64,000 bases of DNA from Fictibacillus solisalsi (lineage in GTDB: Bacteria > Bacillota > Bacilli > Bacillales > Fictibacillaceae): assembly GCF_900103485.1 (NCBI RefSeq), contig NZ_FNHW01000001.1:1709418-1773417 (forward strand), written 5' to 3'. Within the stretch, counting starts at the first letter, position 1, and each line of letters starts with the position of its first letter. Position numbers and translations under genes: made by a program. Shown here one piece after another: positions 1-64,000 of the stretch. The notes below the pieces were generated by a model. That model did no database searches. It was not told the DNA's origin and was given only the letters and a program-made list of their open reading frames with translations.

Positions 1-500
1 ACAAGTTCCGGCGTGTAAGCTGTGCTCATATCCGGGAAACGCGGACCGAGTTCTGCCTCGTTCGGGCCGATCAGCGGATTGGCGCCTGTCATATTCAGGT
101 GATCGTTAATAATCATAAGGTCTCCCGCTGAAAATTCCGGGTTCATTCCGCCGCATGCATTGGTTACAACCACCAGCTTAACCCCCAGACCTTTCATGAC
201 ACGCACAGGAAATGTTACATCCTGCATGCTGTAACCTTCATAATAATGAAAACGCCCCTGCATGGCTAAAACGGTCTTTCCGTTCAGCGTACCAATTACC
301 AGTTTGCCTGCATGTCCTTCAACCGTTGAGACAGGGAAATGAGGGATCTCACTGTAATCGATTTGAACGGCATTTTCAATTTCATCGGCCAGTTCACCAA
401 GGCCTGAGCCGAGAATCAAACCAATTTCAGGTTGTTTTCCTTCTATTTTGGATTGAATCAATGTTGCTGCTTCATTCATATTAGATAATAGTGTAGCCAT
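1..500 (-). CDS. Purine nucleoside phosphorylase, second tandem copy (partial)
   Basis: Partial: the 3' end lies beyond the left edge, leaving 166 codons from the start. The product should phosphorolyse purine (deoxy)nucleosides to base and (deoxy)ribose 1-phosphate in the cytosol, as in the trimeric PNP/MTAP family. Seen: the LGSGLGELAD phosphate loop near residue 30, GRFHYYEGY near 85, TNACGG near 117 and NPLIGPN near 145. It begins 14 bases after the stop of a clearly similar PNP gene. Its ribosome site AAGGGAGG overlaps that stop, so it is the second copy of a tandem duplication in the deoB operon. The other copy has TNAAGG where this one has TNACGG. Substrate preference cannot be read from what is visible. 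Confidence 0.9.
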   Translation of the reverse strand, partial: MATLLSNMNEAATLIQSKIEGKQPEIGLILGSGLGELADEIENAVQIDYSEIPHFPVSTVEGHAGKLVIGTLNGKTVLAMQGRFHYYEGYSMQDVTFPVRVMKGLGVKLVVVTNACGGMNPEFSAGDLMIINDHLNMTGANPLIGPNEAELGPRFPDMSTAYTPEL

Positions 501-514
501 GTTTTCTTCCTCCC

Positions 515-1333
515 TTAAATGGTTTTAACAATGCCTTTAACCAGGCCAAGGAAATTCGATTTTACCCGTTCAGTGGTTTCCATCACTTCATCATGGGTTA
601 GCGGCTGATCCAGAATCCCTGCAGCCATGTTGGAGATGCATGACAATCCGAGCACCTTCATGCCTGAATGGCGTGCCACAATGACCTCGGGAACAGTGGA
701 CATGCCAACTGCATCTCCGCCAAGAATACGGAGCATGCGGATTTCCGCCGGTGTTTCATAACTTGGTCCAGAGTTCGCCACATAGACCCCTTCTTTGAGG
801 GAAATTCCAAGCGAGGATGCAGCCTGGCGGGCTGTATTCTGCAGCTCTGGCGTGTAGGCATCCGACATATCAGGGAACCGCACGCCAAACGAGCTGTCGT
901 TTGGCCCGATGAGCGGATTGTCACCCAGGTTGTTGATATGGTCGGTAATCAGCATAAGGTCCCCCGCCTGAAACGACGTGTTAATTCCACCTGCAGCATT
1001 TGTTACGATGACACTGCTTACGCCAAGTTCCTTCATTACGCGCACCGGAAAAGTTACCTTCCCCAGTGAATATCCTTCATAATAATGAAAGCGTCCCTGC
1101 ATCGCGATCACTTGCTTACCCTCAAGTTCCCCGATGACAAGCTGTCCGGCATGACCCTCAACCGTTGAGACTGGAAATTCAGGAATATCACTGTAAGGAA
1201 GAACCACAGCGTTTTGAATTTCATCAGCAAGAATTCCAAGACCAGAGCCCAAAATCAATCCGATTTCAGGTTGGGAAGAAAGTTTGTTTTGTATAAAATC
1301 TGCAGCGGTTTGAATCGGTTTCAATTCTCCCAT
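515..1333 (-). CDS. pupG: Purine nucleoside phosphorylase
   Basis: Full-length 272-residue PNP/MTAP-family enzyme, cytosolic, releasing purine base and (deoxy)ribose 1-phosphate from inosine or guanosine type nucleosides. Motifs: [10 protein letters not shown] near residue 30, GRFHYYEGY near 82, TNAAGG near 113, GPSYETPAE near 190, and VGMSTVPE followed by SCISNMAAG, which carries the base-binding Asn, near 238. It sits 11 bases after deoB, whose enzyme converts the ribose 1-phosphate product to ribose 5-phosphate. This deoB-pupG order is the one known from Bacillus subtilis (drm-pupG). A second, similar copy follows directly downstream. Confidence 0.95.
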
Positions 1334-1344
1334 TTCATTTCCCC

Positions 1345-2529
1345 CTAGTTTAATTGATCTAAAAAGCTTACGCCGTGCTCCGGCAGCTTCACATGATAAT
1401 TATCGGCTACTGTAGCTCCAATGTCAGCAAAAGTTTTGCTCACGTTCAGCGGTTTTCCTGACTCGATGCCCTTGTAATACACAAGGAGAGGCACGTATTC
1501 ACGTGTATGGTCAGTTCCATGGTGAACCGGATCGTTTCCATGGTCGGCAGTGATGATTAAAACGTCATCCTCATTCAGCTTTTCAAACACTTCCGGAAGC
1601 CGGGCATCAAACTCCTGCAGGGCTTCCCCATAGCCTTTTGGATCGCGTCTGTGTCCAAATAACGCATCAAAATCAACTAGGTTTATGAAGTTAAGCCCTG
1701 TAAACGACTGGTCCATGGATTTAACAAGCTGATCCATGCCATCCATATTGGATTTAGTGCGGATCGCCTGAGTCACTCCCTCACCATCATAAATATCAGA
1801 AATTTTCCCCAATGCAATCACATCATAGCCGCCGTCCTTCAGCTCGTTCATCACAGTTCTTCCAAACGGTTTGAGCGCATAATCATGGCGGTTTGAAGTC
1901 CGCTGAAAATCTCCCGGTTTACCGACGAACGGGCGGGCAATAATCCGGCCGATCATGTATTTTTCGTTCATTGTCATTTCTCTGGCCATTTCACAGATCT
2001 TGTACAACTCTTCAAGCGGAACAACATCTTCATGGGCGGCAATCTGAAGAACAGAGTCAGCGGATGTATAAACAATAAGCGCACCGGTGTTCACATGTTC
2101 TTCGCCCAGCTCTTTCATAATTTCCGTTCCTGATGCCGGCTTGTTTCCGATGATTTTGCGGCCGGATTTCTCCTCAAGCTGCTGAATCAGGTCGTCCGGA
2201 AATCCTTCCGGGAACGTCTGAAAGGGCTGGTCAATAAAGAGGCCCATGATTTCCCAGTGGCCGGTCATCGTGTCTTTTCCGTTCGATGCTTCCTGAAGCT
2301 TCGCATAATGGGCTTTCGGCGCTTTTGCCGCTTGAATTCCCTGGATTTCACGAATGTTGCCAAGACCCAGTGCTTCCATGTTCGGCATTTGAAGTCCATT
2401 CATTTCCCTTGCGATATGGCCAAGCGTATCTGAACCTTTATCGTCAAATTTTTCGGCATCAGGTGCTTCCCCGATCCCGACGGAATCCATCACAATTAAA
2501 AATGTGCGTTTGAACCGTTTATATTCCAT
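1345..2529 (-). CDS. deoB: Phosphopentomutase
   Basis: Interconverts (deoxy)ribose 1-phosphate and 5-phosphate, a metal-dependent member of the alkaline phosphatase superfamily. Seen: [13 protein letters not shown] at the N-terminus with the metal Asp, the DTLGH segment, NKPASGTEI near 150, and the metal-binding ITADHGNDP plus [10 protein letters not shown] near 330. I start it at the ATG at 2529, which has GGAGG 9 bases upstream and gives 394 residues, the family length. An in-frame ATG 21 bases further out lacks such a site. First gene of the nucleoside salvage operon with two PNPs. The 116-base gap to xerD holds the xerD terminator and presumably this operon's promoter. Confidence 0.95.
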
Positions 2530-2633
2530 TCCTAATGACCTCCAGTACAAAATAATTCATCTTTAGATACTATATCCCACCATCACTGACAGCAAACTAA
2601 GATCAAATGATGTCAGAAGTCAGACCTCTTGAT

Positions 2634-2655
2634 TTAAAAAAAGGCTTACGCCCTT
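2634..2655 (-). terminator. Terminator with the xerD stop codon in its loop
   Basis: On the minus strand a 6-base stem (one G-U pair) closes a GTAA tetraloop and is followed by seven T. The TAA of the loop, at 2646-2648, is the xerD stop codon, so coding and terminator overlap completely. Confidence 0.75.
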
Positions 2656-3536
2656 GGATGATAGGCAGCATAAATATCTTTCAATCTCGTTTTTGACACA
2701 TGGGTATAAATCTGAGTGGTTGAAATATCCGCATGGCCCAGCATTTCCTGAACCGCCCTTAAATCTGCTCCATTCTCCAGCAAGTGAGTGGCGAATGAAT
2801 GCCTCAAAGTATGCGGGGTCAGTTCTTTTTCAATGTTTGCTTTTTGGGCAAGGTGCTTCAGGATTTTCCAGAATCCCTGACGTGACAAACGGTTGCCATG
2901 ATGGTTCAAAAACAGAGCGTTGCCGCTTTTCCCCTTTTGGAGAGCCGGCCTGCCTGACTCCAGATATACTTGAATAGCACTTGCCGCCATCTTGCCAAGA
3001 GGAATGATCCGTTCTTTGTTTCCTTTGCCAAGGCAGCGCAAAAATCCCATGGACAGATGGACATCGGACTGATCCAGGCTTACCAGCTCTGTCACCCTGA
3101 TGCCAGTAGCATACAGAAGTTCAAGCATAGCCTTGTCCCTCATACCAAAAGGCTGGTGTGAATCCGGAACATCTAAAAGCGCTTCCACTTCCTTCATCGA
3201 AAGGACCTTGGGCAGCTTGCGTTCGGTTTTTGGTGTTTCGATATGTACTGACGGATCGGCGTCGCTGATCTTTTCCCGAAGCAGATACTGATGGAACGAC
3301 CGGATCGATGCAATGTTTCTGGCTATGGTGGTCGCCGCTTTACCGTTCTCCTTCAAATGGAGCAGATAGCCTACAATATTGGCACGCTGAATCTTGCCGA
3401 CCGCATCGATACTTTCGACCTTTTCCATATACAGCGTATACTGCTCAAGATCACGGCGATAAGAATCAACGGTATTTTTCGAGAGACCACGTTCGACGAT
3501 CAAGTAATGTATAAAATCCTGGACATGATCTTTCAT
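2646..3536 (-). CDS. xerD: Site-specific tyrosine recombinase XerD
   Basis: Resolves chromosome dimers at dif together with XerC. Length is 296 residues from the chosen ATG, which has GGAG 7 bases upstream; an earlier ATG lies across that ribosome site itself. An N-terminal SAM-like core-binding domain (LSKNTVDSY, residues 18-26) precedes the catalytic domain. The R-K-H-R-H-Y set is visible: [46 protein letters not shown]. It follows yqzK by 11 bases, as in the B. subtilis fur-yqzK-ripX order. Nothing suggests an integrase of a mobile element: there are no flanking repeats or cargo. Confidence 0.95.
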
Positions 3537-3547
3537 ATCTGCACTCC

Positions 3548-3787
3548 TCACTCACTGGATTCGTAAAAAAACAGCAGACGGATGAGCCAATTGCTCTCGT
3601 CCACACTTTCAGCGGCAGAATCGTTTTGGAATACCTTCACTGCTTTTCCTTTTGGCACGTCATATCTATGATAATTCTGATATTCCTGATTGATCCAAAG
3701 CAAACCAAAATAGAATAATAATGTGCAGGCCGTAAATGAAAAAAATATTTTGAATGCACTCCAGCATAATTTCAGCCAAGATCTCAT
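3548..3787 (-). CDS. yqzK: YqzK-family small membrane protein (DUF4227)
   Basis: 79 residues: a short basic N-terminus, one hydrophobic segment (about residues 11-31, ending LFYFGLLW), then a polar tail with [16 protein letters not shown]. This is the YqzK/DUF4227 type, of unknown function, found between fur and xerD in Bacillus. Membrane-anchored with most of the chain outside the segment. Spacing of 11 bases to xerD suggests co-transcription. I know of no demonstrated role. Confidence 0.85.
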
Positions 3788-3910
3788 GTCTTTAAGCCTC
3801 CCCGTACACTTATTAGTACAGGTTATGCCAAAGAATTAAAGGATTATACACATTTTCTATTTTCACTGTAACTTTACGTTAACTTATTCCTTTGGATTTG
3901 TAAATAAATA

Positions 3911-3956
3911 AAAAAATGATGAGCATCATTCATTCGGATGTCTCATCATTTTTTTC
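3911..3956 (-). terminator. fur terminator overlapping the fur stop
   Basis: Inverted repeat ATGATGAG / CTCATCAT with an 18-base loop. It has a T run on the plus strand and an A run (T run on minus) at the other side, so it can act both ways. The fur stop codon at 3930-3932 lies inside the loop. Confidence 0.75.
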
Positions 3957-4394
3957 CTTCCCATGACAGCGGTGGCAGATCCCGTGAAAGGTCAGGCGAT
4001 GGTCTTTAATTTTAAAATTCCATCCTTCTTCCACTACTTTTTCTACATCTTCCAGAAGATCCTCCTGAATTTCATCAACGGCTCCACATTCGAGGCAGAC
4101 GAGGTGATGATGAAAGTGAGCGGCTCCTTCTGTTCGGAGATCATAGCGGGAAACCCCATCACCAAAATTTATTTTATCGACCACTTTCAATTCGGTTAAT
4201 AATTCCAATGTACGGTACACGGTTGCGAGACCTATTTCCGGCGCTTTCTCCTTCACCAGCAAATATACGTCTTCTGCGCTTAAATGATCTTCCTCATTCT
4301 CAAGGAGGACTCTAACGGTTGCTTCTCGCTGGGGAGTAAGCTTGTAGCTCTGGGAATGCAGCTGTTTTTTGATACGGTCAATACGGCTTTCCAT
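3930..4394 (-). CDS. fur: Ferric uptake regulator Fur
   Basis: Iron-sensing dimeric repressor of the Fur family, 154 residues from the ATG with GGGAGG 7 bases upstream; an upstream ATG 60 bases out has no site. Winged-helix N-domain: LTPQREATVRVLLE and GLATVYRTLELL (recognition helix, near residue 55). C-domain: the HHHLVCLECG metal segment near 90, followed by a second zinc CxxC pair, CHRCHG, near the end. I call Fur rather than PerR or Zur from gene order (spoIIM-fur-yqzK-xerD) and sequence feel; family members are close. PerR-type boxes lie just upstream. Confidence 0.9.
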   Translation of the reverse strand: MESRIDRIKKQLHSQSYKLTPQREATVRVLLENEEDHLSAEDVYLLVKEKAPEIGLATVYRTLELLTELKVVDKINFGDGVSRYDLRTEGAAHFHHHLVCLECGAVDEIQEDLLEDVEKVVEEGWNFKIKDHRLTFHGICHRCHGKEKNDETSE

Positions 4395-4455
4395 ACCTGA
4401 TCCTCCCTTATGTTTCACATCCATATTATAAGTCATGAGAAGAAAAGGTGTCAAT

Positions 4456-4493
4456 TTAAAATGATTATAATATACAGTTTAAAATAATTATTA
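4456..4493 (-). promoter_or_regulatory. PerR/Fur-type operator boxes upstream of fur
   Basis: On the minus strand TTATAATCATTTTAA (4456-4470) matches the Per box TTATAATnATTATAA in all but one defined position. A second, weaker 7-1-7 repeat lies at 4479-4493. In B. subtilis fur is PerR-regulated, so peroxide control is likely. Fur and Per boxes are similar, so autoregulation by Fur is possible too. Confidence 0.6.
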
Positions 4494-4512
4494 TCTGATA
4501 ATTCATAGGGTT

Positions 4513-5151
4513 TTATTTTTTTGTCAAACTCATAACACCTTCCATTAAATGGGGAGAGAGGTACGCTTCAAACAAAGATGCAAGCCCTAAAAGTAATCCC
4601 ACAGCAAGGATGAGTGCCGAGTACTTGAAGAACTTTGGAAAAAAAGGCTCGCTCGACTTTTTTAGAAATTGCTGCCTGATCATTTTGATCGAAAATAGAA
4701 TGGAAGCGGCTGCGGCAATAATGATGCCGGGAACCAAAACGATGTTCTGTGGCAGCACCGATACAAAAGCCAGCAGAAATCCATGCCATCCCATTTGGTT
4801 AACCAGGAATCCGACCGTAAACCCAATCACCACACCCTTGATAAACAGCATGATCAAAATGACCGGCAGACCGATGACAGACAAGCCCAGAATCCACATG
4901 AGCATGATGTATTTAATATAGTGGCTGTAGCTTTGCGAAAACATATCCTTTGAATTGGCAAAGCTTCCATTGGAGACTTCACCAAAGAACCTCGACAGGT
5001 AATTCAGCAGATCTTGCTTTTGCCCAAGGGTCAGGCTGTTTACAATTACAGCGCCAAAAATGACGCCCATCAGCAGCAGGACGGAAACAAATACGTAGAG
5101 CGAATAGTGTTCCTGCAGATGGAACCAAACAAATCTTTTAATTGAAGCCAT
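4513..5151 (-). CDS. spoIIM: Stage II sporulation protein M
   Basis: Membrane component of the SpoIID-SpoIIM-SpoIIP complex, which removes peptidoglycan during engulfment. 212 residues, the usual length, with about five hydrophobic segments (near residues 18-38, 83-108, 110-125, 137-155, 172-195). The first follows FHLQEHYSLYVFV. Family-like features are GVIFGAVIVNSL and FLLAFVSVLPQNIVLVPG near 130-148. It lies just upstream of fur on the same strand, but with the fur operator region between, so transcription is probably separate and mother-cell specific (sigma-E in B. subtilis). I could not fix a promoter by eye. Confidence 0.9.
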   Translation of the reverse strand: MASIKRFVWFHLQEHYSLYVFVSVLLLMGVIFGAVIVNSLTLGQKQDLLNYLSRFFGEVSNGSFANSKDMFSQSYSHYIKYIMLMWILGLSVIGLPVILIMLFIKGVVIGFTVGFLVNQMGWHGFLLAFVSVLPQNIVLVPGIIIAAAASILFSIKMIRQQFLKKSSEPFFPKFFKYSALILAVGLLLGLASLFEAYLSPHLMEGVMSLTKK

Positions 5152-5220
5152 CTTTTTTCCTCCCTTACTCTCTTAATTCATTCTATGAATCAAATAGGGA
5201 GGTATGTCTATTTTTATTTG

Positions 5221-6408
5221 CTAGATTTGCTGTTGGGTGACCTTTCCGTATGTTCCTCCCCCTCCGGCACGGAGGGACAGCTTACCTTCTCTTGCCAGAA
5301 GGATATGGCGGACGACAGCTTCCGGTGCTACGGTTTTTAAATCCTTTTCTTCAATATCATGAAGCACCGCCATGTCCGTTCCAAAATGGTCCCTTAGTTT
5401 CTGCAGCGTTTTGGGGCCCAGAGCCGGAATAAATTCCAGCGGCACCTGGTGGATATAAGGCGGTCTTTCTCCCCTGTCAATCCGAGGCACCGGGAGGGCT
5501 GCCAATTCGTTAATTCTGTTTCGCACACCACGGATGACCGTCGTGCTCCTGCACTCCGCACATTCCATTCCTTTTTCTTCATAAATAACGGCAGAGCATT
5601 TGGCACAGGTGGTTTCGTAATATTTTCCGAGCCTAGGATCAAGCCCGTAATTGGCTGTTATCTTTCGTCCCTCTTTATTTTTCAGCGCGAGCTTAAACTC
5701 TGCAAATGTCGGTTTTTCCATTTGTATCGTCTGGTATTCCCGCCCGATTTTCTCCAGTGAATGGGCATCCGAATTTGAGAGAAACGGAAATTGCCGAAGC
5801 TCCTGGATCCCGTCGGCCATATTCGTATCCGAGCTTAAACCAAGCTCGATGGCATCGATGAGTTCTGGCATAAATATTTCAGAAAGCGAGCTCTTTACGC
5901 CTTTCCCGTACACACTTTTATGAGGCGTAAACACATGGGCAGGAATGAACAGGCCACCCAGCTCTTTGGTGGCACGCTGAAGGTTATGTGCCGATTCATA
6001 GATTCGCTGGGAGCTCAGGGTTACGTTTTTCATTCTTCCCTGCAAATACAGGCTGAACTGTTTCATCTTTTCCACTGTAGGAAAAAATGATAGAACATGT
6101 ACGGGTCCCCGGCAGTTTTCATCGTATATTTCAATCTCTGAACCGGGAAGAAGACATACATTCTCATACCACAATCCGCCTTCCGGATGTTCCCTCATTT
6201 CTCCTGACGCCAGCATCTCTTCCATTTCTTCAATGACTTCCGGCACATGGCAGTCTATGATTCCCAGAAGATTAATGCCCTTTACTGAGGACGCCATCTC
6301 GAGAATATTGGATAAAGTCAGTGTTCTTGCTCCGGTAATTTTCACCGGCTTCCCTGAACGGGATCTGCCGATATGCACGTGAAGATCGGCATAGTAAGTG
6401 TTAAGCAT
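5221..6408 (-). CDS. Endonuclease Q-type PHP-domain protein
   Basis: 395 residues. The N-terminal PHP (polymerase and histidinol phosphatase) metal-dependent domain begins YADLHVHIGRSRSGK. A second half carries two zinc-binding CxxC pairs (CAKC and CAEC, near residues 270-288) and a C-terminal helix-hairpin-helix-like LEFIPALGPKTLQKL. This architecture is that of EndoQ, which nicks DNA 5' of deaminated bases and abasic sites; older annotation calls the family UvrD-like (B. subtilis YqxK). The stop of nudF overlaps its start by 8 bases, so the two are translationally coupled. DNA repair role is inferred from family. Confidence 0.8.
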   Translation of the reverse strand: MLNTYYADLHVHIGRSRSGKPVKITGARTLTLSNILEMASSVKGINLLGIIDCHVPEVIEEMEEMLASGEMREHPEGGLWYENVCLLPGSEIEIYDENCRGPVHVLSFFPTVEKMKQFSLYLQGRMKNVTLSSQRIYESAHNLQRATKELGGLFIPAHVFTPHKSVYGKGVKSSLSEIFMPELIDAIELGLSSDTNMADGIQELRQFPFLSNSDAHSLEKIGREYQTIQMEKPTFAEFKLALKNKEGRKITANYGLDPRLGKYYETTCAKCSAVIYEEKGMECAECRSTTVIRGVRNRINELAALPVPRIDRGERPPYIHQVPLEFIPALGPKTLQKLRDHFGTDMAVLHDIEEKDLKTVAPEAVVRHILLAREGKLSLRAGGGGTYGKVTQQQI

Positions 6409-6955
6409 GATTCTCCATCTTCCTTTTCAGCTGTTCATATTGCACCGCATAAGCTGTTTTTGCATCATGAATCTGCTGGTCTTTTATAAGCTCAAGCGCT
6501 TCTTCAAGCGTTACTTCCATCACATCCAGAAATTCATCCTCATCCGGCTGCTGATCTTTGCATTCTTTCAGAGAGTCTGTATAAAACAAATGAATCAATT
6601 CATCAGCAAATCCCGGTGACGTGTAAAACGAGGTGAGGTATTCCAACTTTTCACACTCATACCCGGTTTCTTCACGCAGCTCACGCTCTGCACATTTTTG
6701 TGGATTTTCATCTTTTTCAAGCTTTCCTGCGGGAATTTCCACAATAATTTTATCCAGCGCTTTGCGGAACTGCCGGACAAAGAGAAGTTTATTTTCCGGG
6801 GTGATGGCAATAATAGCTACTGCGCCCGGATGTCTGATGATTTCTCGCTTGCCTTTATTTCCGTTCGGAAGCTCTACTTCCTGAATTTCCAAATCTATAA
6901 TTTTCCCTTCATAGACGGATTCAGTAGAAAGGGTCTTTTCATTTAAATGTTCCAT
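6401..6955 (-). CDS. nudF: ADP-ribose pyrophosphatase (Nudix)
   Basis: Hydrolyses ADP-ribose to AMP and ribose 5-phosphate. 184 residues, family length. The Nudix box is visible from GKLEKDENP to ERELREETGYE near residues 77-100, with all acidic metal ligands kept. Upstream FVRQFRKAL and downstream YTSPGFADELIHLF are typical of the ADPR subfamily. The start has a weak upstream site in the short divergent gap with mciZ. Same neighbourhood as B. subtilis nudF, next to mciZ and yqkF. Confidence 0.92.
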   Translation of the reverse strand: MEHLNEKTLSTESVYEGKIIDLEIQEVELPNGNKGKREIIRHPGAVAIIAITPENKLLFVRQFRKALDKIIVEIPAGKLEKDENPQKCAERELREETGYECEKLEYLTSFYTSPGFADELIHLFYTDSLKECKDQQPDEDEFLDVMEVTLEEALELIKDQQIHDAKTAYAVQYEQLKRKMENHA

Positions 6956-6976
6956 ACTGATCTCACTCCTGGTTCT

Positions 6977-7000
6977 ATAACTTATTTGGCTACATAAAGT
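6977..7000 (+). promoter_or_regulatory. Candidate sigma-E-type promoter for mciZ
   Basis: ATA at 6977-6979 and CATAAAGT at 6993-7000, 13 bases apart, resemble the mother-cell sigma-E pattern (ATA then CATACAnT) with two mismatches in the -10. mciZ is a sigma-E gene in B. subtilis. The match is weak and rests on context. Confidence 0.35.
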
Positions 7001-7046
7001 CTACCATAAGGAAATGCGTAACACACATTTAAAAGGAGCTGTTCAT

Positions 7047-7184
7047 GTGAAGATCTATATTCAGCCGAAAAGCGTGACCCTGGTGGGAAAAGCGTGGCAA
7101 ATAAGGTACATGCTCAAGCGTTATATGAAAGAACATACCACAGTGCAAGAGTGGATCTCTTCCGCCCCGGGGCCAAAACAGTGA
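7047..7184 (+). CDS. mciZ: Mother cell inhibitor of FtsZ, MciZ
   Basis: A 45-residue peptide read from GTG with AAAGGAG 8 bases upstream (an ATG one base earlier in another frame stops at once). It contains the hallmark LVGKAWQIRYMLKRY, then VQEWISS, closely matching the 40-residue B. subtilis MciZ (known PKGVVLVGKAWEIR...DWISKP pattern). MciZ binds FtsZ in the mother cell and blocks Z-ring assembly during sporulation. Position between nudF and yqkF is the same as in B. subtilis. This version runs about five residues longer at the C-terminus (APGPKQ). Confidence 0.9.
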   Translation: MKIYIQPKSVTLVGKAWQIRYMLKRYMKEHTTVQEWISSAPGPKQ

Positions 7185-7265
7185 CCCTGCAGGCTGGAAG
7201 GTTTTTTTTTGCCCGTTTTCATGCTACCCTTTTTTTAAATCTATCAAAAAAGGAGCTGGTATGTA

Positions 7266-8183
7266 ATGAAGCAGAACCAACTTGGATCCTCAGAGCTGCG
7301 AGTCAGTGAAATCGGACTGGGCTGCATGTCCCTTGTGCCGGAAAATGCGGCGGAAGGAAAAGAAATTATAAAGCGTGCGTATGAAGAAGGCGTTACTTAT
7401 TTTGACACAGCCGATCTCTATCAATTTGGCTGGAATGAGGAATTCGTAGGAAAAAACATCCGTCCTTTCAGAGATAACATCGTTCTGTCCACAAAGGTTG
7501 GAAACCGCTGGACAGCAAATAAAAAAAGCTGGGACTGGGATCCCTCGAAAACATACATAAAACAAGCCGTAAAGGATAGCCTGCACCGTTTGGGAACCGA
7601 TTATATTGATCTGTACCAGCTTCACGGAGGAACGATTGAAGACAACATGGATGAAACGATTTCAGCCTTCAACGAATTAAAACAGGAGGGCCTCGTCCGG
7701 GAATATGGCATTTCATCCATCCGGCCAAACGTGATTTCATATTACGCCGAGCATTCACAGATTGTCAGCGTCATGATGCAGTACAGCATCCTTGACCGGA
7801 GACCAGAAGAAGAAATGCTTGATTTTCTTCATGAAAAAAACATCAGCGTGATTGCCCGTGGGCCTGTTGCAAAAGGATGGCTTACCGAGCGCGCGTTGAA
7901 TCGCAGCAAAAGTGATCATTATCTTGAATATGAAGGAAAAGAAATCCAGGAAATAGTGAAAGGGCTGCAGGACAAATTGGACAGTGAGCGGACGTTGAGC
8001 CAGACGGCCATCCGTTATTCCCTGCACCATCCTGCGGTAGCAGCCGTTATTCCAGGGGCAAGCTCTGTTGAACAGCTGCTGTCAAATGTAGGTGCTGCTC
8101 ATACACCTGAACTTTCGGCAGATGACGTTGCCGTGATCCAGTCCCTTTCAAAAGCCTCTGTCTACGGTCAGCATCGACGATAA
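7266..8183 (+). CDS. yqkF: Aldo/keto reductase YqkF
   Basis: NADP(H)-dependent aldo/keto reductase, 305 residues, TIM barrel. Seen: SEIGLGCMSL near residue 15, FDTADLYQFGWNE (catalytic Asp and Tyr, near 45-50), STKVGNRW with the catalytic Lys, LYQLHGGT near 117, and PGASSVEQL at the cofactor site near 262. ATG chosen with AAGGAG upstream. Its physiological substrate is unknown. Follows mciZ on the same strand as in B. subtilis and ends at a strong hairpin. Confidence 0.9.
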   Translation: MKQNQLGSSELRVSEIGLGCMSLVPENAAEGKEIIKRAYEEGVTYFDTADLYQFGWNEEFVGKNIRPFRDNIVLSTKVGNRWTANKKSWDWDPSKTYIKQAVKDSLHRLGTDYIDLYQLHGGTIEDNMDETISAFNELKQEGLVREYGISSIRPNVISYYAEHSQIVSVMMQYSILDRRPEEEMLDFLHEKNISVIARGPVAKGWLTERALNRSKSDHYLEYEGKEIQEIVKGLQDKLDSERTLSQTAIRYSLHHPAVAAVIPGASSVEQLLSNVGAAHTPELSADDVAVIQSLSKASVYGQHRR

Positions 8184-8186
8184 AAT

Positions 8187-8231
8187 AAAAAGGCTGCCAT
8201 CGCCTGTTTACGGCGTTTGGCAGCCTTTTTG
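8187..8231. terminator. Bidirectional terminator between yqkF and the thiolase operon
   Basis: AAAGGCTGCCA / TGGCAGCCTTT inverted repeat with an 18-base loop that can itself pair, followed by T5 on plus and preceded by A5. It serves yqkF and may also end the convergent thiolase operon. Confidence 0.85.
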
Positions 8232-8353
8232 TTATTTTTTCTAAAGGTTGCTACTGCGGGAGAATTCACCTTCATTGAACCGTTGATTGGAATGCAAGGT
8301 GGAACGGAAATAGCCACTCCCGAAGAGCAAGTCTTATAAAAGGAGCTTTTGGT

Positions 8354-9538
8354 TTATGAAGATACATTTTCGATAATCATGGCAATCCCCTGGCCCCCAC
8401 CGATGCAAAGGCTGGCCAATCCATATCGCAACCCTCTGTTTCTCAGTTCATACGCCAAAGTAAGGAGCAGACGGGATCCGCTGGCACCGACCGGATGGCC
8501 GAGCGCGATAGCCCCTCCGTTCACATTCGTCTTTTCACGATCCAGACTTAATTCTTTTTCAACCGCCAGGTATTGGGTGGCGAACGCTTCGTTAATTTCT
8601 ACAAGATCCATGTCTTTAATGGACAGGTTCACTTTGGCAAGGGCTTTTTGAGAGGCCGGAACCGGGCCGATTCCCATGATATTCGGATCAACGCCGCTGA
8701 TTCCCCACGATACTATCCGCGCCAGCGGTTTGACTTGGTTGCTATTGACGGAATCCTCACCCGCGAGCACCAGAGAGACTGCACCATCATTGATCCCGCT
8801 TGCATTCCCCGCCGTTACGGTTCCGTCTTTTTTAAAGGACGGGCGCAGGGCGGAAAGCTGCTGAAGGGTGGAGTCAGGCTTCACCAGTTCATCCACCGTG
8901 AAGGTAAGGCTCTTTTTTTCATCAATGACAACCGGTATCGTTTCTTGGGCGAATCTTCCTTCATGAATGGCTTTTGCCGCTCTTTGATGGCTAAGAAGTG
9001 CGTATTCATCTTGTTCTTCCCGTCCAATACTGTGCTTCTCTGCAAGGTTTTCCGCGGTAATCCCCATTCCGCAGCCAATATACTGATCGGTCAGCGTATG
9101 AAGAAGCATATCCTCGAACTCAAGATTTCCGAACTTTTGGCTTTGAAACCGCTGGTTAAAGGATGAATGTGGACTCTTTGACATGTTTTCAATGCCGCCA
9201 CACAGGGCCAGACCGGCATCACCCGTTTGAATGGCAAGGGCACTGCTTATGACCGCCTGAAGGCCCGATCCGCATAAACGGTTTACCAGCATGGCCGGAA
9301 CATGATCGGGAACCCCTGCCTTTAAAGCGACATGCCTTGCGGCATAGGCAGCGTCTATGCTCGAATGAATAACATTTCCGTACACTACATCCCCGATTTG
9401 CGCCGGGTCGATTTTCGCCCTCTTGATCGCTTCAAGCGCAGTCAGGGTGCCCATTTGAATTGTTGAGACACTTTTCAATGATTTCCCAAAGCTTCCAAAC
9501 GGCGTTCGAGCTCCTTCTACAACAAATACTTCCGTCAT
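8354..9538 (-). CDS. Thiolase (acetyl-CoA C-acyltransferase)
   Basis: 394-residue thiolase: condenses two acetyl-CoA or cleaves 3-ketoacyl-CoA. Catalytic elements: NRLCGSGLQ (acyl-accepting Cys, near residue 89), GGIENMS, NEAFA near 325, [14 protein letters not shown] (His, near 350) and CIGGGQG (second Cys, near 383). Last gene of a four-gene minus-strand operon with scoA, scoB and another thiolase, 25 bases after scoB. In that setting it likely cleaves acetoacetyl-CoA or a related ketoacyl-CoA. Why the operon needs two thiolases cannot be told from sequence; this copy is the more divergent one. Confidence 0.88.
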   Translation of the reverse strand: MTEVFVVEGARTPFGSFGKSLKSVSTIQMGTLTALEAIKRAKIDPAQIGDVVYGNVIHSSIDAAYAARHVALKAGVPDHVPAMLVNRLCGSGLQAVISSALAIQTGDAGLALCGGIENMSKSPHSSFNQRFQSQKFGNLEFEDMLLHTLTDQYIGCGMGITAENLAEKHSIGREEQDEYALLSHQRAAKAIHEGRFAQETIPVVIDEKKSLTFTVDELVKPDSTLQQLSALRPSFKKDGTVTAGNASGINDGAVSLVLAGEDSVNSNQVKPLARIVSWGISGVDPNIMGIGPVPASQKALAKVNLSIKDMDLVEINEAFATQYLAVEKELSLDREKTNVNGGAIALGHPVGASGSRLLLTLAYELRNRGLRYGLASLCIGGGQGIAMIIENVSS

Positions 9539-9563
9539 GTTTCCTTCCCCCGCTCTCTTTGCC

Positions 9564-10214
9564 TTAATAAACGCCCAGTGTTACTTCGTCGGTAATCAAA
9601 TCCGGCTCGGTGCAGCTTTTAATATCCTCAATACTGTACCCATCAGCGACTTCAACCAGTTTCAGTCCCTGATCCGTTACATCAATAACCGCTCGATCCG
9701 TAATGATCCGGTCCACTACTCCCTTTCCTGTCAGCGGCAGGCTGCATCTTTTTAGGATCTTGCTCTGTCCGCTTTTGTTGACATGTTCCATAATCACAAT
9801 GATCTTTTGCGCGCCGTGTACAAGATCCATGGCACCGCCCATTCCTTTAATCATTTTCCCCGGAATCATCCAGTTGGCCAAGTCGCCGGTTTCAGATACT
9901 TCCATACCACCCAGGATGGCAATATTCACATGTCCTCCCCGAATCATGGCAAACGATTCTGCGCTATCAAAATAGGAGGCTCCCTTGACCGCAGTCACGG
10001 TCTCTTTTCCCGCATTGATCAGGTCGGGATCCACTTCCGTTTCTTTAGGGTAAGGGCCAATTCCAAGCAGCCCGTTTTCCGACTGAAGTACCACACTCTT
10101 ATTCTCGCTTATGTAGTTCGCGACCATAGTCGGCATGCCGATGCCGAGATTTACATAAAAACCATCCTTGATTTCTTTTTCTGCTCTTCTGGCAATTTTC
10201 TCTCTGCTATTCAT
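9564..10214 (-). CDS. scoB: 3-oxoacid CoA-transferase subunit B
   Basis: 216 residues. Transfers CoA from succinyl-CoA (or another donor) to acetoacetate together with ScoA. The catalytic Glu lies in [11 protein letters not shown] near residue 45; [11 protein letters not shown] near 22 and [18 protein letters not shown] near 120 are typical of the beta subunit. It follows scoA by 22 bases and precedes a thiolase, which can cleave the acetoacetyl-CoA formed. The 3-oxoacid specificity is inferred from the thiolases and HMG-CoA lyase around it; other short-chain acids are possible. Confidence 0.9.
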
Positions 10215-10236
10215 AGCCCATCCCCACTTTCTCTCT

Positions 10237-10926
10237 TTATGATTGAACTGTCAGTCGCTCAATGCGCTTTTCCTGAGGCGCAACAATCATTCTCTGAACA
10301 TAGATTCCAGGCGTGTGGATGCAGTCTGGATCCAGCTCACCAATCTCGTGCAATTCTTCGACCTCTGCAATGGTGATCTTGCCAGCTGCAGCCATCATTG
10401 GATTAAAGTTACGCGCTGTTTTATTAAAAATGAGGTTTCCTGCTTTGTCACCATGTGCTGCCCGAACGAGGCTGAAGTCCGCGGTCATCCCGTGTTCAAG
10501 CACATATTCCTTTCCCTCAAACGTACGCACTTCTTTCCCTTCTGCAATCGGCGTACCTACACCGGCCGGGGTATAAAAAGCGGGAATACCCGCACCGCCT
10601 GCCCGGATGCGTTCAGCCAATGTGCCCTGGGGGGTGAGTTCAACCTCCAGTTCACCGGAAAGCACCTGGCGCTCAAACTCTTTGTTTTCTCCCACATAGG
10701 AACCCACCATCTTCTTGATTTGTTTATTACGCAAGAGAAGGCCGAGCCCCCAGTCATCGATTCCGCAGTTATTAGAGATGACCGTCAGGTCTTTGGTGCC
10801 TGTTTCCACAAGAGCCAAAATCAATTTCTCCGGAATCCCTACCAATCCGAATCCACCGACCATCAGTGTGGCACCATCCTGAATATCCTTCACTGCATTC
10901 AGTGCACTGCTTTCCACCATTTTCAT
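10237..10926 (-). CDS. scoA: 3-oxoacid CoA-transferase subunit A
   Basis: 229 residues, alpha subunit of the family I CoA-transferase. Seen: [15 protein letters not shown] near residue 22, [11 protein letters not shown] near 53, [16 protein letters not shown] near 110, and [19 protein letters not shown] near 185. Start ATG at 10926 follows AAGGGGG; a second ATG two codons in is possible. Spaced 15 bases after the upstream thiolase and 22 before scoB, so the subunits are made together. Confidence 0.9.
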
Positions 10927-10941
10927 AATATGCCGTCCCCC

Positions 10942-12138
10942 TTATTTCCAGTTTTCATTTTCTACAATGGTGGCTACGCCCTGTCCCCCGCCGATGCAAA
11001 GCGTAGCAAGCCCCAAACGGTTATTCCTTCTTTTCATCTCATGAAGCAAGGTGACAAGAATCCTTGCGCCGCTTGCCCCGATTGGATGTCCAAGGGCAAT
11101 GGCTCCTCCGTTCACGTTTAATTTCTCTGTTGAAAATTGAAGTTCCCTGCCTACAGCCAGAGCTTGTGCGGCGAACGCTTCGTTCGCTTCAATCAAATCA
11201 ATGTCATTTAGAGTGACTCCGGATTTTTCAAGCACTTTTTTCGTGGCATCCACCGGCCCGATTCCCATGATGCTTGGATCCACTCCCGCGCTGGCGTTTG
11301 CAATGATTTTGGCAAGCGGTATCAGACCGAGCTCCTCGGCTTTTTTCCGCGATACCACCACAAGAGCAGCCGCTCCATCATTGATTCCCGATGCGTTCCC
11401 GGCTGTTACTGTGCCATCCTTTTTAAACGCTGGTCTTAACTTGGCAAGCCCCTCAGCCGTGGTTCCCTTTTTCGGATATTCATCTTCTGAGAATTGAAGC
11501 GGCTCTCCTTTTCGCTGGGGAATTTCAACAGATACAATTTCGTCTTTGAACTTTCCTTCATTGATCGCTTTTTCGCATTTTTGTTGGCTATCTGCTGCGA
11601 ACTCATCCATCTCCTCGCGGCTAAGTCCATAGGCGTCACACAGGTTTTCCGCTGTCATCCCCATATGGTAATCGTTAAACGCACACCAGAGACCGTCATG
11701 GATCATGGAATCTGTCATTTTTCCATCTCCCATGCGCAGTCCTGTTCTTGCGTTATCCAAAAGGTACGGTGCTCTGCTCATGTTCTCCATTCCGCCGCAG
11801 ACGATGATGTCCGCCTCTTCTAGCATGATCGCCTGGCTTGCCAGATGCAGCGCCTTTAAACCCGATCCGCATACCTTGTTAATCGTCATTGCTGAAACAG
11901 AATTCGGGAGCCCTGCCTTAATCGCAGCCTGCCGCGCGGGGTTTTGCCCCAAACCGGCCTGAAGAACATTGCCCATAATCACTTCGCTCACATCATTAGG
12001 AGAAACATTGGCGCGCTCCAATGCCTCTTTAATTACAATCGCCCCAAGTTCGGTGGCTGGTATATTTTTCAACGTGCCCAAAAAGCTGCCAATCGGTGTC
12101 CTGACAGCGCTTACAATCACTGCTTCCTGTATGGCCAT
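10942..12138 (-). CDS. Acetyl-CoA C-acetyltransferase
   Basis: 398-residue thiolase, first gene of the acetoacetate operon. Catalytic residues: [11 protein letters not shown] (Cys, near 89), [23 protein letters not shown] (His, near 354) and [10 protein letters not shown] (Cys, near 384). It looks like the biosynthetic-type acetoacetyl-CoA thiolase (GARQ-type [13 protein letters not shown] near residue 65). The 138-base gap to the divergent HMG-CoA lyase must hold promoters for both directions; I saw no clear operator there. Confidence 0.92.
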
Positions 12139-12276
12139 AAATTTCTTCTCACTCCCGTATTTTTTTCTGAATTTTCCCTTTTATCATATCATATTTCCTC
12201 TCACTGTATTGCATCTTAACTGGCCAAAACGTAAAATAAAGAAGAATCAATGACAGATATATACATAGGAGGATGC

Positions 12277-13191
12277 ATGGAATTACCCCAAAGAGTCTCG
12301 ATCATTGAGGTTGGACCGCGCGACGGGCTTCAAAATGAAAAACAGCTTGTTCCTGCCCAGGAAAAGATTAAATTCATTAAAAAACTGAAAGCCTCGGGAA
12401 TTCAGGAAATGGAACTCACCTCTTTTGTTTCACCAAAATGGGTTCCGCAAATGAGTGATGCAGAACAGATCATCGAGCACTGCCTGGATGACAGCACTCG
12501 CAATCTTGTTCTCGTCCCCAATGAAAAAGGCGTTTCCCGCCTGCTTTCTTCAGCCTGCAAAAATGCGGCATTTTTTGTCGGTGTAAGCAATACCTTCAAC
12601 CAAAAGAATATAAACAAAAGCACCAGAGACAGCATGGAAGAGCTTGCTCCGCTGATTAAAGATTTGAAACGAAACGGCTTCTTTGTCCGCGCTTGCCTTT
12701 CCACCGCTTTTTATTGTCCTTATGAAGGAAAAGTGGATGAACAGGAGGTTCTTGCTCTTTCTGAGGAATTTGCGGCGCTTGGCGTGGATGAATTAAGCGT
12801 GGCAGATACCATTGGCCTTGCCAATCCGCAGGAAGTGTTCGAACTGTTCAGCCTTCTTAAGCATCATCTTCCCTCCACACTTTTGATTGCTGCCCATTTC
12901 CACGATACAAGAGGAATGGCACTCGCGAATATCTTCTCCGCACTCCAGGCCGGTATCGACCGTTTTGATACATCTGCCGGCGGACTTGGCGGATGCCCGT
13001 TTGCTCCGGGGGCAACTGGAAACGTCGCAACTGAGGATGCTGTTTTCATGCTTAATCGCATGGGGATCAGCACCGGAATTCAGCTGGAGCCCCTGCTGGA
13101 GGCTGTGGAATTTATTGCTCCCTTCGTTTCCCGCGGCCTTCAAAGCCGGCAATTTTTGCTATCCAAAACAGGAAAGGGCGCTTTAGGTTAA
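12277..13191 (+). CDS. yngG: Hydroxymethylglutaryl-CoA lyase
   Basis: Cleaves HMG-CoA to acetoacetate and acetyl-CoA, the last step of leucine breakdown. DRE-TIM fold: VEVGPRDGLQNE-like start (IIEVGPRDGLQNE), VPNEKG near residue 82, SVADTIGLANP near 170, HFHDTRGMALANI near 205, and the signature GGLGGCPFAPGATGN with catalytic Cys near 240. I use ATG 12277, which gives the family N-terminus, although AGGAGG is only 4 bases away; an upstream in-frame ATG at 12250 has a poor site. Faces the thiolase/ScoAB operon that would consume its acetoacetate. Confidence 0.9.
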   Translation: MELPQRVSIIEVGPRDGLQNEKQLVPAQEKIKFIKKLKASGIQEMELTSFVSPKWVPQMSDAEQIIEHCLDDSTRNLVLVPNEKGVSRLLSSACKNAAFFVGVSNTFNQKNINKSTRDSMEELAPLIKDLKRNGFFVRACLSTAFYCPYEGKVDEQEVLALSEEFAALGVDELSVADTIGLANPQEVFELFSLLKHHLPSTLLIAAHFHDTRGMALANIFSALQAGIDRFDTSAGGLGGCPFAPGATGNVATEDAVFMLNRMGISTGIQLEPLLEAVEFIAPFVSRGLQSRQFLLSKTGKGALG

Positions 13192-13208
13192 GCGCCCTTT
13201 CCTGTTTC
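13165..13208. terminator. Bidirectional terminator spanning two convergent stop codons
   Basis: A near-perfect long inverted repeat: AAACAGGAAAGGGCGCTT on one side, its complement on the other, with a short loop. The TAA of the lyase (13189-13191) and the TAA of the minus-strand HesB-like gene (13188-13190) overlap within the TTAA at the loop edge. Confidence 0.85.
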
Positions 13209-13523
13209 TATTTTATTTTCAAACCGAAGATGCGGATTAAGCATCTGGTTTGGACTTTTTAGTTGAAATGTATGTTGCTCTGCTTTGTAATCAATCGTCA
13301 TCTTTTCATCAAAAAATACCAGTTTGCTTTGTTCCATATAAACAGGAAGGAAATTGGTATCCACTTTCACAGTCCCATCAGGCTGTTCATCGACAAGCCA
13401 GAGTGCAGACACACCGCTTACCACGCACCCGCAGCCCTCCGTATCGTATTTCAAAAACAACTGTCCGCCCTGCACCTTGTGTTCTATTTTCTCTATTGCT
13501 TTTTCTGTCCATTCCAGAATCAT
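13188..13523 (-). CDS. HesB-like iron-sulfur biosynthesis family protein (YqkB type)
   Basis: 111 residues of the HesB/IscA-like core fold as in B. subtilis YqkB: AIEKIEHKVQGGQLFLKYDTEG then GCGCVVSGVSALW near residue 31. A canonical A-type carrier has three conserved Cys with a CGC near the C-terminus; here the only CGC is early and the late cysteines are missing. Cluster binding is therefore uncertain. Its ATG overlaps the stop of the PadR gene by 4 bases (translational coupling). Confidence 0.75.
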   Translation of the reverse strand: MILEWTEKAIEKIEHKVQGGQLFLKYDTEGCGCVVSGVSALWLVDEQPDGTVKVDTNFLPVYMEQSKLVFFDEKMTIDYKAEQHTFQLKSPNQMLNPHLRFENKIETGKGA

Positions 13524-14080
13524 TCTTCATCACTGCCCTTCTCTTTAGTACTCTTGATTACGTCAATCGCCCAGTCGCACCATTCCATCCAATGCTGCAT
13601 ATAACGTTTTCCAAATTCGGATGTTAAGTATTCTCCCAAATCTTCCTGGTTAAACTGCCCTTCTGGAAAATGACTTTCTCTCCATTTTTCCATTAAACCA
13701 TGGCCAAACATATGCTGTTCCTTTGCTCTCTCTAAAAAGGCGATCGCTTCTTCCGACGGGATTAACTGAAACAGCGATACCTGGAGCAGAAGATCATCCT
13801 TTAAATTAGACGGGAGAATCTCTTTGCTCAGCAGCCACTGAAGCAATGCTTCATAGCCTTTATCTTCAAGCCGGTATATTTTTTTATCTGGATAATCCAC
13901 CTGATGAACCACCTGCGAGGAGACCAGTCCTTCTTCCTCCATCTTAACAAGCTGACGGTAGATCTGCGTATGATGGGCACTCCAGAAATGAATCATGGTT
14001 TCTTTAAACTGCTGATTCAGTTCGTATCCAGTTGCTTCATTTTTGGTCAATAAGCCAAGAAGCGCATACTTCAACGCCAT
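13520..14080 (-). CDS. PadR-family transcriptional regulator
   Basis: 186 residues, PadR subfamily with the vir-type C-terminal helical dimer domain. The winged helix is visible: LKYALLGLLTKNEATGYEL at the start, HTQIYRQLVKMEEEGLV (recognition helix, near residue 42) and KKIYRLEDKGYEAL (wing). It is divergent from the RND pump gene and separated from it by 153 bases with a PadR-like palindrome. I infer that it represses the pump and probably itself, with a ligand that the pump exports. Such regulator/pump pairing is common in this family. Confidence 0.88.
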   Translation of the reverse strand: MALKYALLGLLTKNEATGYELNQQFKETMIHFWSAHHTQIYRQLVKMEEEGLVSSQVVHQVDYPDKKIYRLEDKGYEALLQWLLSKEILPSNLKDDLLLQVSLFQLIPSEEAIAFLERAKEQHMFGHGLMEKWRESHFPEGQFNQEDLGEYLTSEFGKRYMQHWMEWCDWAIDVIKSTKEKGSDEE

Positions 14081-14107
14081 CTTTTCATTCCTTCTTTCCG
14101 TATCTGT

Positions 14108-14124
14108 ATGTCATTTTAACACAT
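14108..14124. promoter_or_regulatory. Possible second PadR site at the padR promoter
   Basis: ATGT-N9-ACAT, overlapping a minus-strand TTAAAAT that could be the padR -10. The spacing is one base longer than the ATGT-N8-ACAT seen upstream of the pump, so this is only a weak candidate for autorepression. Confidence 0.3.
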
Positions 14125-14150
14125 TCTTCACAATTAACTACGGTTAATGC

Positions 14151-14180
14151 TTGATATATTTATCATACTTTCCTTATACT
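14151..14180 (+). promoter_or_regulatory. Sigma-A promoter of the RND pump gene
   Basis: TTGATA (14151-14156), 18-base spacer, TATACT (14175-14180). Expected start near 14187, directly before the palindromic operator and about 47 bases before the ATG. Confidence 0.65.
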
Positions 14181-14190
14181 AACCTTGAAC

Positions 14191-14210
14191 ATATGTGAAT
14201 ATACACATAT
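14191..14210. promoter_or_regulatory. PadR-type palindromic operator
   Basis: Perfect 7-base inverted repeat ATATGTG-N6-CACATAT, containing ATGT-N8-ACAT, the known PadR recognition pattern. It sits immediately downstream of the predicted transcription start of the pump gene, where binding would block transcription. Confidence 0.7.
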
Positions 14211-14233
14211 AAAATAATGAAGGAGAGTGAATC

Positions 14234-17200
14234 ATGAACTGGCTAACGAAATTCAGCTTAAAGAACCCTGTCGCTATTTTTATTTTTTCTTTCTTGCTTA
14301 TCCTGGGCGGCTTGTTTTCTTTCAGCTCCCTGAAAGTTGACCTGCTTCCGAATGTGGATTTTCCGCAAATCACCGTGCAGACCACCTATCCGGGCGCGTC
14401 TCCACAGGATGTTAACAAGCAGGTAACAGATGAGCTTGAAAAAAAATTAAAAAGCCTTAACAACGTAAAGTCGGTAAAAAGTACTTCGCTTGAAAGTGTC
14501 TCAATCATAAATCTTGAATTTCCTTTTTCCGCAAACATGGATGATATAGAGGATCAAATTAACACGATCACAAAGGAAGCTGCTCTTCCGGATACCGTGA
14601 GTGTTGAAGTAAACCGCTTTTCATTCGGAACGATTCCCATCTACAATATCTCTCTATTCCCTAAAGAAGGAGAGAACATTCAGCCTTTTGTTGAGGATGA
14701 GCTGGTGCCTGAACTGAAAAAAATTCAGGGAATCAATAACGTCTCAGTCGGCGGGGTGAAAGAAGATTTCGTATCCATTAAGGTCGACCAGAAAAAGGCG
14801 CAGCAACTTGGAGTATCGTTAAGTACCATCAAAGACGAGATTAATTCTAAATTTCTCTCCTTCCCTGCCGGCAATGTGACCTCAGGTAATATCTCCGTGC
14901 CAGTGCGTGTCGAGGAACAACTTAAAACAATCAAGGAATTAACATCCCTTGAGCTGACTCCCCCGTCTCAAGGAACAGCTCAAAAATCTTCATCTGGCCA
15001 GGGATCTGGAAGCGGAGCCCCTGCTGCGGGAGGACCTCCGGCCGGAACTTCACAGAGCGGTGGAGCAGGTGCACCTTCCGGCAGTGCAGGCGGTGGAGCT
15101 CCATCGGGTGCTGCAGCTCCTCAAAGCGTTCAGCTCGGGGATATTGCCAGCATTAAGCAGTCCGAAGATGTGAACGAAATTACCCGCTATAACCAAAAAC
15201 GCTCTTTATCCATGGCGGTCACCAAAAAACAGGATGCCAATACGGTCGATGTCGCTGATAAAGTTATGTCTGTTCTAAACAAAGACAAATACAAAGACAA
15301 AATCGATTATGCCATCGGATTCGACCAGGCAAGCGGGATTAAAGAATCCGTGAATTCCTTGATCAAAGAAGGATTGTTCGGAGCACTCTTTGCTTCGTTA
15401 GCCGTTCTCTTGTTCTTGAGAAACATTCGCGCAACAATTATTGCAATTGTTTCCATTCCGCTGTCGATTCTCATATCCGCGATTTTCCTGAACCAGCTCG
15501 ATATTACGCTTAATATCATGACGCTGGGGGGAATGGCTGTAGCAGTGGGCCGGGTCGTGGATGACAGCATCGTTGTCATAGAGAACATCTTCCGAAGGAT
15601 CAGCAAAAGCAGCGAAGAATACAGCAAAAATAAGTTGGTCATCGATTCGACCAAGGAAATCCTCCGTGCGATTGTATCCTCCACCTTGACAACCGTGGTA
15701 GTGTTTCTGCCGCTAGGGTTTGTCGGGGGGATTACCGGAGAATTTTTCCTGCCGTTCGCTTTAACGGTTGTATTTGCCCTTTTGGCTTCCTTGCTTGTAG
15801 CCATTACGATCGTGCCGATCCTGGCCAAGTTCGCTTTCAAAAAAGTTAAACCGGAAAACAACGATGGTCCTCTTCAACGGGCATACGCAAAAGTGATCCG
15901 CTCGTCATTGAACCACAAGTTCATCGTTCTGTTCATTTCGATTGTTCTTCTTGCAGGCTCTCTGTTCCTGTCTACAAAGCTTGGAGCTGTCTTCCTGCCG
16001 AATGAAGAACAAAAGACCATTACGGCAAACATTGAACTTCCTGCCTCTACCACTGTGAAAAAAACAAATGACGTGTCACTGAAGGTGGAGAAGATGCTTG
16101 ATCAGCGGGATACTGTAAAAGAGGTGACCGCCGGCATCGGCAGCCGTGACTTCCAGTCCGGATTGAAACGCGAGAATGTAGCCAACTATTTTATCAATCT
16201 TAAGAAAGATACTAATGTTAACAACGAGATTAAATCTCTCGAAAAAGAAATCCAGACCGTTGTGGACAAAGACAGTAAAGATGCTGTTGTCAGCCTGCAG
16301 GAGGCCCAGTCAGGCGGACCGCCATCTAACAATGAAGTTAATATTGATTTGTATTCCAACAATCTTGATGACCTGCAAAAAGGTGCTGCATCGGTTGAGA
16401 AATACATGAAATCACGTAACGACCTTAAATATGTTTCCAATAACTTCAAAGATACCCAGCGTCAGTGGATCGTAAAAATTGATACAAAAAAAGCCGCAGA
16501 CGCCGGAGTCTCAGGCTATACGGTGCTCGGCATTATCAATGATGCCACCAAACCTGTCTCTGTGGGTAACCTTAAACTGAACGGAAAAGAAAATGATGTC
16601 CGGCTTGCCTATAATAAGGCACCGAAATCCCTTGATGAAGTTAAGGACCTTAAAGTATACGGCACCAAAGGCCCCGTTGCCCTTTCAGAAGTGGCAGACA
16701 TTCAGGATGTAGATGCTGTAACCGCAATTCAGAAACTCGATGGCAAGGTTTATGCTCAAGTGTCTGCACAGATTCCTGGTAATGACGTCCAAGGTGTCAC
16801 ACAGGATGTGATCAAGAGCGTAAATGATAAAGTGGACCTTCCAAAAGATGTATCGACTGAAGGTGGCGGCGGAAGTGAAGAAACCACCCAGACCTTTAAA
16901 GAGCTTGGCCTGGCCATTGCTGTAGCCATTGGCCTTGTCTACTTGACGATGCTCATTACCTTTGGCCGTGCACGGATCCCATTTATTATTCTATCATCCC
17001 TTATTTTCGTGCCGGTGGGTGCCATAGGCGGTCTGTACCTGGCGGATGAGCCGCTTTCAGTCAGTGCAATGATCGGCATTCTGATGCTTATCGGGATCGT
17101 AACCACCAATGCCATCGTTCTCGTCGACCGGATCGGACAAAACCGCAATCTGAAAGGCATGACAATCCGAAAAGCATTGCTTGAAGCCGGAAAAACACGG

Positions 17201-17419
17201 CTTCGGCCAATTCTGATGACCGCATTTGCCACAATTGCGGCCCTCATTCCGCTGGCTCTGACCTCTTCATCGGGTACGTTGATTTCAAAAGGACTTGCCG
17301 TGGTAGTAATCGGCGGTTTAACGACCTCCACCCTGCTCACATTAATTATTGTTCCTGTACTGTATGAACTCTTTTTCAGGAAGCAGGCAAAAAGAGAACA
17401 ACGAGAATCCAAAGCGTGA
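14234..17419 (+). CDS. swrC: RND-family efflux transporter (SwrC/YerP type)
   Basis: 1061 residues, full-length proton-driven RND pump like B. subtilis SwrC (surfactin and acriflavine export). One N-terminal transmembrane helix (about 12-32), a large extracytoplasmic loop, a helix bundle near 370-540 with the proton-relay VGRVVDDSIVVIEN near 435, a second loop, and a final bundle near 890-1045. ATG has AAGGAGAG 7 bases upstream. Unusual: residues about 250-297 are a Gly/Ser/Ala/Pro-rich low-complexity insert within the first porter loop. Transcribed away from a PadR regulator. No membrane-fusion or outer-membrane partner, as expected in a Gram-positive. Confidence 0.92.
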   Translation: MNWLTKFSLKNPVAIFIFSFLLILGGLFSFSSLKVDLLPNVDFPQITVQTTYPGASPQDVNKQVTDELEKKLKSLNNVKSVKSTSLESVSIINLEFPFSANMDDIEDQINTITKEAALPDTVSVEVNRFSFGTIPIYNISLFPKEGENIQPFVEDELVPELKKIQGINNVSVGGVKEDFVSIKVDQKKAQQLGVSLSTIKDEINSKFLSFPAGNVTSGNISVPVRVEEQLKTIKELTSLELTPPSQGTAQKSSSGQGSGSGAPAAGGPPAGTSQSGGAGAPSGSAGGGAPSGAAAPQSVQLGDIASIKQSEDVNEITRYNQKRSLSMAVTKKQDANTVDVADKVMSVLNKDKYKDKIDYAIGFDQASGIKESVNSLIKEGLFGALFASLAVLLFLRNIRATIIAIVSIPLSILISAIFLNQLDITLNIMTLGGMAVAVGRVVDDSIVVIENIFRRISKSSEEYSKNKLVIDSTKEILRAIVSSTLTTVVVFLPLGFVGGITGEFFLPFALTVVFALLASLLVAITIVPILAKFAFKKVKPENNDGPLQRAYAKVIRSSLNHKFIVLFISIVLLAGSLFLSTKLGAVFLPNEEQKTITANIELPASTTVKKTNDVSLKVEKMLDQRDTVKEVTAGIGSRDFQSGLKRENVANYFINLKKDTNVNNEIKSLEKEIQTVVDKDSKDAVVSLQEAQSGGPPSNNEVNIDLYSNNLDDLQKGAASVEKYMKSRNDLKYVSNNFKDTQRQWIVKIDTKKAADAGVSGYTVLGIINDATKPVSVGNLKLNGKENDVRLAYNKAPKSLDEVKDLKVYGTKGPVALSEVADIQDVDAVTAIQKLDGKVYAQVSAQIPGNDVQGVTQDVIKSVNDKVDLPKDVSTEGGGGSEETTQTFKELGLAIAVAIGLVYLTMLITFGRARIPFIILSSLIFVPVGAIGGLYLADEPLSVSAMIGILMLIGIVTTNAIVLVDRIGQNRNLKGMTIRKALLEAGKTRLRPILMTAFATIAALIPLALTSSSGTLISKGLAVVVIGGLTTSTLLTLIIVPVLYELFFRKQAKREQRESKA

Positions 17420-17431
17420 TCTCCAAAATAA

Positions 17432-17465
17432 TACGGCGGAGCCAGTTGGTTCCGCCGTTTTTTTA
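17432..17465 (+). terminator. Terminator of the RND pump gene
   Basis: ACGGCGGA / TCCGCCGT stem with a short loop followed by T7, 12 bases after the pump stop codon. Confidence 0.85.
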
Positions 17466-17481
17466 TATAAGAAGAACCCGA

Positions 17482-18075
17482 TCAGCCGGCAGCTCTCCGG
17501 TTCCGTTTTTTGTACAAAAACTTATAGAGCAGGTAACAAAGAAGCAAAGCGCCTGCGCCAATCAGAATATATGTCTGTGACGCTTCGAGGATTGAGTTAA
17601 CGGTTTTTATTTCTCCCAGCCTGCCCAAAAACAGCATAGCGATCGCCAGGGGAAAAACACCAATAAAGGTTAACACTCCAAACTTCCAGCGGTTTACCTT
17701 GCTCATCCCTGCCGCATACGAGACATAGTTTCCTATACCAAACGGGCGTGAAAGCGCGATGCTCCACTCACCGTATTTTTTGAACACCCTTTTGGTTTTC
17801 TCCACCTTTTTCTCGTCAAACTTCTCTCTCATCTTGCTTTCCAGCTTATAGCCGATCACGTATGGCACATAACTGAACAATGTATAAACGACACTTACCG
17901 CTAATGCCAGCAGCACCGTCTCCAGCGGACTCGGTTTCAGCAGAAACCCATAAATTAAAATAACGAGCGCTCCGGGAAAGGGAACGGAGGAAGCTTCCAG
18001 TGCCGTTCCAATGAACAGGCCTGCAGCCCCCACTTCTCGTAAAAAATGAAAAATCATTTCAAACACAATATTCAT
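17482..18075 (-). CDS. DedA-family membrane protein
   Basis: About 197 residues with four to five hydrophobic segments. The DedA/VTT fold is indicated by LFIGTALEASSVPFPGALVIL near residue 25 and by FKKYGEWSIALSRPFGIGNYVSYAAG near 105-130, which has the conserved Arg. DedA proteins are membrane scramblase-like or undecaprenyl-phosphate/lipid transporters; the specific substrate here is unknown. Start is uncertain: ATG at 18075 has AGGA 7 bases away but AGGAG only 1 base away, and GTG at 18066 has AGGAG 10 bases away. Stands alone, tail-to-tail with the pump. Confidence 0.82.
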   Translation of the reverse strand: MNIVFEMIFHFLREVGAAGLFIGTALEASSVPFPGALVILIYGFLLKPSPLETVLLALAVSVVYTLFSYVPYVIGYKLESKMREKFDEKKVEKTKRVFKKYGEWSIALSRPFGIGNYVSYAAGMSKVNRWKFGVLTFIGVFPLAIAMLFLGRLGEIKTVNSILEASQTYILIGAGALLLCYLLYKFLYKKRNRRAAG

Positions 18076-18210
18076 TCTCCTTTCCTGTCTTCTCCCCCTC
18101 TTTATTCCCTTTCCCGCCAATTTCAATCTCTTTGGTTTAATCGTCTCCGGTATGGGGTAGATACGTTTTAAGTCGACTATTATACAATCCATTTCAGGAG
18201 GATAACATAC

Positions 18211-18495
18211 ATGAAAAAGATTTGTTCAAAAACCGTTTCCATGACACAGGATGCTTCTAAATTTACCATTCAAAAGATAACGAATTTCGTTAATATATCA
18301 CGTTCTTATCAATCCAACGTGTTTCTTTGCAAAAACGGCGTTACCCTTCAAGCAAAAAAATTGTCTTGCCTGGTTACCTTCTTTATGATGCTTCGCAAGG
18401 ATGAATCCTTTCTCCTTATTACAGAAGGCGCTGATGCAGACTCCGCTATCCAGCAGCTGCTTCAACAGCTTACACCATCACAGGCCACTACATAA
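18211..18495 (+). CDS. Degenerate HPr-like protein
   Basis: 94 residues with an HPr-type alpha/beta pattern: the second half (SNVFLCKNGVTLQAKKLSC, then ESFLLITEGADADSAIQQLL) lines up with HPr's NLEYNGKTVNLKS and ITISASGADENDAL. The active-site His-15 motif (GIHARPA) is absent, and the position of regulatory Ser-46 reads Lys. It therefore cannot act as a normal PTS phosphocarrier. ATG 18211 follows AGGAGG. Lies head-on against a TVP38 gene, with another HPr-like gene just beyond it. Function unknown. Confidence 0.65.
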   Translation: MKKICSKTVSMTQDASKFTIQKITNFVNISRSYQSNVFLCKNGVTLQAKKLSCLVTFFMMLRKDESFLLITEGADADSAIQQLLQQLTPSQATT

Positions 18496-18528
18496 AAAAA
18501 GCGCTGAATTGTGTCAGCGCTTTTTTTC
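18494..18528. terminator. Bidirectional terminator
   Basis: A7, stem GCGCTGA / TCAGCGC with a 6-base loop, T7. It lies between the convergent HPr-like and TVP38 genes and can serve both. Confidence 0.88.
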
Positions 18529-18541
18529 TTTGGTTATTGCC

Positions 18542-19192
18542 TTATAGGCCAAGCTTTTTTTGCCACCTTTTTCTGGTGACCACCGGCAGGACAATCAATA
18601 TGATCAGAATAATGGATGAGATTAAGATTTCCTTCATGCCGGTATGAGCCACCGAAGATCCGATATAGGTATACGCCAGCGTTCCCGGTATGATGCCAAT
18701 GGCCGTTGCTGCCGCATAATCTCTGAATTTTACATTTGCCGCTGCTGTAAGATAACTGACAAGGTCGTAATTCAGGATGGGCAGTAACCGGAGAATCAGC
18801 ACATATATGAAGCCTTTCTCTTTGATGCCCTCCTGCACTTTCCGATACTTGCCCTTCCATTCTTTTTTCATCGCTTTTTTTCCAATCCATCTGACCGCCA
18901 GATAGGTGATCAGACCCCCGGAAAGCGACCCGAGGTAGGTATATAGACAGCCATAGTATAATCCGAAGGCCAATCCACTTGTAATCGCAAACACAGAGGA
19001 CGGAAACAGCACAAAGGGTCTCAGGCCGTACAGCACAATAAAAACAATGGGTGCCCATACGCCCCAGGAAAGAATCCATTCCCTGAATACTTGCGGTGTT
19101 AAATTTAAATACTTATGGTTGAAATACCATAGCAGTGCCACGCCTATAGCGATTATTAAAATTTTCATCCAAATTTTTTTGCTGCGAACCAA
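18542..19192 (-). CDS. TVP38/TMEM64-family membrane protein
   Basis: 216 residues read from TTG with GGAG 9 bases upstream. One N-terminal helix (10-25), then the VTT domain: GLRPFVLFPSSVFAITSGLAFG near 58-80, LGSLSGGLITYLAVRWIG near 87-105, and the conserved ILRLLPILNYDLVSYLTAAANV near 130-152. It ends with a hydrophobic segment and a basic tail. Related to B. subtilis YtxB-type proteins and distantly to DedA. Probably a lipid-handling membrane protein; no substrate known. Confidence 0.88.
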   Translation of the reverse strand: MVRSKKIWMKILIIAIGVALLWYFNHKYLNLTPQVFREWILSWGVWAPIVFIVLYGLRPFVLFPSSVFAITSGLAFGLYYGCLYTYLGSLSGGLITYLAVRWIGKKAMKKEWKGKYRKVQEGIKEKGFIYVLILRLLPILNYDLVSYLTAAANVKFRDYAAATAIGIIPGTLAYTYIGSSVAHTGMKEILISSIILIILIVLPVVTRKRWQKKLGL

Positions 19193-19341
19193 TCGATGTT
19201 TCTCCTTTCTCCTGTCTTACCTTTATATTTTCCATTACTTTCCGATAGAAGTCACTTTTATTTTCATTATATTTATGACATTTCCTCCTTACTCCTTCAT
19301 AAGCTGTATAAAAAAAGAAGATATAAGGGGAGAGAAACGAT

Positions 19342-19587
19342 TTGAAAGTCATTGCGAAAAAACCGATCTATTCCAAAAATGCCGGCCAATTTGTGCAGTT
19401 TACCAGCCGTTTTGAAGAACCAGTGTATGTAAAAAAAGGAGAGAAAACGGCTGACGGCAAAAGCCTTCTCGGATTGATTGCCTTATCCATCCAGCCGGGA
19501 CAGGAGATTGAAATAACAAGCAGTGCCGATTTATCTGATCTGCAGAACCAGCTGTTCCAATCCGATCTGTTTGAAAATGCCGAATAA
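19342..19587 (+). CDS. HPr-like protein lacking the active-site histidine
   Basis: 81 residues from TTG, with AGGGGAG 10 bases upstream. HPr-like pattern: PIYSKNAGQFVQ takes the place of GIHARPATVLVQ, so His-15 is Tyr. The Ser-46 region is well kept: GKSLLGLIALSI against HPr LKSIMGVMSLGI, followed by PGQEIEITSSADLSDL. This combination (no His, Ser kept) recalls Crh, the regulatory HPr paralogue that works only through Ser-46. A Crh-like role is possible but unproven, and the overall similarity is low. It is the second HPr-like gene within 1.1 kb. Confidence 0.7.
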   Translation: MKVIAKKPIYSKNAGQFVQFTSRFEEPVYVKKGEKTADGKSLLGLIALSIQPGQEIEITSSADLSDLQNQLFQSDLFENAE

Positions 19588-19651
19588 GCCAGCCGGTAAT
19601 GACTGTCCCCTGAATGTCAGTGGGGAGTCATTATCGGCCGGCTGTTTTTTT
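19588..19651 (+). terminator. Long-stem terminator after the HPr-like gene
   Basis: Inverted repeat of about 20 bases (AGCCGG, TAATGACT, GTCCCC and their complements) with a bulge, followed by T7, starting directly after the stop codon. Confidence 0.85.
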
Positions 19652-19656
19652 GTTCC

Positions 19657-19992
19657 TTATAAATGGGCAATGGCGACGATTGTCTGCAGGTATACGTCCT
19701 GCCGCCCTCCTGCTTCATCCACCATCCTGAGCATACGGCGGTAAGGATCGTAATAATGGATGCTTCCCCTCACTCGTTTGCCCGTGAGAGCGCCGTCCCG
19801 GCACATAATCTCTACCCGGCCTGCCTCTTCCATCGCCAGAAGGATCTGCTGATTCATCTCCTCTAGCAGCTGCTCATCCCATTCACGGTTTTCAGCTGTA
19901 TCTCTATCTTCCCGTTCCCATTCCCTTAATTGCTTCACATGCTCCGGCAGCATCATGGAGGTCCATTTCAAGCTTCCTCGGTCTTTGATCAT
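19657..19992 (-). CDS. YolD-like protein
   Basis: 111 residues, YolD family (compare B. subtilis YqjX): starts IKDRGSLKWTSMMLPEHV, then an acidic helical stretch and GRVEIMCRDGALTGKRVRGSIHYYDP, ending with the typical YLQTIVAIAHL. These proteins accompany Y-family polymerases of the UvrX/YqjW type, and here the gene lies 21 bases downstream of one, surely in the same operon. Function not established; thought to belong to SOS or UV-damage tolerance. Confidence 0.85.
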   Translation of the reverse strand: MIKDRGSLKWTSMMLPEHVKQLREWEREDRDTAENREWDEQLLEEMNQQILLAMEEAGRVEIMCRDGALTGKRVRGSIHYYDPYRRMLRMVDEAGGRQDVYLQTIVAIAHL

Positions 19993-20013
19993 ATGTGAGG
20001 CGTCCTCCTTTCT

Positions 20014-21273
20014 CTATGCCTTATGGCCGCCAAGAAGGGTACTGCGGTGCAGTGCCGTCCCCCCGCTCGTATACGAGACGGCCCGAAGAAGAGCAGTTGA
20101 CCCGTACTTTTTGCGAATATCATCCATCACATACCCAAGCTTTCGTTTTTTGGGATGTTCCAGCGTAAAGATGCTTAATTGAGTTTCATTGTCCTCGCAC
20201 ACATTGGAAAGGCAAATCGAAATCTTTCGGACGGTCTTTCCTTCATAAAATGTATGAAACAACTCCAGGCAGACCTCATAAATCTCCATCGTAATATTGG
20301 TCGGTTCCGGAACGGTTTTTGAGCGGTAAAATCCTCCTCCCCATTCCTCCTTGCTGTAGCCGATTCCAAGGCTGACCGTTCTCCCTGCCTTTTTGGCTGT
20401 CCTGGCCCTCCTGGCCACCTCTTCGCACATTTCAAGGATGACATGCTGGACTTCCTTCGGGTCCGTATAATCCCTCAGGAGAATCTGGCTTTTGCCATAA
20501 CTGATCTGTCCCTGCATAATGGGCGCCCCCACCTCCGAGAGGTCCACACCCCAGGCATGATAATACAGCTGGTTTCCCATAATGCCGAACTTTTTTTCCA
20601 AAAGCGCCAAAGGATAGCGGGCAAGATCCCCAACCGTCGTGATCCCCATCAAGTTCAGCGTCCGTTCCACACGTGACCCAATGCCCCACATCTTGCTCAG
20701 GGGGGAAAGGGTCCATAGTTTTTCCGGAATGTCCTCATACGTCCACGTGGCCACCCCTTCCTTTTTTGCCTCCAAATCAAGACAGAGTTTCGCCATCAGC
20801 ATATTAGGGCCGATGCCGATCGCGCAGGGCAGCCCGAACTCTTCCTTGATGGCGGTGCGAATGGCTTTTGCCAGCTGCATCGGCCCTCCCCATAACCGTT
20901 CCGTGCCGTCCGCCTGTATGAAGCTTTCGTCCACACTGTACGTATGAATGGCTTCTTTGGGGACGAATCGGTTAAGCAGACGCGTAATCTCCATGGAGCG
21001 CTTTAAAAAAAAGGACATTTGGGCGTCCACAATATGGATGCGGCTGTCTTTGGGAATCTCAAAAAGCCGGTTTCCCGTTCGGATGCCAAAGTCCCTTTTT
21101 AAACAGGGAGAAGCGGCCAGAACCACGCTTCCCTGCCTTTCGGTGTTCCCGACGACGGCAAGATAACAGTCCAACGGATCCAGCCCTAAACGCACAGCCG
21201 CACAGCTGGCGTAAAAACTCTTCATGTCCATACACAAAATTGAACGATTTTGAACCTTGGAATAATCGATCAA
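20014..21273 (-). CDS. yqjW: Y-family DNA polymerase (YqjW/UvrX type)
   Basis: 419 residues from TTG (GGAG 8 bases upstream), giving the family N-terminus LIDYSKVQNRSILCMDMKSF. Palm motifs: CMDMKSFYASC (metal Asp and steric-gate region) and YSVDESFIQ (catalytic Asp-Glu, near residue 110); little finger from about 240. Translesion synthesis polymerase. Upstream GTG/ATG starts in the same frame lie beyond the ribosome site. A LexA box lies inside the promoter, so it is SOS-induced, and a yolD gene follows. A second Y-family polymerase (dinB) is at 29619-30809. Confidence 0.9.
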   Translation of the reverse strand: MIDYSKVQNRSILCMDMKSFYASCAAVRLGLDPLDCYLAVVGNTERQGSVVLAASPCLKRDFGIRTGNRLFEIPKDSRIHIVDAQMSFFLKRSMEITRLLNRFVPKEAIHTYSVDESFIQADGTERLWGGPMQLAKAIRTAIKEEFGLPCAIGIGPNMLMAKLCLDLEAKKEGVATWTYEDIPEKLWTLSPLSKMWGIGSRVERTLNLMGITTVGDLARYPLALLEKKFGIMGNQLYYHAWGVDLSEVGAPIMQGQISYGKSQILLRDYTDPKEVQHVILEMCEEVARRARTAKKAGRTVSLGIGYSKEEWGGGFYRSKTVPEPTNITMEIYEVCLELFHTFYEGKTVRKISICLSNVCEDNETQLSIFTLEHPKKRKLGYVMDDIRKKYGSTALLRAVSYTSGGTALHRSTLLGGHKA

Positions 21274-21295
21274 CTTCCTCACTCCTTCAAAATGC

Positions 21296-21307
21296 AAACG
21301 TTCGTTC
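21296..21307. promoter_or_regulatory. Weak second LexA-like box
   Basis: Reads GAAC-N4-GTTT on the minus strand, one base from the GAAC-N4-GTTC core, between the predicted start of transcription and the TTG. Weak; noted because a better box lies 27 bases upstream. Confidence 0.3.
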
Positions 21308-21333
21308 TCTTTATTATGTATACCCATTTTAAC

Positions 21334-21357
21334 CGAATGTATGTTCTGTTCTCAATG
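21334..21357 (-). promoter_or_regulatory. LexA (SOS) box within the polymerase promoter
   Basis: CGAATGTATGTTCT (21334-21347) differs by one base from the Bacillus GAAC-N4-GTTC core. On the minus strand it lies between a TTGAGA -35 just upstream and a TAAAAT -10, which are 18 bases apart. LexA bound here would cover the promoter. Confidence 0.65.
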
Positions 21358-21439
21358 GAAATTTTTTCAGGCTTATTCCACCCTTAAGAATCATTGACCA
21401 CGGATGGCAGGTACACTACATGGTGTACAAGAGGAAAGG

Positions 21440-21638
21440 ATGACGATGATGGAACAGCGCCTGCTGCGCAAGTGGCTGGAAAAAGCCTTGTTAACCTACT
21501 TTGACGATAAAGAAGCCATCCCGTATACGGAAAAGGAATACGCCTTGTTTTGGAACAAATCCAAGGGTTGCACGCCGCAGAAGGGGCGGACCTTACCTCA
21601 CCATACAGGATGTCGTGTATCATTTTGTGACCCAATAA
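21440..21638 (+). pseudogene. YqzH-like small gene broken by two frameshifts
   Basis: No single frame gives a sensible product. Joining three frames does: an N-terminal part to TEKEYA, then LVLEQIQGLHAAEGADL, then YLTIQDVVYHFVTQ and TAA at 21636-21638. Each join needs one missing base restored (near 21545 and near 21593). The result is about 63 residues, opposite in direction to the Y-polymerase, where B. subtilis has the small gene yqzH. A ribosome site AAAGG precedes ATG 21446/21449. Identity to YqzH is inferred from position and general look. Decay and sequencing error cannot be told apart here. Confidence 0.55.
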
Positions 21639-21639
21639 T

Positions 21640-21671
21640 AAAAACCCTCTCTTGGTCAATAAGAGAGGGTT
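21640..21671 (-). terminator. Terminator of the sucrose-phosphate gene pair
   Basis: AACCCTCTCTT / AAGAGAGGGTT stem with a 7-base loop and a T run on the minus strand, 5 bases after the phosphatase stop. Confidence 0.85.
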
Positions 21672-21675
21672 GGCG

Positions 21676-22422
21676 TTATCCGTTGCTTTCCACCGTTTCC
21701 TTTTCAAAAAAATGTTCCCATGCTTCCCGAATTCCACCGGCGCAGTGGTTTTCTGCCCGGAAAATAAGCGGATGTTCCGGAAGCTTTTTCAGTTCATCCT
21801 GGCAATTCCCCACCACTACGGCAGGATAACCCATCGTGATCATGTCACGATCATTTCCCGAGTCCCCGGCAATAAGAATATTTACTTTCTCCCACCCCTT
21901 TTCACGAAGCAGGAAGGAAAGGGCTTCACCTTTGCCTGCGTTTGGAGGAAGAATGTCCACATCTCTCCCCGAACTGAAAATCAGCTTGTGCGGCACTCCG
22001 TTTTCTTCAAGTTTTTGTTTTACTTCTTCAAATGCTCCTGCATTCTCGGCAAAGTAGGAAAGCCGGTGTGTGGAGGGAATGGATTGAGGCGTAAGCCCGC
22101 TGCACTGGGCGGCAATCCGGGAAATTTCCTCAGGCCTCCACTGCTTCTCCAATGTTTTTTTCCATCGCTCATGAAATTCTGAATCATCAAAATCATATAC
22201 TTCTGTTCCTACGTCGGAAATGAGGATGGATGGCATCGGAAGGTTTTCCGCCTTGATCAGTTCCATCGTCGAATCATAATGCCGTCCGGTCACATAGACG
22301 AGTTCAACCTCATAGGCCTGTTTCCCGTAATATTCAAACAAGGCAGAAGTCAGTTCCTCTTCTCCTACAAGCGTCCCATCAAGATCAGTAGCTAAAAGAT
22401 GTGTAACGTTTTTTTGTTTCAC
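21676..22422 (-). CDS. Sucrose-phosphate phosphatase-like HAD hydrolase
   Basis: 248 residues from GTG with GGAGG 9 bases upstream. HAD hydrolase with the S6PP cap: LLATDLDGTLVG (nucleophile Asp) at the start, VTGRHYDS near 45, SDVGTEVYD near 70, GRDVDILPPNAGKGEAL near 160 and AGDSGNDRDM near 185. The VGTE and DVDILP..AGKG pieces are typical of sucrose-6-phosphate phosphatase. Its start lies inside the upstream glycosyltransferase gene (38-base overlap), so the two are coupled. Predicted step: removal of phosphate from the glycosyl-phosphate made by that enzyme. Confidence 0.82.
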   Translation of the reverse strand: MKQKNVTHLLATDLDGTLVGEEELTSALFEYYGKQAYEVELVYVTGRHYDSTMELIKAENLPMPSILISDVGTEVYDFDDSEFHERWKKTLEKQWRPEEISRIAAQCSGLTPQSIPSTHRLSYFAENAGAFEEVKQKLEENGVPHKLIFSSGRDVDILPPNAGKGEALSFLLREKGWEKVNILIAGDSGNDRDMITMGYPAVVVGNCQDELKKLPEHPLIFRAENHCAGGIREAWEHFFEKETVESNG

Positions 22423-23629
22423 CTTCAAGAACCTCCTCATATACCTGCTCGACTCTCGCTGCCACATTTGGCCAGCGGTAATCGCGTTCTGCAAGAGAGG
22501 ACGCCTGTTTGCCAAGCCTTTGTGCAATAATATCATTGTTTAAAATAATTTCAAGGGTCAAAGCCAGATCCTGCGGGTCTTTTGGTGTAACAAGCAAGCC
22601 GGTTTCCCCTTCAACGACCACGTTTTGCAGTCCGCCTACACGCGATGCAATCACCGGGCAACCGCAGGCCTGGGCTTCAGCCGCCACCATGCCGAACGAT
22701 TCATAATAAGACGGCACAACCGCCACATTCGCAGCATTAAAGTAGTCTGCCAGTTCTTCCTGGCTTTTTGGCCCGACAAAACGGACATAACGCTCGATTC
22801 CTTTTACCCATGAGCGCTGTTTCTCGGGTACGGGAAGCTGGTCGTCACCGATCTCTTCCTTTTGTCCGCCGGCCAGAACCAGTTTGGTGTCAGACGGCAC
22901 ATCGCCCCATTGGATTAAATACCTGAAAGCTTGAAGCAAGGTTTCAACGCCTTTCGTTTCTTCGAGCCTTCCTGCGTAAAACACCAAAGGTCCATAGGCG
23001 CCAAGCTTTTGTTTGGTAGCTGATCGCTGGTTATATGGATAAAATGTAGGAGATACACCAATTGGAATAACATCTACAGGCGCAGGCTGTTTAGCTACTT
23101 CATGAATGAGACTTTTTTCGCTGTTGGTGGTGGCGATCACACGGTTGGCGGAACGGAGGATGGTTCGTTCATACTGAAATCTGCGCTCATCCCTTTCTCC
23201 TGTAGCTCGTTCTTTTGCAGCGCCAAGGGAATGTGATGTATGAACAAACGGTATGTTGTATTTTCTGCGGAGCTGGCGTCCGAGGATTCCGGAAAGCCAG
23301 TAATGAGTATGAATAATGTCGTATTGGTCAAGAGGTGCAACCTCTTCAATTTCTTTAAAAAATGCCGGCAAGATTTGAAACATCTCATTTTTTGATACAA
23401 AACCTTTAATTCCGGCTTTAATGCGGATGACTCTTGCACGTTTTCCAAAGTTCTCTATCTGCGGGGCATCTTTATCACACCAATGGGTTATTACATCAAC
23501 ATCCCATCCCCTGTTTTCCATTGCCAGGGCCAGGTGGTATACATAATTATTTTGTCCTCCAGCTTGCTTTCCACCGAGTTTTGCAAGCGGATCCCCATGA
23601 TCTGAAATAAATAAAACTTTTTTATTCAT
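22385..23629 (-). CDS. Sucrose-phosphate synthase-like glycosyltransferase (GT4)
   Basis: 414 residues, GT-B fold, family GT4. The N-terminus FISDHGDPLAKLGGKQAGGQNNYVYHLA is the sucrose synthase/SPS type. Further motifs: HTHYWLSG near 110, HTSHSLGAAK near 130, FYAGRLEETKG near 220 and the nucleotide-sugar EX7E in YESFGMVAAEA near 315. With the overlapping S6PP-type phosphatase this predicts a two-step synthesis of sucrose or a similar non-reducing glycoside, perhaps a compatible solute. The acceptor is an inference; other GT4 specificities fit. ATG follows GAGGGG. Confidence 0.78.
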   Translation of the reverse strand: MNKKVLFISDHGDPLAKLGGKQAGGQNNYVYHLALAMENRGWDVDVITHWCDKDAPQIENFGKRARVIRIKAGIKGFVSKNEMFQILPAFFKEIEEVAPLDQYDIIHTHYWLSGILGRQLRRKYNIPFVHTSHSLGAAKERATGERDERRFQYERTILRSANRVIATTNSEKSLIHEVAKQPAPVDVIPIGVSPTFYPYNQRSATKQKLGAYGPLVFYAGRLEETKGVETLLQAFRYLIQWGDVPSDTKLVLAGGQKEEIGDDQLPVPEKQRSWVKGIERYVRFVGPKSQEELADYFNAANVAVVPSYYESFGMVAAEAQACGCPVIASRVGGLQNVVVEGETGLLVTPKDPQDLALTLEIILNNDIIAQRLGKQASSLAERDYRWPNVAARVEQVYEEVLEGETKKRYTSFSY

Positions 23630-23841
23630 TGTCGTTACCCCTCTTTCTATTGTTGCGGTCGATAGCCTGTACTAGATATACCCCGGTTTTGGCCAGAACA
23701 AACCACTTTTAGTACTTAAGTCTCAGTGAATTAAGACTTTTTACCTTTTATTGAGAAGGTATGGAAATAACAGAACCCGAATAAATTATGAGAAAAATCA
23801 TCATTTTATTACAAAAATAGTTTACATAATAATATTATTGA

Positions 23842-24630
23842 TTATTTCTGTTTAAAGGCATTGCCTCCCAGTTTTTCAACAAGCCTTGGAAACATTTGAT
23901 ACAGTTTGCTTCCCGCATTCATCCAGCCGGGAAGATTGATTTCCCGGACCGGTCGGCCAACGGCCGAGAGAATTTTTTTTGAGACATATTCCGGTGACAG
24001 CATCCACTTTTTAATATTTGCTTCATAGGATCCGGATTTATCCGCAATCGAAAAAAAGTTGGTTTCAATCGGCCCGGGATTTACCGTGGTCACATGGACC
24101 CCGCTTTCGGCAATCTCCATCCGCAATCCGTTTGAAAAACCAAGCACCGCATGCTTGGACGCCGCGTAGCCACTGGATTTCGGGGTTGAAATTTTACCTG
24201 CCTGGGAAGCGATGTTGATGATATGACCCGATCCGCGAGATATCATTTGCGGCAGCACCGCCTGCGTGCAGGCCATAAGCCCGATCACGTTGGTTTGCAT
24301 CATGCCTGAGAGGTCTTTAAGGTCGGCATCAACAAAATAGTCAAAAATTCCAAAGCCAGCATTGTTAATCAGCACATCAACCTGTAAATCAGAAGTGATT
24401 TTATGAAACACTCGGCTGACGACTTCAATATTCCCGACATCCAGTTGATGGATGACCGGCTCACGGTTTCCTTCCGCCTTTATTTTTTTCTTTATGTGTT
24501 CAAGCTTCTCTTTATTGCGGGCAATCAGTACGAGATGCGCCCCCATACGGGCGGCATCCAAAGCCACCTGGGCACCCAGACCGCCAGACGCCCCTGTAAT
24601 CACTATCACTTTGTCTTTTACCTGGTTCAT
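23842..24630 (-). CDS. yqjQ: Short-chain dehydrogenase/reductase YqjQ
   Basis: 262 residues, classical SDR with NAD(P) binding TGASGGLG near residue 13, NNAGFG near 90, catalytic Ser in NIASQAGK near 142 and YAASK near 155, then NPGPIETNF near 185. ATG follows AGGAG. It starts 11 bases after the MBL hydrolase gene, the same yqjP-yqjQ order as in B. subtilis. Substrate unknown; the C-terminal region (LPGWMNAGSKLYQMFPRL) is shared with the DltE-like SDR group. Confidence 0.88.
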   Translation of the reverse strand: MNQVKDKVIVITGASGGLGAQVALDAARMGAHLVLIARNKEKLEHIKKKIKAEGNREPVIHQLDVGNIEVVSRVFHKITSDLQVDVLINNAGFGIFDYFVDADLKDLSGMMQTNVIGLMACTQAVLPQMISRGSGHIINIASQAGKISTPKSSGYAASKHAVLGFSNGLRMEIAESGVHVTTVNPGPIETNFFSIADKSGSYEANIKKWMLSPEYVSKKILSAVGRPVREINLPGWMNAGSKLYQMFPRLVEKLGGNAFKQK

Positions 24631-24641
24631 TGTTTTTACTC

Positions 24642-25598
24642 CTATTCAGCTTTCCTGTAATATAGAACATCCTGAATTTGCTCAATCCGCACTTTACCCT
24701 CTGCCTCAAGCAGGTCCAGATGCCCTACCGTTTCTGATAATGTGAGCCCCGGCTCTTTTTTATACACCCGCGGGAACAGCTGCCGGCTGAGTTCATAGGC
24801 AGTCATTTTTTTCACAAGGAAAGATCGAAGCACTTCTGCTCTGCTGTTCTGTTCCTCCAGCCTTTCCCCGATCAACTCCCGGCAATTGGTAATATCATTG
24901 CCATGTCCCGGCAGAATCCGCTTGATCGGGAGAGCAGCAGCTTTTCGCAGCGATTCCCGGTACTGCAAAAGGGGTCTGGGGCGGACGGTTTCTCCCGGCT
25001 CAGGAGGTTCTATGAGCGCATTGGATGAAACACGCTGGAGGAGAAAGTCCCCTCCCACCATAATTCCGCTTTCTTCGTGAAACAGTGAGAGATGGTCCGG
25101 TGAATGCCCGGGAGTTTTGATCATCATCCATCCCGTCAGGCCGGGAATCTCCTTCCCCTCTTTTATCGTTTTGTCCGGATGAACCACAGCAGAATAGTCG
25201 AGATATCGTTTCAGCTTGTATTCTTCAAGCTGGGAAGCCTCCGCAGGCATCCCTGATTTACTATAAAATGACTCATAAAATTGGTTTCTATGTAAAAAAT
25301 ATCGCGGGTCCTGGCTGAGATACGGAATCTCTTCCTTGCTTGCCAGAACGGGCGGCGGGGAAGCAAAGTATGCATATAATCCAACATGATCGGGATGATA
25401 ATGAGTAAAAATAATCTGCTCAATATCGTTTGCGGAAATCCCTGAATCGCGAAGCTTTTCCTGGAAAACCGACCAGGCCTCTGGTGTTTTTGGGCCGCAA
25501 TCGACGAGAGTCAGCTTCTTTCCCGGTATAAGATACACATTAACATTCCCTACCGGAAAAGGAGTGGGAAGCTCGATGGCCATAATTTTTTCTTTCAA
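24642..25598 (-). CDS. yqjP: MBL-fold metallo-hydrolase YqjP
   Basis: 318 residues from TTG (GGAGG about 12 bases upstream); an ATG five codons later is the alternative. Metallo-beta-lactamase fold: TLVDCGPKT near 30, the metal motif FTHYHPDHVG near 62, TPGHSPDHLS near 170, VGGDFLLQR near 190, and LPGHG near 245, then a helical C-terminal domain. Resembles the LACTB2-like hydrolases; the real substrate is unknown. Operon with yqjQ. Confidence 0.87.
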   Translation of the reverse strand: MKEKIMAIELPTPFPVGNVNVYLIPGKKLTLVDCGPKTPEAWSVFQEKLRDSGISANDIEQIIFTHYHPDHVGLYAYFASPPPVLASKEEIPYLSQDPRYFLHRNQFYESFYSKSGMPAEASQLEEYKLKRYLDYSAVVHPDKTIKEGKEIPGLTGWMMIKTPGHSPDHLSLFHEESGIMVGGDFLLQRVSSNALIEPPEPGETVRPRPLLQYRESLRKAAALPIKRILPGHGNDITNCRELIGERLEEQNSRAEVLRSFLVKKMTAYELSRQLFPRVYKKEPGLTLSETVGHLDLLEAEGKVRIEQIQDVLYYRKAE

Positions 25599-25697
25599 AG
25601 GTGCACCTGACCTCCTTACGTTGCATAGTATAATCAGTATAGCAAAACTTCCACTCTTTAAATAAATGAAAATTCCAAAAAAAAAGATGGAATACCC

Positions 25698-25727
25698 TTG
25701 ACATACGAGAGGTGCCCATTGCATAAT
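25698..25727 (+). promoter_or_regulatory. Promoter of the proI T-box transcript
   Basis: TTGACA (25698-25703), 18 bases, CATAAT (25722-25727). Start expected near 25734, directly before the T-box leader. Confidence 0.7.
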
Positions 25728-25734
25728 ATCTTTT

Positions 25735-25987
25735 AATAACTAAACGTTGAAACGGCGCTGAAAGGGACCAGTACTTCATAGAGCGGCTAAAAGAGAGCGG
25801 AATCCACCGGCTGAAAGATTCTGCAAGCACGTGATGAGGGAACCTATCCCCCGAGCTATCAGGGATTGAACCTGATCGTATGCCTTCGATACAGGCAACA
25901 AGCTGGGCTTTATTATCAAGCCAATTAAGGTGGTACCGCGGATCGCACTCCTCCGTCCTTTTCTAGGATGAAGGAGTGCGTTTTTAG
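25735..25987 (+). promoter_or_regulatory. T-box riboswitch, proline-specific, upstream of proI
   Basis: Stem I carries the AGTA loop-E motif (25770-25773) opposite the specifier loop, whose 3' side reads GGAA-CCT-A; CCT at 25843-25845 is a proline codon. The T-box sequence AAGGTGGTACCGCGG at 25927-25941 follows, then a terminator stem CGCACTCCT / AGGAGTGCG with T5 (25944-25987). Uncharged tRNA-Pro should bind both sites and switch on proI. Together with its promoter this fills the 414-base gap. Confidence 0.92.
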
Positions 25988-26012
25988 TTTAACCTAAATT
26001 GGAGGGATAGCC

Positions 26013-26855
26013 TTGAATAAAAAAATTGCCTTTATCGGAGCAGGCGCGATGGCTGAAGCCATGATTTCGGGAATGATTGCCAAAAAACTGGCTGACCCAA
26101 AGAACATTATTGTGACAAACCGAATCAATACCAAAAGGCTGCAGGAACTTCAGGAAAACTATAAAATTACCGTTTCGGCATCTGCCGGTGACGCTGCACA
26201 CCAGGCTGATATACTCATTCTGGCCATGAAGCCGAAAGATGCCGAACAAGCCCTGCGGTCATTAAATAAAACGGTTCATGCGGACCATATCATCATCTCG
26301 GTTCTCGCAGGTATTTCAACTGACCTGATTTCGTCACTGCTAGACGCTACCGTCCCTGTGATCCGGGCCATGCCAAACACCTCTGCGGCCATTGGGTATT
26401 CGGCAACCGGCATCGCCGGAGGAAAATTTGCCGAAGTCAAACACATGCAGCTCGCCGAAGAATTGTTCAGCTGTATCGGCACCACAACCTGCCTTCGGGA
26501 AGAAAGCCTGCATGCAGTAACCGGTTTATCCGGAAGCGGCCCCGCTTATGTTTACTATCTTGTAGAAGCCATGCAGCAGGCTGCTTCTTCCATGGATATC
26601 AGTGAAGAGGAAGCACGAGATCTGATCGCCCAGACGCTGCTCGGGGCAGCACACATGGTGAAAATGAGCGGAGATCATCCCCAACAGCTTCGCCAAAAAG
26701 TGACCAGTCCGGGAGGCACAACGGAAGCCGGCATTCAGATGCTCGACCATTTCCAGGTGAAAAAAGCGATTGAGCAATGCGTCAAACGGGCGGCCGAACG
26801 ATCAGAAGAACTTGGCAAAATGTACAGCCAGCCCTCAACCCGAGAAATAGTTTGA
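26013..26855 (+). CDS. proI: Pyrroline-5-carboxylate reductase
   Basis: Last step of proline synthesis: NAD(P)H-dependent reduction of pyrroline-5-carboxylate. 280 residues from TTG with GGAGGG upstream. Rossmann IAFIGAGAMAEAMISG at the start, AMKPKD near 70, VIRAMPNTSAAIGYS near 115 and the family signature region VTGLSGSGPAYVYYLVEAM near 170, with LRQKVTSPGGTTEAG near 225. Controlled by the proline T-box directly upstream, which supports a biosynthetic role. Confidence 0.95.
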   Translation: MNKKIAFIGAGAMAEAMISGMIAKKLADPKNIIVTNRINTKRLQELQENYKITVSASAGDAAHQADILILAMKPKDAEQALRSLNKTVHADHIIISVLAGISTDLISSLLDATVPVIRAMPNTSAAIGYSATGIAGGKFAEVKHMQLAEELFSCIGTTTCLREESLHAVTGLSGSGPAYVYYLVEAMQQAASSMDISEEEARDLIAQTLLGAAHMVKMSGDHPQQLRQKVTSPGGTTEAGIQMLDHFQVKKAIEQCVKRAAERSEELGKMYSQPSTREIV

Positions 26856-26880
26856 CAATTCTGTTATTTCGTTTTATAAT
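26852..26880 (+). promoter_or_regulatory. Perfect consensus promoter overlapping the proI stop
   Basis: TTGACA (26852-26857), exactly 17 bases, TATAAT (26875-26880). The -35 contains the proI TGA. It would drive a strong, constitutive transcript of the small gene that follows. Confidence 0.8.
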
Positions 26881-26913
26881 AAAAGACCAAACGTCAGCAA
26901 CGGGAGGGATAAT

Positions 26914-27072
26914 ATGCTTGATCAAGAAGAAGTCAAGCGGTACAATCTGTTGTTTAAAGAATTTCAGCAGTTCCTCACCCGGCCATTGACAAAAAAGGAA
27001 AAAGATTTTATAAAATGGATTGTAAAAAATGATATGAGCATCGAACACCGCTCTTCGGCGAATGCAACATAA
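26914..27072 (+). CDS. Small uncharacterised protein, 52 residues
   Basis: ATG with GGGAGGG 6 bases upstream, 52 charged residues: MLDQEEVKRYN at the start, LTKKEKDFIKWIV in the middle, ending SSANAT. No signal peptide or membrane segment; predicted mostly helical and soluble. I do not recognise it. Coding status is supported by a consensus promoter, a strong ribosome site and its own terminator 4 bases after the stop. Codon use looks like the neighbours. Confidence 0.75.
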   Translation: MLDQEEVKRYNLLFKEFQQFLTRPLTKKEKDFIKWIVKNDMSIEHRSSANAT

Positions 27073-27075
27073 CCA

Positions 27076-27099
27076 AGCCTCCCCAGGAGGCTTTTTTTC
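27076..27099 (+). terminator. Terminator of the 52-codon gene
   Basis: AGCCTCC-CCA-GGAGGCT followed by T7, 4 bases after the stop. Confidence 0.9.
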
Positions 27100-27168
27100 T
27101 TGTGCGGCAGGCGGTTTATTCCCGGGGACTTCTGGTAATGGTATAGGACAGAAAGGAGTTTTCCAGAT

Positions 27169-27927
27169 ATGACAAAAATCTATGGGCACCGGGGCGCAAG
27201 CAAAGTATGCCCGGAGAACACCATGGCAGCCTACATAAAGGCGTTGCAATTAGGGGCAGAAGGCCTGGAAATTGATGTTCATTTGACAAAAGACGGCATC
27301 CCTGTCGTTATCCATGACGAAACGGTAAAACGGACAACCAGTGGAAAAGGGTATGTAAAAAATTTCAGCCTTGCAGAAATTAAACAGCTGGATGCGGGCA
27401 GTTGGTTTTCTCCAGAATTTCAAAACGAACGAATTCCGACACTTGAGGAGTTTCTTCAGTGGATCCGCACGACTCCTCTTTTGCTTAATATCGAATTGAA
27501 GAACAATAAAGTGTATTACGAGGATTTGGAGCAGAAGGTGTACAGCCTTGTGAATGCCTATGGAATGAAGGAAAGAACCATTTATTCGTCTTTCAATCAT
27601 TACAGCTTGGTTGTATTAAGAAGCATGGACCCTTCCATCGATATTGCTCCTCTTTATACATCGAACCTTTATGAGCCTTGGAATTACGCAAAACGGCTTG
27701 GTGCATGGAGCGTGCACCCTCCCTATAAAAGCCTTCATCCCCCTATCCTCGAAGAGCTCCGCCATCATAACGTCTCGGTCAGGCCATTCACGGTCAACCA
27801 GGAAAAATGGCTCTATTATTTCTTTCAATTCGAAGTGGATGCGGTGATTACCGACCAGCCCGATTTGGCTCGTGCCGTCCGAAATGGAGAAGCACCCGTC
27901 AAAAATAGCTTTATGAAAAAAAAATGA
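27169..27927 (+). CDS. Glycerophosphodiester phosphodiesterase
   Basis: 252 residues, cytosolic GDPD (no signal peptide), hydrolysing glycerophosphodiesters to glycerol 3-phosphate and an alcohol. Motifs: YGHRGASKVCPENT at the start (catalytic His), LEIDVHLTKDG with the metal residues near 35-45, VIHDET near 48, LLLNIELKNN near 104, FNHYSL near 130, and VDAVITDQPD near the C-terminus. ATG follows AAAGGAG. Single-gene unit between a terminator and the convergent rnz. Confidence 0.93.
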   Translation: MTKIYGHRGASKVCPENTMAAYIKALQLGAEGLEIDVHLTKDGIPVVIHDETVKRTTSGKGYVKNFSLAEIKQLDAGSWFSPEFQNERIPTLEEFLQWIRTTPLLLNIELKNNKVYYEDLEQKVYSLVNAYGMKERTIYSSFNHYSLVVLRSMDPSIDIAPLYTSNLYEPWNYAKRLGAWSVHPPYKSLHPPILEELRHHNVSVRPFTVNQEKWLYYFFQFEVDAVITDQPDLARAVRNGEAPVKNSFMKKK

Positions 27928-27934
27928 CCGCAAA

Positions 27935-27960
27935 GAAGTGATCCAAATGCGGGTCACTTC
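27935..27960. terminator. Weak hairpin between GDPD and rnz
   Basis: GAAGTGATCC / GGGTCACTTC stem with a short loop in the convergent gap. No clean T run follows on either strand, so function as a terminator is doubtful. Confidence 0.4.
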
Positions 27961-27967
27961 TCTTCGC

Positions 27968-28918
27968 TCATTTTTCCAAATCGGCTGCTACGGGCTTTTC
28001 CACCGGAAATACGGAAAAGTCGTTTGCCATTGATGTATTGAAAAATACCTCCCGCGCTTCCTCCAGCAGCAGATGTTTCTGTTCTTTATGATACCTGGAA
28101 CTGATATGATTGATGATCAACGCGGAAGCATTTGCCTTCCTGGCGGTCAAGGCAGCGATTTTTGCAGAAGAATGGCCAAATTCGGCAGCCTGTTCAGCCA
28201 ATTCATGAAGAAACGTCGCTTCATGCACAAGCACCGTAGCGTCTTTTCCGAGCTTTACGGCGTTGTCGCAAGTTTTTGTATCACCCAGGATGGTAATGAT
28301 TCGTCCTGGAACAGGAGCCGAAAGAAAATCCTTGCTTTTAAGAACCGTCCCGTCTGGCAGCGACAAATCCTTGCCTTTTTTCAACTCCTGATACAAAGGG
28401 CCGGGAGAAACTCCTCTTTTTTGCAGCAGCTCCGCTTTCAGTTTGCCGGGCTGCGGGGATTCTTCCACCCGGTATCCAAAACAGGGAATCACGTGGTCAA
28501 GCAGACCGCTGTATACGCGACGGCCATTTCCCTCAAAAACCAGTCCTTCAGAGATTTCAACCACTTCAAAAGGATAGGTGAGGTAGGTTGAGCTTACCTT
28601 CAGGCAGATTTCCAGATAATCTTTGATGCCCGGAGGACCATATACCGTAAGCAGGCTATCTTCACCGCTTTGAAAAGACCGGCTGCCAAGCAGTCCGGGA
28701 AGCCCAAAAATGTGATCCCCATGAAGATGAGTAATGAAAATCTTAGTGATTTTACGCGGCTTAATGGCCGAAGTATGCAAAATTTGATGCTGCGTAGCTT
28801 CCCCGCAGTCAAAAAGCCAAACCTCTCCGCCCCGTTGAAGAAATTTCAGCGCAAGGGATGAAACATTTCTCTCTTTCGATGGCATTCCGGCTCCTGTGCC
28901 CAAAAAATGAAGTTCCAT
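27968..28918 (-). CDS. rnz: Ribonuclease Z
   Basis: 316 residues. Cuts tRNA precursors 3' of the discriminator. MBL fold with the RNase Z layout: LHFLGTGAGMPSKERNVSS at the start, FDCGEATQHQ near 38, the metal motif ITHLHGDHIFGLPGLL near 62, an exosite-like GPPGIKDYLE near 95, TILGDTKTC near 210, EATFLHE and FGHSSAK near 235-250, and INHISSRYH near 270. It lies 3 bases upstream of the PAP2 gene's end and is probably co-transcribed with it. Confidence 0.95.
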   Translation of the reverse strand: MELHFLGTGAGMPSKERNVSSLALKFLQRGGEVWLFDCGEATQHQILHTSAIKPRKITKIFITHLHGDHIFGLPGLLGSRSFQSGEDSLLTVYGPPGIKDYLEICLKVSSTYLTYPFEVVEISEGLVFEGNGRRVYSGLLDHVIPCFGYRVEESPQPGKLKAELLQKRGVSPGPLYQELKKGKDLSLPDGTVLKSKDFLSAPVPGRIITILGDTKTCDNAVKLGKDATVLVHEATFLHELAEQAAEFGHSSAKIAALTARKANASALIINHISSRYHKEQKHLLLEEAREVFFNTSMANDFSVFPVEKPVAADLEK

Positions 28919-28921
28919 ATC

Positions 28922-29581
28922 TCAGTTCTTCCTTTCATGCCATAAAATAAAAACCGCCAGCTGGTAGAGAACGATAAAAAGTAAAAGCAAACTTCCGCCG
29001 GCCAAAAAACCTGCCACCACATCACTTGGATAATGTACGCCAAGATAGATCCGGCTCAACCCCACAAGCAAAATATACAAAGAACCCAAGGCAGCGATCA
29101 GGCGCCTTGCCCACGTCCGCTTCACATTGATGGCCAAAAAATAAAAAAGTAATCCGAAAAATCCGGCTGAAATCATGGCGTGTCCACTTGGAAAGCTGTA
29201 CCCGCCGATCTCCACAAGCTGATGAAAGGATGGGCGTTCTCTTTCGTACACATCTTTCAGAAAAAAATTGCCATGGCGGGTTGTAAATAGACAAATCGTT
29301 AAAACGACAGGTTCCAGCCACTGCCGGCGCCAGATAATAAATAAAACAGAAAAGGCCAGCAACGAAAGCCATTCATTCGTTTTCGCGGCGCTATTGGTAA
29401 TCCAGATAAACAGCCGGGTCAACTCCCCGGGCTGATAAGCGGTCAAAGCAGAAATGATCAGGTGGTCCATTTTTTCCACTTCCCTACTGCTGTACCCCAG
29501 GGCAAGCAGTACAAAGATAGCCGCTAATCCTATCATTCCAACCAAGAGCCACAGCTTGACGACTTTTTTCAAAACATTCAT
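28922..29581 (-). CDS. PAP2-family membrane phosphatase
   Basis: 219 residues from ATG 29581, after GGTGGTG, a weak site; longer in-frame starts exist but run into the dinB terminus. Five or six hydrophobic segments. The three phosphatase motifs are complete: KDVYERERP (C1), FPSGHA (C2), SRIYLGVHYPSDV (C3), so it is probably active on a lipid phosphate such as undecaprenyl-PP, PGP or phosphatidate. Active site faces outside in this family. Substrate not deducible. Confidence 0.87.
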   Translation of the reverse strand: MNVLKKVVKLWLLVGMIGLAAIFVLLALGYSSREVEKMDHLIISALTAYQPGELTRLFIWITNSAAKTNEWLSLLAFSVLFIIWRRQWLEPVVLTICLFTTRHGNFFLKDVYERERPSFHQLVEIGGYSFPSGHAMISAGFFGLLFYFLAINVKRTWARRLIAALGSLYILLVGLSRIYLGVHYPSDVVAGFLAGGSLLLLFIVLYQLAVFILWHERKN

Positions 29582-29618
29582 CACCACCCGGGATAAAAAA
29601 AGCTTCTTTCTATAAAGT

Positions 29619-30809
29619 TTATGACGGACCTGCTTTCCATTTGCCTCTGATGATGAATTGCTGTCCAAACTTTTTTTGAAGGTCACTGATCAGCCGGTTC
29701 ACATCTGCCTGCTTTTTTTCCTTTTCGAACGTAAAAAGATCCATTTGTTTATAGGCATTTTCACGGGGGATAACATCTGCCGCCGTAATGCCAAGAAGCC
29801 GGACAGGCTCTCCATTCCAATGCTTTTTAAATAAATTCAACGCCATTTCAAGGATGATGTCCTTGTCATGAAATGGGTTTTCAAGGGATTTGCTCCGCGT
29901 CACCGTCTTTCTGTCTGCATAACGTATAACAATCTGCAGATTTTGCCCCACTACTTTCTTTTGCTTCATCCTCCGTTCAACCGATTCGGCTAGGCTTTCA
30001 AAGACCCGTTTAATTTCTGGTTCATGATCCAGATCTTCTGCCAACGTGGTCGAATTTCCAACGGACTGAAATTCAGAAGCACGCTCGGGATTAACGGGCC
30101 GGTCATCGATGCCGTTGGCACGTTCCCACATCTTTATCCCATTGATTCCAAACCGGTGCTTCAGACTGTATGCATCTTCTTTTGCAAGGTCACCAATGGT
30201 GTGAATGCTGAATGTTTTCAACTTTTCTTCCGTTGCTTTGCCAATACCATGCATCTCTCCTACGCCGAGCGGCCAAAGGATGGTACTCATTTCTCTTTTT
30301 CTCAAAACCGTAATACCCATAGGTTTTTTCATGTCAGATGCCATTTTGGCAAGAAACTTATTGGGTGCGATTCCTATGCTGCAGGGCAATCCAAGCTCAT
30401 GATAGATCCTGTTTTGTATTTCACCTGCGAGTTCAACCGGGTTCATGGATGATGCTGTCACGTCCAGATAGCCTTCATCAATGGATACAGGTTCAACAAG
30501 ATCGGTATACTCTCTCAGGAGCTGAAACATCCGGTTCGACATCATTCTGTATTTTTGAAAATCGGGCCTGCGTACAATCAGGGAAGGACACAGTCTTTTT
30601 GCCTGCCAGAGGGTCATGGTGGTTTTAACACCAAACTTCCTCGCTTCATAACTGCATGTGACGATGATGCCCCTGCGTTCTTCGGGGTTTCCTGCAATCG
30701 CAAGCGGCTTGCCTTTTAATGTGGGATCCATCATGCTTTCCACAGAAGCATAAAAGCTATTCATGTCCACATGCAGAATAAATCTGCGCTTATGAGTTGA
30801 ACGATCCAT
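29619..30809 (-). CDS. dinB: DNA polymerase IV
   Basis: 396 residues from ATG 30809 with AGGAGAGG 7 bases upstream; an ATG 33 bases out has none. Y-family motifs: HVDMNSFYASVE (metal Asp, steric gate), TCSYEARKFGVKTTM near 50, and PVSIDEGYLDVT (catalytic Asp-Glu, near 107), with HIGIGKAT-type helix-hairpin-helix (MHGIGKATEEKL) near 180. Closest in kind to B. subtilis YqjH (PolY1). No LexA box seen in the 90-base upstream gap, unlike the other Y-family gene in this window. Confidence 0.92.
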   Translation of the reverse strand: MDRSTHKRRFILHVDMNSFYASVESMMDPTLKGKPLAIAGNPEERRGIIVTCSYEARKFGVKTTMTLWQAKRLCPSLIVRRPDFQKYRMMSNRMFQLLREYTDLVEPVSIDEGYLDVTASSMNPVELAGEIQNRIYHELGLPCSIGIAPNKFLAKMASDMKKPMGITVLRKREMSTILWPLGVGEMHGIGKATEEKLKTFSIHTIGDLAKEDAYSLKHRFGINGIKMWERANGIDDRPVNPERASEFQSVGNSTTLAEDLDHEPEIKRVFESLAESVERRMKQKKVVGQNLQIVIRYADRKTVTRSKSLENPFHDKDIILEMALNLFKKHWNGEPVRLLGITAADVIPRENAYKQMDLFTFEKEKKQADVNRLISDLQKKFGQQFIIRGKWKAGPS

Positions 30810-30885
30810 GTTCTTCCCTCTCCTTTTCATGGATTCCTTCATTATTATATGAAAAGAGAAACGAGAATAAAAGGCAAAAGCCCAT

Positions 30886-30915
30886 CAAAAAAAGACAAGG
30901 CTTACCTTGTCTTCA
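30886..30915 (-). terminator. Terminator with the MarR stop codon in its loop
   Basis: On the minus strand AAGACAAGG-TAAG-CCTTGTCTT then T7. The TAA of the loop is the stop codon of the MarR gene. Confidence 0.88.
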
Positions 30916-31408
30916 CCTCGTTTCTCAGCTGCTTCCCGGTGGCTTCAACCCATTCCACGTACTCCGAGCCATGAAAGTGCTGATTCATTTCTTTATGTAA
31001 CCGTCCAAGTTGAAGCAGAAACTCCGCTCGATCTTCCTGCTTGCCCCATGTCCGAAGATATTCATATATTGAATTTTTTCCTTCGGTGGACATCTCCTGT
31101 TTCTTTGCTCCTTCTTCAGTAAGACTCACATACGAAATTCGCCGGTCATGATCCTTCTTCAGCATCTGCACCAGCCCTTTTTCTTTCAATCGTTTGATTA
31201 CCTGCATGACGGTTGAAACATCCCATAATCCGAGTTGGGCAATACGTGATATGGTGGCTTCCTGTTCAAAGGATACAATCCACAAAATATGCTGCTCCGC
31301 TTGTGTCAGACCAAGCGCCTTAGCACATTTTTGCCAGTCTTCCTCTAAAACTTTATAGACTCCCCGCACATAATTCATCATCATATGCATGTCCGCAACT
31401 TCACTCAT
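30902..31408 (-). CDS. MarR-family regulator (Hpr/ScoC-like)
   Basis: 168 residues from ATG 31408 with GGAGGG 5 bases upstream. Winged helix: LGLTQAEQHILWIVSFEQEATISRIAQLGLWDVSTVMQ region near residues 33-72, then the wing DHDRRISYVSLTEEGAKK near 90. The HILWI...ISRIA..G....ST pattern recalls Hpr (ScoC), the repressor of exoproteases and sporulation genes, but this protein is shorter and lacks the long C-terminal tail. Single gene; targets unknown. Confidence 0.82.
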   Translation of the reverse strand: MSEVADMHMMMNYVRGVYKVLEEDWQKCAKALGLTQAEQHILWIVSFEQEATISRIAQLGLWDVSTVMQVIKRLKEKGLVQMLKKDHDRRISYVSLTEEGAKKQEMSTEGKNSIYEYLRTWGKQEDRAEFLLQLGRLHKEMNQHFHGSEYVEWVEATGKQLRNEVKTR

Positions 31409-31524
31409 CCTATCCCTCCGGCTTTTCATCCAATTTAAGCATAATTTTCCACAATTAAACTACCACCAAATATACTAACTGCTGAGGTTCCTGTCAATTC
31501 AAACGTACAGCCCGTAATTGAGAA

Positions 31525-31564
31525 TAAAAGAGGGCCAACACAATTTTATGGCTGGCCCTTTTTA
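31525..31564 (-). terminator. Terminator of the peptidase gene
   Basis: GGGCCA / TGGCCC stem (extended by AGGG/CCCT) with a 15-base loop, T run on the minus strand; begins directly after the peptidase stop. Confidence 0.75.
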
Positions 31565-32686
31565 TTATTCTCCTGCAACCTCTTGGATAACTGCAACCAC
31601 GATTTCAGCTGTTTTTACCAGTTCTTCAATCGGCATTTTTTCATTTTTTGTGTGAATGTCTTCATAGCCTACCGCCAGATTCACGGTTGGAATGCCATGT
31701 CCTGCGATCACGTTCGCATCGCTTCCACCGCCACTTTGAAGCAGGCGGTGAGGGCGGTTAACCCGTGCGGCGGCTTTTTTCGCCACTTCCACGACATGGT
31801 CGCCATCTCCGAATTTAAACCCTGGATACATCACCTTTACAGCAACATCTGCACGGCCGCCTAGGCTTTCTGCCGTGGATTCAAATGCTTCTTTCATCTT
31901 TGCAACCTGCTGTTCCATTTTTTCTGCGATGAGAGAACGCGCTTCTGCCAGGATGGAAACATGGTCGCATACAATATTGGTTTGCGATCCGCCTTCAAAC
32001 CTTCCAATATTAGCTGTTGTTTCTTCATCAATGCGTCCAAGCGGCATTTTAGAAACGGCCTTGGCTGCAATGGTAATTGCCGACACACCTTTTTCCGGTG
32101 CAACACCGGCATGTGCGGTTTTTCCATAAATATCAACCATCAATTTGGCCTGGGTAGGAGCAGCAACAATGATGTCACCCACCTTGCCGTCACTGTCAAG
32201 CGCATAACCGAATTTGGCGGTAAGCTTGGAAGGATCAAGTTCTTTTGCTCCCACGAGGCCGGATTCCTCACCCACGGTAATGATGAATTGTATATCACCG
32301 TGCTTAATATTTTTTTCTTTTAAAATTTTCACGGCCTCAAGCATTGCCGAAAGGCCGGCCTTGTCATCCGCTCCGAGAATGGTGGTTCCGTCCGTAACAA
32401 CATATCCGTCCTTAACAGAAGGCTTGACGCCAACACCGGGCACCACTGTGTCCATATGGGATGTGAAATAAATCGGATCGATTCCCTCTTTATTCCCCTT
32501 CAGTGTACAAATTAAATTGCCTGCTCCGTGTTCTGTTGTTGATTCGGCGTCATCTTCAAAAACTTCCACACCCAAATCAGTGAATTTTTTTGTTAATACT
32601 TTGGAAATCTCTTTTTCAAATTTTGTTTCGGAATCGATCTGAACCAATTCCAAAAATTCATCCAGCAATCGTTGTTCATTTACCAT
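31565..32686 (-). CDS. yqjE: M20-family peptidase T-like protein YqjE
   Basis: 373 residues, zinc peptidase of the M20 group (tripeptidase T-like). Metal and catalytic residues: TSHMDTVVPG near 73, GADDKAGLSAM near 106, GEESGLVGA near 140 (Glu base and Glu ligand), ALDSDG near 163 and the C-terminal HTKNEKMP near 345. The dimerisation insert (KTAHAGVAPEKG) is present near 195. Precedes nothing downstream and follows yqjD by 15 bases, as in B. subtilis. Confidence 0.9.
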   Translation of the reverse strand: MVNEQRLLDEFLELVQIDSETKFEKEISKVLTKKFTDLGVEVFEDDAESTTEHGAGNLICTLKGNKEGIDPIYFTSHMDTVVPGVGVKPSVKDGYVVTDGTTILGADDKAGLSAMLEAVKILKEKNIKHGDIQFIITVGEESGLVGAKELDPSKLTAKFGYALDSDGKVGDIIVAAPTQAKLMVDIYGKTAHAGVAPEKGVSAITIAAKAVSKMPLGRIDEETTANIGRFEGGSQTNIVCDHVSILAEARSLIAEKMEQQVAKMKEAFESTAESLGGRADVAVKVMYPGFKFGDGDHVVEVAKKAAARVNRPHRLLQSGGGSDANVIAGHGIPTVNLAVGYEDIHTKNEKMPIEELVKTAEIVVAVIQEVAGE

Positions 32687-32701
32687 TATGTCTTTCCTCC
32701 A

Positions 32702-34255
32702 TTATAACGGGATATTGCCATGTTTTTTCCAAGGCCGTTCTTCCTGTTTTGTGCGCAGCATTTCAAGAGCCTGGATGCACTTCATTCTTGTATCACGCGG
32801 ATCGATCACATCATCAACCATGCCCCTTGCCGCCGCAACATACGGATTAGCAAACTTCGTGCGGTATTCATCGATCTTGGCCTGTCTGGTCGCTTCCGGA
32901 TCCTCGCTCTGTTCAATTTCTCTTGCAAAAATTATATTGGCAGCTCCCTGTGGCCCCATCACGGCAATCTCCGCGTTTGGCCAGGCAAAAACCAGATCTG
33001 CTCCAATCGATTTGCTGTTTAACGCCACATAGGCCCCACCGTATGCCTTACGGGTGATTACGGTGATTTTCGGAACAGTGGCTTCGGAATATGCATAAAG
33101 AATTTTGGCTCCGTGTCTTATGATTCCGCCATGTTCCTGTTTAATTCCTGGAAAAAAACCGGTGACGTCCTCAAAGGTGATAATCGGAATATTGAAAGCG
33201 TCACAAAACCGAATAAAGCGCGATGCCTTATCCGAAGAATCAATATCAAGGCCGCCAGCCATCACTTTTGGCTGATTACATACTAATCCTACCACTTCTC
33301 CCTTGATCCTTGCAAAACCAACGACTATATTTCTCGCAAAATGAGCGTGCACTTCCAAAAACGTATCGGGGTCAACCACCTGCTCGATGACTTTTCGTAC
33401 ATCGTATGGTTTTGTGGAATCCACAGGTACCACGTCAGCAATATCAGGCCGGTCATCATCGCTTGCTTGCAGATTCCCTTCCTTGATTTCCGGTTTTTCT
33501 TTATTGTTCTGAGGCAGCAGTTCCACTAAAGCTCTCACCTGTTCGAGAACCTCGGCTTCCGTTTCACCCATAAAATGAGCATTTCCGCTTTTCGTACTGT
33601 GAACTTTTGCCCCTCCGAGATCTTCAGAAGAAATCTTTTCACCCGTCACGGTCTCTATTACTTTTGGTCCTGTAATGAACATCTGGCTCGTTTTTTCCAC
33701 CATGAACACAAAGTCGGTAATTGCCGGTGAATATACTGCTCCGCCCGCGCATGGTCCCAGAATTACCGAGATTTGCGGTATTACTCCCGAATAGATGGAA
33801 TTTCTGTAGAAAATTTGCCCATAGCCATCGAGTGAAACAACCCCTTCCTGGATGCGTGCTCCGCCTGAGTCATTCAATCCGATGAAAGGTGTACCATTCT
33901 TGGCTGCAAGGTCCATGACATTTGCGATCTTATGGGCATGCATCTCGCCAAGCGCACCGCCAAAAACGGTAAAATCCTGAGCAAACAGATAAACCGGACG
34001 GCCATGAATTTTTCCATATCCTGTGACAACACCTTCCCCGGGAGCCTTCATATTTTCCAGGCCAAAATCGGTACATCGGTGTTCAATAAAGGGATTCAGT
34101 TCAATGAAGCTGCCTTCATCAAGCAACAGGTCAATCCGTTCTCTGGCCGTTAATTTTCCCCGCTCATGCTGCTTGTCGATTTTATCATCTCCACCGCCGA
34201 GCTCGATTTCACGTTTTCTGTCATATAATTCATCCATTTTATCGTACATATCCAT
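32702..34255 (-). CDS. yqjD: Acyl-CoA carboxylase carboxyltransferase subunit (YqjD)
   Basis: 517 residues of the propionyl-CoA carboxylase beta / methylmalonyl-CoA decarboxylase alpha family. Two crotonase-like halves: GLNDSGGARIQEG near 127 and GPCAGGAVYSPA near 168 in the first; GFFPGIKQEHGGIIRHGAK near 385 and KAYGGAYVALNSK near 425 in the second. In the methylmalonyl-CoA operon it should transfer a carboxyl group to or from propionyl-/methylmalonyl-CoA, but no biotin carboxylase or biotin carrier gene is next to it, so those must be elsewhere. Its ATG directly follows the fusion gene's TAA. Confidence 0.92.
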   Translation of the reverse strand: MDMYDKMDELYDRKREIELGGGDDKIDKQHERGKLTARERIDLLLDEGSFIELNPFIEHRCTDFGLENMKAPGEGVVTGYGKIHGRPVYLFAQDFTVFGGALGEMHAHKIANVMDLAAKNGTPFIGLNDSGGARIQEGVVSLDGYGQIFYRNSIYSGVIPQISVILGPCAGGAVYSPAITDFVFMVEKTSQMFITGPKVIETVTGEKISSEDLGGAKVHSTKSGNAHFMGETEAEVLEQVRALVELLPQNNKEKPEIKEGNLQASDDDRPDIADVVPVDSTKPYDVRKVIEQVVDPDTFLEVHAHFARNIVVGFARIKGEVVGLVCNQPKVMAGGLDIDSSDKASRFIRFCDAFNIPIITFEDVTGFFPGIKQEHGGIIRHGAKILYAYSEATVPKITVITRKAYGGAYVALNSKSIGADLVFAWPNAEIAVMGPQGAANIIFAREIEQSEDPEATRQAKIDEYRTKFANPYVAAARGMVDDVIDPRDTRMKCIQALEMLRTKQEERPWKKHGNIPL

Positions 34256-35104
34256 TTAGGAAGCACCTCCTTCAATTTCCGTTTTGTCACACAGCTCAAA
34301 CAGCACCTTGTGTGAGGAAGAAGGATGAATAAACGCAATGGAAGCATCGCCGGCTCCTTTCACCGGTTTTTCCTGAATCATTTTGATGCCTGCATTTTTA
34401 AGCTCCCCGATCCGCTCTGAAATTCCTTCCACACCAAGGGCGACATGATGAACCCCCTGCCCCCGCTTTGTTATGAATTGCCGGATCGGGCTCTGTTCAC
34501 TTAACGGTTCAAGCAGCTCGAGGCGACTCTCACCGATTTTGATAAAAGCCACTTTTACGTTTTGTGAAGGCACTTCCTCAATAGCTTCAAGTTTCAAACC
34601 GAGCGTGTTCACGTAAAACGGAAGTACTTCGTCCAAGGATTCGACTGCTATTCCAATATGATCGATCTTTTTGGGAGGCTCCATGCCTATTGAAACAGTG
34701 TAGCCGTCCCGGGCATGAACCGCTGCTTCAATGAACTTTGCCGTTTCAATAGTAGGTGTGCCCGGAGTAAATATTTTTTGGACGCCTGCTGATTCAAGAA
34801 ACGGGATATCCTCCCATGGAATCACGCCTCCGCCAACGACGATGATATCATCCGCTCCGCGTTCCTTTAAAAGGGCCATTACTTCCGGAAACAGTTCATT
34901 ATGGGCACCTGAAAGACACGATAAGCCAATGGCATCCACATCCTCCTGCACGGCGGCTGCTACGATTTGCTGCGGCGTCTGACGCAGCCCCGTATAGATA
35001 ACCTCCATGCCATAATCGCGAAGAGCCTGAGATATAACCAGTGCTCCCCGGTCATGCCCATCAAGACCTGGTTTCGCAACCAACACACGTATTTTTTTAT
35101 TCAT
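34256..35104 (-). CDS. Fusion: B12-binding mutase domain plus methylmalonyl-CoA epimerase
   Basis: 282 residues with two domains. Residues 1 to about 131: cobalamin-binding domain of methylmalonyl-CoA mutase, with DxHxxG at 15-20 (DGHDRG), GLSCLSG near 59 and VVGGGVIP near 88. After a linker of about 15 residues, residues about 146-275 form a glyoxalase-fold methylmalonyl-CoA epimerase ([35 protein letters not shown]). B. subtilis has a separate epimerase-like YqjC at this locus. The fusion would place the enzyme that makes the R-isomer next to the cofactor domain of the mutase. Follows the mutase large subunit. Confidence 0.9.
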
Positions 35105-35125
35105 TGTCCATCCACTCCTGTCTGT

Positions 35126-36769
35126 CTATACTCCCGCATACTCTCCGAACTCTTCCCGAAGAATGCCGCAGATCTCTCCGATCGTGCAATAATCACGTAC
35201 ACAGTCCACAATAAGCGGCATCAGGTTTTCTGTTCCCTTCGCTCCTTGGCGCAACGTTTCCAACCGAGCGCTCGCTCGGTCTTCGTCCCTTGAATTCCGC
35301 AATTGCTTCAGCTTTTCCTTCTGCTTTTCACCCAGGGTCGGGTCCACACGTAAAAGTTCCGGCCTCACTTCATTCTCAAGAGTGAACGAGTTCATCCCGA
35401 CAATGATTTCTTCCCCTTTTTCGATCGCCTTTTGAGTTTCATAGGCTGTATGATGAATCTCCCGCTGCATGTACCCTTGCTCAACCGCAGCCACTGCCCC
35501 GCCAAGCGATTCAATTTTCTCTAGATATTTTCCTGCCTCTTCTTCCATGACATCGGTTAAGTGTTCCACATAGTAAGAGCCGGCTAGCGGGTCCACCGTA
35601 TCTGCCACTCCACTTTCATGGGCGATAATCTGCTGGGTTCTGAGCGCAATTCTCGCAGAATCCTCAGTAGGAAGGGCAAGGGCCTCATCTCTTGAATTGG
35701 TATGCAAACTTTGTGTTCCTCCCATAACCGCCGCCAGGGCCTGCAGGGTAACCCTGACAATATTATTGTCCGGCTGCTGCGCCGTTAAGGTGGATCCCCC
35801 CGTCTGGGTATGAAAGCGAAGCTGCCAGCTTTTCGGATTTTGGGCTCCATATGTATCCTTCATCAATTTGGCCCAGATTCTCCTGGCAGCACGGAATTTG
35901 GCAATCTCTTCAAAAAACTGGTTATGAGCATTAAAGAAAAAGGCCAGCCTTGGCGCAAAATCATCAATATTCAAACCAGCTTCAATCGCGGCGTCCACGT
36001 AAGCTTTGCCATTAGCAATGGTAAAGGCAAGCTCCTGAACCGCATTTGCTCCTGCTTCGCGAATATGATAGCCCGATATGCTGATCGTATTCCATTTCGG
36101 CACCTGTTCTTTACAATACGCAAAAATATCAGTAATCAGCCTCATGGAAGGCTTGGGTGGAAAAATATAGGTTCCTCTTGCAATATATTCTTTTAAAATA
36201 TCATTTTGAATAGTACCAGATATCTTATCCGGCGAAATACCCTGCTTTTCAGCCACCACGATATACATGGCAAGCAGTACGGATGCCGGGGCATTGATCG
36301 TCATTGACGTGCTCACCTGGTCAAGAGGAATCTCCCGTAAAAGCGCTTCCATATCTTCGAGCGAATCAATGGCAACCCCAACCTTCCCCACTTCTCCCTT
36401 GGACATGGAATGGTCGGAATCATAGCCAATCTGTGTTGGCAAATCAAAAGCGACGGAAAGACCGGTTTGACCCTGCTGCAATAGGTAACGAAACCGTTTG
36501 TTCGTCTCTTCAGCTGATCCAAAACCGGCATACTGCCTCATGGTCCAGTAGCGAGCCCGGTACATGGTCGGCTGTATTCCCCGTGTATAAGGGTATTCGC
36601 CCGGAAGTCCGAGTTTTTCTATATCATAGTTTACCTGATCTGCACCATATAGTCGGCTGATTTCAAATTTGGAACTGGTCTCGAATCGTTCCTTTCTCTC
36701 CGGAAACCGCTGCATGCTTTTCTCTGTGGCCAGCTTCCATTTTTTTACTCGCTCCTGATGTTTAATCAT
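35126..36769 (-). CDS. Methylmalonyl-CoA mutase large (catalytic) subunit
   Basis: 547 residues from ATG 36769 with AGGAGG 7 bases upstream. TIM-barrel domain of the B12 mutases: [20 protein letters not shown] near 70, [17 protein letters not shown] near 108, [19 protein letters not shown] near 235, [16 protein letters not shown] near 320 and [20 protein letters not shown] near 350. It has no B12 domain of its own; that is encoded by the next gene. Interconverts methylmalonyl-CoA and succinyl-CoA. First gene of the operon mutase, B12/epimerase fusion, yqjD, yqjE. Confidence 0.94.
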
Positions 36770-36882
36770 ATGGTTGCCTCCTGTCACCTATCTTTCGACA
36801 TTATCTTACCTATGATTACTTTCTTTTTGAAAACGCTTTTTCCTTCTTTTTCTCTTAAAATAAAGAGAAAACGCAGGAATCC

Positions 36883-36911
36883 TTGTGACATGTCATAATT
36901 CCTTGTACAAT
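36883..36911 (+). promoter_or_regulatory. Promoter of prli42
   Basis: TTGTGA (36883-36888), 17 bases, TACAAT (36906-36911), 23 bases upstream of the ATG. Confidence 0.6.
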
Positions 36912-36934
36912 AACAGTGGATAAGGAGGGTTGGT

Positions 36935-37027
36935 ATGTCCCAAAAAGTAATCAAGACCGTCGTTTTTATCATGCTGGCATCCTTGCTGCTGACAACCTTG
37001 CTGACCGGAATCAGCGCATTTTTTTAA
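36935..37027 (+). CDS. prli42: Stressosome-associated miniprotein Prli42
   Basis: 30 residues from ATG with AAGGAGGG 5 bases upstream. A basic N-terminus (SQKVIKT) and one transmembrane helix (VVFIMLASLLLTTLLTGIS) ending AFF, the pattern of Listeria Prli42 and its Bacillus homologues. In Listeria it anchors the stressosome protein RsbR to the membrane. Encoded alone, divergent from the mutase operon, with its own promoter and a strong terminator 100 bases later. Confidence 0.85.
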   Translation: MSQKVIKTVVFIMLASLLLTTLLTGISAFF

Positions 37028-37124
37028 TAGAAGGCTGATTTCAAGCACTTTGGTGTTTTTGGATCATCTGTCTCGCATCATACACTCAATCACCCAGACA
37101 ATGAAGGAAAAAATACAGCCTAAT

Positions 37125-37158
37125 AAAAAAAATAAGCCTTCACGGCTTATTTTTTTTT
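37125..37158. terminator. Bidirectional terminator between prli42 and yqjA
   Basis: A7, AATAAGCC / GGCTTATT stem with a 5-base loop, T8. Serves both convergent genes. Confidence 0.88.
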
Positions 37159-37159
37159 A

Positions 37160-38119
37160 TTATACGTCGCTTTTCTTGAAGGTTTTTTTGATCAGAAGGT
37201 AGCGTTCGATTTCGTTTAGGAGATGATGGAGCTTGGAGCGGGTTTCAAATTCCGCCCGGTCTTTTGGCAGATCCATCTCACGGAATGTTTCTCTCATTTT
37301 TTGGATGCTGTCCAGGTATATGACCGCCGTATTTCCAGGATGGACCGCTTCGCTCAGTTCTCCAAAAAAGTCTCCGAGAATATAACCCTGTATATACCGC
37401 TCATCAATGGATGACAAAATGGGGATCATCCGTTCAATCAGCTCCAGTTGCTTTTCCCTCATTTTGAAATAATGATAATACTCATTTTCATACCGCACTG
37501 TATGATTCTCCACGTCACGAAACGCCAGGTCTTTCCCTTCATCAATCAGCTGTGCTGATTTCGTGATCTCTTTTCCGTCCCACAAATGCTCGTGATCATA
37601 CAAATAAGCACGAAACTCAAGGAAGATGGCTTTAAACTGGTCCTCCAGCTCTCCTTGAATCTTTTTGAGTGTAAGCTCCATGCTTGGCATATAGAGGTTA
37701 ACCAGAAGCGCCATACCGATTCCGATGGTTATCAGTGCCACTTCATTTCCGGCTGCCTTCCAGCTGATATATTCCAGGGTATACAAATGAAGGATGATAA
37801 CCGAGCTTGTAATGATCCCTTCTTTTAAATTCAACGCGACAAGCACGGGAATAAACATCAGGATCAAAAGTCCGATGCTCCATGGATGGTAACCAAGTAC
37901 GGTGAAAAAAACAGCAGCGAACAGAATGCCGATGAGACAGGCGGCAAACCGCTCCCAGGAGGTGATCAGGGAACGCTTTTGGGTAACCTTAACGCAAAGA
38001 ATCGTCAAAATTCCTGCCGAGCTGTAAAACTCAAGGCCGAGCCATTGAGCGATTCCGATCGCCAGTGCCGTTCCAATTGCTGTTTTTATTGTTCTGTAGC
38101 CGACTTTAATGGCTGGCAT
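37160..38119 (-). CDS. yqjA: YqjA, aromatic acid exporter family membrane protein
   Basis: 319 residues of the YqjA/DUF939 family. Six hydrophobic segments in the first 150 residues (IGTALAIGIAQWLGL, ILTILCVKVTQKRS, FAACLIGILFAAVFF and so on), then a long charged cytoplasmic helical domain with YENEYYHYFKMREKQ near 210 and HHLLNEIERYL at the end. Half-size relatives of the FUSC/AaeB aromatic-acid exporters; substrate unknown. Single-gene unit. Confidence 0.87.
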   Translation of the reverse strand: MPAIKVGYRTIKTAIGTALAIGIAQWLGLEFYSSAGILTILCVKVTQKRSLITSWERFAACLIGILFAAVFFTVLGYHPWSIGLLILMFIPVLVALNLKEGIITSSVIILHLYTLEYISWKAAGNEVALITIGIGMALLVNLYMPSMELTLKKIQGELEDQFKAIFLEFRAYLYDHEHLWDGKEITKSAQLIDEGKDLAFRDVENHTVRYENEYYHYFKMREKQLELIERMIPILSSIDERYIQGYILGDFFGELSEAVHPGNTAVIYLDSIQKMRETFREMDLPKDRAEFETRSKLHHLLNEIERYLLIKKTFKKSDV

Positions 38120-38210
38120 AGCTGTCTTCCTTTCTTACATTCTCTGATACACAATACTTATTATCTTGCAGGACAACTAGAAAAAGCGCAAGTTTCTTTA
38201 AGGCCTGAAC

Positions 38211-38243
38211 TCAAAAAAAGAAGAGACCCTTCAAGGTCTCTTA
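38211..38243 (-). terminator. Terminator of the amino-acid ABC transporter operon
   Basis: AAGAGACC / GGTCTCTT with a 6-base loop and T7 on the minus strand. The ATPase stop TAA overlaps the base of the stem. Confidence 0.82.
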
Positions 38244-38963
38244 CAGTACTTTTTCAAGAAATGCTTGTGCTCTTTCGCTTTTTGGCTGAGCGAAAAATTT
38301 GGCCGGTACGGCATCTTCCACGAGAATACCGCCATCAAGAAACAATACCCGGTCTGCCACTTCCTTCGCAAAACCCATTTCATGCGTCACGATAGCCATG
38401 GTCATTCCGCTTTGAGCGAGTGATTTCATGACATCGAGCACTTCTTTTACCATTTCGGGATCCAGTGCAGAAGTAGGTTCATCAAACAGCATCACTTCAG
38501 GGTTCATGGCCAGCGCCCGGGCGATGGCCACACGCTGTTTCTGTCCGCCGGAAAGGCGGCCAGGATATTCTCCTTCTTTGTCCTCAAGTCCTACTCTTTT
38601 CAGCAATTCGCGGGCCGCAGCTTCCGCTTCGCGCTTTGGCATCTTGTTCACCGTTACCGGTGCGTAGGTCAGATTATCAAGAACGGTCATGTGCGGAAAC
38701 AAGTGAAAATGCTGAAAGACCATACCGATCTTCTTGCGAATTTGCTGGATTTTGGATGCCTGGGTTGTAACCTCCTGGTCTTTGAACAATATCTTTCCTT
38801 CTGTCGGTTCCTCCAGCATATTGATGCAGCGGAGAAAAGTAGATTTACCAGACCCCGATGGCCCGATTACAGCTACGACTTCTCCCTGTCCGATTTCAGT
38901 CGAAATGCCTTTAAGGACTTCGTTTTTTCCAAATGTTTTATGAAGGTTTTCTATTTTAATCAC
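38241..38963 (-). CDS. Polar amino-acid ABC transporter ATP-binding protein
   Basis: 240 residues from GTG, overlapping the permease gene by 8 bases. Complete ATPase: GPSGSGKST (Walker A, near 35), Q-loop [15 protein letters not shown] near 82, signature LSGGQKQR near 138, Walker [14 protein letters not shown] near 158 and the H-loop THEMGFA near 195. Of the GlnQ/ArtM class (PAAT family). Powers the fused binding protein/permease encoded just upstream. Substrate may be arginine, glutamine or cystine. Confidence 0.93.
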
Positions 38964-40422
38964 CGCGGCTCATTCTCCTTTCAAGCATGCGTCCAAGAAC
39001 CGTTAATGCCATTACCATGAGATAGTAAATGATCCCCGCTGTAATCAGCGGCTCAAAGTAACGATAGGTGTCTGCACCCACGATTTGGGCACGTCTCATA
39101 ATATCTGTCGTACCAATTACGGCAATGATGGCAGATTCTTTGGTCAGCGTAATAAACTCATTCATCAGCGCCGGCAGAATATTTTTTAATGCCTGCGGTA
39201 AAATGATCTGACGCATCATGGAGCCATATGAAACACCGAGCGCCATGGAAGCCTCACGCTGTCCTTTATCCACCCCGTTGATTCCTGCACGGATAATCTC
39301 TGAAACATAAGCTGCAGAATTCAGCCCAAACGTTAATACGCCCGCCAGGAATGGCTCGATTTTATAACCGGTAAGCTGAGGAGTGGCATTATAAATAATC
39401 AAAAGCTGAAGAATGAGCGGTGTTCCCCGGAAAATCGAAGTGTACGCATCAGCTCCCCAACGGAGAACATTCACTTTGCTGATTTTAAACAGCGCAAGGA
39501 TGGTTCCAAGTACAAACCCCAACAGTATGGATACGACCACGAACTTAAGGGTGGTCAGAATTCCCTTTAAGATGTAGGGAATAGAAGGCATGATAGTTGA
39601 AAAATCGACGATCGATTTCTTTTCTGCCTTTTTCTCTGTTTTCGGTTCAAACCATTTCTTCGCGTATTGATCGAGCTCCCCGTTCTTCTTCATGGCGGCA
39701 ATTTCTTTGTTGAACTTCTCAGTCAGGTCGCTGCCTTTTTGGAAGGCTACCGCCGAACCTGCAGAAGCAGAACCGGGGATGACAAACGAACTGAGATCCG
39801 GGTTTTTGTTCAAATATTCAATGGCGACTCCGTCTTCGATGACGGCCGCATTAAATCGTTTAGACATGATTTCCTGTACCAGATCCGGTACTTTATTTCT
39901 TTTTTCAATGGTTACATTGTCCACTTTGTCCGCGATTTTCTTTGCTTCTTTTTCCTGGATAGAACCAAGCTGCACTCCAATCGCTTTTCCTTTGAGGTCC
40001 TCAATCTTTTTGATTTTCGGATCGTTTGTAACAATTAGTTGTTTCGCTTTATAATAGGTGTTGGAAAAATCCACTTTCTTTTTACGTTCGGCATTGGGCG
40101 TCATTCCCGCCATGACGAAATCCACCCGCTTTGCATCCAAAGCAGGCACAAGGCCGTTAAAATCCATATCCTTAATCACTAGATTATAGCCAAGCTTGTC
40201 CGCAATGTGTCTGGCCACATCGACGTCAAAACCAATAATCTTGTTGCCTTTCGCCGTATCGATATACTCATATGGCGCATAATCAGCAGAAGTTCCCATG
40301 ACCAGCGTTTTGTTGTGTTTCTCCTTAGCTGCTGCCTGATGCTGTCCTGGCAGCACGTTCCCCGCCAGACTGAAAATGACCAGCAACACCAATGTCAGCA
40401 GCACATGCGTTTTTTTAAACAT
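38956..40422 (-). CDS. Fused substrate-binding protein and permease of an amino-acid ABC transporter
   Basis: 488 residues in one chain. Signal segment (about 1-25), then a type II periplasmic-binding-like domain (about 38-260: [54 protein letters not shown]). After a Lys/Glu linker, a permease domain with about five helices (275-480), including the EAA loop [26 protein letters not shown] near 385. In B. subtilis the ArtP/ArtQ functions are separate proteins; the fused form is known in lactic acid bacteria (GlnP). Two binding domains per transporter dimer are expected. Confidence 0.9.
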
Positions 40423-40464
40423 TCGTTATCCCCCAACTCTCTGATTGACCTCTATTTGAAATTT

Positions 40465-40494
40465 ATGCATTCATATTTATTCAATATAATGCAT
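40465..40494. promoter_or_regulatory. Inverted repeat upstream of the amino-acid ABC operon
   Basis: ATGCATT / AATGCAT, perfect 7-base arms 16 bases apart, with two TGAAT(A/G)-like half sites between. Position near the promoter suggests an operator. An ArgR site is possible, since ArgR is encoded in this window and controls the art operon in B. subtilis, but the ATTCA arms do not form a proper Arg box. Confidence 0.35.
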
Positions 40495-40591
40495 TTTAAC
40501 ACAAAAAGTGAGGAAAGCTAGTTTTTTGATAATTCAGAATGTATTTCTATACATTTCTATGTATAATTTTTGCGTATCATCCTGTCGTTTT

Positions 40592-40637
40592 TAAAAAATG
40601 CCCCTGTCCAGAAATTCAGGACAGGGGCATTTTAATA
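40592..40637 (-). terminator. Terminator of brxB
   Basis: AATGCCCCTGTCC / GGACAGGGGCATT, 13-base perfect stem with a 9-base loop, T-rich on the minus strand; directly after the brxB stop. Confidence 0.88.
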
Positions 40638-41069
40638 CTATTTGCAATAGGTGTTAAATGCACCAATCAGCTTGTTGACGACTTCCATCGGTTCGTGGCC
40701 TTCAATCTCGTGTCGCTGCACCATCATTTGAATCTCTCCGTCTTTCATGAGTGCGAACGATGGAGAGGAAGGAGGATAACCAGTAAAATATGATCTTGCA
40801 TGCTCTGTTGCTTCTTTATCCTGTCCAGCGAATACGGTAACCAGTTGATCCGGACGTACACCTTGCTTTACGGAATAGGAAGCAGCAGGACGCGCAATAC
40901 CGCCGGCGCAGCCGCATACCGAGTTGATCATCACAAGAGTAGTTCCTGATGTGGCAAACGCCTTATCAACATCGTCAGGTGTAGTTAACTGGATATATCC
41001 AGCTTCCACTATTTCCTGCCGGGCAGCTTCCACAGCATCGTTCATAAAAAAATTAAAGTTTAAGTTCAT
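40638..41069 (-). CDS. brxB: Bacilliredoxin BrxA/BrxB
   Basis: 143 residues, thioredoxin-like DUF1094 family that removes bacillithiol from S-bacillithiolated proteins. The active-site CGC motif is in [18 protein letters not shown] near residue 53; [25 protein letters not shown] near 85-108 is typical. ATG has AGGGGAG 8 bases upstream. Gene position beside the bkd operon and yqi genes matches B. subtilis YqiW (BrxB) rather than YphP (BrxA). Implies the cell makes bacillithiol. Confidence 0.92.
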
Positions 41070-41117
41070 TGAAGACTCCCCTTTCTGTCTTTATTTTACC
41101 CGTTTTCTTCCGGAATA

Positions 41118-41154
41118 CAAAGAAAAGACGCTTATCCGAAGCGTCTTTTCTTTA
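41118..41154 (-). terminator. Terminator of the bkd operon
   Basis: AAAGAAAAGACGCTT / AAGCGTCTTTTCTTT, 15-base stem with a 5-base loop, about 70 bases after the bkdB stop; A/T-rich ends make it usable in both directions. Confidence 0.8.
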
Positions 41155-41223
41155 GGGGGTTATGGGGTATGGAGGTGTTGATAGTCATTACATACCCTTT
41201 TTCCCTTTTCATAAACCATTATT

Positions 41224-42552
41224 TTAATAAATCGTTGTATTGTCCGCTGAAATGCTCTCCAGCCGTTTTTTGACGGAGGCGAGGAATCTGCCGCACACTA
41301 AACCGTCAAGTACACGGTGATCGAGTGACAGGCAAAGATTCACCATGTCCCGAACTGCGATCATTCCGTTGTTCATGACCACAGGGCGTTTCACGATCGA
41401 TTCTACTGAAAGAATCGCAGCCTGAGGATAATTAATAATTGGTGTAGACATGACCGAACCGAAGGAACCTGTGTTATTCACCGTAAAGGTTCCGCTCTTC
41501 ATGTCATCAGCACCCAACCGGTTGCTGCGGACCTTCTCTGCCAATTCTTTGACTTCCCGGGCAACGCCTTTAATGCTTTTTTCATCCGCATTCTTAATAA
41601 CCGGAACATAAAGAGCTGTGTCAGTTGCTACAGCAATGGAGATGTTTATGTCTTTTTTCTGGATGATCTTATCCCCTGCCCACATGGAATTCAATTGAGG
41701 GTAATCTTTAAGGGACTCTACTACAGCCTTGATAAAGAATGGAAGGAAGGTGAGATTGTATCCTTCTTTTGATTGGAACTCGTTCTTTACACTGTTGCGG
41801 TATTCAACCAGATTTGTGACGTCCACTTCTACCATCGTCCAGGCATGCGGTGCTTCATGCTTGCTTCTCACCATATTGGCCGCAATCGCTTTTCTGACGC
41901 CTGTGACCGGAATTTCAATATCACCAGGCAGACTTTCAACAGATGGTGCTGATTTAGGAGCCTGCTGTTGAGGAGCAGGTGTTTGTGCTTCAGGAGCCTT
42001 CACATTTGCCGCTTCCTGAATTGGTGCTTCAACTGCCGGAGCCGCCCCAGGTGATGGAATTGATCCTGTTTCAATCAGTTTCAACAGATCTTTGCGGGTA
42101 ATGCGCCCGCCCATTCCTGTCCCTTCCACCTGGTTTAAGTCAATGTTATGTTCTCCCGCGAGACGGAGCACTGCGGGAGAAAAACGGCTTCCTGATTTTT
42201 CTCGTTTCGGACGGATTTTTTCCTCCGCGTCCGCACCCTTTTCTGGTTGGATAATCTCTTGTTGAACAGGTGCAGCTTTTTCCTCTTTCGGTTCAGTCTC
42301 GGCATTTCCGCCTTCTGTATCGATATAACAGATCAGCTCGCCTACTGCCAAAGTTTCTCCTTCCTGTGCAACCAATTCTTTAATGGTTCCTGTAAAAGAA
42401 GATGGAACTTCGGCATTCACTTTATCAGTCATTACTTCAGCCAGCGGGTCATACTTTTTCACTTGATCGCCTGGCTGGACAAGCCATTTGCTGATGGTAC
42501 CTTCTGTTACGCTCTCCCCGAGCTGGGGCATTACAATTTTTTCGGTAGCCAT
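41224..42552 (-). CDS. bkdB: Branched-chain 2-oxoacid dehydrogenase E2
   Basis: 442 residues. Dihydrolipoyl acyltransferase: lipoyl domain with the lipoylated Lys in VMTDKVNAEVP near 44, E3/E1-binding domain RFSPAVLRLAGEHN near 122, a Pro/Ala-rich swinging linker near 165-205, and the catalytic domain with LSLDHRVLDG near 412. Core of the complex that converts branched keto acids to isobutyryl-, isovaleryl- and 2-methylbutyryl-CoA, precursors of branched fatty acids. Last gene of the ptb-bkd operon. Confidence 0.95.
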   Translation of the reverse strand: MATEKIVMPQLGESVTEGTISKWLVQPGDQVKKYDPLAEVMTDKVNAEVPSSFTGTIKELVAQEGETLAVGELICYIDTEGGNAETEPKEEKAAPVQQEIIQPEKGADAEEKIRPKREKSGSRFSPAVLRLAGEHNIDLNQVEGTGMGGRITRKDLLKLIETGSIPSPGAAPAVEAPIQEAANVKAPEAQTPAPQQQAPKSAPSVESLPGDIEIPVTGVRKAIAANMVRSKHEAPHAWTMVEVDVTNLVEYRNSVKNEFQSKEGYNLTFLPFFIKAVVESLKDYPQLNSMWAGDKIIQKKDINISIAVATDTALYVPVIKNADEKSIKGVAREVKELAEKVRSNRLGADDMKSGTFTVNNTGSFGSVMSTPIINYPQAAILSVESIVKRPVVMNNGMIAVRDMVNLCLSLDHRVLDGLVCGRFLASVKKRLESISADNTTIY

Positions 42553-42578
42553 GTGTTCATCCTCCTTGGCGCTGTTGC

Positions 42579-43562
42579 TTAATATTCAGCAAGTTCCCTC
42601 ATTGCTGTTTCTACCTTTTCAGGGTTCATCATGAAGTATTTTTCCATTGTTGGCGCATAAGGCATCGCCGGCACGTCCGGCCCCGCAAGCCGTTTGATTG
42701 GCGCATCAAGCTCAAACAAACAGTGCTCCCCAATAATAGCTGCTACTTCGCTCATAATGCTTCCTTCTTTATTGTCTTCCGTAACGAGCAATACCTTCCC
42801 TGTTTTGGAAGCCGCCTCAATGATTGCTTCCTTATCCAGCGGATATACAGTACGCAAATCAAGGACATGTGCTGAGATACCGTCTTTTTCCAGTTTTTCG
42901 GCAGCTTGTAGTGCAAAATGTACACATAATCCATATGTAATAACAGTGATATCCTCGCCTTCACGCTTTACATCCGCTTTTCCGATCGGCAGTGTATATT
43001 CTTGCTCTGGCACTTCTCCTTTAATCAATCGGTATGCTCTTTTATGTTCAAAGAAAAGAACGGGATCCCCATCACGGATAGCAGATTTAAGGAGACCCTT
43101 TACATCGTATGGTGTAGAAGGCATAACAATTTTCAAACCAGGAACATTTGCAAATAAGGCCTCTACGGATTGAGAATGATAAAGGGCTCCATGCACGCCT
43201 CCGCCATAGGGAGCACGAATGGTGATGGGACATGTCCAGTCATTGTTGGACCGGTATCTGATTTTTGCTGCCTCCGAAACAATCTGGTTCACAGCAGGCA
43301 TGATAAAATCAGCAAACTGCATTTCTGCAATCGGCCGCATTCCGTACATGGCAGCTCCTATTCCTACTCCTGCAATCGCGGATTCGGCAAGTGGCGCATC
43401 TATCACGCGATCCTCGCCAAATTCTTCAATTAGCCCGGCGGTGGCACGGAATACGCCTCCGCGCACACCAACATCTTCTCCAACAACAAATACTTTATTA
43501 TCACGCTGCATCTCTTCGCGGATGGCCTGTGTTACGGCATCGATATAAGAAATAATCGGCAT
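42579..43562 (-). CDS. bkdAB: Branched-chain 2-oxoacid dehydrogenase E1 beta
   Basis: 327 residues, beta chain of the heterotetrameric thiamine-diphosphate E1. Seen: FVVGEDVGVRGGVFRAT near 27, DAPLAESAIAGVGIGAAM near 56, QFADFIMPAVNQIVSEAAKIRYRS near 82 and APYGGGVHGALYHSQSVEA near 115, then the transketolase C-domain (VLLVTEDNKEGSI, near 255). It lies 12 bases after bkdAA and 26 before bkdB. Confidence 0.95.
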   Translation of the reverse strand: MPIISYIDAVTQAIREEMQRDNKVFVVGEDVGVRGGVFRATAGLIEEFGEDRVIDAPLAESAIAGVGIGAAMYGMRPIAEMQFADFIMPAVNQIVSEAAKIRYRSNNDWTCPITIRAPYGGGVHGALYHSQSVEALFANVPGLKIVMPSTPYDVKGLLKSAIRDGDPVLFFEHKRAYRLIKGEVPEQEYTLPIGKADVKREGEDITVITYGLCVHFALQAAEKLEKDGISAHVLDLRTVYPLDKEAIIEAASKTGKVLLVTEDNKEGSIMSEVAAIIGEHCLFELDAPIKRLAGPDVPAMPYAPTMEKYFMMNPEKVETAMRELAEY

Positions 43563-43574
43563 AACTTCTCCCCC

Positions 43575-44567
43575 CTACTCTGCAAAAACATGGCGCATGG
43601 CAGATTCAGGATCTGCATAAGGCGCTGCTTCTGCATAGTCAGTTGCTTCATCAATAATGGCTGCAATTTCTTCATGACACTGTTTTTCGTATTCATCGGA
43701 AAGAACGCCAGCTTCTTTTAAATATTTAGTGAAGGTAAAGATCGAATCCTTTGCCTTTGCTTCTTCCACTTCTTCTCTTGTGCGGTATGCCCGGTCATCA
43801 TCATCACTGGAGTGAGGAGTCAGCCGGTAAGATACAGCTTCGATCAACGTTGGTCCCTCCCCGCGGCGGCCCCGGTCTGCAGCAGCCTTTACGGCTTCAT
43901 ACACGGCCAGGGGATCATTTCCATCCACAGTTACCCCAGGAATTCCATAACCGACGGCCCGGTCGGACACATTTTCGCAAGCAAGCTGTTTTTGAATTGG
44001 AACAGAAATCGCATACTTGTTGTTTTCGCACATAAAGATAACTGGAAGCTTATGTACACTCGCAAAGTTAATACCCTCGTGAAAGTCTCCCTGATTGGAT
44101 GATCCCTCACCAAAGGTTGTAAAGGTGACAAGGTCTTTTCCTTCCAGTTTACCGCCAAGCGCCATTCCAACCGCATGAGGTACCTGAGTCGTTACCGGGG
44201 ACGACCCTGTAACAATGTGGTACTTCTTTCCGCCAAAATGCCCGGGCATCTGCCGGCCGCCGCTGCTCGGATCTTCAGCTTTGGCAAAACCGGAAAGCAT
44301 AAGGTCTCTGGCCGTCATGCCAAACCAAAGAACCACACCCATGTCGCGATAATAAGGAAGTACATAATCTTTTTCACGGTCAAGCGCCATTGCTGCTCCC
44401 ACTTGGGCAGCTTCCTGACCCTGGCAGGAAATAACGAACGGAATTTTACCCGCTCGGTTGAGCAGCCACATGCGTTCGTCGATTTTTCTTGCCAAGAGCA
44501 TCGTTTTATACATTTCAAGGACATTTTCGTCCGTTAATCCCAATCTTTCATGTCGGTTTTCACCCAT
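43575..44567 (-). CDS. bkdAA: Branched-chain 2-oxoacid dehydrogenase E1 alpha
   Basis: 330 residues from ATG 44567 (GGAGG 8 bases upstream); the longer frame start lacks a site and overlaps lpdV. TPP-binding half: MLLARKIDERMWLLNRAGKIPF near 18, PGHFGGKKYHIVTGSSPV near 107, the TPP motif GEGSSNQGDFHEGINFASVHKLPVIF near 153-178 and NNKYAISVP near 182. Phosphorylation-loop-like region RLTPHSSDDD near 255. Decarboxylates branched keto acids with BkdAB. Confidence 0.95.
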   Translation of the reverse strand: MGENRHERLGLTDENVLEMYKTMLLARKIDERMWLLNRAGKIPFVISCQGQEAAQVGAAMALDREKDYVLPYYRDMGVVLWFGMTARDLMLSGFAKAEDPSSGGRQMPGHFGGKKYHIVTGSSPVTTQVPHAVGMALGGKLEGKDLVTFTTFGEGSSNQGDFHEGINFASVHKLPVIFMCENNKYAISVPIQKQLACENVSDRAVGYGIPGVTVDGNDPLAVYEAVKAAADRGRRGEGPTLIEAVSYRLTPHSSDDDDRAYRTREEVEEAKAKDSIFTFTKYLKEAGVLSDEYEKQCHEEIAAIIDEATDYAEAAPYADPESAMRHVFAE

Positions 44568-44586
44568 GATAGCTTCCCTCCTGTTT

Positions 44587-46008
44587 TTAGAAATGAATTG
44601 CCTTTCCATCTACAGCCAACGCCGCTTCTCCAAGTACTTCGGACAGCGTAGGGTGAGGATGAACGGTTTGGGCAACCTCCCAAGGTGTGGCATCAAGCAC
44701 CCTTGCAAGCCCCGCTTCTGAGATCATATCAGTGACATGAGGGCCGATCATATGGACGCCGAGCAAATCATCAGTCTTTTCATCCACAACCAGCTTGACA
44801 AAACCATCCGACTCACCGTAGACAAGCGCCTTACCGATGGCTTTGAACGGAAACTTCCCAATCTTGACACTGAATCCTTTTTCCCTGGCTTCTTTTTCAG
44901 TATATCCAACACTGGCCATTTCAGGATTAGAGTAGATGCATTTTGAAACCATGGAATAGTCCAGCTTGTGAGGCTTCTCATTGGCGAGATGCTCAACAGC
45001 AATCATTCCTTCGTGCGAAGCCACATGGGCCAGCTGGAGGCCGCCGATTACATCACCAATCGCATAAATATGGCTTTCTGCGGTTTGATAATATTCATTC
45101 GTTTCAATGAAGCCTTTTTCCACCTTGATGCTGGTGTTCTCAAGGCCAATTCCTTCCACATTGGCCTGCCGTCCGACAGAAACAAGAATTTTTTCGGCAC
45201 TGAAGGTTTTCTGACCATTTTTATGTTCAGCTTCAATTTGCAGGCCGCCTTCTCTTTTCAGTGTTTCAGGCAGAACCTTGGCGCCCGTAACCAGTTCAAT
45301 TCCTTTTTTCTTCAAAATGCGCGCAGCTTCTTTGGAAATTTCCTCGTCTTCAGTAGGAAGAATGCGGTCTGCGTACTCCACCACCGTAACCTCCACGCCA
45401 AAATCATTCAGCATTGAAGCCCATTCAATTCCTATGACGCCTCCCCCAATAATAAGGATGCTTGCTGGAAGCTTTTCCATATTAAGTGCATCATCCGAGG
45501 ACATGACATGTGTTCCGTCAAGATCCAGACCCGGAAGGCTCCGCGGCCTAGATCCGGTCGCAATGATAACATTTTGCGGAATCAGCATCTCGTTTTCATC
45601 ACCGTTGTTAAATTCAACCGAAACGGTTCCCGGCATCGGAGAAAAAATGGAAGGACCCAAAATGCGTCCTATGCCTTCATACACTTCAATTTTTCCTTTT
45701 TTCATCAGATGTTTCACACCGTTATGAAGCTGATCCACAATTTTTTGTTTACGCTCCTGAACTTTCATAAAATCCAGGGTAACACCTTCAATGGATACAC
45801 CGTATTCTGCTGCTTTCTTTGAAGTAGAATACACTTCGGCACTTCTCAGCAGGGCTTTGCTTGGAATGCATCCTTTATGAAGACAGGTACCGCCAAGCAG
45901 CCCTTTTTCTACCACTGCTACTTTTTTCCCGAGCTGAGCGGCGCGAATGGCAGCCACATAGCCGCCTGTCCCGCCTCCAAGGATGACTAGATCAAAATCA
46001 GTTGCCAT
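44587..46008 (-). CDS. lpdV: Dihydrolipoamide dehydrogenase of the Bkd complex (E3)
   Basis: 473 residues. FAD-binding LVILGGGTGGYVAAIRAAQLG at the start, the redox disulfide GGTCLHKGCIPSKALL near 40-50, NAD-binding ILIIGGGVIGIEWASML near 178, ATGSRPRSLPG near 145, a second FAD motif YAIGDVIGG near 315 and the catalytic His in VHPHPTLSE near 450. Regenerates the lipoyl groups of BkdB. Dedicated E3 encoded inside the operon, between buk and bkdAA. Confidence 0.95.
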   Translation of the reverse strand: MATDFDLVILGGGTGGYVAAIRAAQLGKKVAVVEKGLLGGTCLHKGCIPSKALLRSAEVYSTSKKAAEYGVSIEGVTLDFMKVQERKQKIVDQLHNGVKHLMKKGKIEVYEGIGRILGPSIFSPMPGTVSVEFNNGDENEMLIPQNVIIATGSRPRSLPGLDLDGTHVMSSDDALNMEKLPASILIIGGGVIGIEWASMLNDFGVEVTVVEYADRILPTEDEEISKEAARILKKKGIELVTGAKVLPETLKREGGLQIEAEHKNGQKTFSAEKILVSVGRQANVEGIGLENTSIKVEKGFIETNEYYQTAESHIYAIGDVIGGLQLAHVASHEGMIAVEHLANEKPHKLDYSMVSKCIYSNPEMASVGYTEKEAREKGFSVKIGKFPFKAIGKALVYGESDGFVKLVVDEKTDDLLGVHMIGPHVTDMISEAGLARVLDATPWEVAQTVHPHPTLSEVLGEAALAVDGKAIHF

Positions 46009-46027
46009 ACAGTTCTCCTTTGTATCG

Positions 46028-47134
46028 TTAGTTTGGACTTAATACACCAGTTGTGCCGTATTCTTTGGCTTGTTCCTCGCGTCTCAGAACACGAAGTCCT
46101 CCTTCAGCGAGTGCCTGAAGTTCATTTTCTCCGGGCTGTACAATGACATCCGCTATCCATTCTACACGTTCAGTAATTTTTTTCACAAATTCTTTGCCGT
46201 AAGCAAGACCCCCGGTAATAATAATGGCGTCCACTTTCCCGCCAAGAACTGTGCTTTGAGCTCCTATTTCTTTCGCCACCTGGTAAGCCATTGCATCATA
46301 GATCAATTTGGCCTGTTCATTCCCGCCTGCAATCATTTCTTCTACTTTTACCGCATCATTGGTTCCCAGATAGCCGACCAGTCCGCCCTGTCCCACGAGT
46401 TTTTTCATTAGTTCATCTGCATAGTATTCCCCCGAGAAGCACAGCTCTACCAAATCCCCGATCGGAACCGTTCCTGCACGTTCCGGTGAAAAAGGACCTT
46501 CACCGTGAAGGCCGTTATTTACATCGATGACTTTGCCCCGCATATGGGCACCAACAGTAATGCCGCCACCCATATGCGTAACAATTAAATTCAGATCATG
46601 GTAGGAACGTCCAAGCTGTGCAGAAACTCTTCTGGCCACGGCTTTTTGGTTTAAAGCATGGAAAATACTTTTACGCTCAATATCCGGGATTCCCGAAATC
46701 CTTGCGACTGGCTGAAGCTCATCGACAACCACAGGGTCAACAATAAAGGCAGGGATATTTAGTCCTGAAGCGATCTCAAAGGCAAGAATGCCGCCCAGAT
46801 TGGAGGCATGCTCGCCTGCGTATCCCTTCCTCAGATCCGCAAGCATAGCATCATTCACATGATAGGTGCCGCCTTCAATCGGCCGAAGCAGCCCGCCTCG
46901 CCCAACCACCGCATTCAGTCTGGAAATATTGATCCCTTCATGATCAAGAGTTTCCAGTATCGTTTGTTTACGAAAAGTATACTGGTCAATAATTTGTTCA
47001 AATGAAGCAAGACAATCGCTGTCATGGCGTATTGTTTTTTCAAATACGGCACGTTCATTGTCGAAAATCCCGATTTTGGTAGAGGTTGATCCCGGATTTA
47101 TGACAAGCAGACGATGTTCTTTCAAAGGCACCAT
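46028..47134 (-). CDS. buk: Butyrate kinase
   Basis: 368 residues from ATG 47134 (GGAGG 5 bases upstream). ASKHA-fold acyl kinase: [14 protein letters not shown] near 10, VGRGGLL near 80, [12 protein letters not shown] near 185 and [13 protein letters not shown] near 295. With Ptb it interconverts branched acyl-CoA, acyl-phosphate and free acid, which allows ATP formation or salvage of branched short-chain acids. Between bcd and lpdV. Confidence 0.94.
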
Positions 47135-47160
47135 ATAAACCTCCAATTCACAAACCGCGA

Positions 47161-48261
47161 TTAACGAGTTCTGCTGGACAAAATATGACGTTCATTGAGA
47201 AGAAACTGGCTTCTTGAATTGCGCATTCTCTCAATGCGTTCTTCGGCCAGACGGTCCGCTGCCAGATAAGTCGGTATATGGTCGCGCTTTGAGATTTCGA
47301 TAACTTTGGCAATGTTGTCATAGATGGTTTCCACTTTTTTCATTGCACGGTCCCGGTTGTAACCGTTCAACTCATCAGCTACGTTAATTACACCTCCGGC
47401 ATTGATCACGTAATCGGGTGCATAGACAATCCCCATTTCATGGATCGCATCCCCGTGGCGTGTTTCACGCAGCTGATTGTTTGCCGCACCAGCAATCACC
47501 TTCGCTTTAAGTTGGCCGATGGTTTGATCATTGATAATGGCTCCAAGTGCACAAGGTGCAAAAATATCACATTCCACTCCGTAAATTTCGTCAGGATCAA
47601 CGGCTTTTGCACCGAACTCACCCACAACACGGTCAACCGCTTCTTTATTAATATCTGTTACAATCAGATGAGCACCTTCTTCATGCAGGTGGCGGCAAAG
47701 GTTATAAGCAACGTGTCCCACACCCTGCACTGCAATGACTTTGCCTTCCAAAGAATCTGTTCCAAATGCTTCGTTCGCTGCAGCCTTCATTCCGCGGTAT
47801 ACGCCATAAGCGGTAACAGGTGAAGGGTTTCCAGAAGAGCCAAATGCCGGAGAAACGCCTGTTACAAAAGGGGTTTCCTGATAAATGATATCCATGTCCT
47901 CAACAGTTGTACCTACATCTTCTGCAGTAATGTAACGGCCATTCAATCCTTGGATATAGCGGCCAAATGCGCGGAACATTTCTTCGTTTTTATCTTTTTT
48001 TGGATCTCCGATGATAACCGTTTTTCCGCCACCCAAATTCAGGCCGGCTGCGGCATTCTTATAGGTCATTCCTCTTGCAAGACGAAGCGCATCTTCCAGT
48101 GCGTCCTCCTCTGATTTGTACGTCCACATTCTTGTTCCGCCAAGGGCCGGCCCAAGCGTTGTATCGTGAATCACGATAATCGCTTTTAATCCTGATTGTT
48201 TATCCTGGCAAATCACCATTTGCTCATAATCGTACGTTTCCATGTATTTAAAAATTTCCAT
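47161..48261 (-). CDS. bcd: Leucine dehydrogenase
   Basis: 366 residues, NAD-dependent deaminase of leucine, valine and isoleucine. Glu/Leu/Phe dehydrogenase family: [10 protein letters not shown] near 37-46, [13 protein letters not shown] (catalytic Lys, near 80), [14 protein letters not shown] near 110, Rossmann [15 protein letters not shown] near 175 and PCALGAIIN near 235. Feeds branched 2-keto acids to the Bkd complex encoded downstream. Confidence 0.95.
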
Positions 48262-48272
48262 TATAATTCCTC

Positions 48273-49178
48273 CTAGGTGTTTTTATGTTGTAATGTCTTC
48301 ACCGCAAGCGCGATGGAGAATAATTTACTTTCTGCACTGTCAGCTCTTGAGGTTAGCACGATGGGTGCACGGGCGCCTGCAATGACTGCCCCCACTTTTG
48401 CCCCGGAAAAATAAATGAGCGATTTGTACAGGGCATTGCCCGTTTCAATGGCCGGGACAAGCAGGATATCCGCCTTGCCTGCCACTTCACCTGAAATACC
48501 CTTATGCTCTGCTGCTTCAGTTGATATGGCATTATCCAGCGCAAGCGGTCCTTCAACGATGCAGTGAGAAATTTGGCCCCGTTTGTTCATTACGGTCAAC
48601 GCACTTGCATCAAGCGTTGCCTGCATGGAAGGATTTATCGTTTCAACCGCTGCGAGAACTGCTACTTTCGGCATTCTTACTCCAATTCCTTTGGCAATCA
48701 GAGCTGCATTTTCAATGATTTGTGCTTTTTGCTGCAAATCAGGATTGATGTTCATGCCTGAATCGGTCACAAAAACCAGACGGTCATAACCAGGAACCTC
48801 AAACGCGGCCACATGAGATAATATTTTACCCGTCCGAAGACCAGCCTCTTTATTCAGGACAGCTTTCAGCAAATCCGAAGTGGGGATCATCCCCTTCATC
48901 AGAATGTCTGCTTGTCCGCTGCTCACTCGTTTGACCGCTTCCAATGCTGCCTGACCAGAATTTGCTTCAATGATCTGCAGGTCCGATGCATCCCCGAGAT
49001 TATACTGTTGCAGCAAAAAGTTTATTTTTTCAGCATTCCCAACGAGGATAAAGGATGCGATTCCCCGTTCGTAGGCCTGTTTGACGGATTTGATAACTTC
49101 TTCGTCTTCTGCAGCAGCAACAGCAACTGTTTTCTTATTTTCTGCAGTTATGGAGTTCAGCAGATGTTCTAGTTCCAA
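48273..49178 (-). CDS. ptb: Phosphate butyryltransferase
   Basis: 301 residues, phosphate acetyl/butyryltransferase family: [15 protein letters not shown] near 20, [17 protein letters not shown] near 90, [14 protein letters not shown] near 131 and the C-terminal [23 protein letters not shown] near 255. First gene of the bkd operon; a sigma-54 promoter lies 35 bases upstream. Converts branched acyl-CoA plus phosphate to acyl-phosphate. Confidence 0.94.
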
Positions 49179-49213
49179 TGTTCAGCCTCCTTTACGCCGC
49201 CCTGCTTTTATAT

Positions 49214-49229
49214 TGCAAGAACCGTGCCA
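49214..49229 (-). promoter_or_regulatory. Sigma-54 (SigL) promoter of the ptb-bkd operon
   Basis: TGGCAC-N5-TTGCA on the minus strand, an exact -24/-12 consensus, about 35 bases upstream of ptb. The gene for the sigma-54 activator BkdR lies directly upstream, so activation from within the 49230-49316 interval is expected. That interval contains TTGCA/TGCAA half-sites around 49274-49306. Confidence 0.92.
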
Positions 49230-49316
49230 AAAAATAATTGTTGCTGTATATGGTTTGAGTTTCATTTATCCATGAATAGTATTGCACACTATGAATTTTT
49301 TTGCATGCAACAAACT

Positions 49317-51386
49317 TCAGTCTTCCGTTTGAATTCCATATTTCTCAAGTTTGTAATACAAATTTCGGAGCGATATACCAAGAACTTTTGCACACTTTGT
49401 TTTATTCCCATCAACTTCCGCCAGCGTGTCAGATAATATCCTTTTTTCCACTTTATCCATTTGCACGGATAGTGATTCGATGTCATTTAGCGAAATTATT
49501 CTTTTGTGTGAATCTTCTAGTTTGATTTGTACCGGCAGATCAATATGAACGCCGCTTATTTTTTGTTCATGCGGTTCCATATGAATCATGGCTCTTCCTA
49601 AAACATTCTCAAGTTCCCTCACGTTGCCGGGCCACTCATACTGTTTTAGTATTTCTTCTGCCTGCTTTGTTATTTCTTCAATATTTTTTCCATAATCCTG
49701 ATTAAGCTTTTTGATCAGATGCTCTGCCAGCATCCGGATGTCCTGTTTGCGTGCTCTAAGTGGCGGAATATAAATCGGCATGCGATTCAGCCGGTAGTAC
49801 AAATCCTCGCGAAAGGCACCATCCGCTATCTTTCTTTCAAGGTTAATGTTTGTCGCTGCAATAACCCTTACATTAATGGATATGGACTTGGTGCCGCCTA
49901 CTCTCCGGATCTCTTTTTCCTGAAGAACCCGAAGCAGTTTCGCCTGCATGGCCGGTGCCAGCTCCCCGATTTCATCTAAAAAGATACTTCCTCCGTTCGC
50001 TTCTTCAAACAAGCCTCGTTTTCCACCGCGGACCGCTCCGGAAAACGCGCCTTCCTCATATCCAAACAGCTCGCTTTCAAGCAACGATTCAGAAATAGCA
50101 GCACAGTTGACTCTTATAAATTTGTTGTATTTTCTGTTGCTTCCGTTATGGATGGCATGAGCAAAAAGCTCTTTTCCCGTACCGGATTCTCCCCTGAGCA
50201 AAACAGTGGCAGGTGTGGAAGCAGCAAGTCTTGCCTGTTCCACCGCAAATGTCATTTCCTCGGATTCGCCTTTTATGTCTTCAAAAGTATATTTCGCTTC
50301 CAAAGTCCGGATAATCTGGCGGGCACGGCTTAATTCCTCCGTTAGAGATTTAATCTCCGAAACGTCGTGAATGACACCCACACTGCCTTTTAGCACACCG
50401 TCAACAATAATGGGTGCAACATTCACCACAACGTCCCTTTTTTGCGGCCCCACCTTCAAACGGGCGCCTCTCACCGGTTTCCGGGTTTTCAATACCTGCA
50501 TATGTATGCTTTCCCCTTCAGATATATCTATGGTTGCAGGTTTTCCAATCACCTGATCGGATTTCAGGCCCGTGAGTTTTGTATACGCAGGGTTGATCAT
50601 GATTCCCTTACCTTCTTCATCTACCACAGAAATGGCTTCTTCTGATGATTGAATAATCGCATGAAGCATGGATTGAATGCTTTTTAAATTGGTAACCTCC
50701 TCAGCCATGTTGATCATTTCCGTGATATCCTTAAACACGGCAAAAGCACCCATTTTATTTCCATATTCATCGATAATCGGAATGCGGGTGGTAATGATCT
50801 TGGTGCCGTTATCCAATATTTGTTCCTGATTGATTTCTTCCTTTCCCTCGATCATGACGCGCGGCAGCTGGCTCGAGGGAATGACATCCTTTACCGGTTT
50901 GCCTATTACTCCTTCTTGATCCTGCCCCGTCATTTTTGCGGCACTTTTATTAAAAAGTGTGACGTTAAACTTATCATTGATCGCAATCATTCCATCATGC
51001 GTCGAATCCAGAATGGTGTTGATTTTATGAAGTTTATTACGGTAAGAAGGAATGGATCCTTCGCCTCCGGACAAGGAGTGAAAAAACTTCCATGCGGTGG
51101 AGGATGTTACAACACTGACGTTCTTTTTAAAAATATTTTTTGTCTCGTGATGATCCAGCCGGCCGGAAAAATCAATCACCAGTTCAACATCCGAATCTGC
51201 TGCTTCGGAAAGCGTCTCTATGATTGGAATATCATACTGGTCTGCCAGGCTGCTCAATTCTTCTGTGGATCTTGCAACAATCGAACAAAGTTGCAGCACA
51301 TGGGAAGATGCAAGTAACTGCACCAAGGATTCAAAATGCTCTCCTGCCCCATAAATGACAGCTTTTTGCATAGGTAACTCCTTCAC
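49317..51386 (-). CDS. bkdR: Sigma-54-dependent activator BkdR
   Basis: 689 residues. An N-terminal Rossmann-like sensor segment ([17 protein letters not shown], about 1-110), two PAS domains (about 115-225 and 235-345), then the AAA+ domain with Walker A GESGTGKE near 398, the sigma-54 loop GAFSGA near 445, Walker B GGSIFLDE near 462, and a Fis-type HTH at the end ([24 protein letters not shown]). The usual GAFTGA reads GAFSGA, a tolerated change. Should activate the ptb promoter in response to branched-chain amino acids or keto acids. Confidence 0.93.
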
Positions 51387-51505
51387 TTTGCAATTATTTT
51401 CATACTTTCATCATACTGGTTTATGAAAAGGTTTGCAATATCTGTTTTTTCGTGTACAACCCTGCCAATCTAAAGTACAATGAGGATGGAAAAGGAGAGG
51501 ACGTT

Positions 51506-51742
51506 ATGCAGCGTTATATCGCTCTGTTGGTTATGGTCATTCCAGGAGTAGCCGGAGTGATTGGTGTAAAATTGATGAGAGATGTCCTGTTTGGCATTTT
51601 GCATCATGGATTTTTCGCCCTATGGTTTCAGTTTCTCGCCGGAATGGTTCTTTTTGCAGCTTGCCTTTCGTTCGTCGGAGGCTTCATTTTTTATCGGGAC
51701 CGGAAGCGAAACAAGGTTCAAAGCCGTTTTCAACGCAAATAG
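51506..51742 (+). CDS. yqzF: YqzF-family membrane protein (DUF2627)
   Basis: 78 residues, the YqzF length, from ATG with AAGGAGAGG upstream. Two hydrophobic segments (IALLVMVIPGVAGVIGVKLM near 4-23; FQFLAGMVLFAACLSFVGGFIFY near 38-60), then a basic tail RDRKRNKVQSRFQRK. DUF2627, unknown function, located between bkdR and spo0A as in B. subtilis. Confidence 0.87.
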   Translation: MQRYIALLVMVIPGVAGVIGVKLMRDVLFGILHHGFFALWFQFLAGMVLFAACLSFVGGFIFYRDRKRNKVQSRFQRK

Positions 51743-51775
51743 TCCGCTGAAGATTATTCTTCAGCGGACTATTTA
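51739..51775. terminator. Terminator of yqzF
   Basis: ATAGTCCGCTGAAGA / TCTTCAGCGGACTAT with a 4-base loop. Starts at the TAG stop; the T run is short, so strength is uncertain. Confidence 0.65.
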
Positions 51776-51836
51776 ATATGGTCTGTATAATTATATTAGA
51801 TAGGGAAGGAATACTGGATTAGGCTTACCTTTTGGA

Positions 51837-52643
51837 TTATACGGTCATCCCTGATTTATGCTCGATTCTCAGCTTATCCGCAACCATCGCAATAAATTCA
51901 GAGTTGGTTGGTTTGGCTTTGGACATGGAAACGGTATAACCAAACAACGATGAAATGCTGTCAATGTTGCCCCGGCTCCAAGCGACTTCAATCGCATGCC
52001 GTATGGCTCGTTCCACCCGGCTGCTGGTGGTGTTGAATTTTTTGGCGATGTCAGGATAAAGAACTTTTGTAATGGATCCGAGCAGTTCAATGTCGTTGTA
52101 AACCATGGAAATCGCCTCGCGGAGATACATATAACCTTTAATATGTGCAGGCACGCCAATTTCGTGAATGATACTTGTAATGCTCGCATCGAGATTCCGT
52201 GGCGGCTTGGAAGAGTTAACCGATGCCGATGAACGGGCAGACGCTGGACGCTGGACAAACGAGTGATCGGATCCACAAATTTGGCGAATCTGGCTTGAAA
52301 GATTATCCATATCAAACGGTTTCAGAATGAAGTAGGATGCTCCCAGCTCCACTGCCTTTTTTGTCACATCTTCCTGGCCAAAAGCCGTCAGCATAATAAC
52401 ATTAGGCTGTGGGAGATGTTCACTTGAACGGATCCTCTCAAGAACGGCCAGACCATCAAGATGTGGCATGATGATGTCCAAAACGAGAACATCTGGCTGT
52501 TTATTTTCGAGAACATTTAAGCATTCCTGCCCATTATAGGCCACCCCAATAACTTCCATATCATCCTGGTTTGCTAAATACTCTTTAAGCAAACTGATTA
52601 GTTCGCGATTATCATCAGCCAAACAAACTTTTATTTTTTGCAC
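51837..52643 (-). CDS. spo0A: Sporulation master regulator Spo0A
   Basis: 268 residues from GTG with GGGAGG 8 bases upstream. Receiver domain with the acidic pair D10-D11, phospho-acceptor D56 (VLDIIMP), conserved Thr in MLTAFG near 86 and Lys in ILKPFD near 106. Hinge of Ser/Pro-rich sequence near 130-146. The C-terminal sigma-A-contacting DNA-binding domain has [19 protein letters not shown] near 160, [21 protein letters not shown] (recognition helix, near 205) and [15 protein letters not shown]. Adjacent to spoIVB as in all Bacillus. Two 0A boxes lie upstream. Confidence 0.97.
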
Positions 52644-52778
52644 GGATATTCCTCCCTATCCAACATTTTCTTCTTTTACACTATAATATTTCCACAAAAA
52701 ACCTGTTTTCCCTTTATTTTTTCTCAAATTATTAATTTTGGTTAAAATAGCACATTTTCTCTTCATTTATCTCCGGTT

Positions 52779-52816
52779 TTCGACACCCTTTTGATTTTAT
52801 AACCACGCTTGTCGAA
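52779..52816. promoter_or_regulatory. Two Spo0A boxes upstream of spo0A
   Basis: Exact TGTCGAA twice: on the minus strand at 52779-52785 and on the plus strand at 52810-52816 (as TTGTCGAAT), 24 bases apart. They lie 136-173 bases upstream of the GTG, so Spo0A~P autocontrol is expected. I could not place the sigma-H and sigma-A promoters with confidence. Confidence 0.75.
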
Positions 52817-52884
52817 TTTTCTTTATACTCACTATTGTACAAAATATTCATAAAAAAGTCTATGTGCCTTCCGATAAAACGAAC

Positions 52885-52924
52885 ATAAAAAAGCAGAGGC
52901 GGATTAACTCGCCTTCTGCTTTTG
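52885..52924 (-). terminator. spoIVB terminator containing the stop codon
   Basis: AAAAGCAGA-GGC / GCC-TTCTGCTTTT with the TAA of spoIVB (52904-52906) in the loop; T run on the minus strand. Confidence 0.85.
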
Positions 52925-54205
52925 TGTTCCATATATATCAATCCCGGCTTCATCAAGCATCCATTCAATGTGGACACCATATCCTGAAGTGGGATCATTG
53001 ACAAATACATGAGTAACGGCTCCAATTAATTTGCCGTTTTGAATGATCGGGCTTCCGCTCATCCCCTGTACAATTCCGCCGGTTGCTTTAAGCAGCCTTG
53101 GATCTGTTATTTTAATGACCATTCCTTTTGTAGCTGGAAATTTCTGAGGAATTGAACTGACCACTTCTACCTGAAAGGCTTGAACTTTGGTGCCATTCAC
53201 CACCGTAAGAATCTTAGCTGGACCTTCCTTTACCTCATCTGAAAGCGCGACAGGTAATGGTTTGTCCCAATGTCCATTTGATAACCCTTCACTAAGCCTT
53301 CCGAAGATCCCAAATGGACTGTTTCTGGAGATGCTTCCAATGCTTTCGTTTTCATCAGTGAACCGTGCGAGCTTTTCACCTGGATGTCCGTTGCTTCCCT
53401 TTTCAATGCTTGTTACTGTTGACCGGAGTATTTCTCCTTTATTGACGACAATCGGCTGCTTCGTATCCATATCTGAGATCACATGGCCGAGAGCTCCGTA
53501 TTTTTGTGAATCCGGATGGAAAAATGTCAGAGTGCCCACGCCTGCTGCTGAATCTCTGATGTACAAGCCAATGCGATAGGATAAATCATGCTTATCCTGA
53601 AGAGGCTGCAGCTGTCTGTGATACGTTTTTTTGTTCCGTATCAGCGTTACATCCAGCTTGCTCCCTGTCTTCCCCGCTTGTTTTACGAAAGGAGCCACAT
53701 CGCCCATCCTGGAAATACTTTTTCCGTTAATCTTGGTAATAATATCACCAACTTCAATGTTTGCGATTTCACCTGGTGATTTTTGTCCTTTTTTCGTGTT
53801 CACAAGATGATGGCCTACGACCAATACACCCAGCGTATTTAATTTAACCCCGATGGATTGCCCCCCGGGCACAACCCGCAGCTCCGGCAATGCGTTTACC
53901 CCAATTTTCTTTAACGGAAAGCCTCCTGCTTCAACTGTGACCACAGAATCACCATCCTCTACTGCATGAACAGAAAATGAGTGCTGGCCTTTTGATTTTC
54001 CGACCGAGAAAATCGCTTCGTTTTTATCGGATGAAACAACTTCAGTTCCAGCAGGGAGGTGAGGAACTGAACGTTCCTGACCGTTGAATACCTTTATGGT
54101 TGAAGGAAGAACAACATAGTCCTGAACCGGCTTTAAAAAACCGATTCCCACCAGGCATCCAAGGAGAATCACACCAAAAATCCGCCTTATTTTATCTTTA
54201 ACCAT
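52904..54205 (-). CDS. spoIVB: SpoIVB signalling peptidase
   Basis: 433 residues. Membrane-anchored serine peptidase (N-terminal helix about 8-24) released into the space around the forespore, where it cleaves SpoIVFA to trigger sigma-K activation. PDZ domain near 110-195 ([15 protein letters not shown]). S55-family catalytic residues: His in [10 protein letters not shown] near 240 and Ser in [10 protein letters not shown] near 383. ATG follows GAGGAG. Between recN and spo0A, the standard order. Expressed in the forespore in B. subtilis. Confidence 0.95.
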
Positions 54206-54292
54206 CTTTCACTCTCCTCGCTCCTTACCCACACCTCCAACATGGCTGTACTACTAATTTTGCCTTAGAACTGTAAGATTATAACCGCATAA

Positions 54293-54325
54293 AAAGAAAA
54301 AGCTATCCTGAAATGGATAGCTTTA
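54293..54325 (-). terminator. Terminator of recN
   Basis: AAAGCTATCC / GGATAGCTTT with a 6-base loop and a T-rich tail on the minus strand, about 20 bases after the recN stop. Confidence 0.8.
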
Positions 54326-54346
54326 CATACGTATAACAAAAGAGGG

Positions 54347-56056
54347 CTATGAGGTTTTTTTTATTTCATTTGCCAGGTCAAGAAGCTCCCTTGCATGCTG
54401 TTTCGTCAATTCGGTAATTTCCACACCTGATATCATCCGGCCAATTTCGTTGACCTTTTGGCTCGTTTCCAGTGACACAACATGAGTTGTGGTGCGCTTG
54501 TTGGTGGTTTCTTTTGATATATGCAGATGGGTATCCGCCATGGCAGCCACCTGCGGCAAATGCGTAATGCACAGGACCTGAGAACCCTCGGATACCCTGA
54601 AGATTTTTTCAGCAATTGCCTGTGCGACTCTTCCGCTGACACCGGTATCCACTTCGTCAAAAATAATAGCTGTAATGCCCTGATGCTCTGAAAAAATGGA
54701 CTTTAATGCAAGAATGACCCGGGAAAGCTCCCCGCCCGATGCCACTTTGGCAAGCGGCTTTAATGGTTCACCAGGATTCGTTGAAATGAAAAACTCTGCA
54801 TGGTCGCTTCCATACTTTCCAAAATCCTGTTCACGCACTGCATCTTCCTCGGCTAAAGAGGAAATCCTTATGTCAAACACCGTTTTTTCCATATAGAGTG
54901 CTTTAAGCTCCTGGTGAATATCTGCGATCAGGCTTTCTGCAAGTTTTCTTCGTTTTTTACTTAACTTCATTGCGTTTTTATAGAGCTGCTTTTCTTTTTT
55001 CTGCAGCTCTTGGCGAAGGCTTTCGATATTACCATCTTTGTTCTGGAGCATGTCCAGTTCTTTTTCAATTTTAGCGGCATAATCCAGGATCTCATTTACA
55101 CTATTGCCGTATTTTCTTTTCAGCTTGCTGATCTCATTTAACCTTGTTTCAATAAAATCCAGCCTGGCCGGATCAAATTCCATCGTTTCAAAGTAATTGC
55201 GAATGGTAAAAGCTGCTTCTTCGAGCGCATAAAAGTGATTGGCGACATTTTCCTGAAGCTTGTTCAGTTCATCATCCAGATCGGCCACATTTTGCAAATG
55301 GCTTAATGCGACAGATACGTTCTCGATCCCTTTGTTTTCTCCGTACAGGGATTCATATGAATCCTGAAGACTGTTGAATAGCTTCTCGTAATTCCCGAGC
55401 TTCAGCTTCTCTTCCTGAAGCTCATCATCTTCATTCGCAACAAGTTCAGCACTATTGATCTCCTCCAGCTGGTATTGGATTAAATCCAGCCGCTGATTTA
55501 TCTGCTGTTCATTTTCAGTCAAATTCCTCAACTGCTTATGAAGAGCCTTATAGTCTGTATAGACCGTCTGATACTGGGCGATCATTTGCTCCATTGCTTC
55601 GCCGCCAAAGCTGTCCAAAAGCGATAAATGCATCTCTGGCTGCATGAGGTATTGGGTTTCATGCTGTCCATGGATATCCACCAGCGATTGTCCAATATCT
55701 TTGAGCAGCGTAAGCGTGACAAGCTTGCCATTGATTCGGCACACACTTTTTCCCGACTCCATAATGTCTCTTTTTAAAACAACCATGCCGTCGGGAATGT
55801 CTATTCCCAACTCTTCCGCCTTCGCATAGACAGGATGCGGAGCATCGACCAAAAATAAACCTTCGATTTCCGCTTTGGCCGTGCCATAGCGCACGAATTC
55901 AGAAGACCCTCTTCCTCCTATAAGCAAACCGATAGCGTCAATAATAATGGATTTACCTGCACCTGTTTCACCCGTTAAAACCGTTAATCCTTTATTAAAT
56001 GAAATGGTTAATGCCTCTATAATCGCAAAATTGCGGATGCTTAATTCTGCCAGCAA
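54347..56056 (-). CDS. recN: DNA repair ATPase RecN
   Basis: 569 residues from TTG 56056, preceded by AAGGTG at 8 bases; this gives the family start LLAELSIRNFAIIE (a GTG 9 bases out is possible). SMC-like: Walker A GETGAGKSIIIDA near 30, long coiled coils about 150-370, signature VASGGELSRVILALK near 440 and Walker B ITAIIFDEVDTGVSG near 470. Gathers double-strand break ends. Just after argR on the same strand, as in B. subtilis. Confidence 0.94.
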   Translation of the reverse strand: MLAELSIRNFAIIEALTISFNKGLTVLTGETGAGKSIIIDAIGLLIGGRGSSEFVRYGTAKAEIEGLFLVDAPHPVYAKAEELGIDIPDGMVVLKRDIMESGKSVCRINGKLVTLTLLKDIGQSLVDIHGQHETQYLMQPEMHLSLLDSFGGEAMEQMIAQYQTVYTDYKALHKQLRNLTENEQQINQRLDLIQYQLEEINSAELVANEDDELQEEKLKLGNYEKLFNSLQDSYESLYGENKGIENVSVALSHLQNVADLDDELNKLQENVANHFYALEEAAFTIRNYFETMEFDPARLDFIETRLNEISKLKRKYGNSVNEILDYAAKIEKELDMLQNKDGNIESLRQELQKKEKQLYKNAMKLSKKRRKLAESLIADIHQELKALYMEKTVFDIRISSLAEEDAVREQDFGKYGSDHAEFFISTNPGEPLKPLAKVASGGELSRVILALKSIFSEHQGITAIIFDEVDTGVSGRVAQAIAEKIFRVSEGSQVLCITHLPQVAAMADTHLHISKETTNKRTTTHVVSLETSQKVNEIGRMISGVEITELTKQHARELLDLANEIKKTS

Positions 56057-56108
56057 TACTATCACACCTTACCTTATATGCTTTTTGCGCTCAACTGGCG
56101 CCGGGTCT

Positions 56109-56558
56109 CTACAGCATGTCCAAAAACCGTTGCGAAACATCTGGAGAAACATCCTTTGAACGGCAAATTACGAGGATTGTGTCATCTCCACAAATCGTTC
56201 CCATAATGTCCTCCCAGTCCAATTTGTCAATGAGCGCACCGATGGCATTTGCATTCCCGGGAAGCGTCTTCATAACAATCAGATGGTCAGCCTGATCAAT
56301 GCTCACAAAGCTGTCGATTAACGTTCTTCTCAGCTTTTGAAGCGGATTGAACCTTTGGTCAGCCGGGAGGCTGTATTTATACCTTCCATCGGACAAAGGT
56401 ACCTTTACGAGATGCAGTTCTTTGATATCACGGGAGACCGTTGCCTGCGTCACATTAAAATGAGCATTGCGAAGCTCCTCGACCAGGTCATCTTGTGTTT
56501 CAATTTCTTTATGTGTAATGATTTCCCTTATTTTAATATGACGTTGGCCTTTATTCAC
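56109..56558 (-). CDS. argR: Arginine repressor ArgR/AhrC
   Basis: 149 residues from GTG (GAGGTG 6 bases upstream), the AhrC length; upstream starts in frame have no site. Winged-helix N-domain [15 protein letters not shown]-like with [18 protein letters not shown] near 42, and hexamer-forming arginine-binding C-domain [30 protein letters not shown] near 105-135, with the GDD arginine contact. Represses arginine synthesis and activates catabolism. Located between recN and tlyA as in Bacillus. Confidence 0.96.
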
Positions 56559-56678
56559 ATCTTTCACCTCATTTACGAACAAATCTGCTCATATTCTTAA
56601 GTATCTGCTCTTATCTTATAATATTGTCACTGACTTGTACATTCTTTACAGCTTTCCTACCCTTTAACCGATATTTTA

Positions 56679-56716
56679 GAAAAAAAACCCGTATCACATG
56701 TTTGTAATACGGGTTG
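56679..56716 (-). terminator. Terminator of the dxs-tlyA unit
   Basis: ACCCGTAT / ATACGGGT stem with a 12-base loop and T7-8 on the minus strand, 7 bases after the TlyA-like stop. Confidence 0.85.
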
Positions 56717-56722
56717 TGTGCA

Positions 56723-57550
56723 TTATTTGCCGTCGTCTGCTTTTTTAAACTGTTGGTGTGCTTCTTCCACGACGCGTGAAATCTCTTTGGTTAAAGATGG
56801 TGCACCGTCCACTTCTTTTGCTTTAAGATGGACCAGAAATTCGATGTTTCCTTCGCCGCCAGTGATAGGGGAGTAGGAAAGATCGCTGACGCTATACCCT
56901 TCATTTTGAGAAAACTGGATAATCTCCTCGATAACACGCCGATGAACAGCAGGATCCCGGACAATACCCTTTTTCCCAACGTCCTCTCTGCCCGCTTCGA
57001 ACTGCGGTTTAATCAGAGCGATGACGCTGCCGCCAGGCTTGATGATGGTTTTCAGGACGGGGAGAATCAACCGTAACGAAATGAAAGAAACATCAATGGT
57101 TGCAAAATCCGGAAGCCCCTGTTCCAGATCCTCAGGCTTTACATATCTAAAGTTCGTTCGTTCCATGACAGCTACCCGGTCGTCCTGGCGAATCTTCCAG
57201 GCGAGCTGGTTATAGCCTACATCCAGGGCATATACAAATTCAGCACCGTTTTGCAGGGCACAATCTGTAAATCCACCGGTTGAAGCACCAATATCGAGCA
57301 CTGTAAGACCCTTCAAATCAAGATCAAAAACTTTAATGGCCTTCTCGAGCTTCAGTCCTCCTCTGCTGACATAGGGAATAACATTTCCCTTTACCGACAG
57401 AGGGGCATCCACATCGATCTTTACACCAGGTTTGTCTAATCGTTCACTGCCGGAATAAACCAATCCGGCCATGATAGAACGTTTCGCTTTTTCTCTTGTC
57501 TCGCTTAATCCACGCTCTACGAGCAAAACGTCGATTCGTTCCTTCTTCAT
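56723..57550 (-). CDS. yqxC: TlyA-family RNA methyltransferase (YqxC)
   Basis: 275 residues. An N-terminal S4 RNA-binding domain ([29 protein letters not shown] region) and an FtsJ-like methyltransferase domain with the SAM motif [16 protein letters not shown] near 85 and [10 protein letters not shown] near 150. In mycobacteria TlyA makes 2'-O-methylcytidines in rRNA; in Bacillus the substrate is presumed rRNA. Overlaps the dxs stop by 4 bases (ATGA), hence translational coupling. Confidence 0.92.
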
Positions 57551-59448
57551 GTATACAAACCCTTTTTCCTTTTAGTGGAAACCATTTTTTTAGTACGTTC
57601 AACTACAGCCTCAGTCGTCATTCCGATTTCTTCGAGAAGCTTTGTCACACTGCCGTGTTCAATAAAGCAATCTGGAATTCCCATTCTGTCCACGATGGTT
57701 GAATGGAATTGATGGTCGTTGGCATACTCCAGTACAGAGCTTCCAAAGCCTCCCTGCAGTACCGCTTCCTCAATTGTAAGAATCGGAAGACCTTCCTGCA
57801 GAATTTCTAACATCATCTCATGATCAAATGGTTTAATAAACCTTGCATTTACGACTCTCACTGAAATTCCTTGTTTAGCAAGAATCTCCCATGCTTCCAT
57901 AGCCATAGGAATAGTTGTTCCAAAGGTTAGAATGACAGCATCACTGCCTTCTTTTAGCACTTCCCAGCTGCCAATCGGAATTTCTTCCAAATCAGGATCC
58001 ATTTCGATGCCTATACCGTTTCCTCTCGGATAACGAATAGCGATTGGCCCATCATCGTATCTTACAGCAGTATTGACGAGGTGCTGAAGTTCATTCTCGT
58101 CTTTCCCCATCGCAATGACCATATTCGGCACATGGCGCATAAAGGCAATATCAAAGACACCCTGATGGGTTTCTCCATCGGCACCCACAAGCCCGGCGCG
58201 GTCAATTGTGAGAATAACATTCAAATTTTGTCTGGCTACGTCATGCACAAGCTGATCATAAGCCCGCTGAAGGAACGTGGAATAAATCGAAAGCACTGGC
58301 TTCATGTTTTGCGTGGCAAGCCCCGCTGCCATGGTCATGGCATGCTGTTCCGCAATTCCGACATCAAAGAGGCGGTCAGGGAATTTTTCTGCATATCCCT
58401 GCAGCTGTGAACCTAAAATCATGGCTGGTGTTATAACTACAATGCGCTCGTCGGTTTCAGAAAGCGTGCAAAGTGTATCGCTTACGAGCCTGCTGTAAGA
58501 AGGACCTGCTTGTTTTGCCTTAATTTTCTCGCCAGATTCAATCTTGTATGGCCCTACACCGTGCCAGTGGTCAATGATATCCTGTTCGGCCGGCTTGTAG
58601 CCTTTGCCCTTTTTGGTCAGAACATGAACAATCACAGGTCCCTCTGTCTTTTTAGCATAACGGAGGTTCTCCTCCAGATCTTCCAGATCATGCCCGTCTA
58701 CTGGTCCAAGATAGGTGTAGCCAAGTTCTTCAAAAAACATGCCGGAAACGAGCATGTATTTCAAGCTGTCCTTCACACGTTCGGCCGTAGCTGCGAGCTT
58801 CCCGCCAAAGGCCGGAATTTTGCGGATCAGTGATTCGAGTTCATCCTTGGCCTTATTGTATTTCTTGGCGGTTCTCATACGGCCGAGCACACTGTGAAGC
58901 GCACCGACATTTGGCGCTATGGACATTTCATTGTCATTCAAAACCACGATCAGGTCTTTCTTTTCATGACCGATGTGATTCAAGGCTTCAAGGGCCATGC
59001 CTCCTGTTAACGCACCGTCCCCGATGATGGCAACGACCTTTTCATCGGTTCCTTTCAGGTCCCGCGCAACCGCCATGCCCATCGCAGCAGAAAGCGATGT
59101 GGAGCTATGGCCGGTTTCCCAGACATCATGCTCACTTTCAATGCGTTTCGGAAAACCGCAAAGCCCTTTATATTGGCGCAGCGTATCAAACTGACCGGTT
59201 CTTCCGGTCAGAATTTTGTGGATATACGCTTGATGGCCAACGTCCCAGATAAACTTGTCCTTTGGGCTGTCAAAAATTTTATGAAGAGCAAGAGTCAGCT
59301 CAACGACCCCCAGGTTTGCCCCGAGATGCCCGCCGGTTACGGATAATTTGCTGATTAAAAACTGGCGAATCTCAAGCGCAAGTTTTTTAAGCTGTTCTTG
59401 ATCATAATTCTTTAAGAACTGAGGGTTTTGAATCTCTTCCAGTTTCAT
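57547..59448 (-). CDS. dxs: 1-Deoxy-D-xylulose-5-phosphate synthase
   Basis: 633 residues. First step of the MEP isoprenoid pathway: pyruvate plus glyceraldehyde 3-phosphate to DXP, TPP-dependent. Motifs: [18 protein letters not shown] near 40, [17 protein letters not shown] near 66, TPP-binding [18 protein letters not shown] near 143-160, [11 protein letters not shown], catalytic-Glu region [20 protein letters not shown] near 365-375 and [15 protein letters not shown] near 415. It follows oapA by 21 bases and precedes the tlyA-like gene. Confidence 0.96.
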
Positions 59449-59469
59449 GGAAAATCCTCACTTTCCAAT

Positions 59470-60069
59470 TTAGTTCCTTCTCTTTCCTCTCTTAGAAGAA
59501 GTACCAAATAATCTAATCTTTAATTTTTCCTCAAAAAAATATAATAAACGGCCCACTTGAAAAATAATGGCTGTCGCATGATGGATGGCATATGACTTGC
59601 CGAACGCCTTGCCTCCAACAGTTAAGGCCGCAATAATTCCTGTAAATAAAATGGAGATGGTACGTTCAAATAATGTTCCCTCCCCATGCCCAAGCGTCAT
59701 TGTCAATTCAATGATTACGGCAGCAGATGCGGTGCCACTGATAATCCCCGAAATATCACCGATGACATCATTGCAAAAGTTGGAAACCCTGTCCGCATTC
59801 CGGGTGATTAGGATCGCGTGCCGGGAACCCGGAACTTTTTCTGAAGCCATGGCATGAAAAGGCACTTCGTTGGCTGCTGTGGAAGCTACTCCAATAATAT
59901 CAAATAACACACCTATAAGAACAATAATTAACACAATCACCATACCCATGCCCCATGATACACCACTTAGCATCAAGGTGGAAGTCACTGAAAAAATTGC
60001 CGCTAACACGAGGGTGATAACGGCAATGCCTGTACTCCATTTTATCGATTTATGAAATGTATGCTTCAT
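59470..60069 (-). CDS. oapA: OLE RNA-associated membrane protein OapA (DUF21-like)
   Basis: 199 residues, four predicted membrane segments (about 14-34, 40-62, 105-130, 140-160) and a basic C-terminal tail (KIRLFGTSSKRGKRRN). Similar to the DUF21/CNNM domain (STAANEVPFHAMASEKVPGSRHA segment near 62-85) but with no CBS or CorC domain. Position directly downstream of the OLE RNA and upstream of dxs is that of OapA, which binds OLE RNA and carries it to the membrane in Bacillus halodurans. Start ATG has GGGAG 6 bases upstream. If not OapA, it is an orphan DUF21 membrane protein. Confidence 0.82.
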   Translation of the reverse strand: MKHTFHKSIKWSTGIAVITLVLAAIFSVTSTLMLSGVSWGMGMVIVLIIVLIGVLFDIIGVASTAANEVPFHAMASEKVPGSRHAILITRNADRVSNFCNDVIGDISGIISGTASAAVIIELTMTLGHGEGTLFERTISILFTGIIAALTVGGKAFGKSYAIHHATAIIFQVGRLLYFFEEKLKIRLFGTSSKRGKRRN

Positions 60070-60088
60070 AAAAGACTCCCGGATAAAA

Positions 60089-60122
60089 TGAATGCCTTAC
60101 GCTTAACCAGGCGTAAGGCCTC
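60089..60122 (-). other. Hairpin between OLE RNA and oapA
   Basis: GCCTTACGC / GCGTAAGGC, perfect 9-base stem with an 8-base loop, followed on the minus strand by ATTCATTTTATCC. No proper T run, so I read it as a structure separating or processing the RNA from the oapA message rather than as a strong terminator; partial attenuation is possible. Confidence 0.55.
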
Positions 60123-60135
60123 ATTTGAATTATGT

Positions 60136-60748
60136 ATGAGGAGTGGTCATTCAAAAAGTAAACGCTGCGGCTTAGGTCCAGTAGGTTTTCCCAAGAGGAA
60201 ACGAAATTGTCGCCAAATTCGCAGTTTCCCTTTACTTCCTCCTTAACGCAGTCGCCTGGCGTTAGACTGGATTGCCACTTAGTCCGCACTATAATCCTTT
60301 TTGAATGTCGATGGAACAGTCTAGGAGTTTTCCTCAACAGCCCTTCCCCATTTCCCTAGCCTCTTTTGCAGAGATGATTTCATATGGCATAAACAAAGTT
60401 CCGGCGGCCAACCTTCACCCGTTTCCATGTCCATAATCCCCTCAAACTCCACTCAAGGCAGGCTACGCTGCATGTTTCCGCTCAAAGGTTAAGCAGAACA
60501 AAAACAGGTTCAAACCCCATTTCACAGCAAGGTATTAACACACAAGCCGCAAAGATGGGGGCCTCCGCGGAAGCAGGGTCATCGCCCACATGCCATTGTG
60601 GATCGCCCTGCGACCTTAACTCCCAGCGTCAACCCAAGGCTGGGCGCCTCAAGCCGGCACCAGGAACTTCATCGATGTGCCCTTTGGCGGATTTTTAGGC
60701 CCGCCTTCAGGAATGGGAGACTGACTAGAATACTGCACCACTCCAAAA
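60136..60748 (-). ncRNA. ole: OLE RNA (ornate, large, extremophilic RNA)
   Basis: About 610 bases with no credible protein gene, between ispA and a DUF21-like membrane protein gene next to dxs, the known setting of OLE RNA. The ends pair: GGAGTGGT near the 5' end (60737-60744) with ACCACTCC near the 3' end (60140-60147), followed inward by ATTC/GAAT. This closing stem spans 605 bases, close to the known size of about 600 nt. The interior is G+C-richer than the gaps nearby and full of short inverted repeats. Known OLE RNAs form a membrane ribonucleoprotein needed under cold, alcohol and metal stress. Identification rests on context and architecture; I have not aligned it to the family model. 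Confidence 0.85.
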
Positions 60749-60756
60749 TATTTCTT

Positions 60757-60785
60757 ATCATACCATAAAATCGGACAGCCAACAA
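60757..60785 (-). promoter_or_regulatory. Candidate promoter for OLE RNA
   Basis: On the minus strand TTGTTG (60780-60785), 17 bases, TATGAT (60757-60762) with an extended TGG before it. It lies immediately after the ispA stop; start expected near 60749, just outside the closing stem. Co-transcription from ispA is also likely. Confidence 0.55.
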
Positions 60786-60798
60786 TAAGCCCAAAACC

Positions 60799-61677
60799 TT
60801 AATGGTTTCTACTTACAATATAATCTGCTATGCCTTCAAGTATGACTGGTTCTACATTCGCTTTTCTTAGATTTTCTTTAGAGAGTGCAAGTTGGCTGGT
60901 AAGTTGTTCTTTAGCACCGTCGAGTGTGAGCAGCTTGGGGTACGTACTTTTCATATTGTGCTCGTCACTTCCAGCAGGTTTTCCCATCAGCTCTGAGTCC
61001 CCCATCACATCGAGGATATCGTCCTGAATCTGAAACGCTATACCAAGATGCCGGCTGAACGCCCTGAGATGTGACAAATCCTGTTCGGAGGCATTGGCCA
61101 AAATCGCGCCAAAGAGGACGGACACCTCTAGAAGACGACCCGTTTTTCTTTCATGTATGGACTGGAGCTCGCCGAGTGTAAGTTTCTTGTTTTCCGATTC
61201 CATGTCCACGGTCTGACCGGCCACCATTCCTTCAGCTCCGGCTGCTTCAGCCAATAAGGAAAGAAGGGCTACTTTTTGGCCGGAGCTATACGTGCTGCTT
61301 TGGGCAATTACCTGAAAGCTCATGGTCAAAAGTGCATCTCCTGCAAGAATGGCTGTCGCTTCTCCGAACATTTTATGATTTGTGGGTTTTCCCCTTCGAA
61401 AATCATCATCATCCATAGAAGGGAGATCATCATGAATTAAGGAATACGTATGAACCATTTCCAACGCACACGCCGCCTCCAACCCCACTTCAGCTCGCTG
61501 TCCGAAGGCTTCTAGCACGGAGAGTGTTAAAATCGGTCGAAGCCGCTTTCCTCCAGCTTCAAGCGAGTAAAGCATCGCTTCCTTCAGGTTGGCAGGAATG
61601 GCTTTATGCTTTAGATAAGAAGGAAGGTATTCATCAATCAAATGTTTTTTGTCTTTCAGGTAATCTTGTATCTTCAT
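60799..61677 (-). CDS. ispA: Farnesyl diphosphate synthase
   Basis: 292 residues, short-chain prenyl diphosphate synthase making farnesyl-PP. The Asp-rich motifs are visible: YSLIHDDLPSMDDDD near 82-96 (first) and FQIQDDILD near 222 (second), with GGKRLRPILTL near 44 and MVAGQTVDMES near 160. Aromatic residues ahead of the first motif (MVHTYSLIHDD) fit the C15 product. Starts directly after the xseB stop (TAGATG), so the two are coupled. The OLE RNA follows. Confidence 0.95.
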   Translation of the reverse strand: MKIQDYLKDKKHLIDEYLPSYLKHKAIPANLKEAMLYSLEAGGKRLRPILTLSVLEAFGQRAEVGLEAACALEMVHTYSLIHDDLPSMDDDDFRRGKPTNHKMFGEATAILAGDALLTMSFQVIAQSSTYSSGQKVALLSLLAEAAGAEGMVAGQTVDMESENKKLTLGELQSIHERKTGRLLEVSVLFGAILANASEQDLSHLRAFSRHLGIAFQIQDDILDVMGDSELMGKPAGSDEHNMKSTYPKLLTLDGAKEQLTSQLALSKENLRKANVEPVILEGIADYIVSRNH

Positions 61678-61914
61678 CTATTTTTCATCGTCCTGAACAA
61701 GAAAAGGCTCGGACTCCCCATTATCTTTCATGATTGTATCCATTTTCTTTTCAATGTTCTGCAATTTGGAATGGCAGACCTTCGATAAAGCCATCCCCTG
61801 TTGAAACAAATCGATGCTTTCTTCCAATGGAACGTCCCCTTCTTCCAGACGCTCGACAATTTGCTCCAGCTGTTCCATTGCTGCTTCAAACGTAATACTT
61901 TTTTGTTCAGCCAT
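61678..61914 (-). CDS. xseB: Exodeoxyribonuclease VII small subunit
   Basis: 78 residues from ATG 61914 with GGAGGAG 7 bases upstream; the longer frame runs into xseA. Typical helical Xse[38 protein letters not shown] near 7-45. Forms the processivity/stability part of the XseA4B-type complex that degrades single-stranded DNA. Overlaps the xseA end by 8 bases and abuts ispA. Confidence 0.94.
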
Positions 61915-63256
61915 TGTTTTTCTCCTCCAATCCCCATACCTGGCAATCCAGTTTTCCATCCTGAAGCCTTACGGTCACTTTATCTCCAGGCTGGACTTGT
62001 CCCACATTTTTCACAAGTTGTTCTTCTTCTGTATAGACAAGACTGTAGCCCCGCTCCATAACAGCTAGCGGGCTAAGTGCGTTCAAACGCGACAGCTTCC
62101 CCTGGAAACCTGTCTGGCTGCTTTTTATTTGCTGCAGCATCGAGCGTGAAAGTGACCTTCCCAGCCTTGACTGCCTTTCTTTCCATTTCTGAATCTGATC
62201 CGCTGGTGAAAAATAAGAAAGCTGTTTTTGACGCTGATTGACTTTGTTCTTTTGCAGATCAATATTCCGGTGGACTTCCCGGGTCATCGCTTCCATTACC
62301 CGGTCCAGTTCAATCTCTTTTTGCTTAATCAGCTGATCCGGATAGCGGAAAGCATACGATTTCTGCAGCCGCGACAGCTGCTTGCGGTATTGGGCAATCT
62401 GATCACCCATCGCGCGCTTGAGCCTCGTCGTCCGCTGCCTGAGCCTGTCCTGGAGTTCATCCATATGGGGCACCGCTAATTCCGCCGCCGCAGTGGGTGT
62501 TGGAGCCCGCAAATCCGCGACAAAGTCGGCGATCGTAAAGTCGGTCTCATGGCCGACCGCCGAAATAACGGGAATCACTGACCGGTGAATTGCCCGGGCT
62601 ACTACTTCCTCATTAAAGGCCCACAGCTCTTCGATTGAACCTCCCCCGCGCCCCACAATAAGTACATGCGCTGAGCCGGCATTCGCTTTTTCAATCGCTG
62701 CGGCGATAGAAGCAGCCGCACCTGCTCCCTGGACCAAAACGGGGTATACCGTCACCTTAGTGACGGGAAATCTCCTTTTAATGGTGGTGATAATGTCCCT
62801 TACCGCAGCACCGGTCGGCGAAGTAATAACACCTATTTCCGAAGGAAAAGAAGGAATTTCTTTTTTGATGGCATCATCAAACAGACCCTCTTCTTCCAGC
62901 TTCCTTTTCAGTTCTTCATAGGCAAGAAAAAGGTTCCCCACACCATCCTTCTTCATCGACCGGGCATATAGCTGATACTGTCCCTGGGGTTCATAAACTG
63001 AAATTTCCCCCTGAATCAAAACCTTCATCCCGTTTTCGGGCTGGAAAGAAAGAAAACGGTTATTGCCGGCAAACATGACCGCATTCACTCTGCTGTGTTC
63101 ATCTTTCAGCGTAAAATACAAATGACCGCGGCTATGTCGTTTCACATTGGACAGTTCCCCGCGGACCCAGACATTATTGAGATTTTGGTCTTCTTCAAAT
63201 ACCCGCTTAATGTAACGGGTAACCGAACTTATCGTTACATAACGGTCATTTTGCAC
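61907..63256 (-). CDS. xseA: Exodeoxyribonuclease VII large subunit
   Basis: 449 residues. N-terminal OB-fold ([23 protein letters not shown] near 28-50), catalytic domain with [24 protein letters not shown] near 140, [19 protein letters not shown] near 198, [30 protein letters not shown] near 240-268, then a long coiled coil (about 275-400). Cleaves single-stranded DNA to oligonucleotides; needs XseB. It starts 12 bases after nusB. Confidence 0.95.
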
Positions 63257-63268
63257 AGAAATGTCTCC

Positions 63269-63664
63269 TTATTTTGAAAAATGCTGTACGACTTTGACGA
63301 GCACGCCATTAACAAAACGCCCTGACTCTTCTCCACCGAAGACCTTTGCAAGTTCAATCGCTTCATTCATGGAGACATTAACCGGAATATCATCAAGAAA
63401 CTGCATTTCGTAAACAGCGAGACGCAATACTGCTTTTTCCACATTAGCCAAGCGTGAGAAACTCCAGTTCTCAAGATGGCTGGAAATCAGTTCGTCGATT
63501 TCCTTTTTGTGTTCTATTGTCCCATAGACAAGATTGTGAAGGAATTCATCCTCTCGTTCTCCTTCTTCCAGAACATGCTTAATTGCCGCTTCCGGTTCAA
63601 TATCACTCACTTCGATTTGAAATAAAGACTGAAATGCCTTTTCTCTTGCCAGTCTACGTTTCAT
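63269..63664 (-). CDS. nusB: Transcription antitermination factor NusB
   Basis: 131 residues, all-helical RNA-binding partner of NusE (S10) in rRNA antitermination. Family features: MKRRLAREKAFQSLFQIEVSD at the start, FLHNLVYGTIEHKKEIDELISSHLENWS near 42-70, LANVEKAVLRLAVYEM near 73, and SMNEAIELAKVFGGEESGRFVNGVLVKV near 98-125. First visible gene of the nusB-xseA-xseB-ispA run. Confidence 0.95.
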   Translation of the reverse strand: MKRRLAREKAFQSLFQIEVSDIEPEAAIKHVLEEGEREDEFLHNLVYGTIEHKKEIDELISSHLENWSFSRLANVEKAVLRLAVYEMQFLDDIPVNVSMNEAIELAKVFGGEESGRFVNGVLVKVVQHFSK

Positions 63665-63773
63665 CTTTTACGTCCTTTCTGCTTCGTACATTAATATAAA
63701 TGAAATCATATCACATGTAGTAAAAGGTTAACAACGCAGGTTCCAGATTTACTGCACAATACAACTCATTTTT

Positions 63774-63808
63774 CTCAAAAAAATAAAGGGGATATAAGAA
63801 TCCCCTTC
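63774..63808 (-). terminator. Terminator of the Asp23-family gene
   Basis: AAGGGGAT / ATCCCCTT stem with a 6-base loop, then TTTATTTTTTT on the minus strand; directly after the stop codon at 63810-63812. Confidence 0.85.
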
Positions 63809-63809
63809 C

Positions 63810-64000
63810 TCAATATGCTTCAGGTGCTTCCAGCGTCTTTTCCTTGGCTGTGTCAAATTGAACGCCAACAACAAAAATGTTTATTTCACTGGCTTCAAGG
63901 GCTGTCATATTCTTCAATCCCTGCCGGATATGATCCTGAATATTCTGAGCCACTTCCGGAATGGAAACCCCATAGTTCATGATTACATAAACACTGATGG
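63810..64000 (-). CDS. yqhY: Asp23/Gls24-family envelope stress protein (partial)
   Basis: Only the C-terminal 62 codons are in the window; the start lies past the right edge. Visible: SVYVIMNYGVSIPEVAQNIQDHIRQGL, then MTALEASEINIFVVGVQFD, the classic Asp23 C-terminal half, ending LEAPEAY. In B. subtilis this gene upstream of nusB is yqhY, an Asp23 protein linked to the adjacent acetyl-CoA carboxylase genes. Ends at a clean terminator, so separate from nusB. Confidence 0.88.
   Translation of the reverse strand, partial: ISVYVIMNYGVSIPEVAQNIQDHIRQGLKNMTALEASEINIFVVGVQFDTAKEKTLEAPEAY

Follow-up and report, generated by a model that had tools for sequence, protein, structure and literature searches.

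The interval between ispA and dxs on the minus strand of the window (the whole 64,000-nucleotide stretch of Fictibacillus solisalsi DNA analysed here) holds a full-length, intact OLE RNA gene (ole) followed by the gene for OapA, a reading of identity and partners that we regard as almost certain. The locus is a canonical and ordinary member of a known RNA family. Our analyses document the RNA itself, the covariation of its structure, the conservation of its promoter, genes or candidates for its published protein partners and the predicted fold of OapA. The coordinates of the features are collected in Table 1.

The OLE RNA gene and its genomic context

The genes of the locus follow one another on the minus strand in the order xseA, xseB, ispA, an interval of 729 bases, an open reading frame (ORF) of 199 amino acids (aa), dxs, a tlyA-like gene, argR and a last gene that we take, from reading of its ORF, to be recN-like. 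A gap of about 730 bases between ispA and a 199-residue protein, with dxs beyond it, had been noted in a preliminary description of this DNA, and the measured interval agrees with it. That description had also proposed that the interval encodes OLE RNA and had named the Rfam covariance model beforehand as the check; the model (RF01071) matched by cmscan with 502.5 bits (E 1.9e-144; gathering score 50) over positions 1–616 of 616. This is the sole RF01071 match in the 4.8-Mb window genome, and no OLE match was found in 14 control genomes. The isoprenoid-gene context described for the locus was borne out by profile matches to ispA upstream and dxs downstream. Two mechanically called ORFs (95 aa, 60337–60050, minus strand; 64 aa, 60052–60246, plus strand) overlap the region between ispA and oapA, and despite them the interval 60798–60070 is accounted for by the full-length OLE RNA. 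Elsewhere in the window, a T-box leader at 25749–25963 scored 94 bits, just above its gathering score of 93, and lies upstream of an ORF (26013–26855) that presumably encodes pyrroline-5-carboxylate reductase.

The window copy resembles the OLE RNAs of RF01071 in its 616 model positions, its isoprenoid context, the oapA gene directly downstream and a promoter of its own. It differs in that an exact CCTCCT is absent from P6 and in that a hairpin precedes oapA, a feature confined to the genus of the window among the 15 loci compared. We noticed nothing that would place it outside the range of the family. A literature search pairing Fictibacillus with OLE RNA returned no paper; the published GTDB-wide survey of OLE (PMC11332333) probably takes in the Fictibacillus group.

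Table 1. Features of the ispA–ole–oapA–dxs locus (window coordinates)
Feature	Position	Strand	Evidence or remark
ispA (farnesyl diphosphate synthase), upstream neighbour	60799..61677	-	NF045485, 413.9 bits, above cut-off
Candidate sigma-A-type promoter	60757..60785	-	TTGTTG (60785-60780), 17-nt spacer, extended -10 TGGTATGAT (60765-60757)
OLE RNA gene (ole), full length	60127..60757	-	cmscan RF01071; covariation, 56 sequences
Closing stem, 5' arm GGAGTGGT	60737..60744	-	96.0% paired, 6/8 pairs changed on both sides
A-rich loop CTAAAAAT, taken as P4 loop at dimer interface	60691..60698	-	56/56 OLE RNAs
ATCGATGAAG, candidate k-turn 5' strand (OapC site)	60667..60676	-	56/56 OLE RNAs
GGAG, candidate J6/7 strand of k-turn	60563..60566	-	56/56 OLE RNAs; putative assignment
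GGCC, self-complementary P9 loop, predicted kissing-loop dimer contact	60406..60409	-	53/56 OLE RNAs
GGCGAC loop, P13 region (OapB site in literature)	60209..60214	-	putative P13 assignment
Closing stem, 3' arm ACCACTCC	60140..60147	-	same covariation evidence as 5' arm
G+C-rich hairpin between ole and oapA, GCCTTACGC...GCGTAAGGC	60094..60119	-	terminator-like shape
oapA, 199-aa predicted membrane protein, predicted CNNM-like fold	59470..60069	-	DVIGD (DxxxD) at residues 101-105
dxs, downstream neighbour	57547..59448	-	TIGR00204, 942.3 bits

Structure, motifs and promoter of the RNA

The structure of the RNA was examined in an alignment of 56 OLE RNAs, viz. that of the window and those of 55 of 80 named relatives, in which 165 pairs were counted (those of the closing stem and the Rfam pairs as carried over from the match in the window). 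Standard pairs occupy 87.6% of the cells, compared with 39.6–46.3% when the partners were slid by 1–3 columns; two-sided changes occur at 120 of the 165 pairs (62–77 in the slid controls), the covariation score is 0.359 (0.080–0.130 when slid), and none of 500 shuffles scored as high on any measure. Pairing is found in just 41–71% of the cells of helices 6, 7, 9 and 13–16, which fall in length-variable regions that are poor ground for an alignment made from sequence only. Of the 157 pairs of the model, the window RNA forms 142 as standard pairs, and the stability of its predicted fold lies well beyond that of shuffled sequences (z -3.78; none of 20 shuffles as good).

The two arms of the closing stem, GGAGTGGT and ACCACTCC, bound exactly 605 bases, the domain size that had been proposed for them, and the stem is standard in 427 of 445 cells with two-sided changes in relatives at six of its eight pairs; its weak point is the outermost pair, which is unpaired in 17 of 55 cells. 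The second closing step of the preliminary description, ATTC with GAAT, did not survive this comparison. It is a match of letters only, pairing in 153 of 224 cells (68%) because the 5' ATTC is invariant while GAAT varies, and the partner of GAAT lies elsewhere, in the ATTC at 60306–60303, with which it pairs in 217 of 223 cells (97%), with many compensating changes and as in the Rfam model.

All of the literature motifs for dimerisation and protein binding that we checked were found in the window RNA, except for an exact CCTCCT. The assignment of the A-rich loop CTAAAAAT to P4, the loop for which a role in the OLE dimer has been described (PMC12286853, PMC12265935), is our own reading of the sequence. 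Likewise, the exact placement of ATCGATGAAG as the candidate 5' strand of the published k-turn region (PMC9723947, PMC12286853) is ours. The pattern GG[CT][GA]AC is present in 56 of the 56 OLE RNAs, though it is a loose pattern and the whole RNA was searched for it; in the same alignment, 6 of the 9 pairs of helix 24 covary. The P6 of Halalkalibacterium halodurans is reported to hold CCUCCU, a mimic of the anti-Shine-Dalgarno sequence, for the binding of bS21 (PMC12054373), and an exact copy (CCTCCT in DNA) is missing from the window RNA and present in only 3 of 56 P6 regions. According to the same work (PMC12054373), altered mimics that keep conserved G-C pairs still bind, and hence CCUCCU in P6 does not define the OLE family.

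Genes or candidates for the published partners OapB, OapC and bS21, which the preliminary description had left unmentioned, are all present in the window genome. The OapB gene is a 107-aa ORF in L049 that matches PDB entry 7k9b, "OLE-associated protein B", with E 1e-34, and a bS21 gene is also present. The candidate for OapC is a 94-aa ORF of the L7Ae family located between ORFs that we take to be RpoC-like and S12-like; a second L7Ae match lies elsewhere in the genome, and we assume that the position between rpoC and rpsL marks YbxF (OapC) and not YlxQ.

A candidate promoter at the ispA stop had also been suggested, and it is upheld here as an extended -10 with a weak -35. The -35 hexamer TTGTTG agrees with the consensus at only 3 of 6 positions, and a simple promoter scan, which demands 4 of 6 in each hexamer, does not report the promoter for this reason. 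Of 81 loci, 80 have an extended -10 that agrees with TGnTATAAT at 7 or 8 of its 8 defined positions within the 75 nt preceding the stem core, as against a mean of 11.65 and a maximum of 19 of 81 loci in 20 shuffled sets. It is placed 12–22 nt ahead of the stem core in 75 of these 80 loci and in 63 of them goes together with a -35 that agrees at 4 or 5 of 6 positions, and a stricter fixed -10 pattern was found in the aligned first 30 columns of 47 of the 56 OLE RNAs. A promoter of its own has already been reported for OLE in H. halodurans (PMC9723947). By reading, the hairpin between ole and oapA was recognised, with changes, in 6 of 6 loci from the genus to which the window belongs and in 0 of 9 loci from other genera. 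Its identification as a real terminator was considered and set aside as unsupported over chance, with 2 terminator-like hairpins found and 2.2 expected.

OapA, its joint loss with OLE, and its relatives

The 199-residue neighbour had been identified as OapA in the preliminary description, and its position, the invariance of D101 and D105 in 47 of 47 aligned OapA proteins, its predicted CNNM-like fold and its co-occurrence with OLE all sustain this identification. The DxxxD motif formed by these residues has been named for OapA (PMC11332333). The window protein is like H. halodurans OapA, as far as the described features allow comparison, in being a membrane protein of similar size that carries DxxxD and adjoins ole (PMC11332333, PMC12054373). 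It is intact and shares 97% and 95% identity with its two closest relatives; among the best 80 of 564 matches, a set from which the window's own record may be missing, the closest named relative is Fictibacillus fluitans (95% identity).

The four-helix protein anticipated earlier is matched by an AlphaFold2 model (pLDDT 81.6) with long predicted helices at residues 2–34, 39–65, 92–125 and 133–163 and a further one at 165–183. The four best structural matches of the model (7m1t, 7m1u, 7cff and 7cfg; Z 11.2, 10.8, 9.8 and 9.5) are all membrane domains of CNNM/CorC Mg2+ transporters, and the best Foldseek E-value is 0.035; since helical bundles can reach a Z of about 11 without kinship, the fold match supports a relationship to CNNM and does not prove it. 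OapA is thus like the CNNM/MpfA/CorC Mg2+ transporters (PF01595) in predicted fold and differs from them in sequence, its PF01595 score being 9.8 bits, short of the 28.4 required, and ranking below another of its Pfam rows. Searches of Pfam and NCBIfam at 1e-3 returned no match, and no solved relative was found by sequence up to E 10. OapA also differs from MpfA in length, its 199 aa leaving no room for the CBS and CorC domains of that protein, neither of which the Pfam scan lists.

An OapA-like ORF lies directly downstream of OLE in 30 of 30 fetched loci of the family, that of the window included, and 80 of 80 named loci have OLE upstream of OapA, these being the best 80 of 564 confirmed matches, a set that stops short of distant OapA proteins. 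Within the order, OLE was detected in 174 and an OapA-like protein in 175 of 299 genomes, under stricter filters in the OLE survey by which weak matches may be lost. When the two lists were compared by eye, a single genome was discordant (G237), which is 62% complete and in which the OapA-like hit begins at base 36 of a contig, i.e. at the contig edge. The link between OLE and OapA has already been published, and our counts for the order repeat it (PMC11332333).

Within the family, OLE is present in 32 of 34 genomes and an OapA match in 33 of 34, one of the latter being a 38-aa remnant with a stop (G001). The two genomes lacking OLE are G001 and G022, the second of which has no OapA match, and they have lost OLE and oapA together. 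Their ispA–dxs spacings are 563 bases (G022) and 377 bases (G001), compared with 1350 in the window, and no OLE match was obtained by cmscan near dxs in either genome at E up to 1. The remnant regions lie at L055:3397-3959 (G022) and L056:1124-1500 (G001), and both retain colinear pieces of oapA between ispA and dxs. In a comparison with the window interval, a colinear stretch of 16 nt from the 3' end of OLE survives in G001 (15 of 16 letters identical, E 0.017), and no OLE piece was found in G022. No oapA was found in G022 by tblastn at 1e-3; blastn recovered two colinear pieces, 34 nt and 37 nt long, inside the oapA position (E 1.5e-5 and 0.002). The TTGTTG-17-TATGAT arrangement of the window promoter is also still present in G022 directly after ispA.

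More than one OapA-like match was found in 9 of 175 genomes, each of which has a single OLE. Seven paralogue loci were read, viz. those of G028, G109, G183, G190 and G283 (of the nine multi-copy genomes, the others being G066, G110, G136 and G193) and of G026 and G031 from the family, and all seven ORFs keep DxxxD inside NDVxGD. Five such paralogues lie at L045:7981-8637, L046:7543-8175, L047:8148-8783, L140:4191-4808 and L141:4285-4914, with one OLE elsewhere in the genome. A cmscan search for a divergent second OLE near the paralogues found none, with E allowed up to 1 for L045–L047 and up to 0.5 for L140–L143. In four of the seven loci the neighbours are cardiolipin-synthase-type or mercury-resistance genes. 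In G028 and G031 (L045, L046) the paralogue is directly downstream, on the same strand, of a cardiolipin-synthase-type gene (TIGR04265 above cut-off in G031; phospholipase-D domains in G028), and in G183 and G283 it faces merA in convergent orientation and merR lies on the far side (TIGR02053 and TIGR02051 above their cut-offs). The two merA-side genes (L142:3969-4562 and L143:4373-4957) come from genomes of two different families.

The window genome has the ole-linked OapA only. The paralogues away from ole show that a gene for an OapA-type protein can stand apart from OLE, and they were found only in OLE-carrying genomes (nine of nine multi-copy genomes among the 299, plus three of the family's 34). 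In a literature text search that returned two papers, the word "paralog" refers, in the passages shown, to MpfA, to YlxQ or to a title in the references, and not to OapA. OapA may belong to a larger family of small membrane proteins of CNNM-like type, members of which can be encoded away from OLE next to genes for metal or lipid functions and whose paralogues join the OLE particle in trans, a suggestion that we consider rather unlikely; if it is true, paralogues acting in trans, e.g. as heterodimers with OapA, would give the OLE particle stress-specific versions.

Besides OapA, the window genome carries three CNNM/MpfA-type genes above the cut-off (G000:C8:19835-20416, C6:31151-31732 and C4:834782-835366), which coexist with OLE and OapA. 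Their presence means that OLE/OapA is not the only such system in this genome, and the coexistence runs against the tendency reported for Bacillota. One to three CNNM proteins are found per genome across the 34 genomes of the family, and a gain of MpfA after the loss of OLE was not seen, the two CNNM matches of G022 and three of G001 being inside the range of their sister genomes. For the order, 19 of 174 OLE-carrying and 19 of 125 OLE-lacking genomes were sampled in list order, non-randomly, with G022 left out as already counted; the former carry 42 CNNM/MpfA genes (1–6 each) and the latter 55 (2–4 each). Ten below-cut-off matches, all at OapA positions, and one match of 29.4 bits, to a 224-aa frame in G047 that is presumed to be OapA, were dropped before this count. 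The figures of 42 and 55 imply that replacement or exclusion between MpfA and OLE is weak in this order. The anticorrelation published across Bacillota, for which CBS and CorC domains were also required (PMC11332333), is thus weak here in a count made without that requirement.

Proposed function and alternative explanations

Transcription of ole most likely starts about 7–10 nt past the extended -10, at the base of the closing stem; read-through from ispA probably contributes as well. By analogy with published work on the OLE RNAs of H. halodurans and clostridia, from which we infer membrane location, dimerisation, protein binding and a role in stress, the RNA of about 600 nt would fold as in the Rfam model and dimerise via its conserved loops, a dimer of OapA would hold it at the membrane, and OapB would bind the P13 region, OapC the k-turn and probably bS21 the P6 region. 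The particle would most likely aid adaptation to membrane and ion stress (cold, alcohols, Mg2+ and poor carbon sources), with OapA as a CNNM-like part that handles divalent cations and the RNA as a scaffold or sensor.

The structured stretch sits between genes of the same strand, and in the genus to which the window belongs a terminator-shaped hairpin precedes the oapA start, as might be expected if it were mainly a long cis-acting leader controlling oapA and dxs and not a stand-alone RNA. However, the known OLE RNA of H. halodurans is abundant and about 630 nt long (PMC9723947), the structure closes before oapA with covarying ends, and the hairpin, confined to that genus among the 15 loci compared, is no commoner than chance, so that we consider a leader highly improbable. 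The relatives G022 and G001, without an OLE match and with oapA reduced to remnants, raise the question of whether OLE is decaying and non-functional in this strain too. The 142 of 157 standard model pairs of the window RNA, the presence of every motif checked except the exact CCTCCT, and an intact 199-aa oapA with 97% and 95% identity to its closest relatives argue against decay, to which we give almost no credence.

The biochemical step of an intact OLE particle is another matter, and we regard the cation-handling version of it as about an even proposition. The predicted OapA fold, nearest to Mg2+ transporters, and the two OapA paralogues that adjoin mercury-resistance genes point towards cation handling. 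It is a little short of evenly probable that the identity is the same and the main function a different one, viz. a ribozyme, control of translation through bS21 or a general stress hub; the published binding of bS21 and the bTOR proposal (PMC12054373, PMC12265935) and the retention of CNNM/MpfA genes alongside OLE (42 versus 55 in the two sets of 19 genomes) are in line with such a function.

The window copy is canonical and adds little alone. Its relatives provide test material, in the form of a promoter kept in 80 of 81 loci, two genomes that lack OLE and OapA paralogues encoded away from ole, and they allow tests of the role of OapA with and without OLE RNA.
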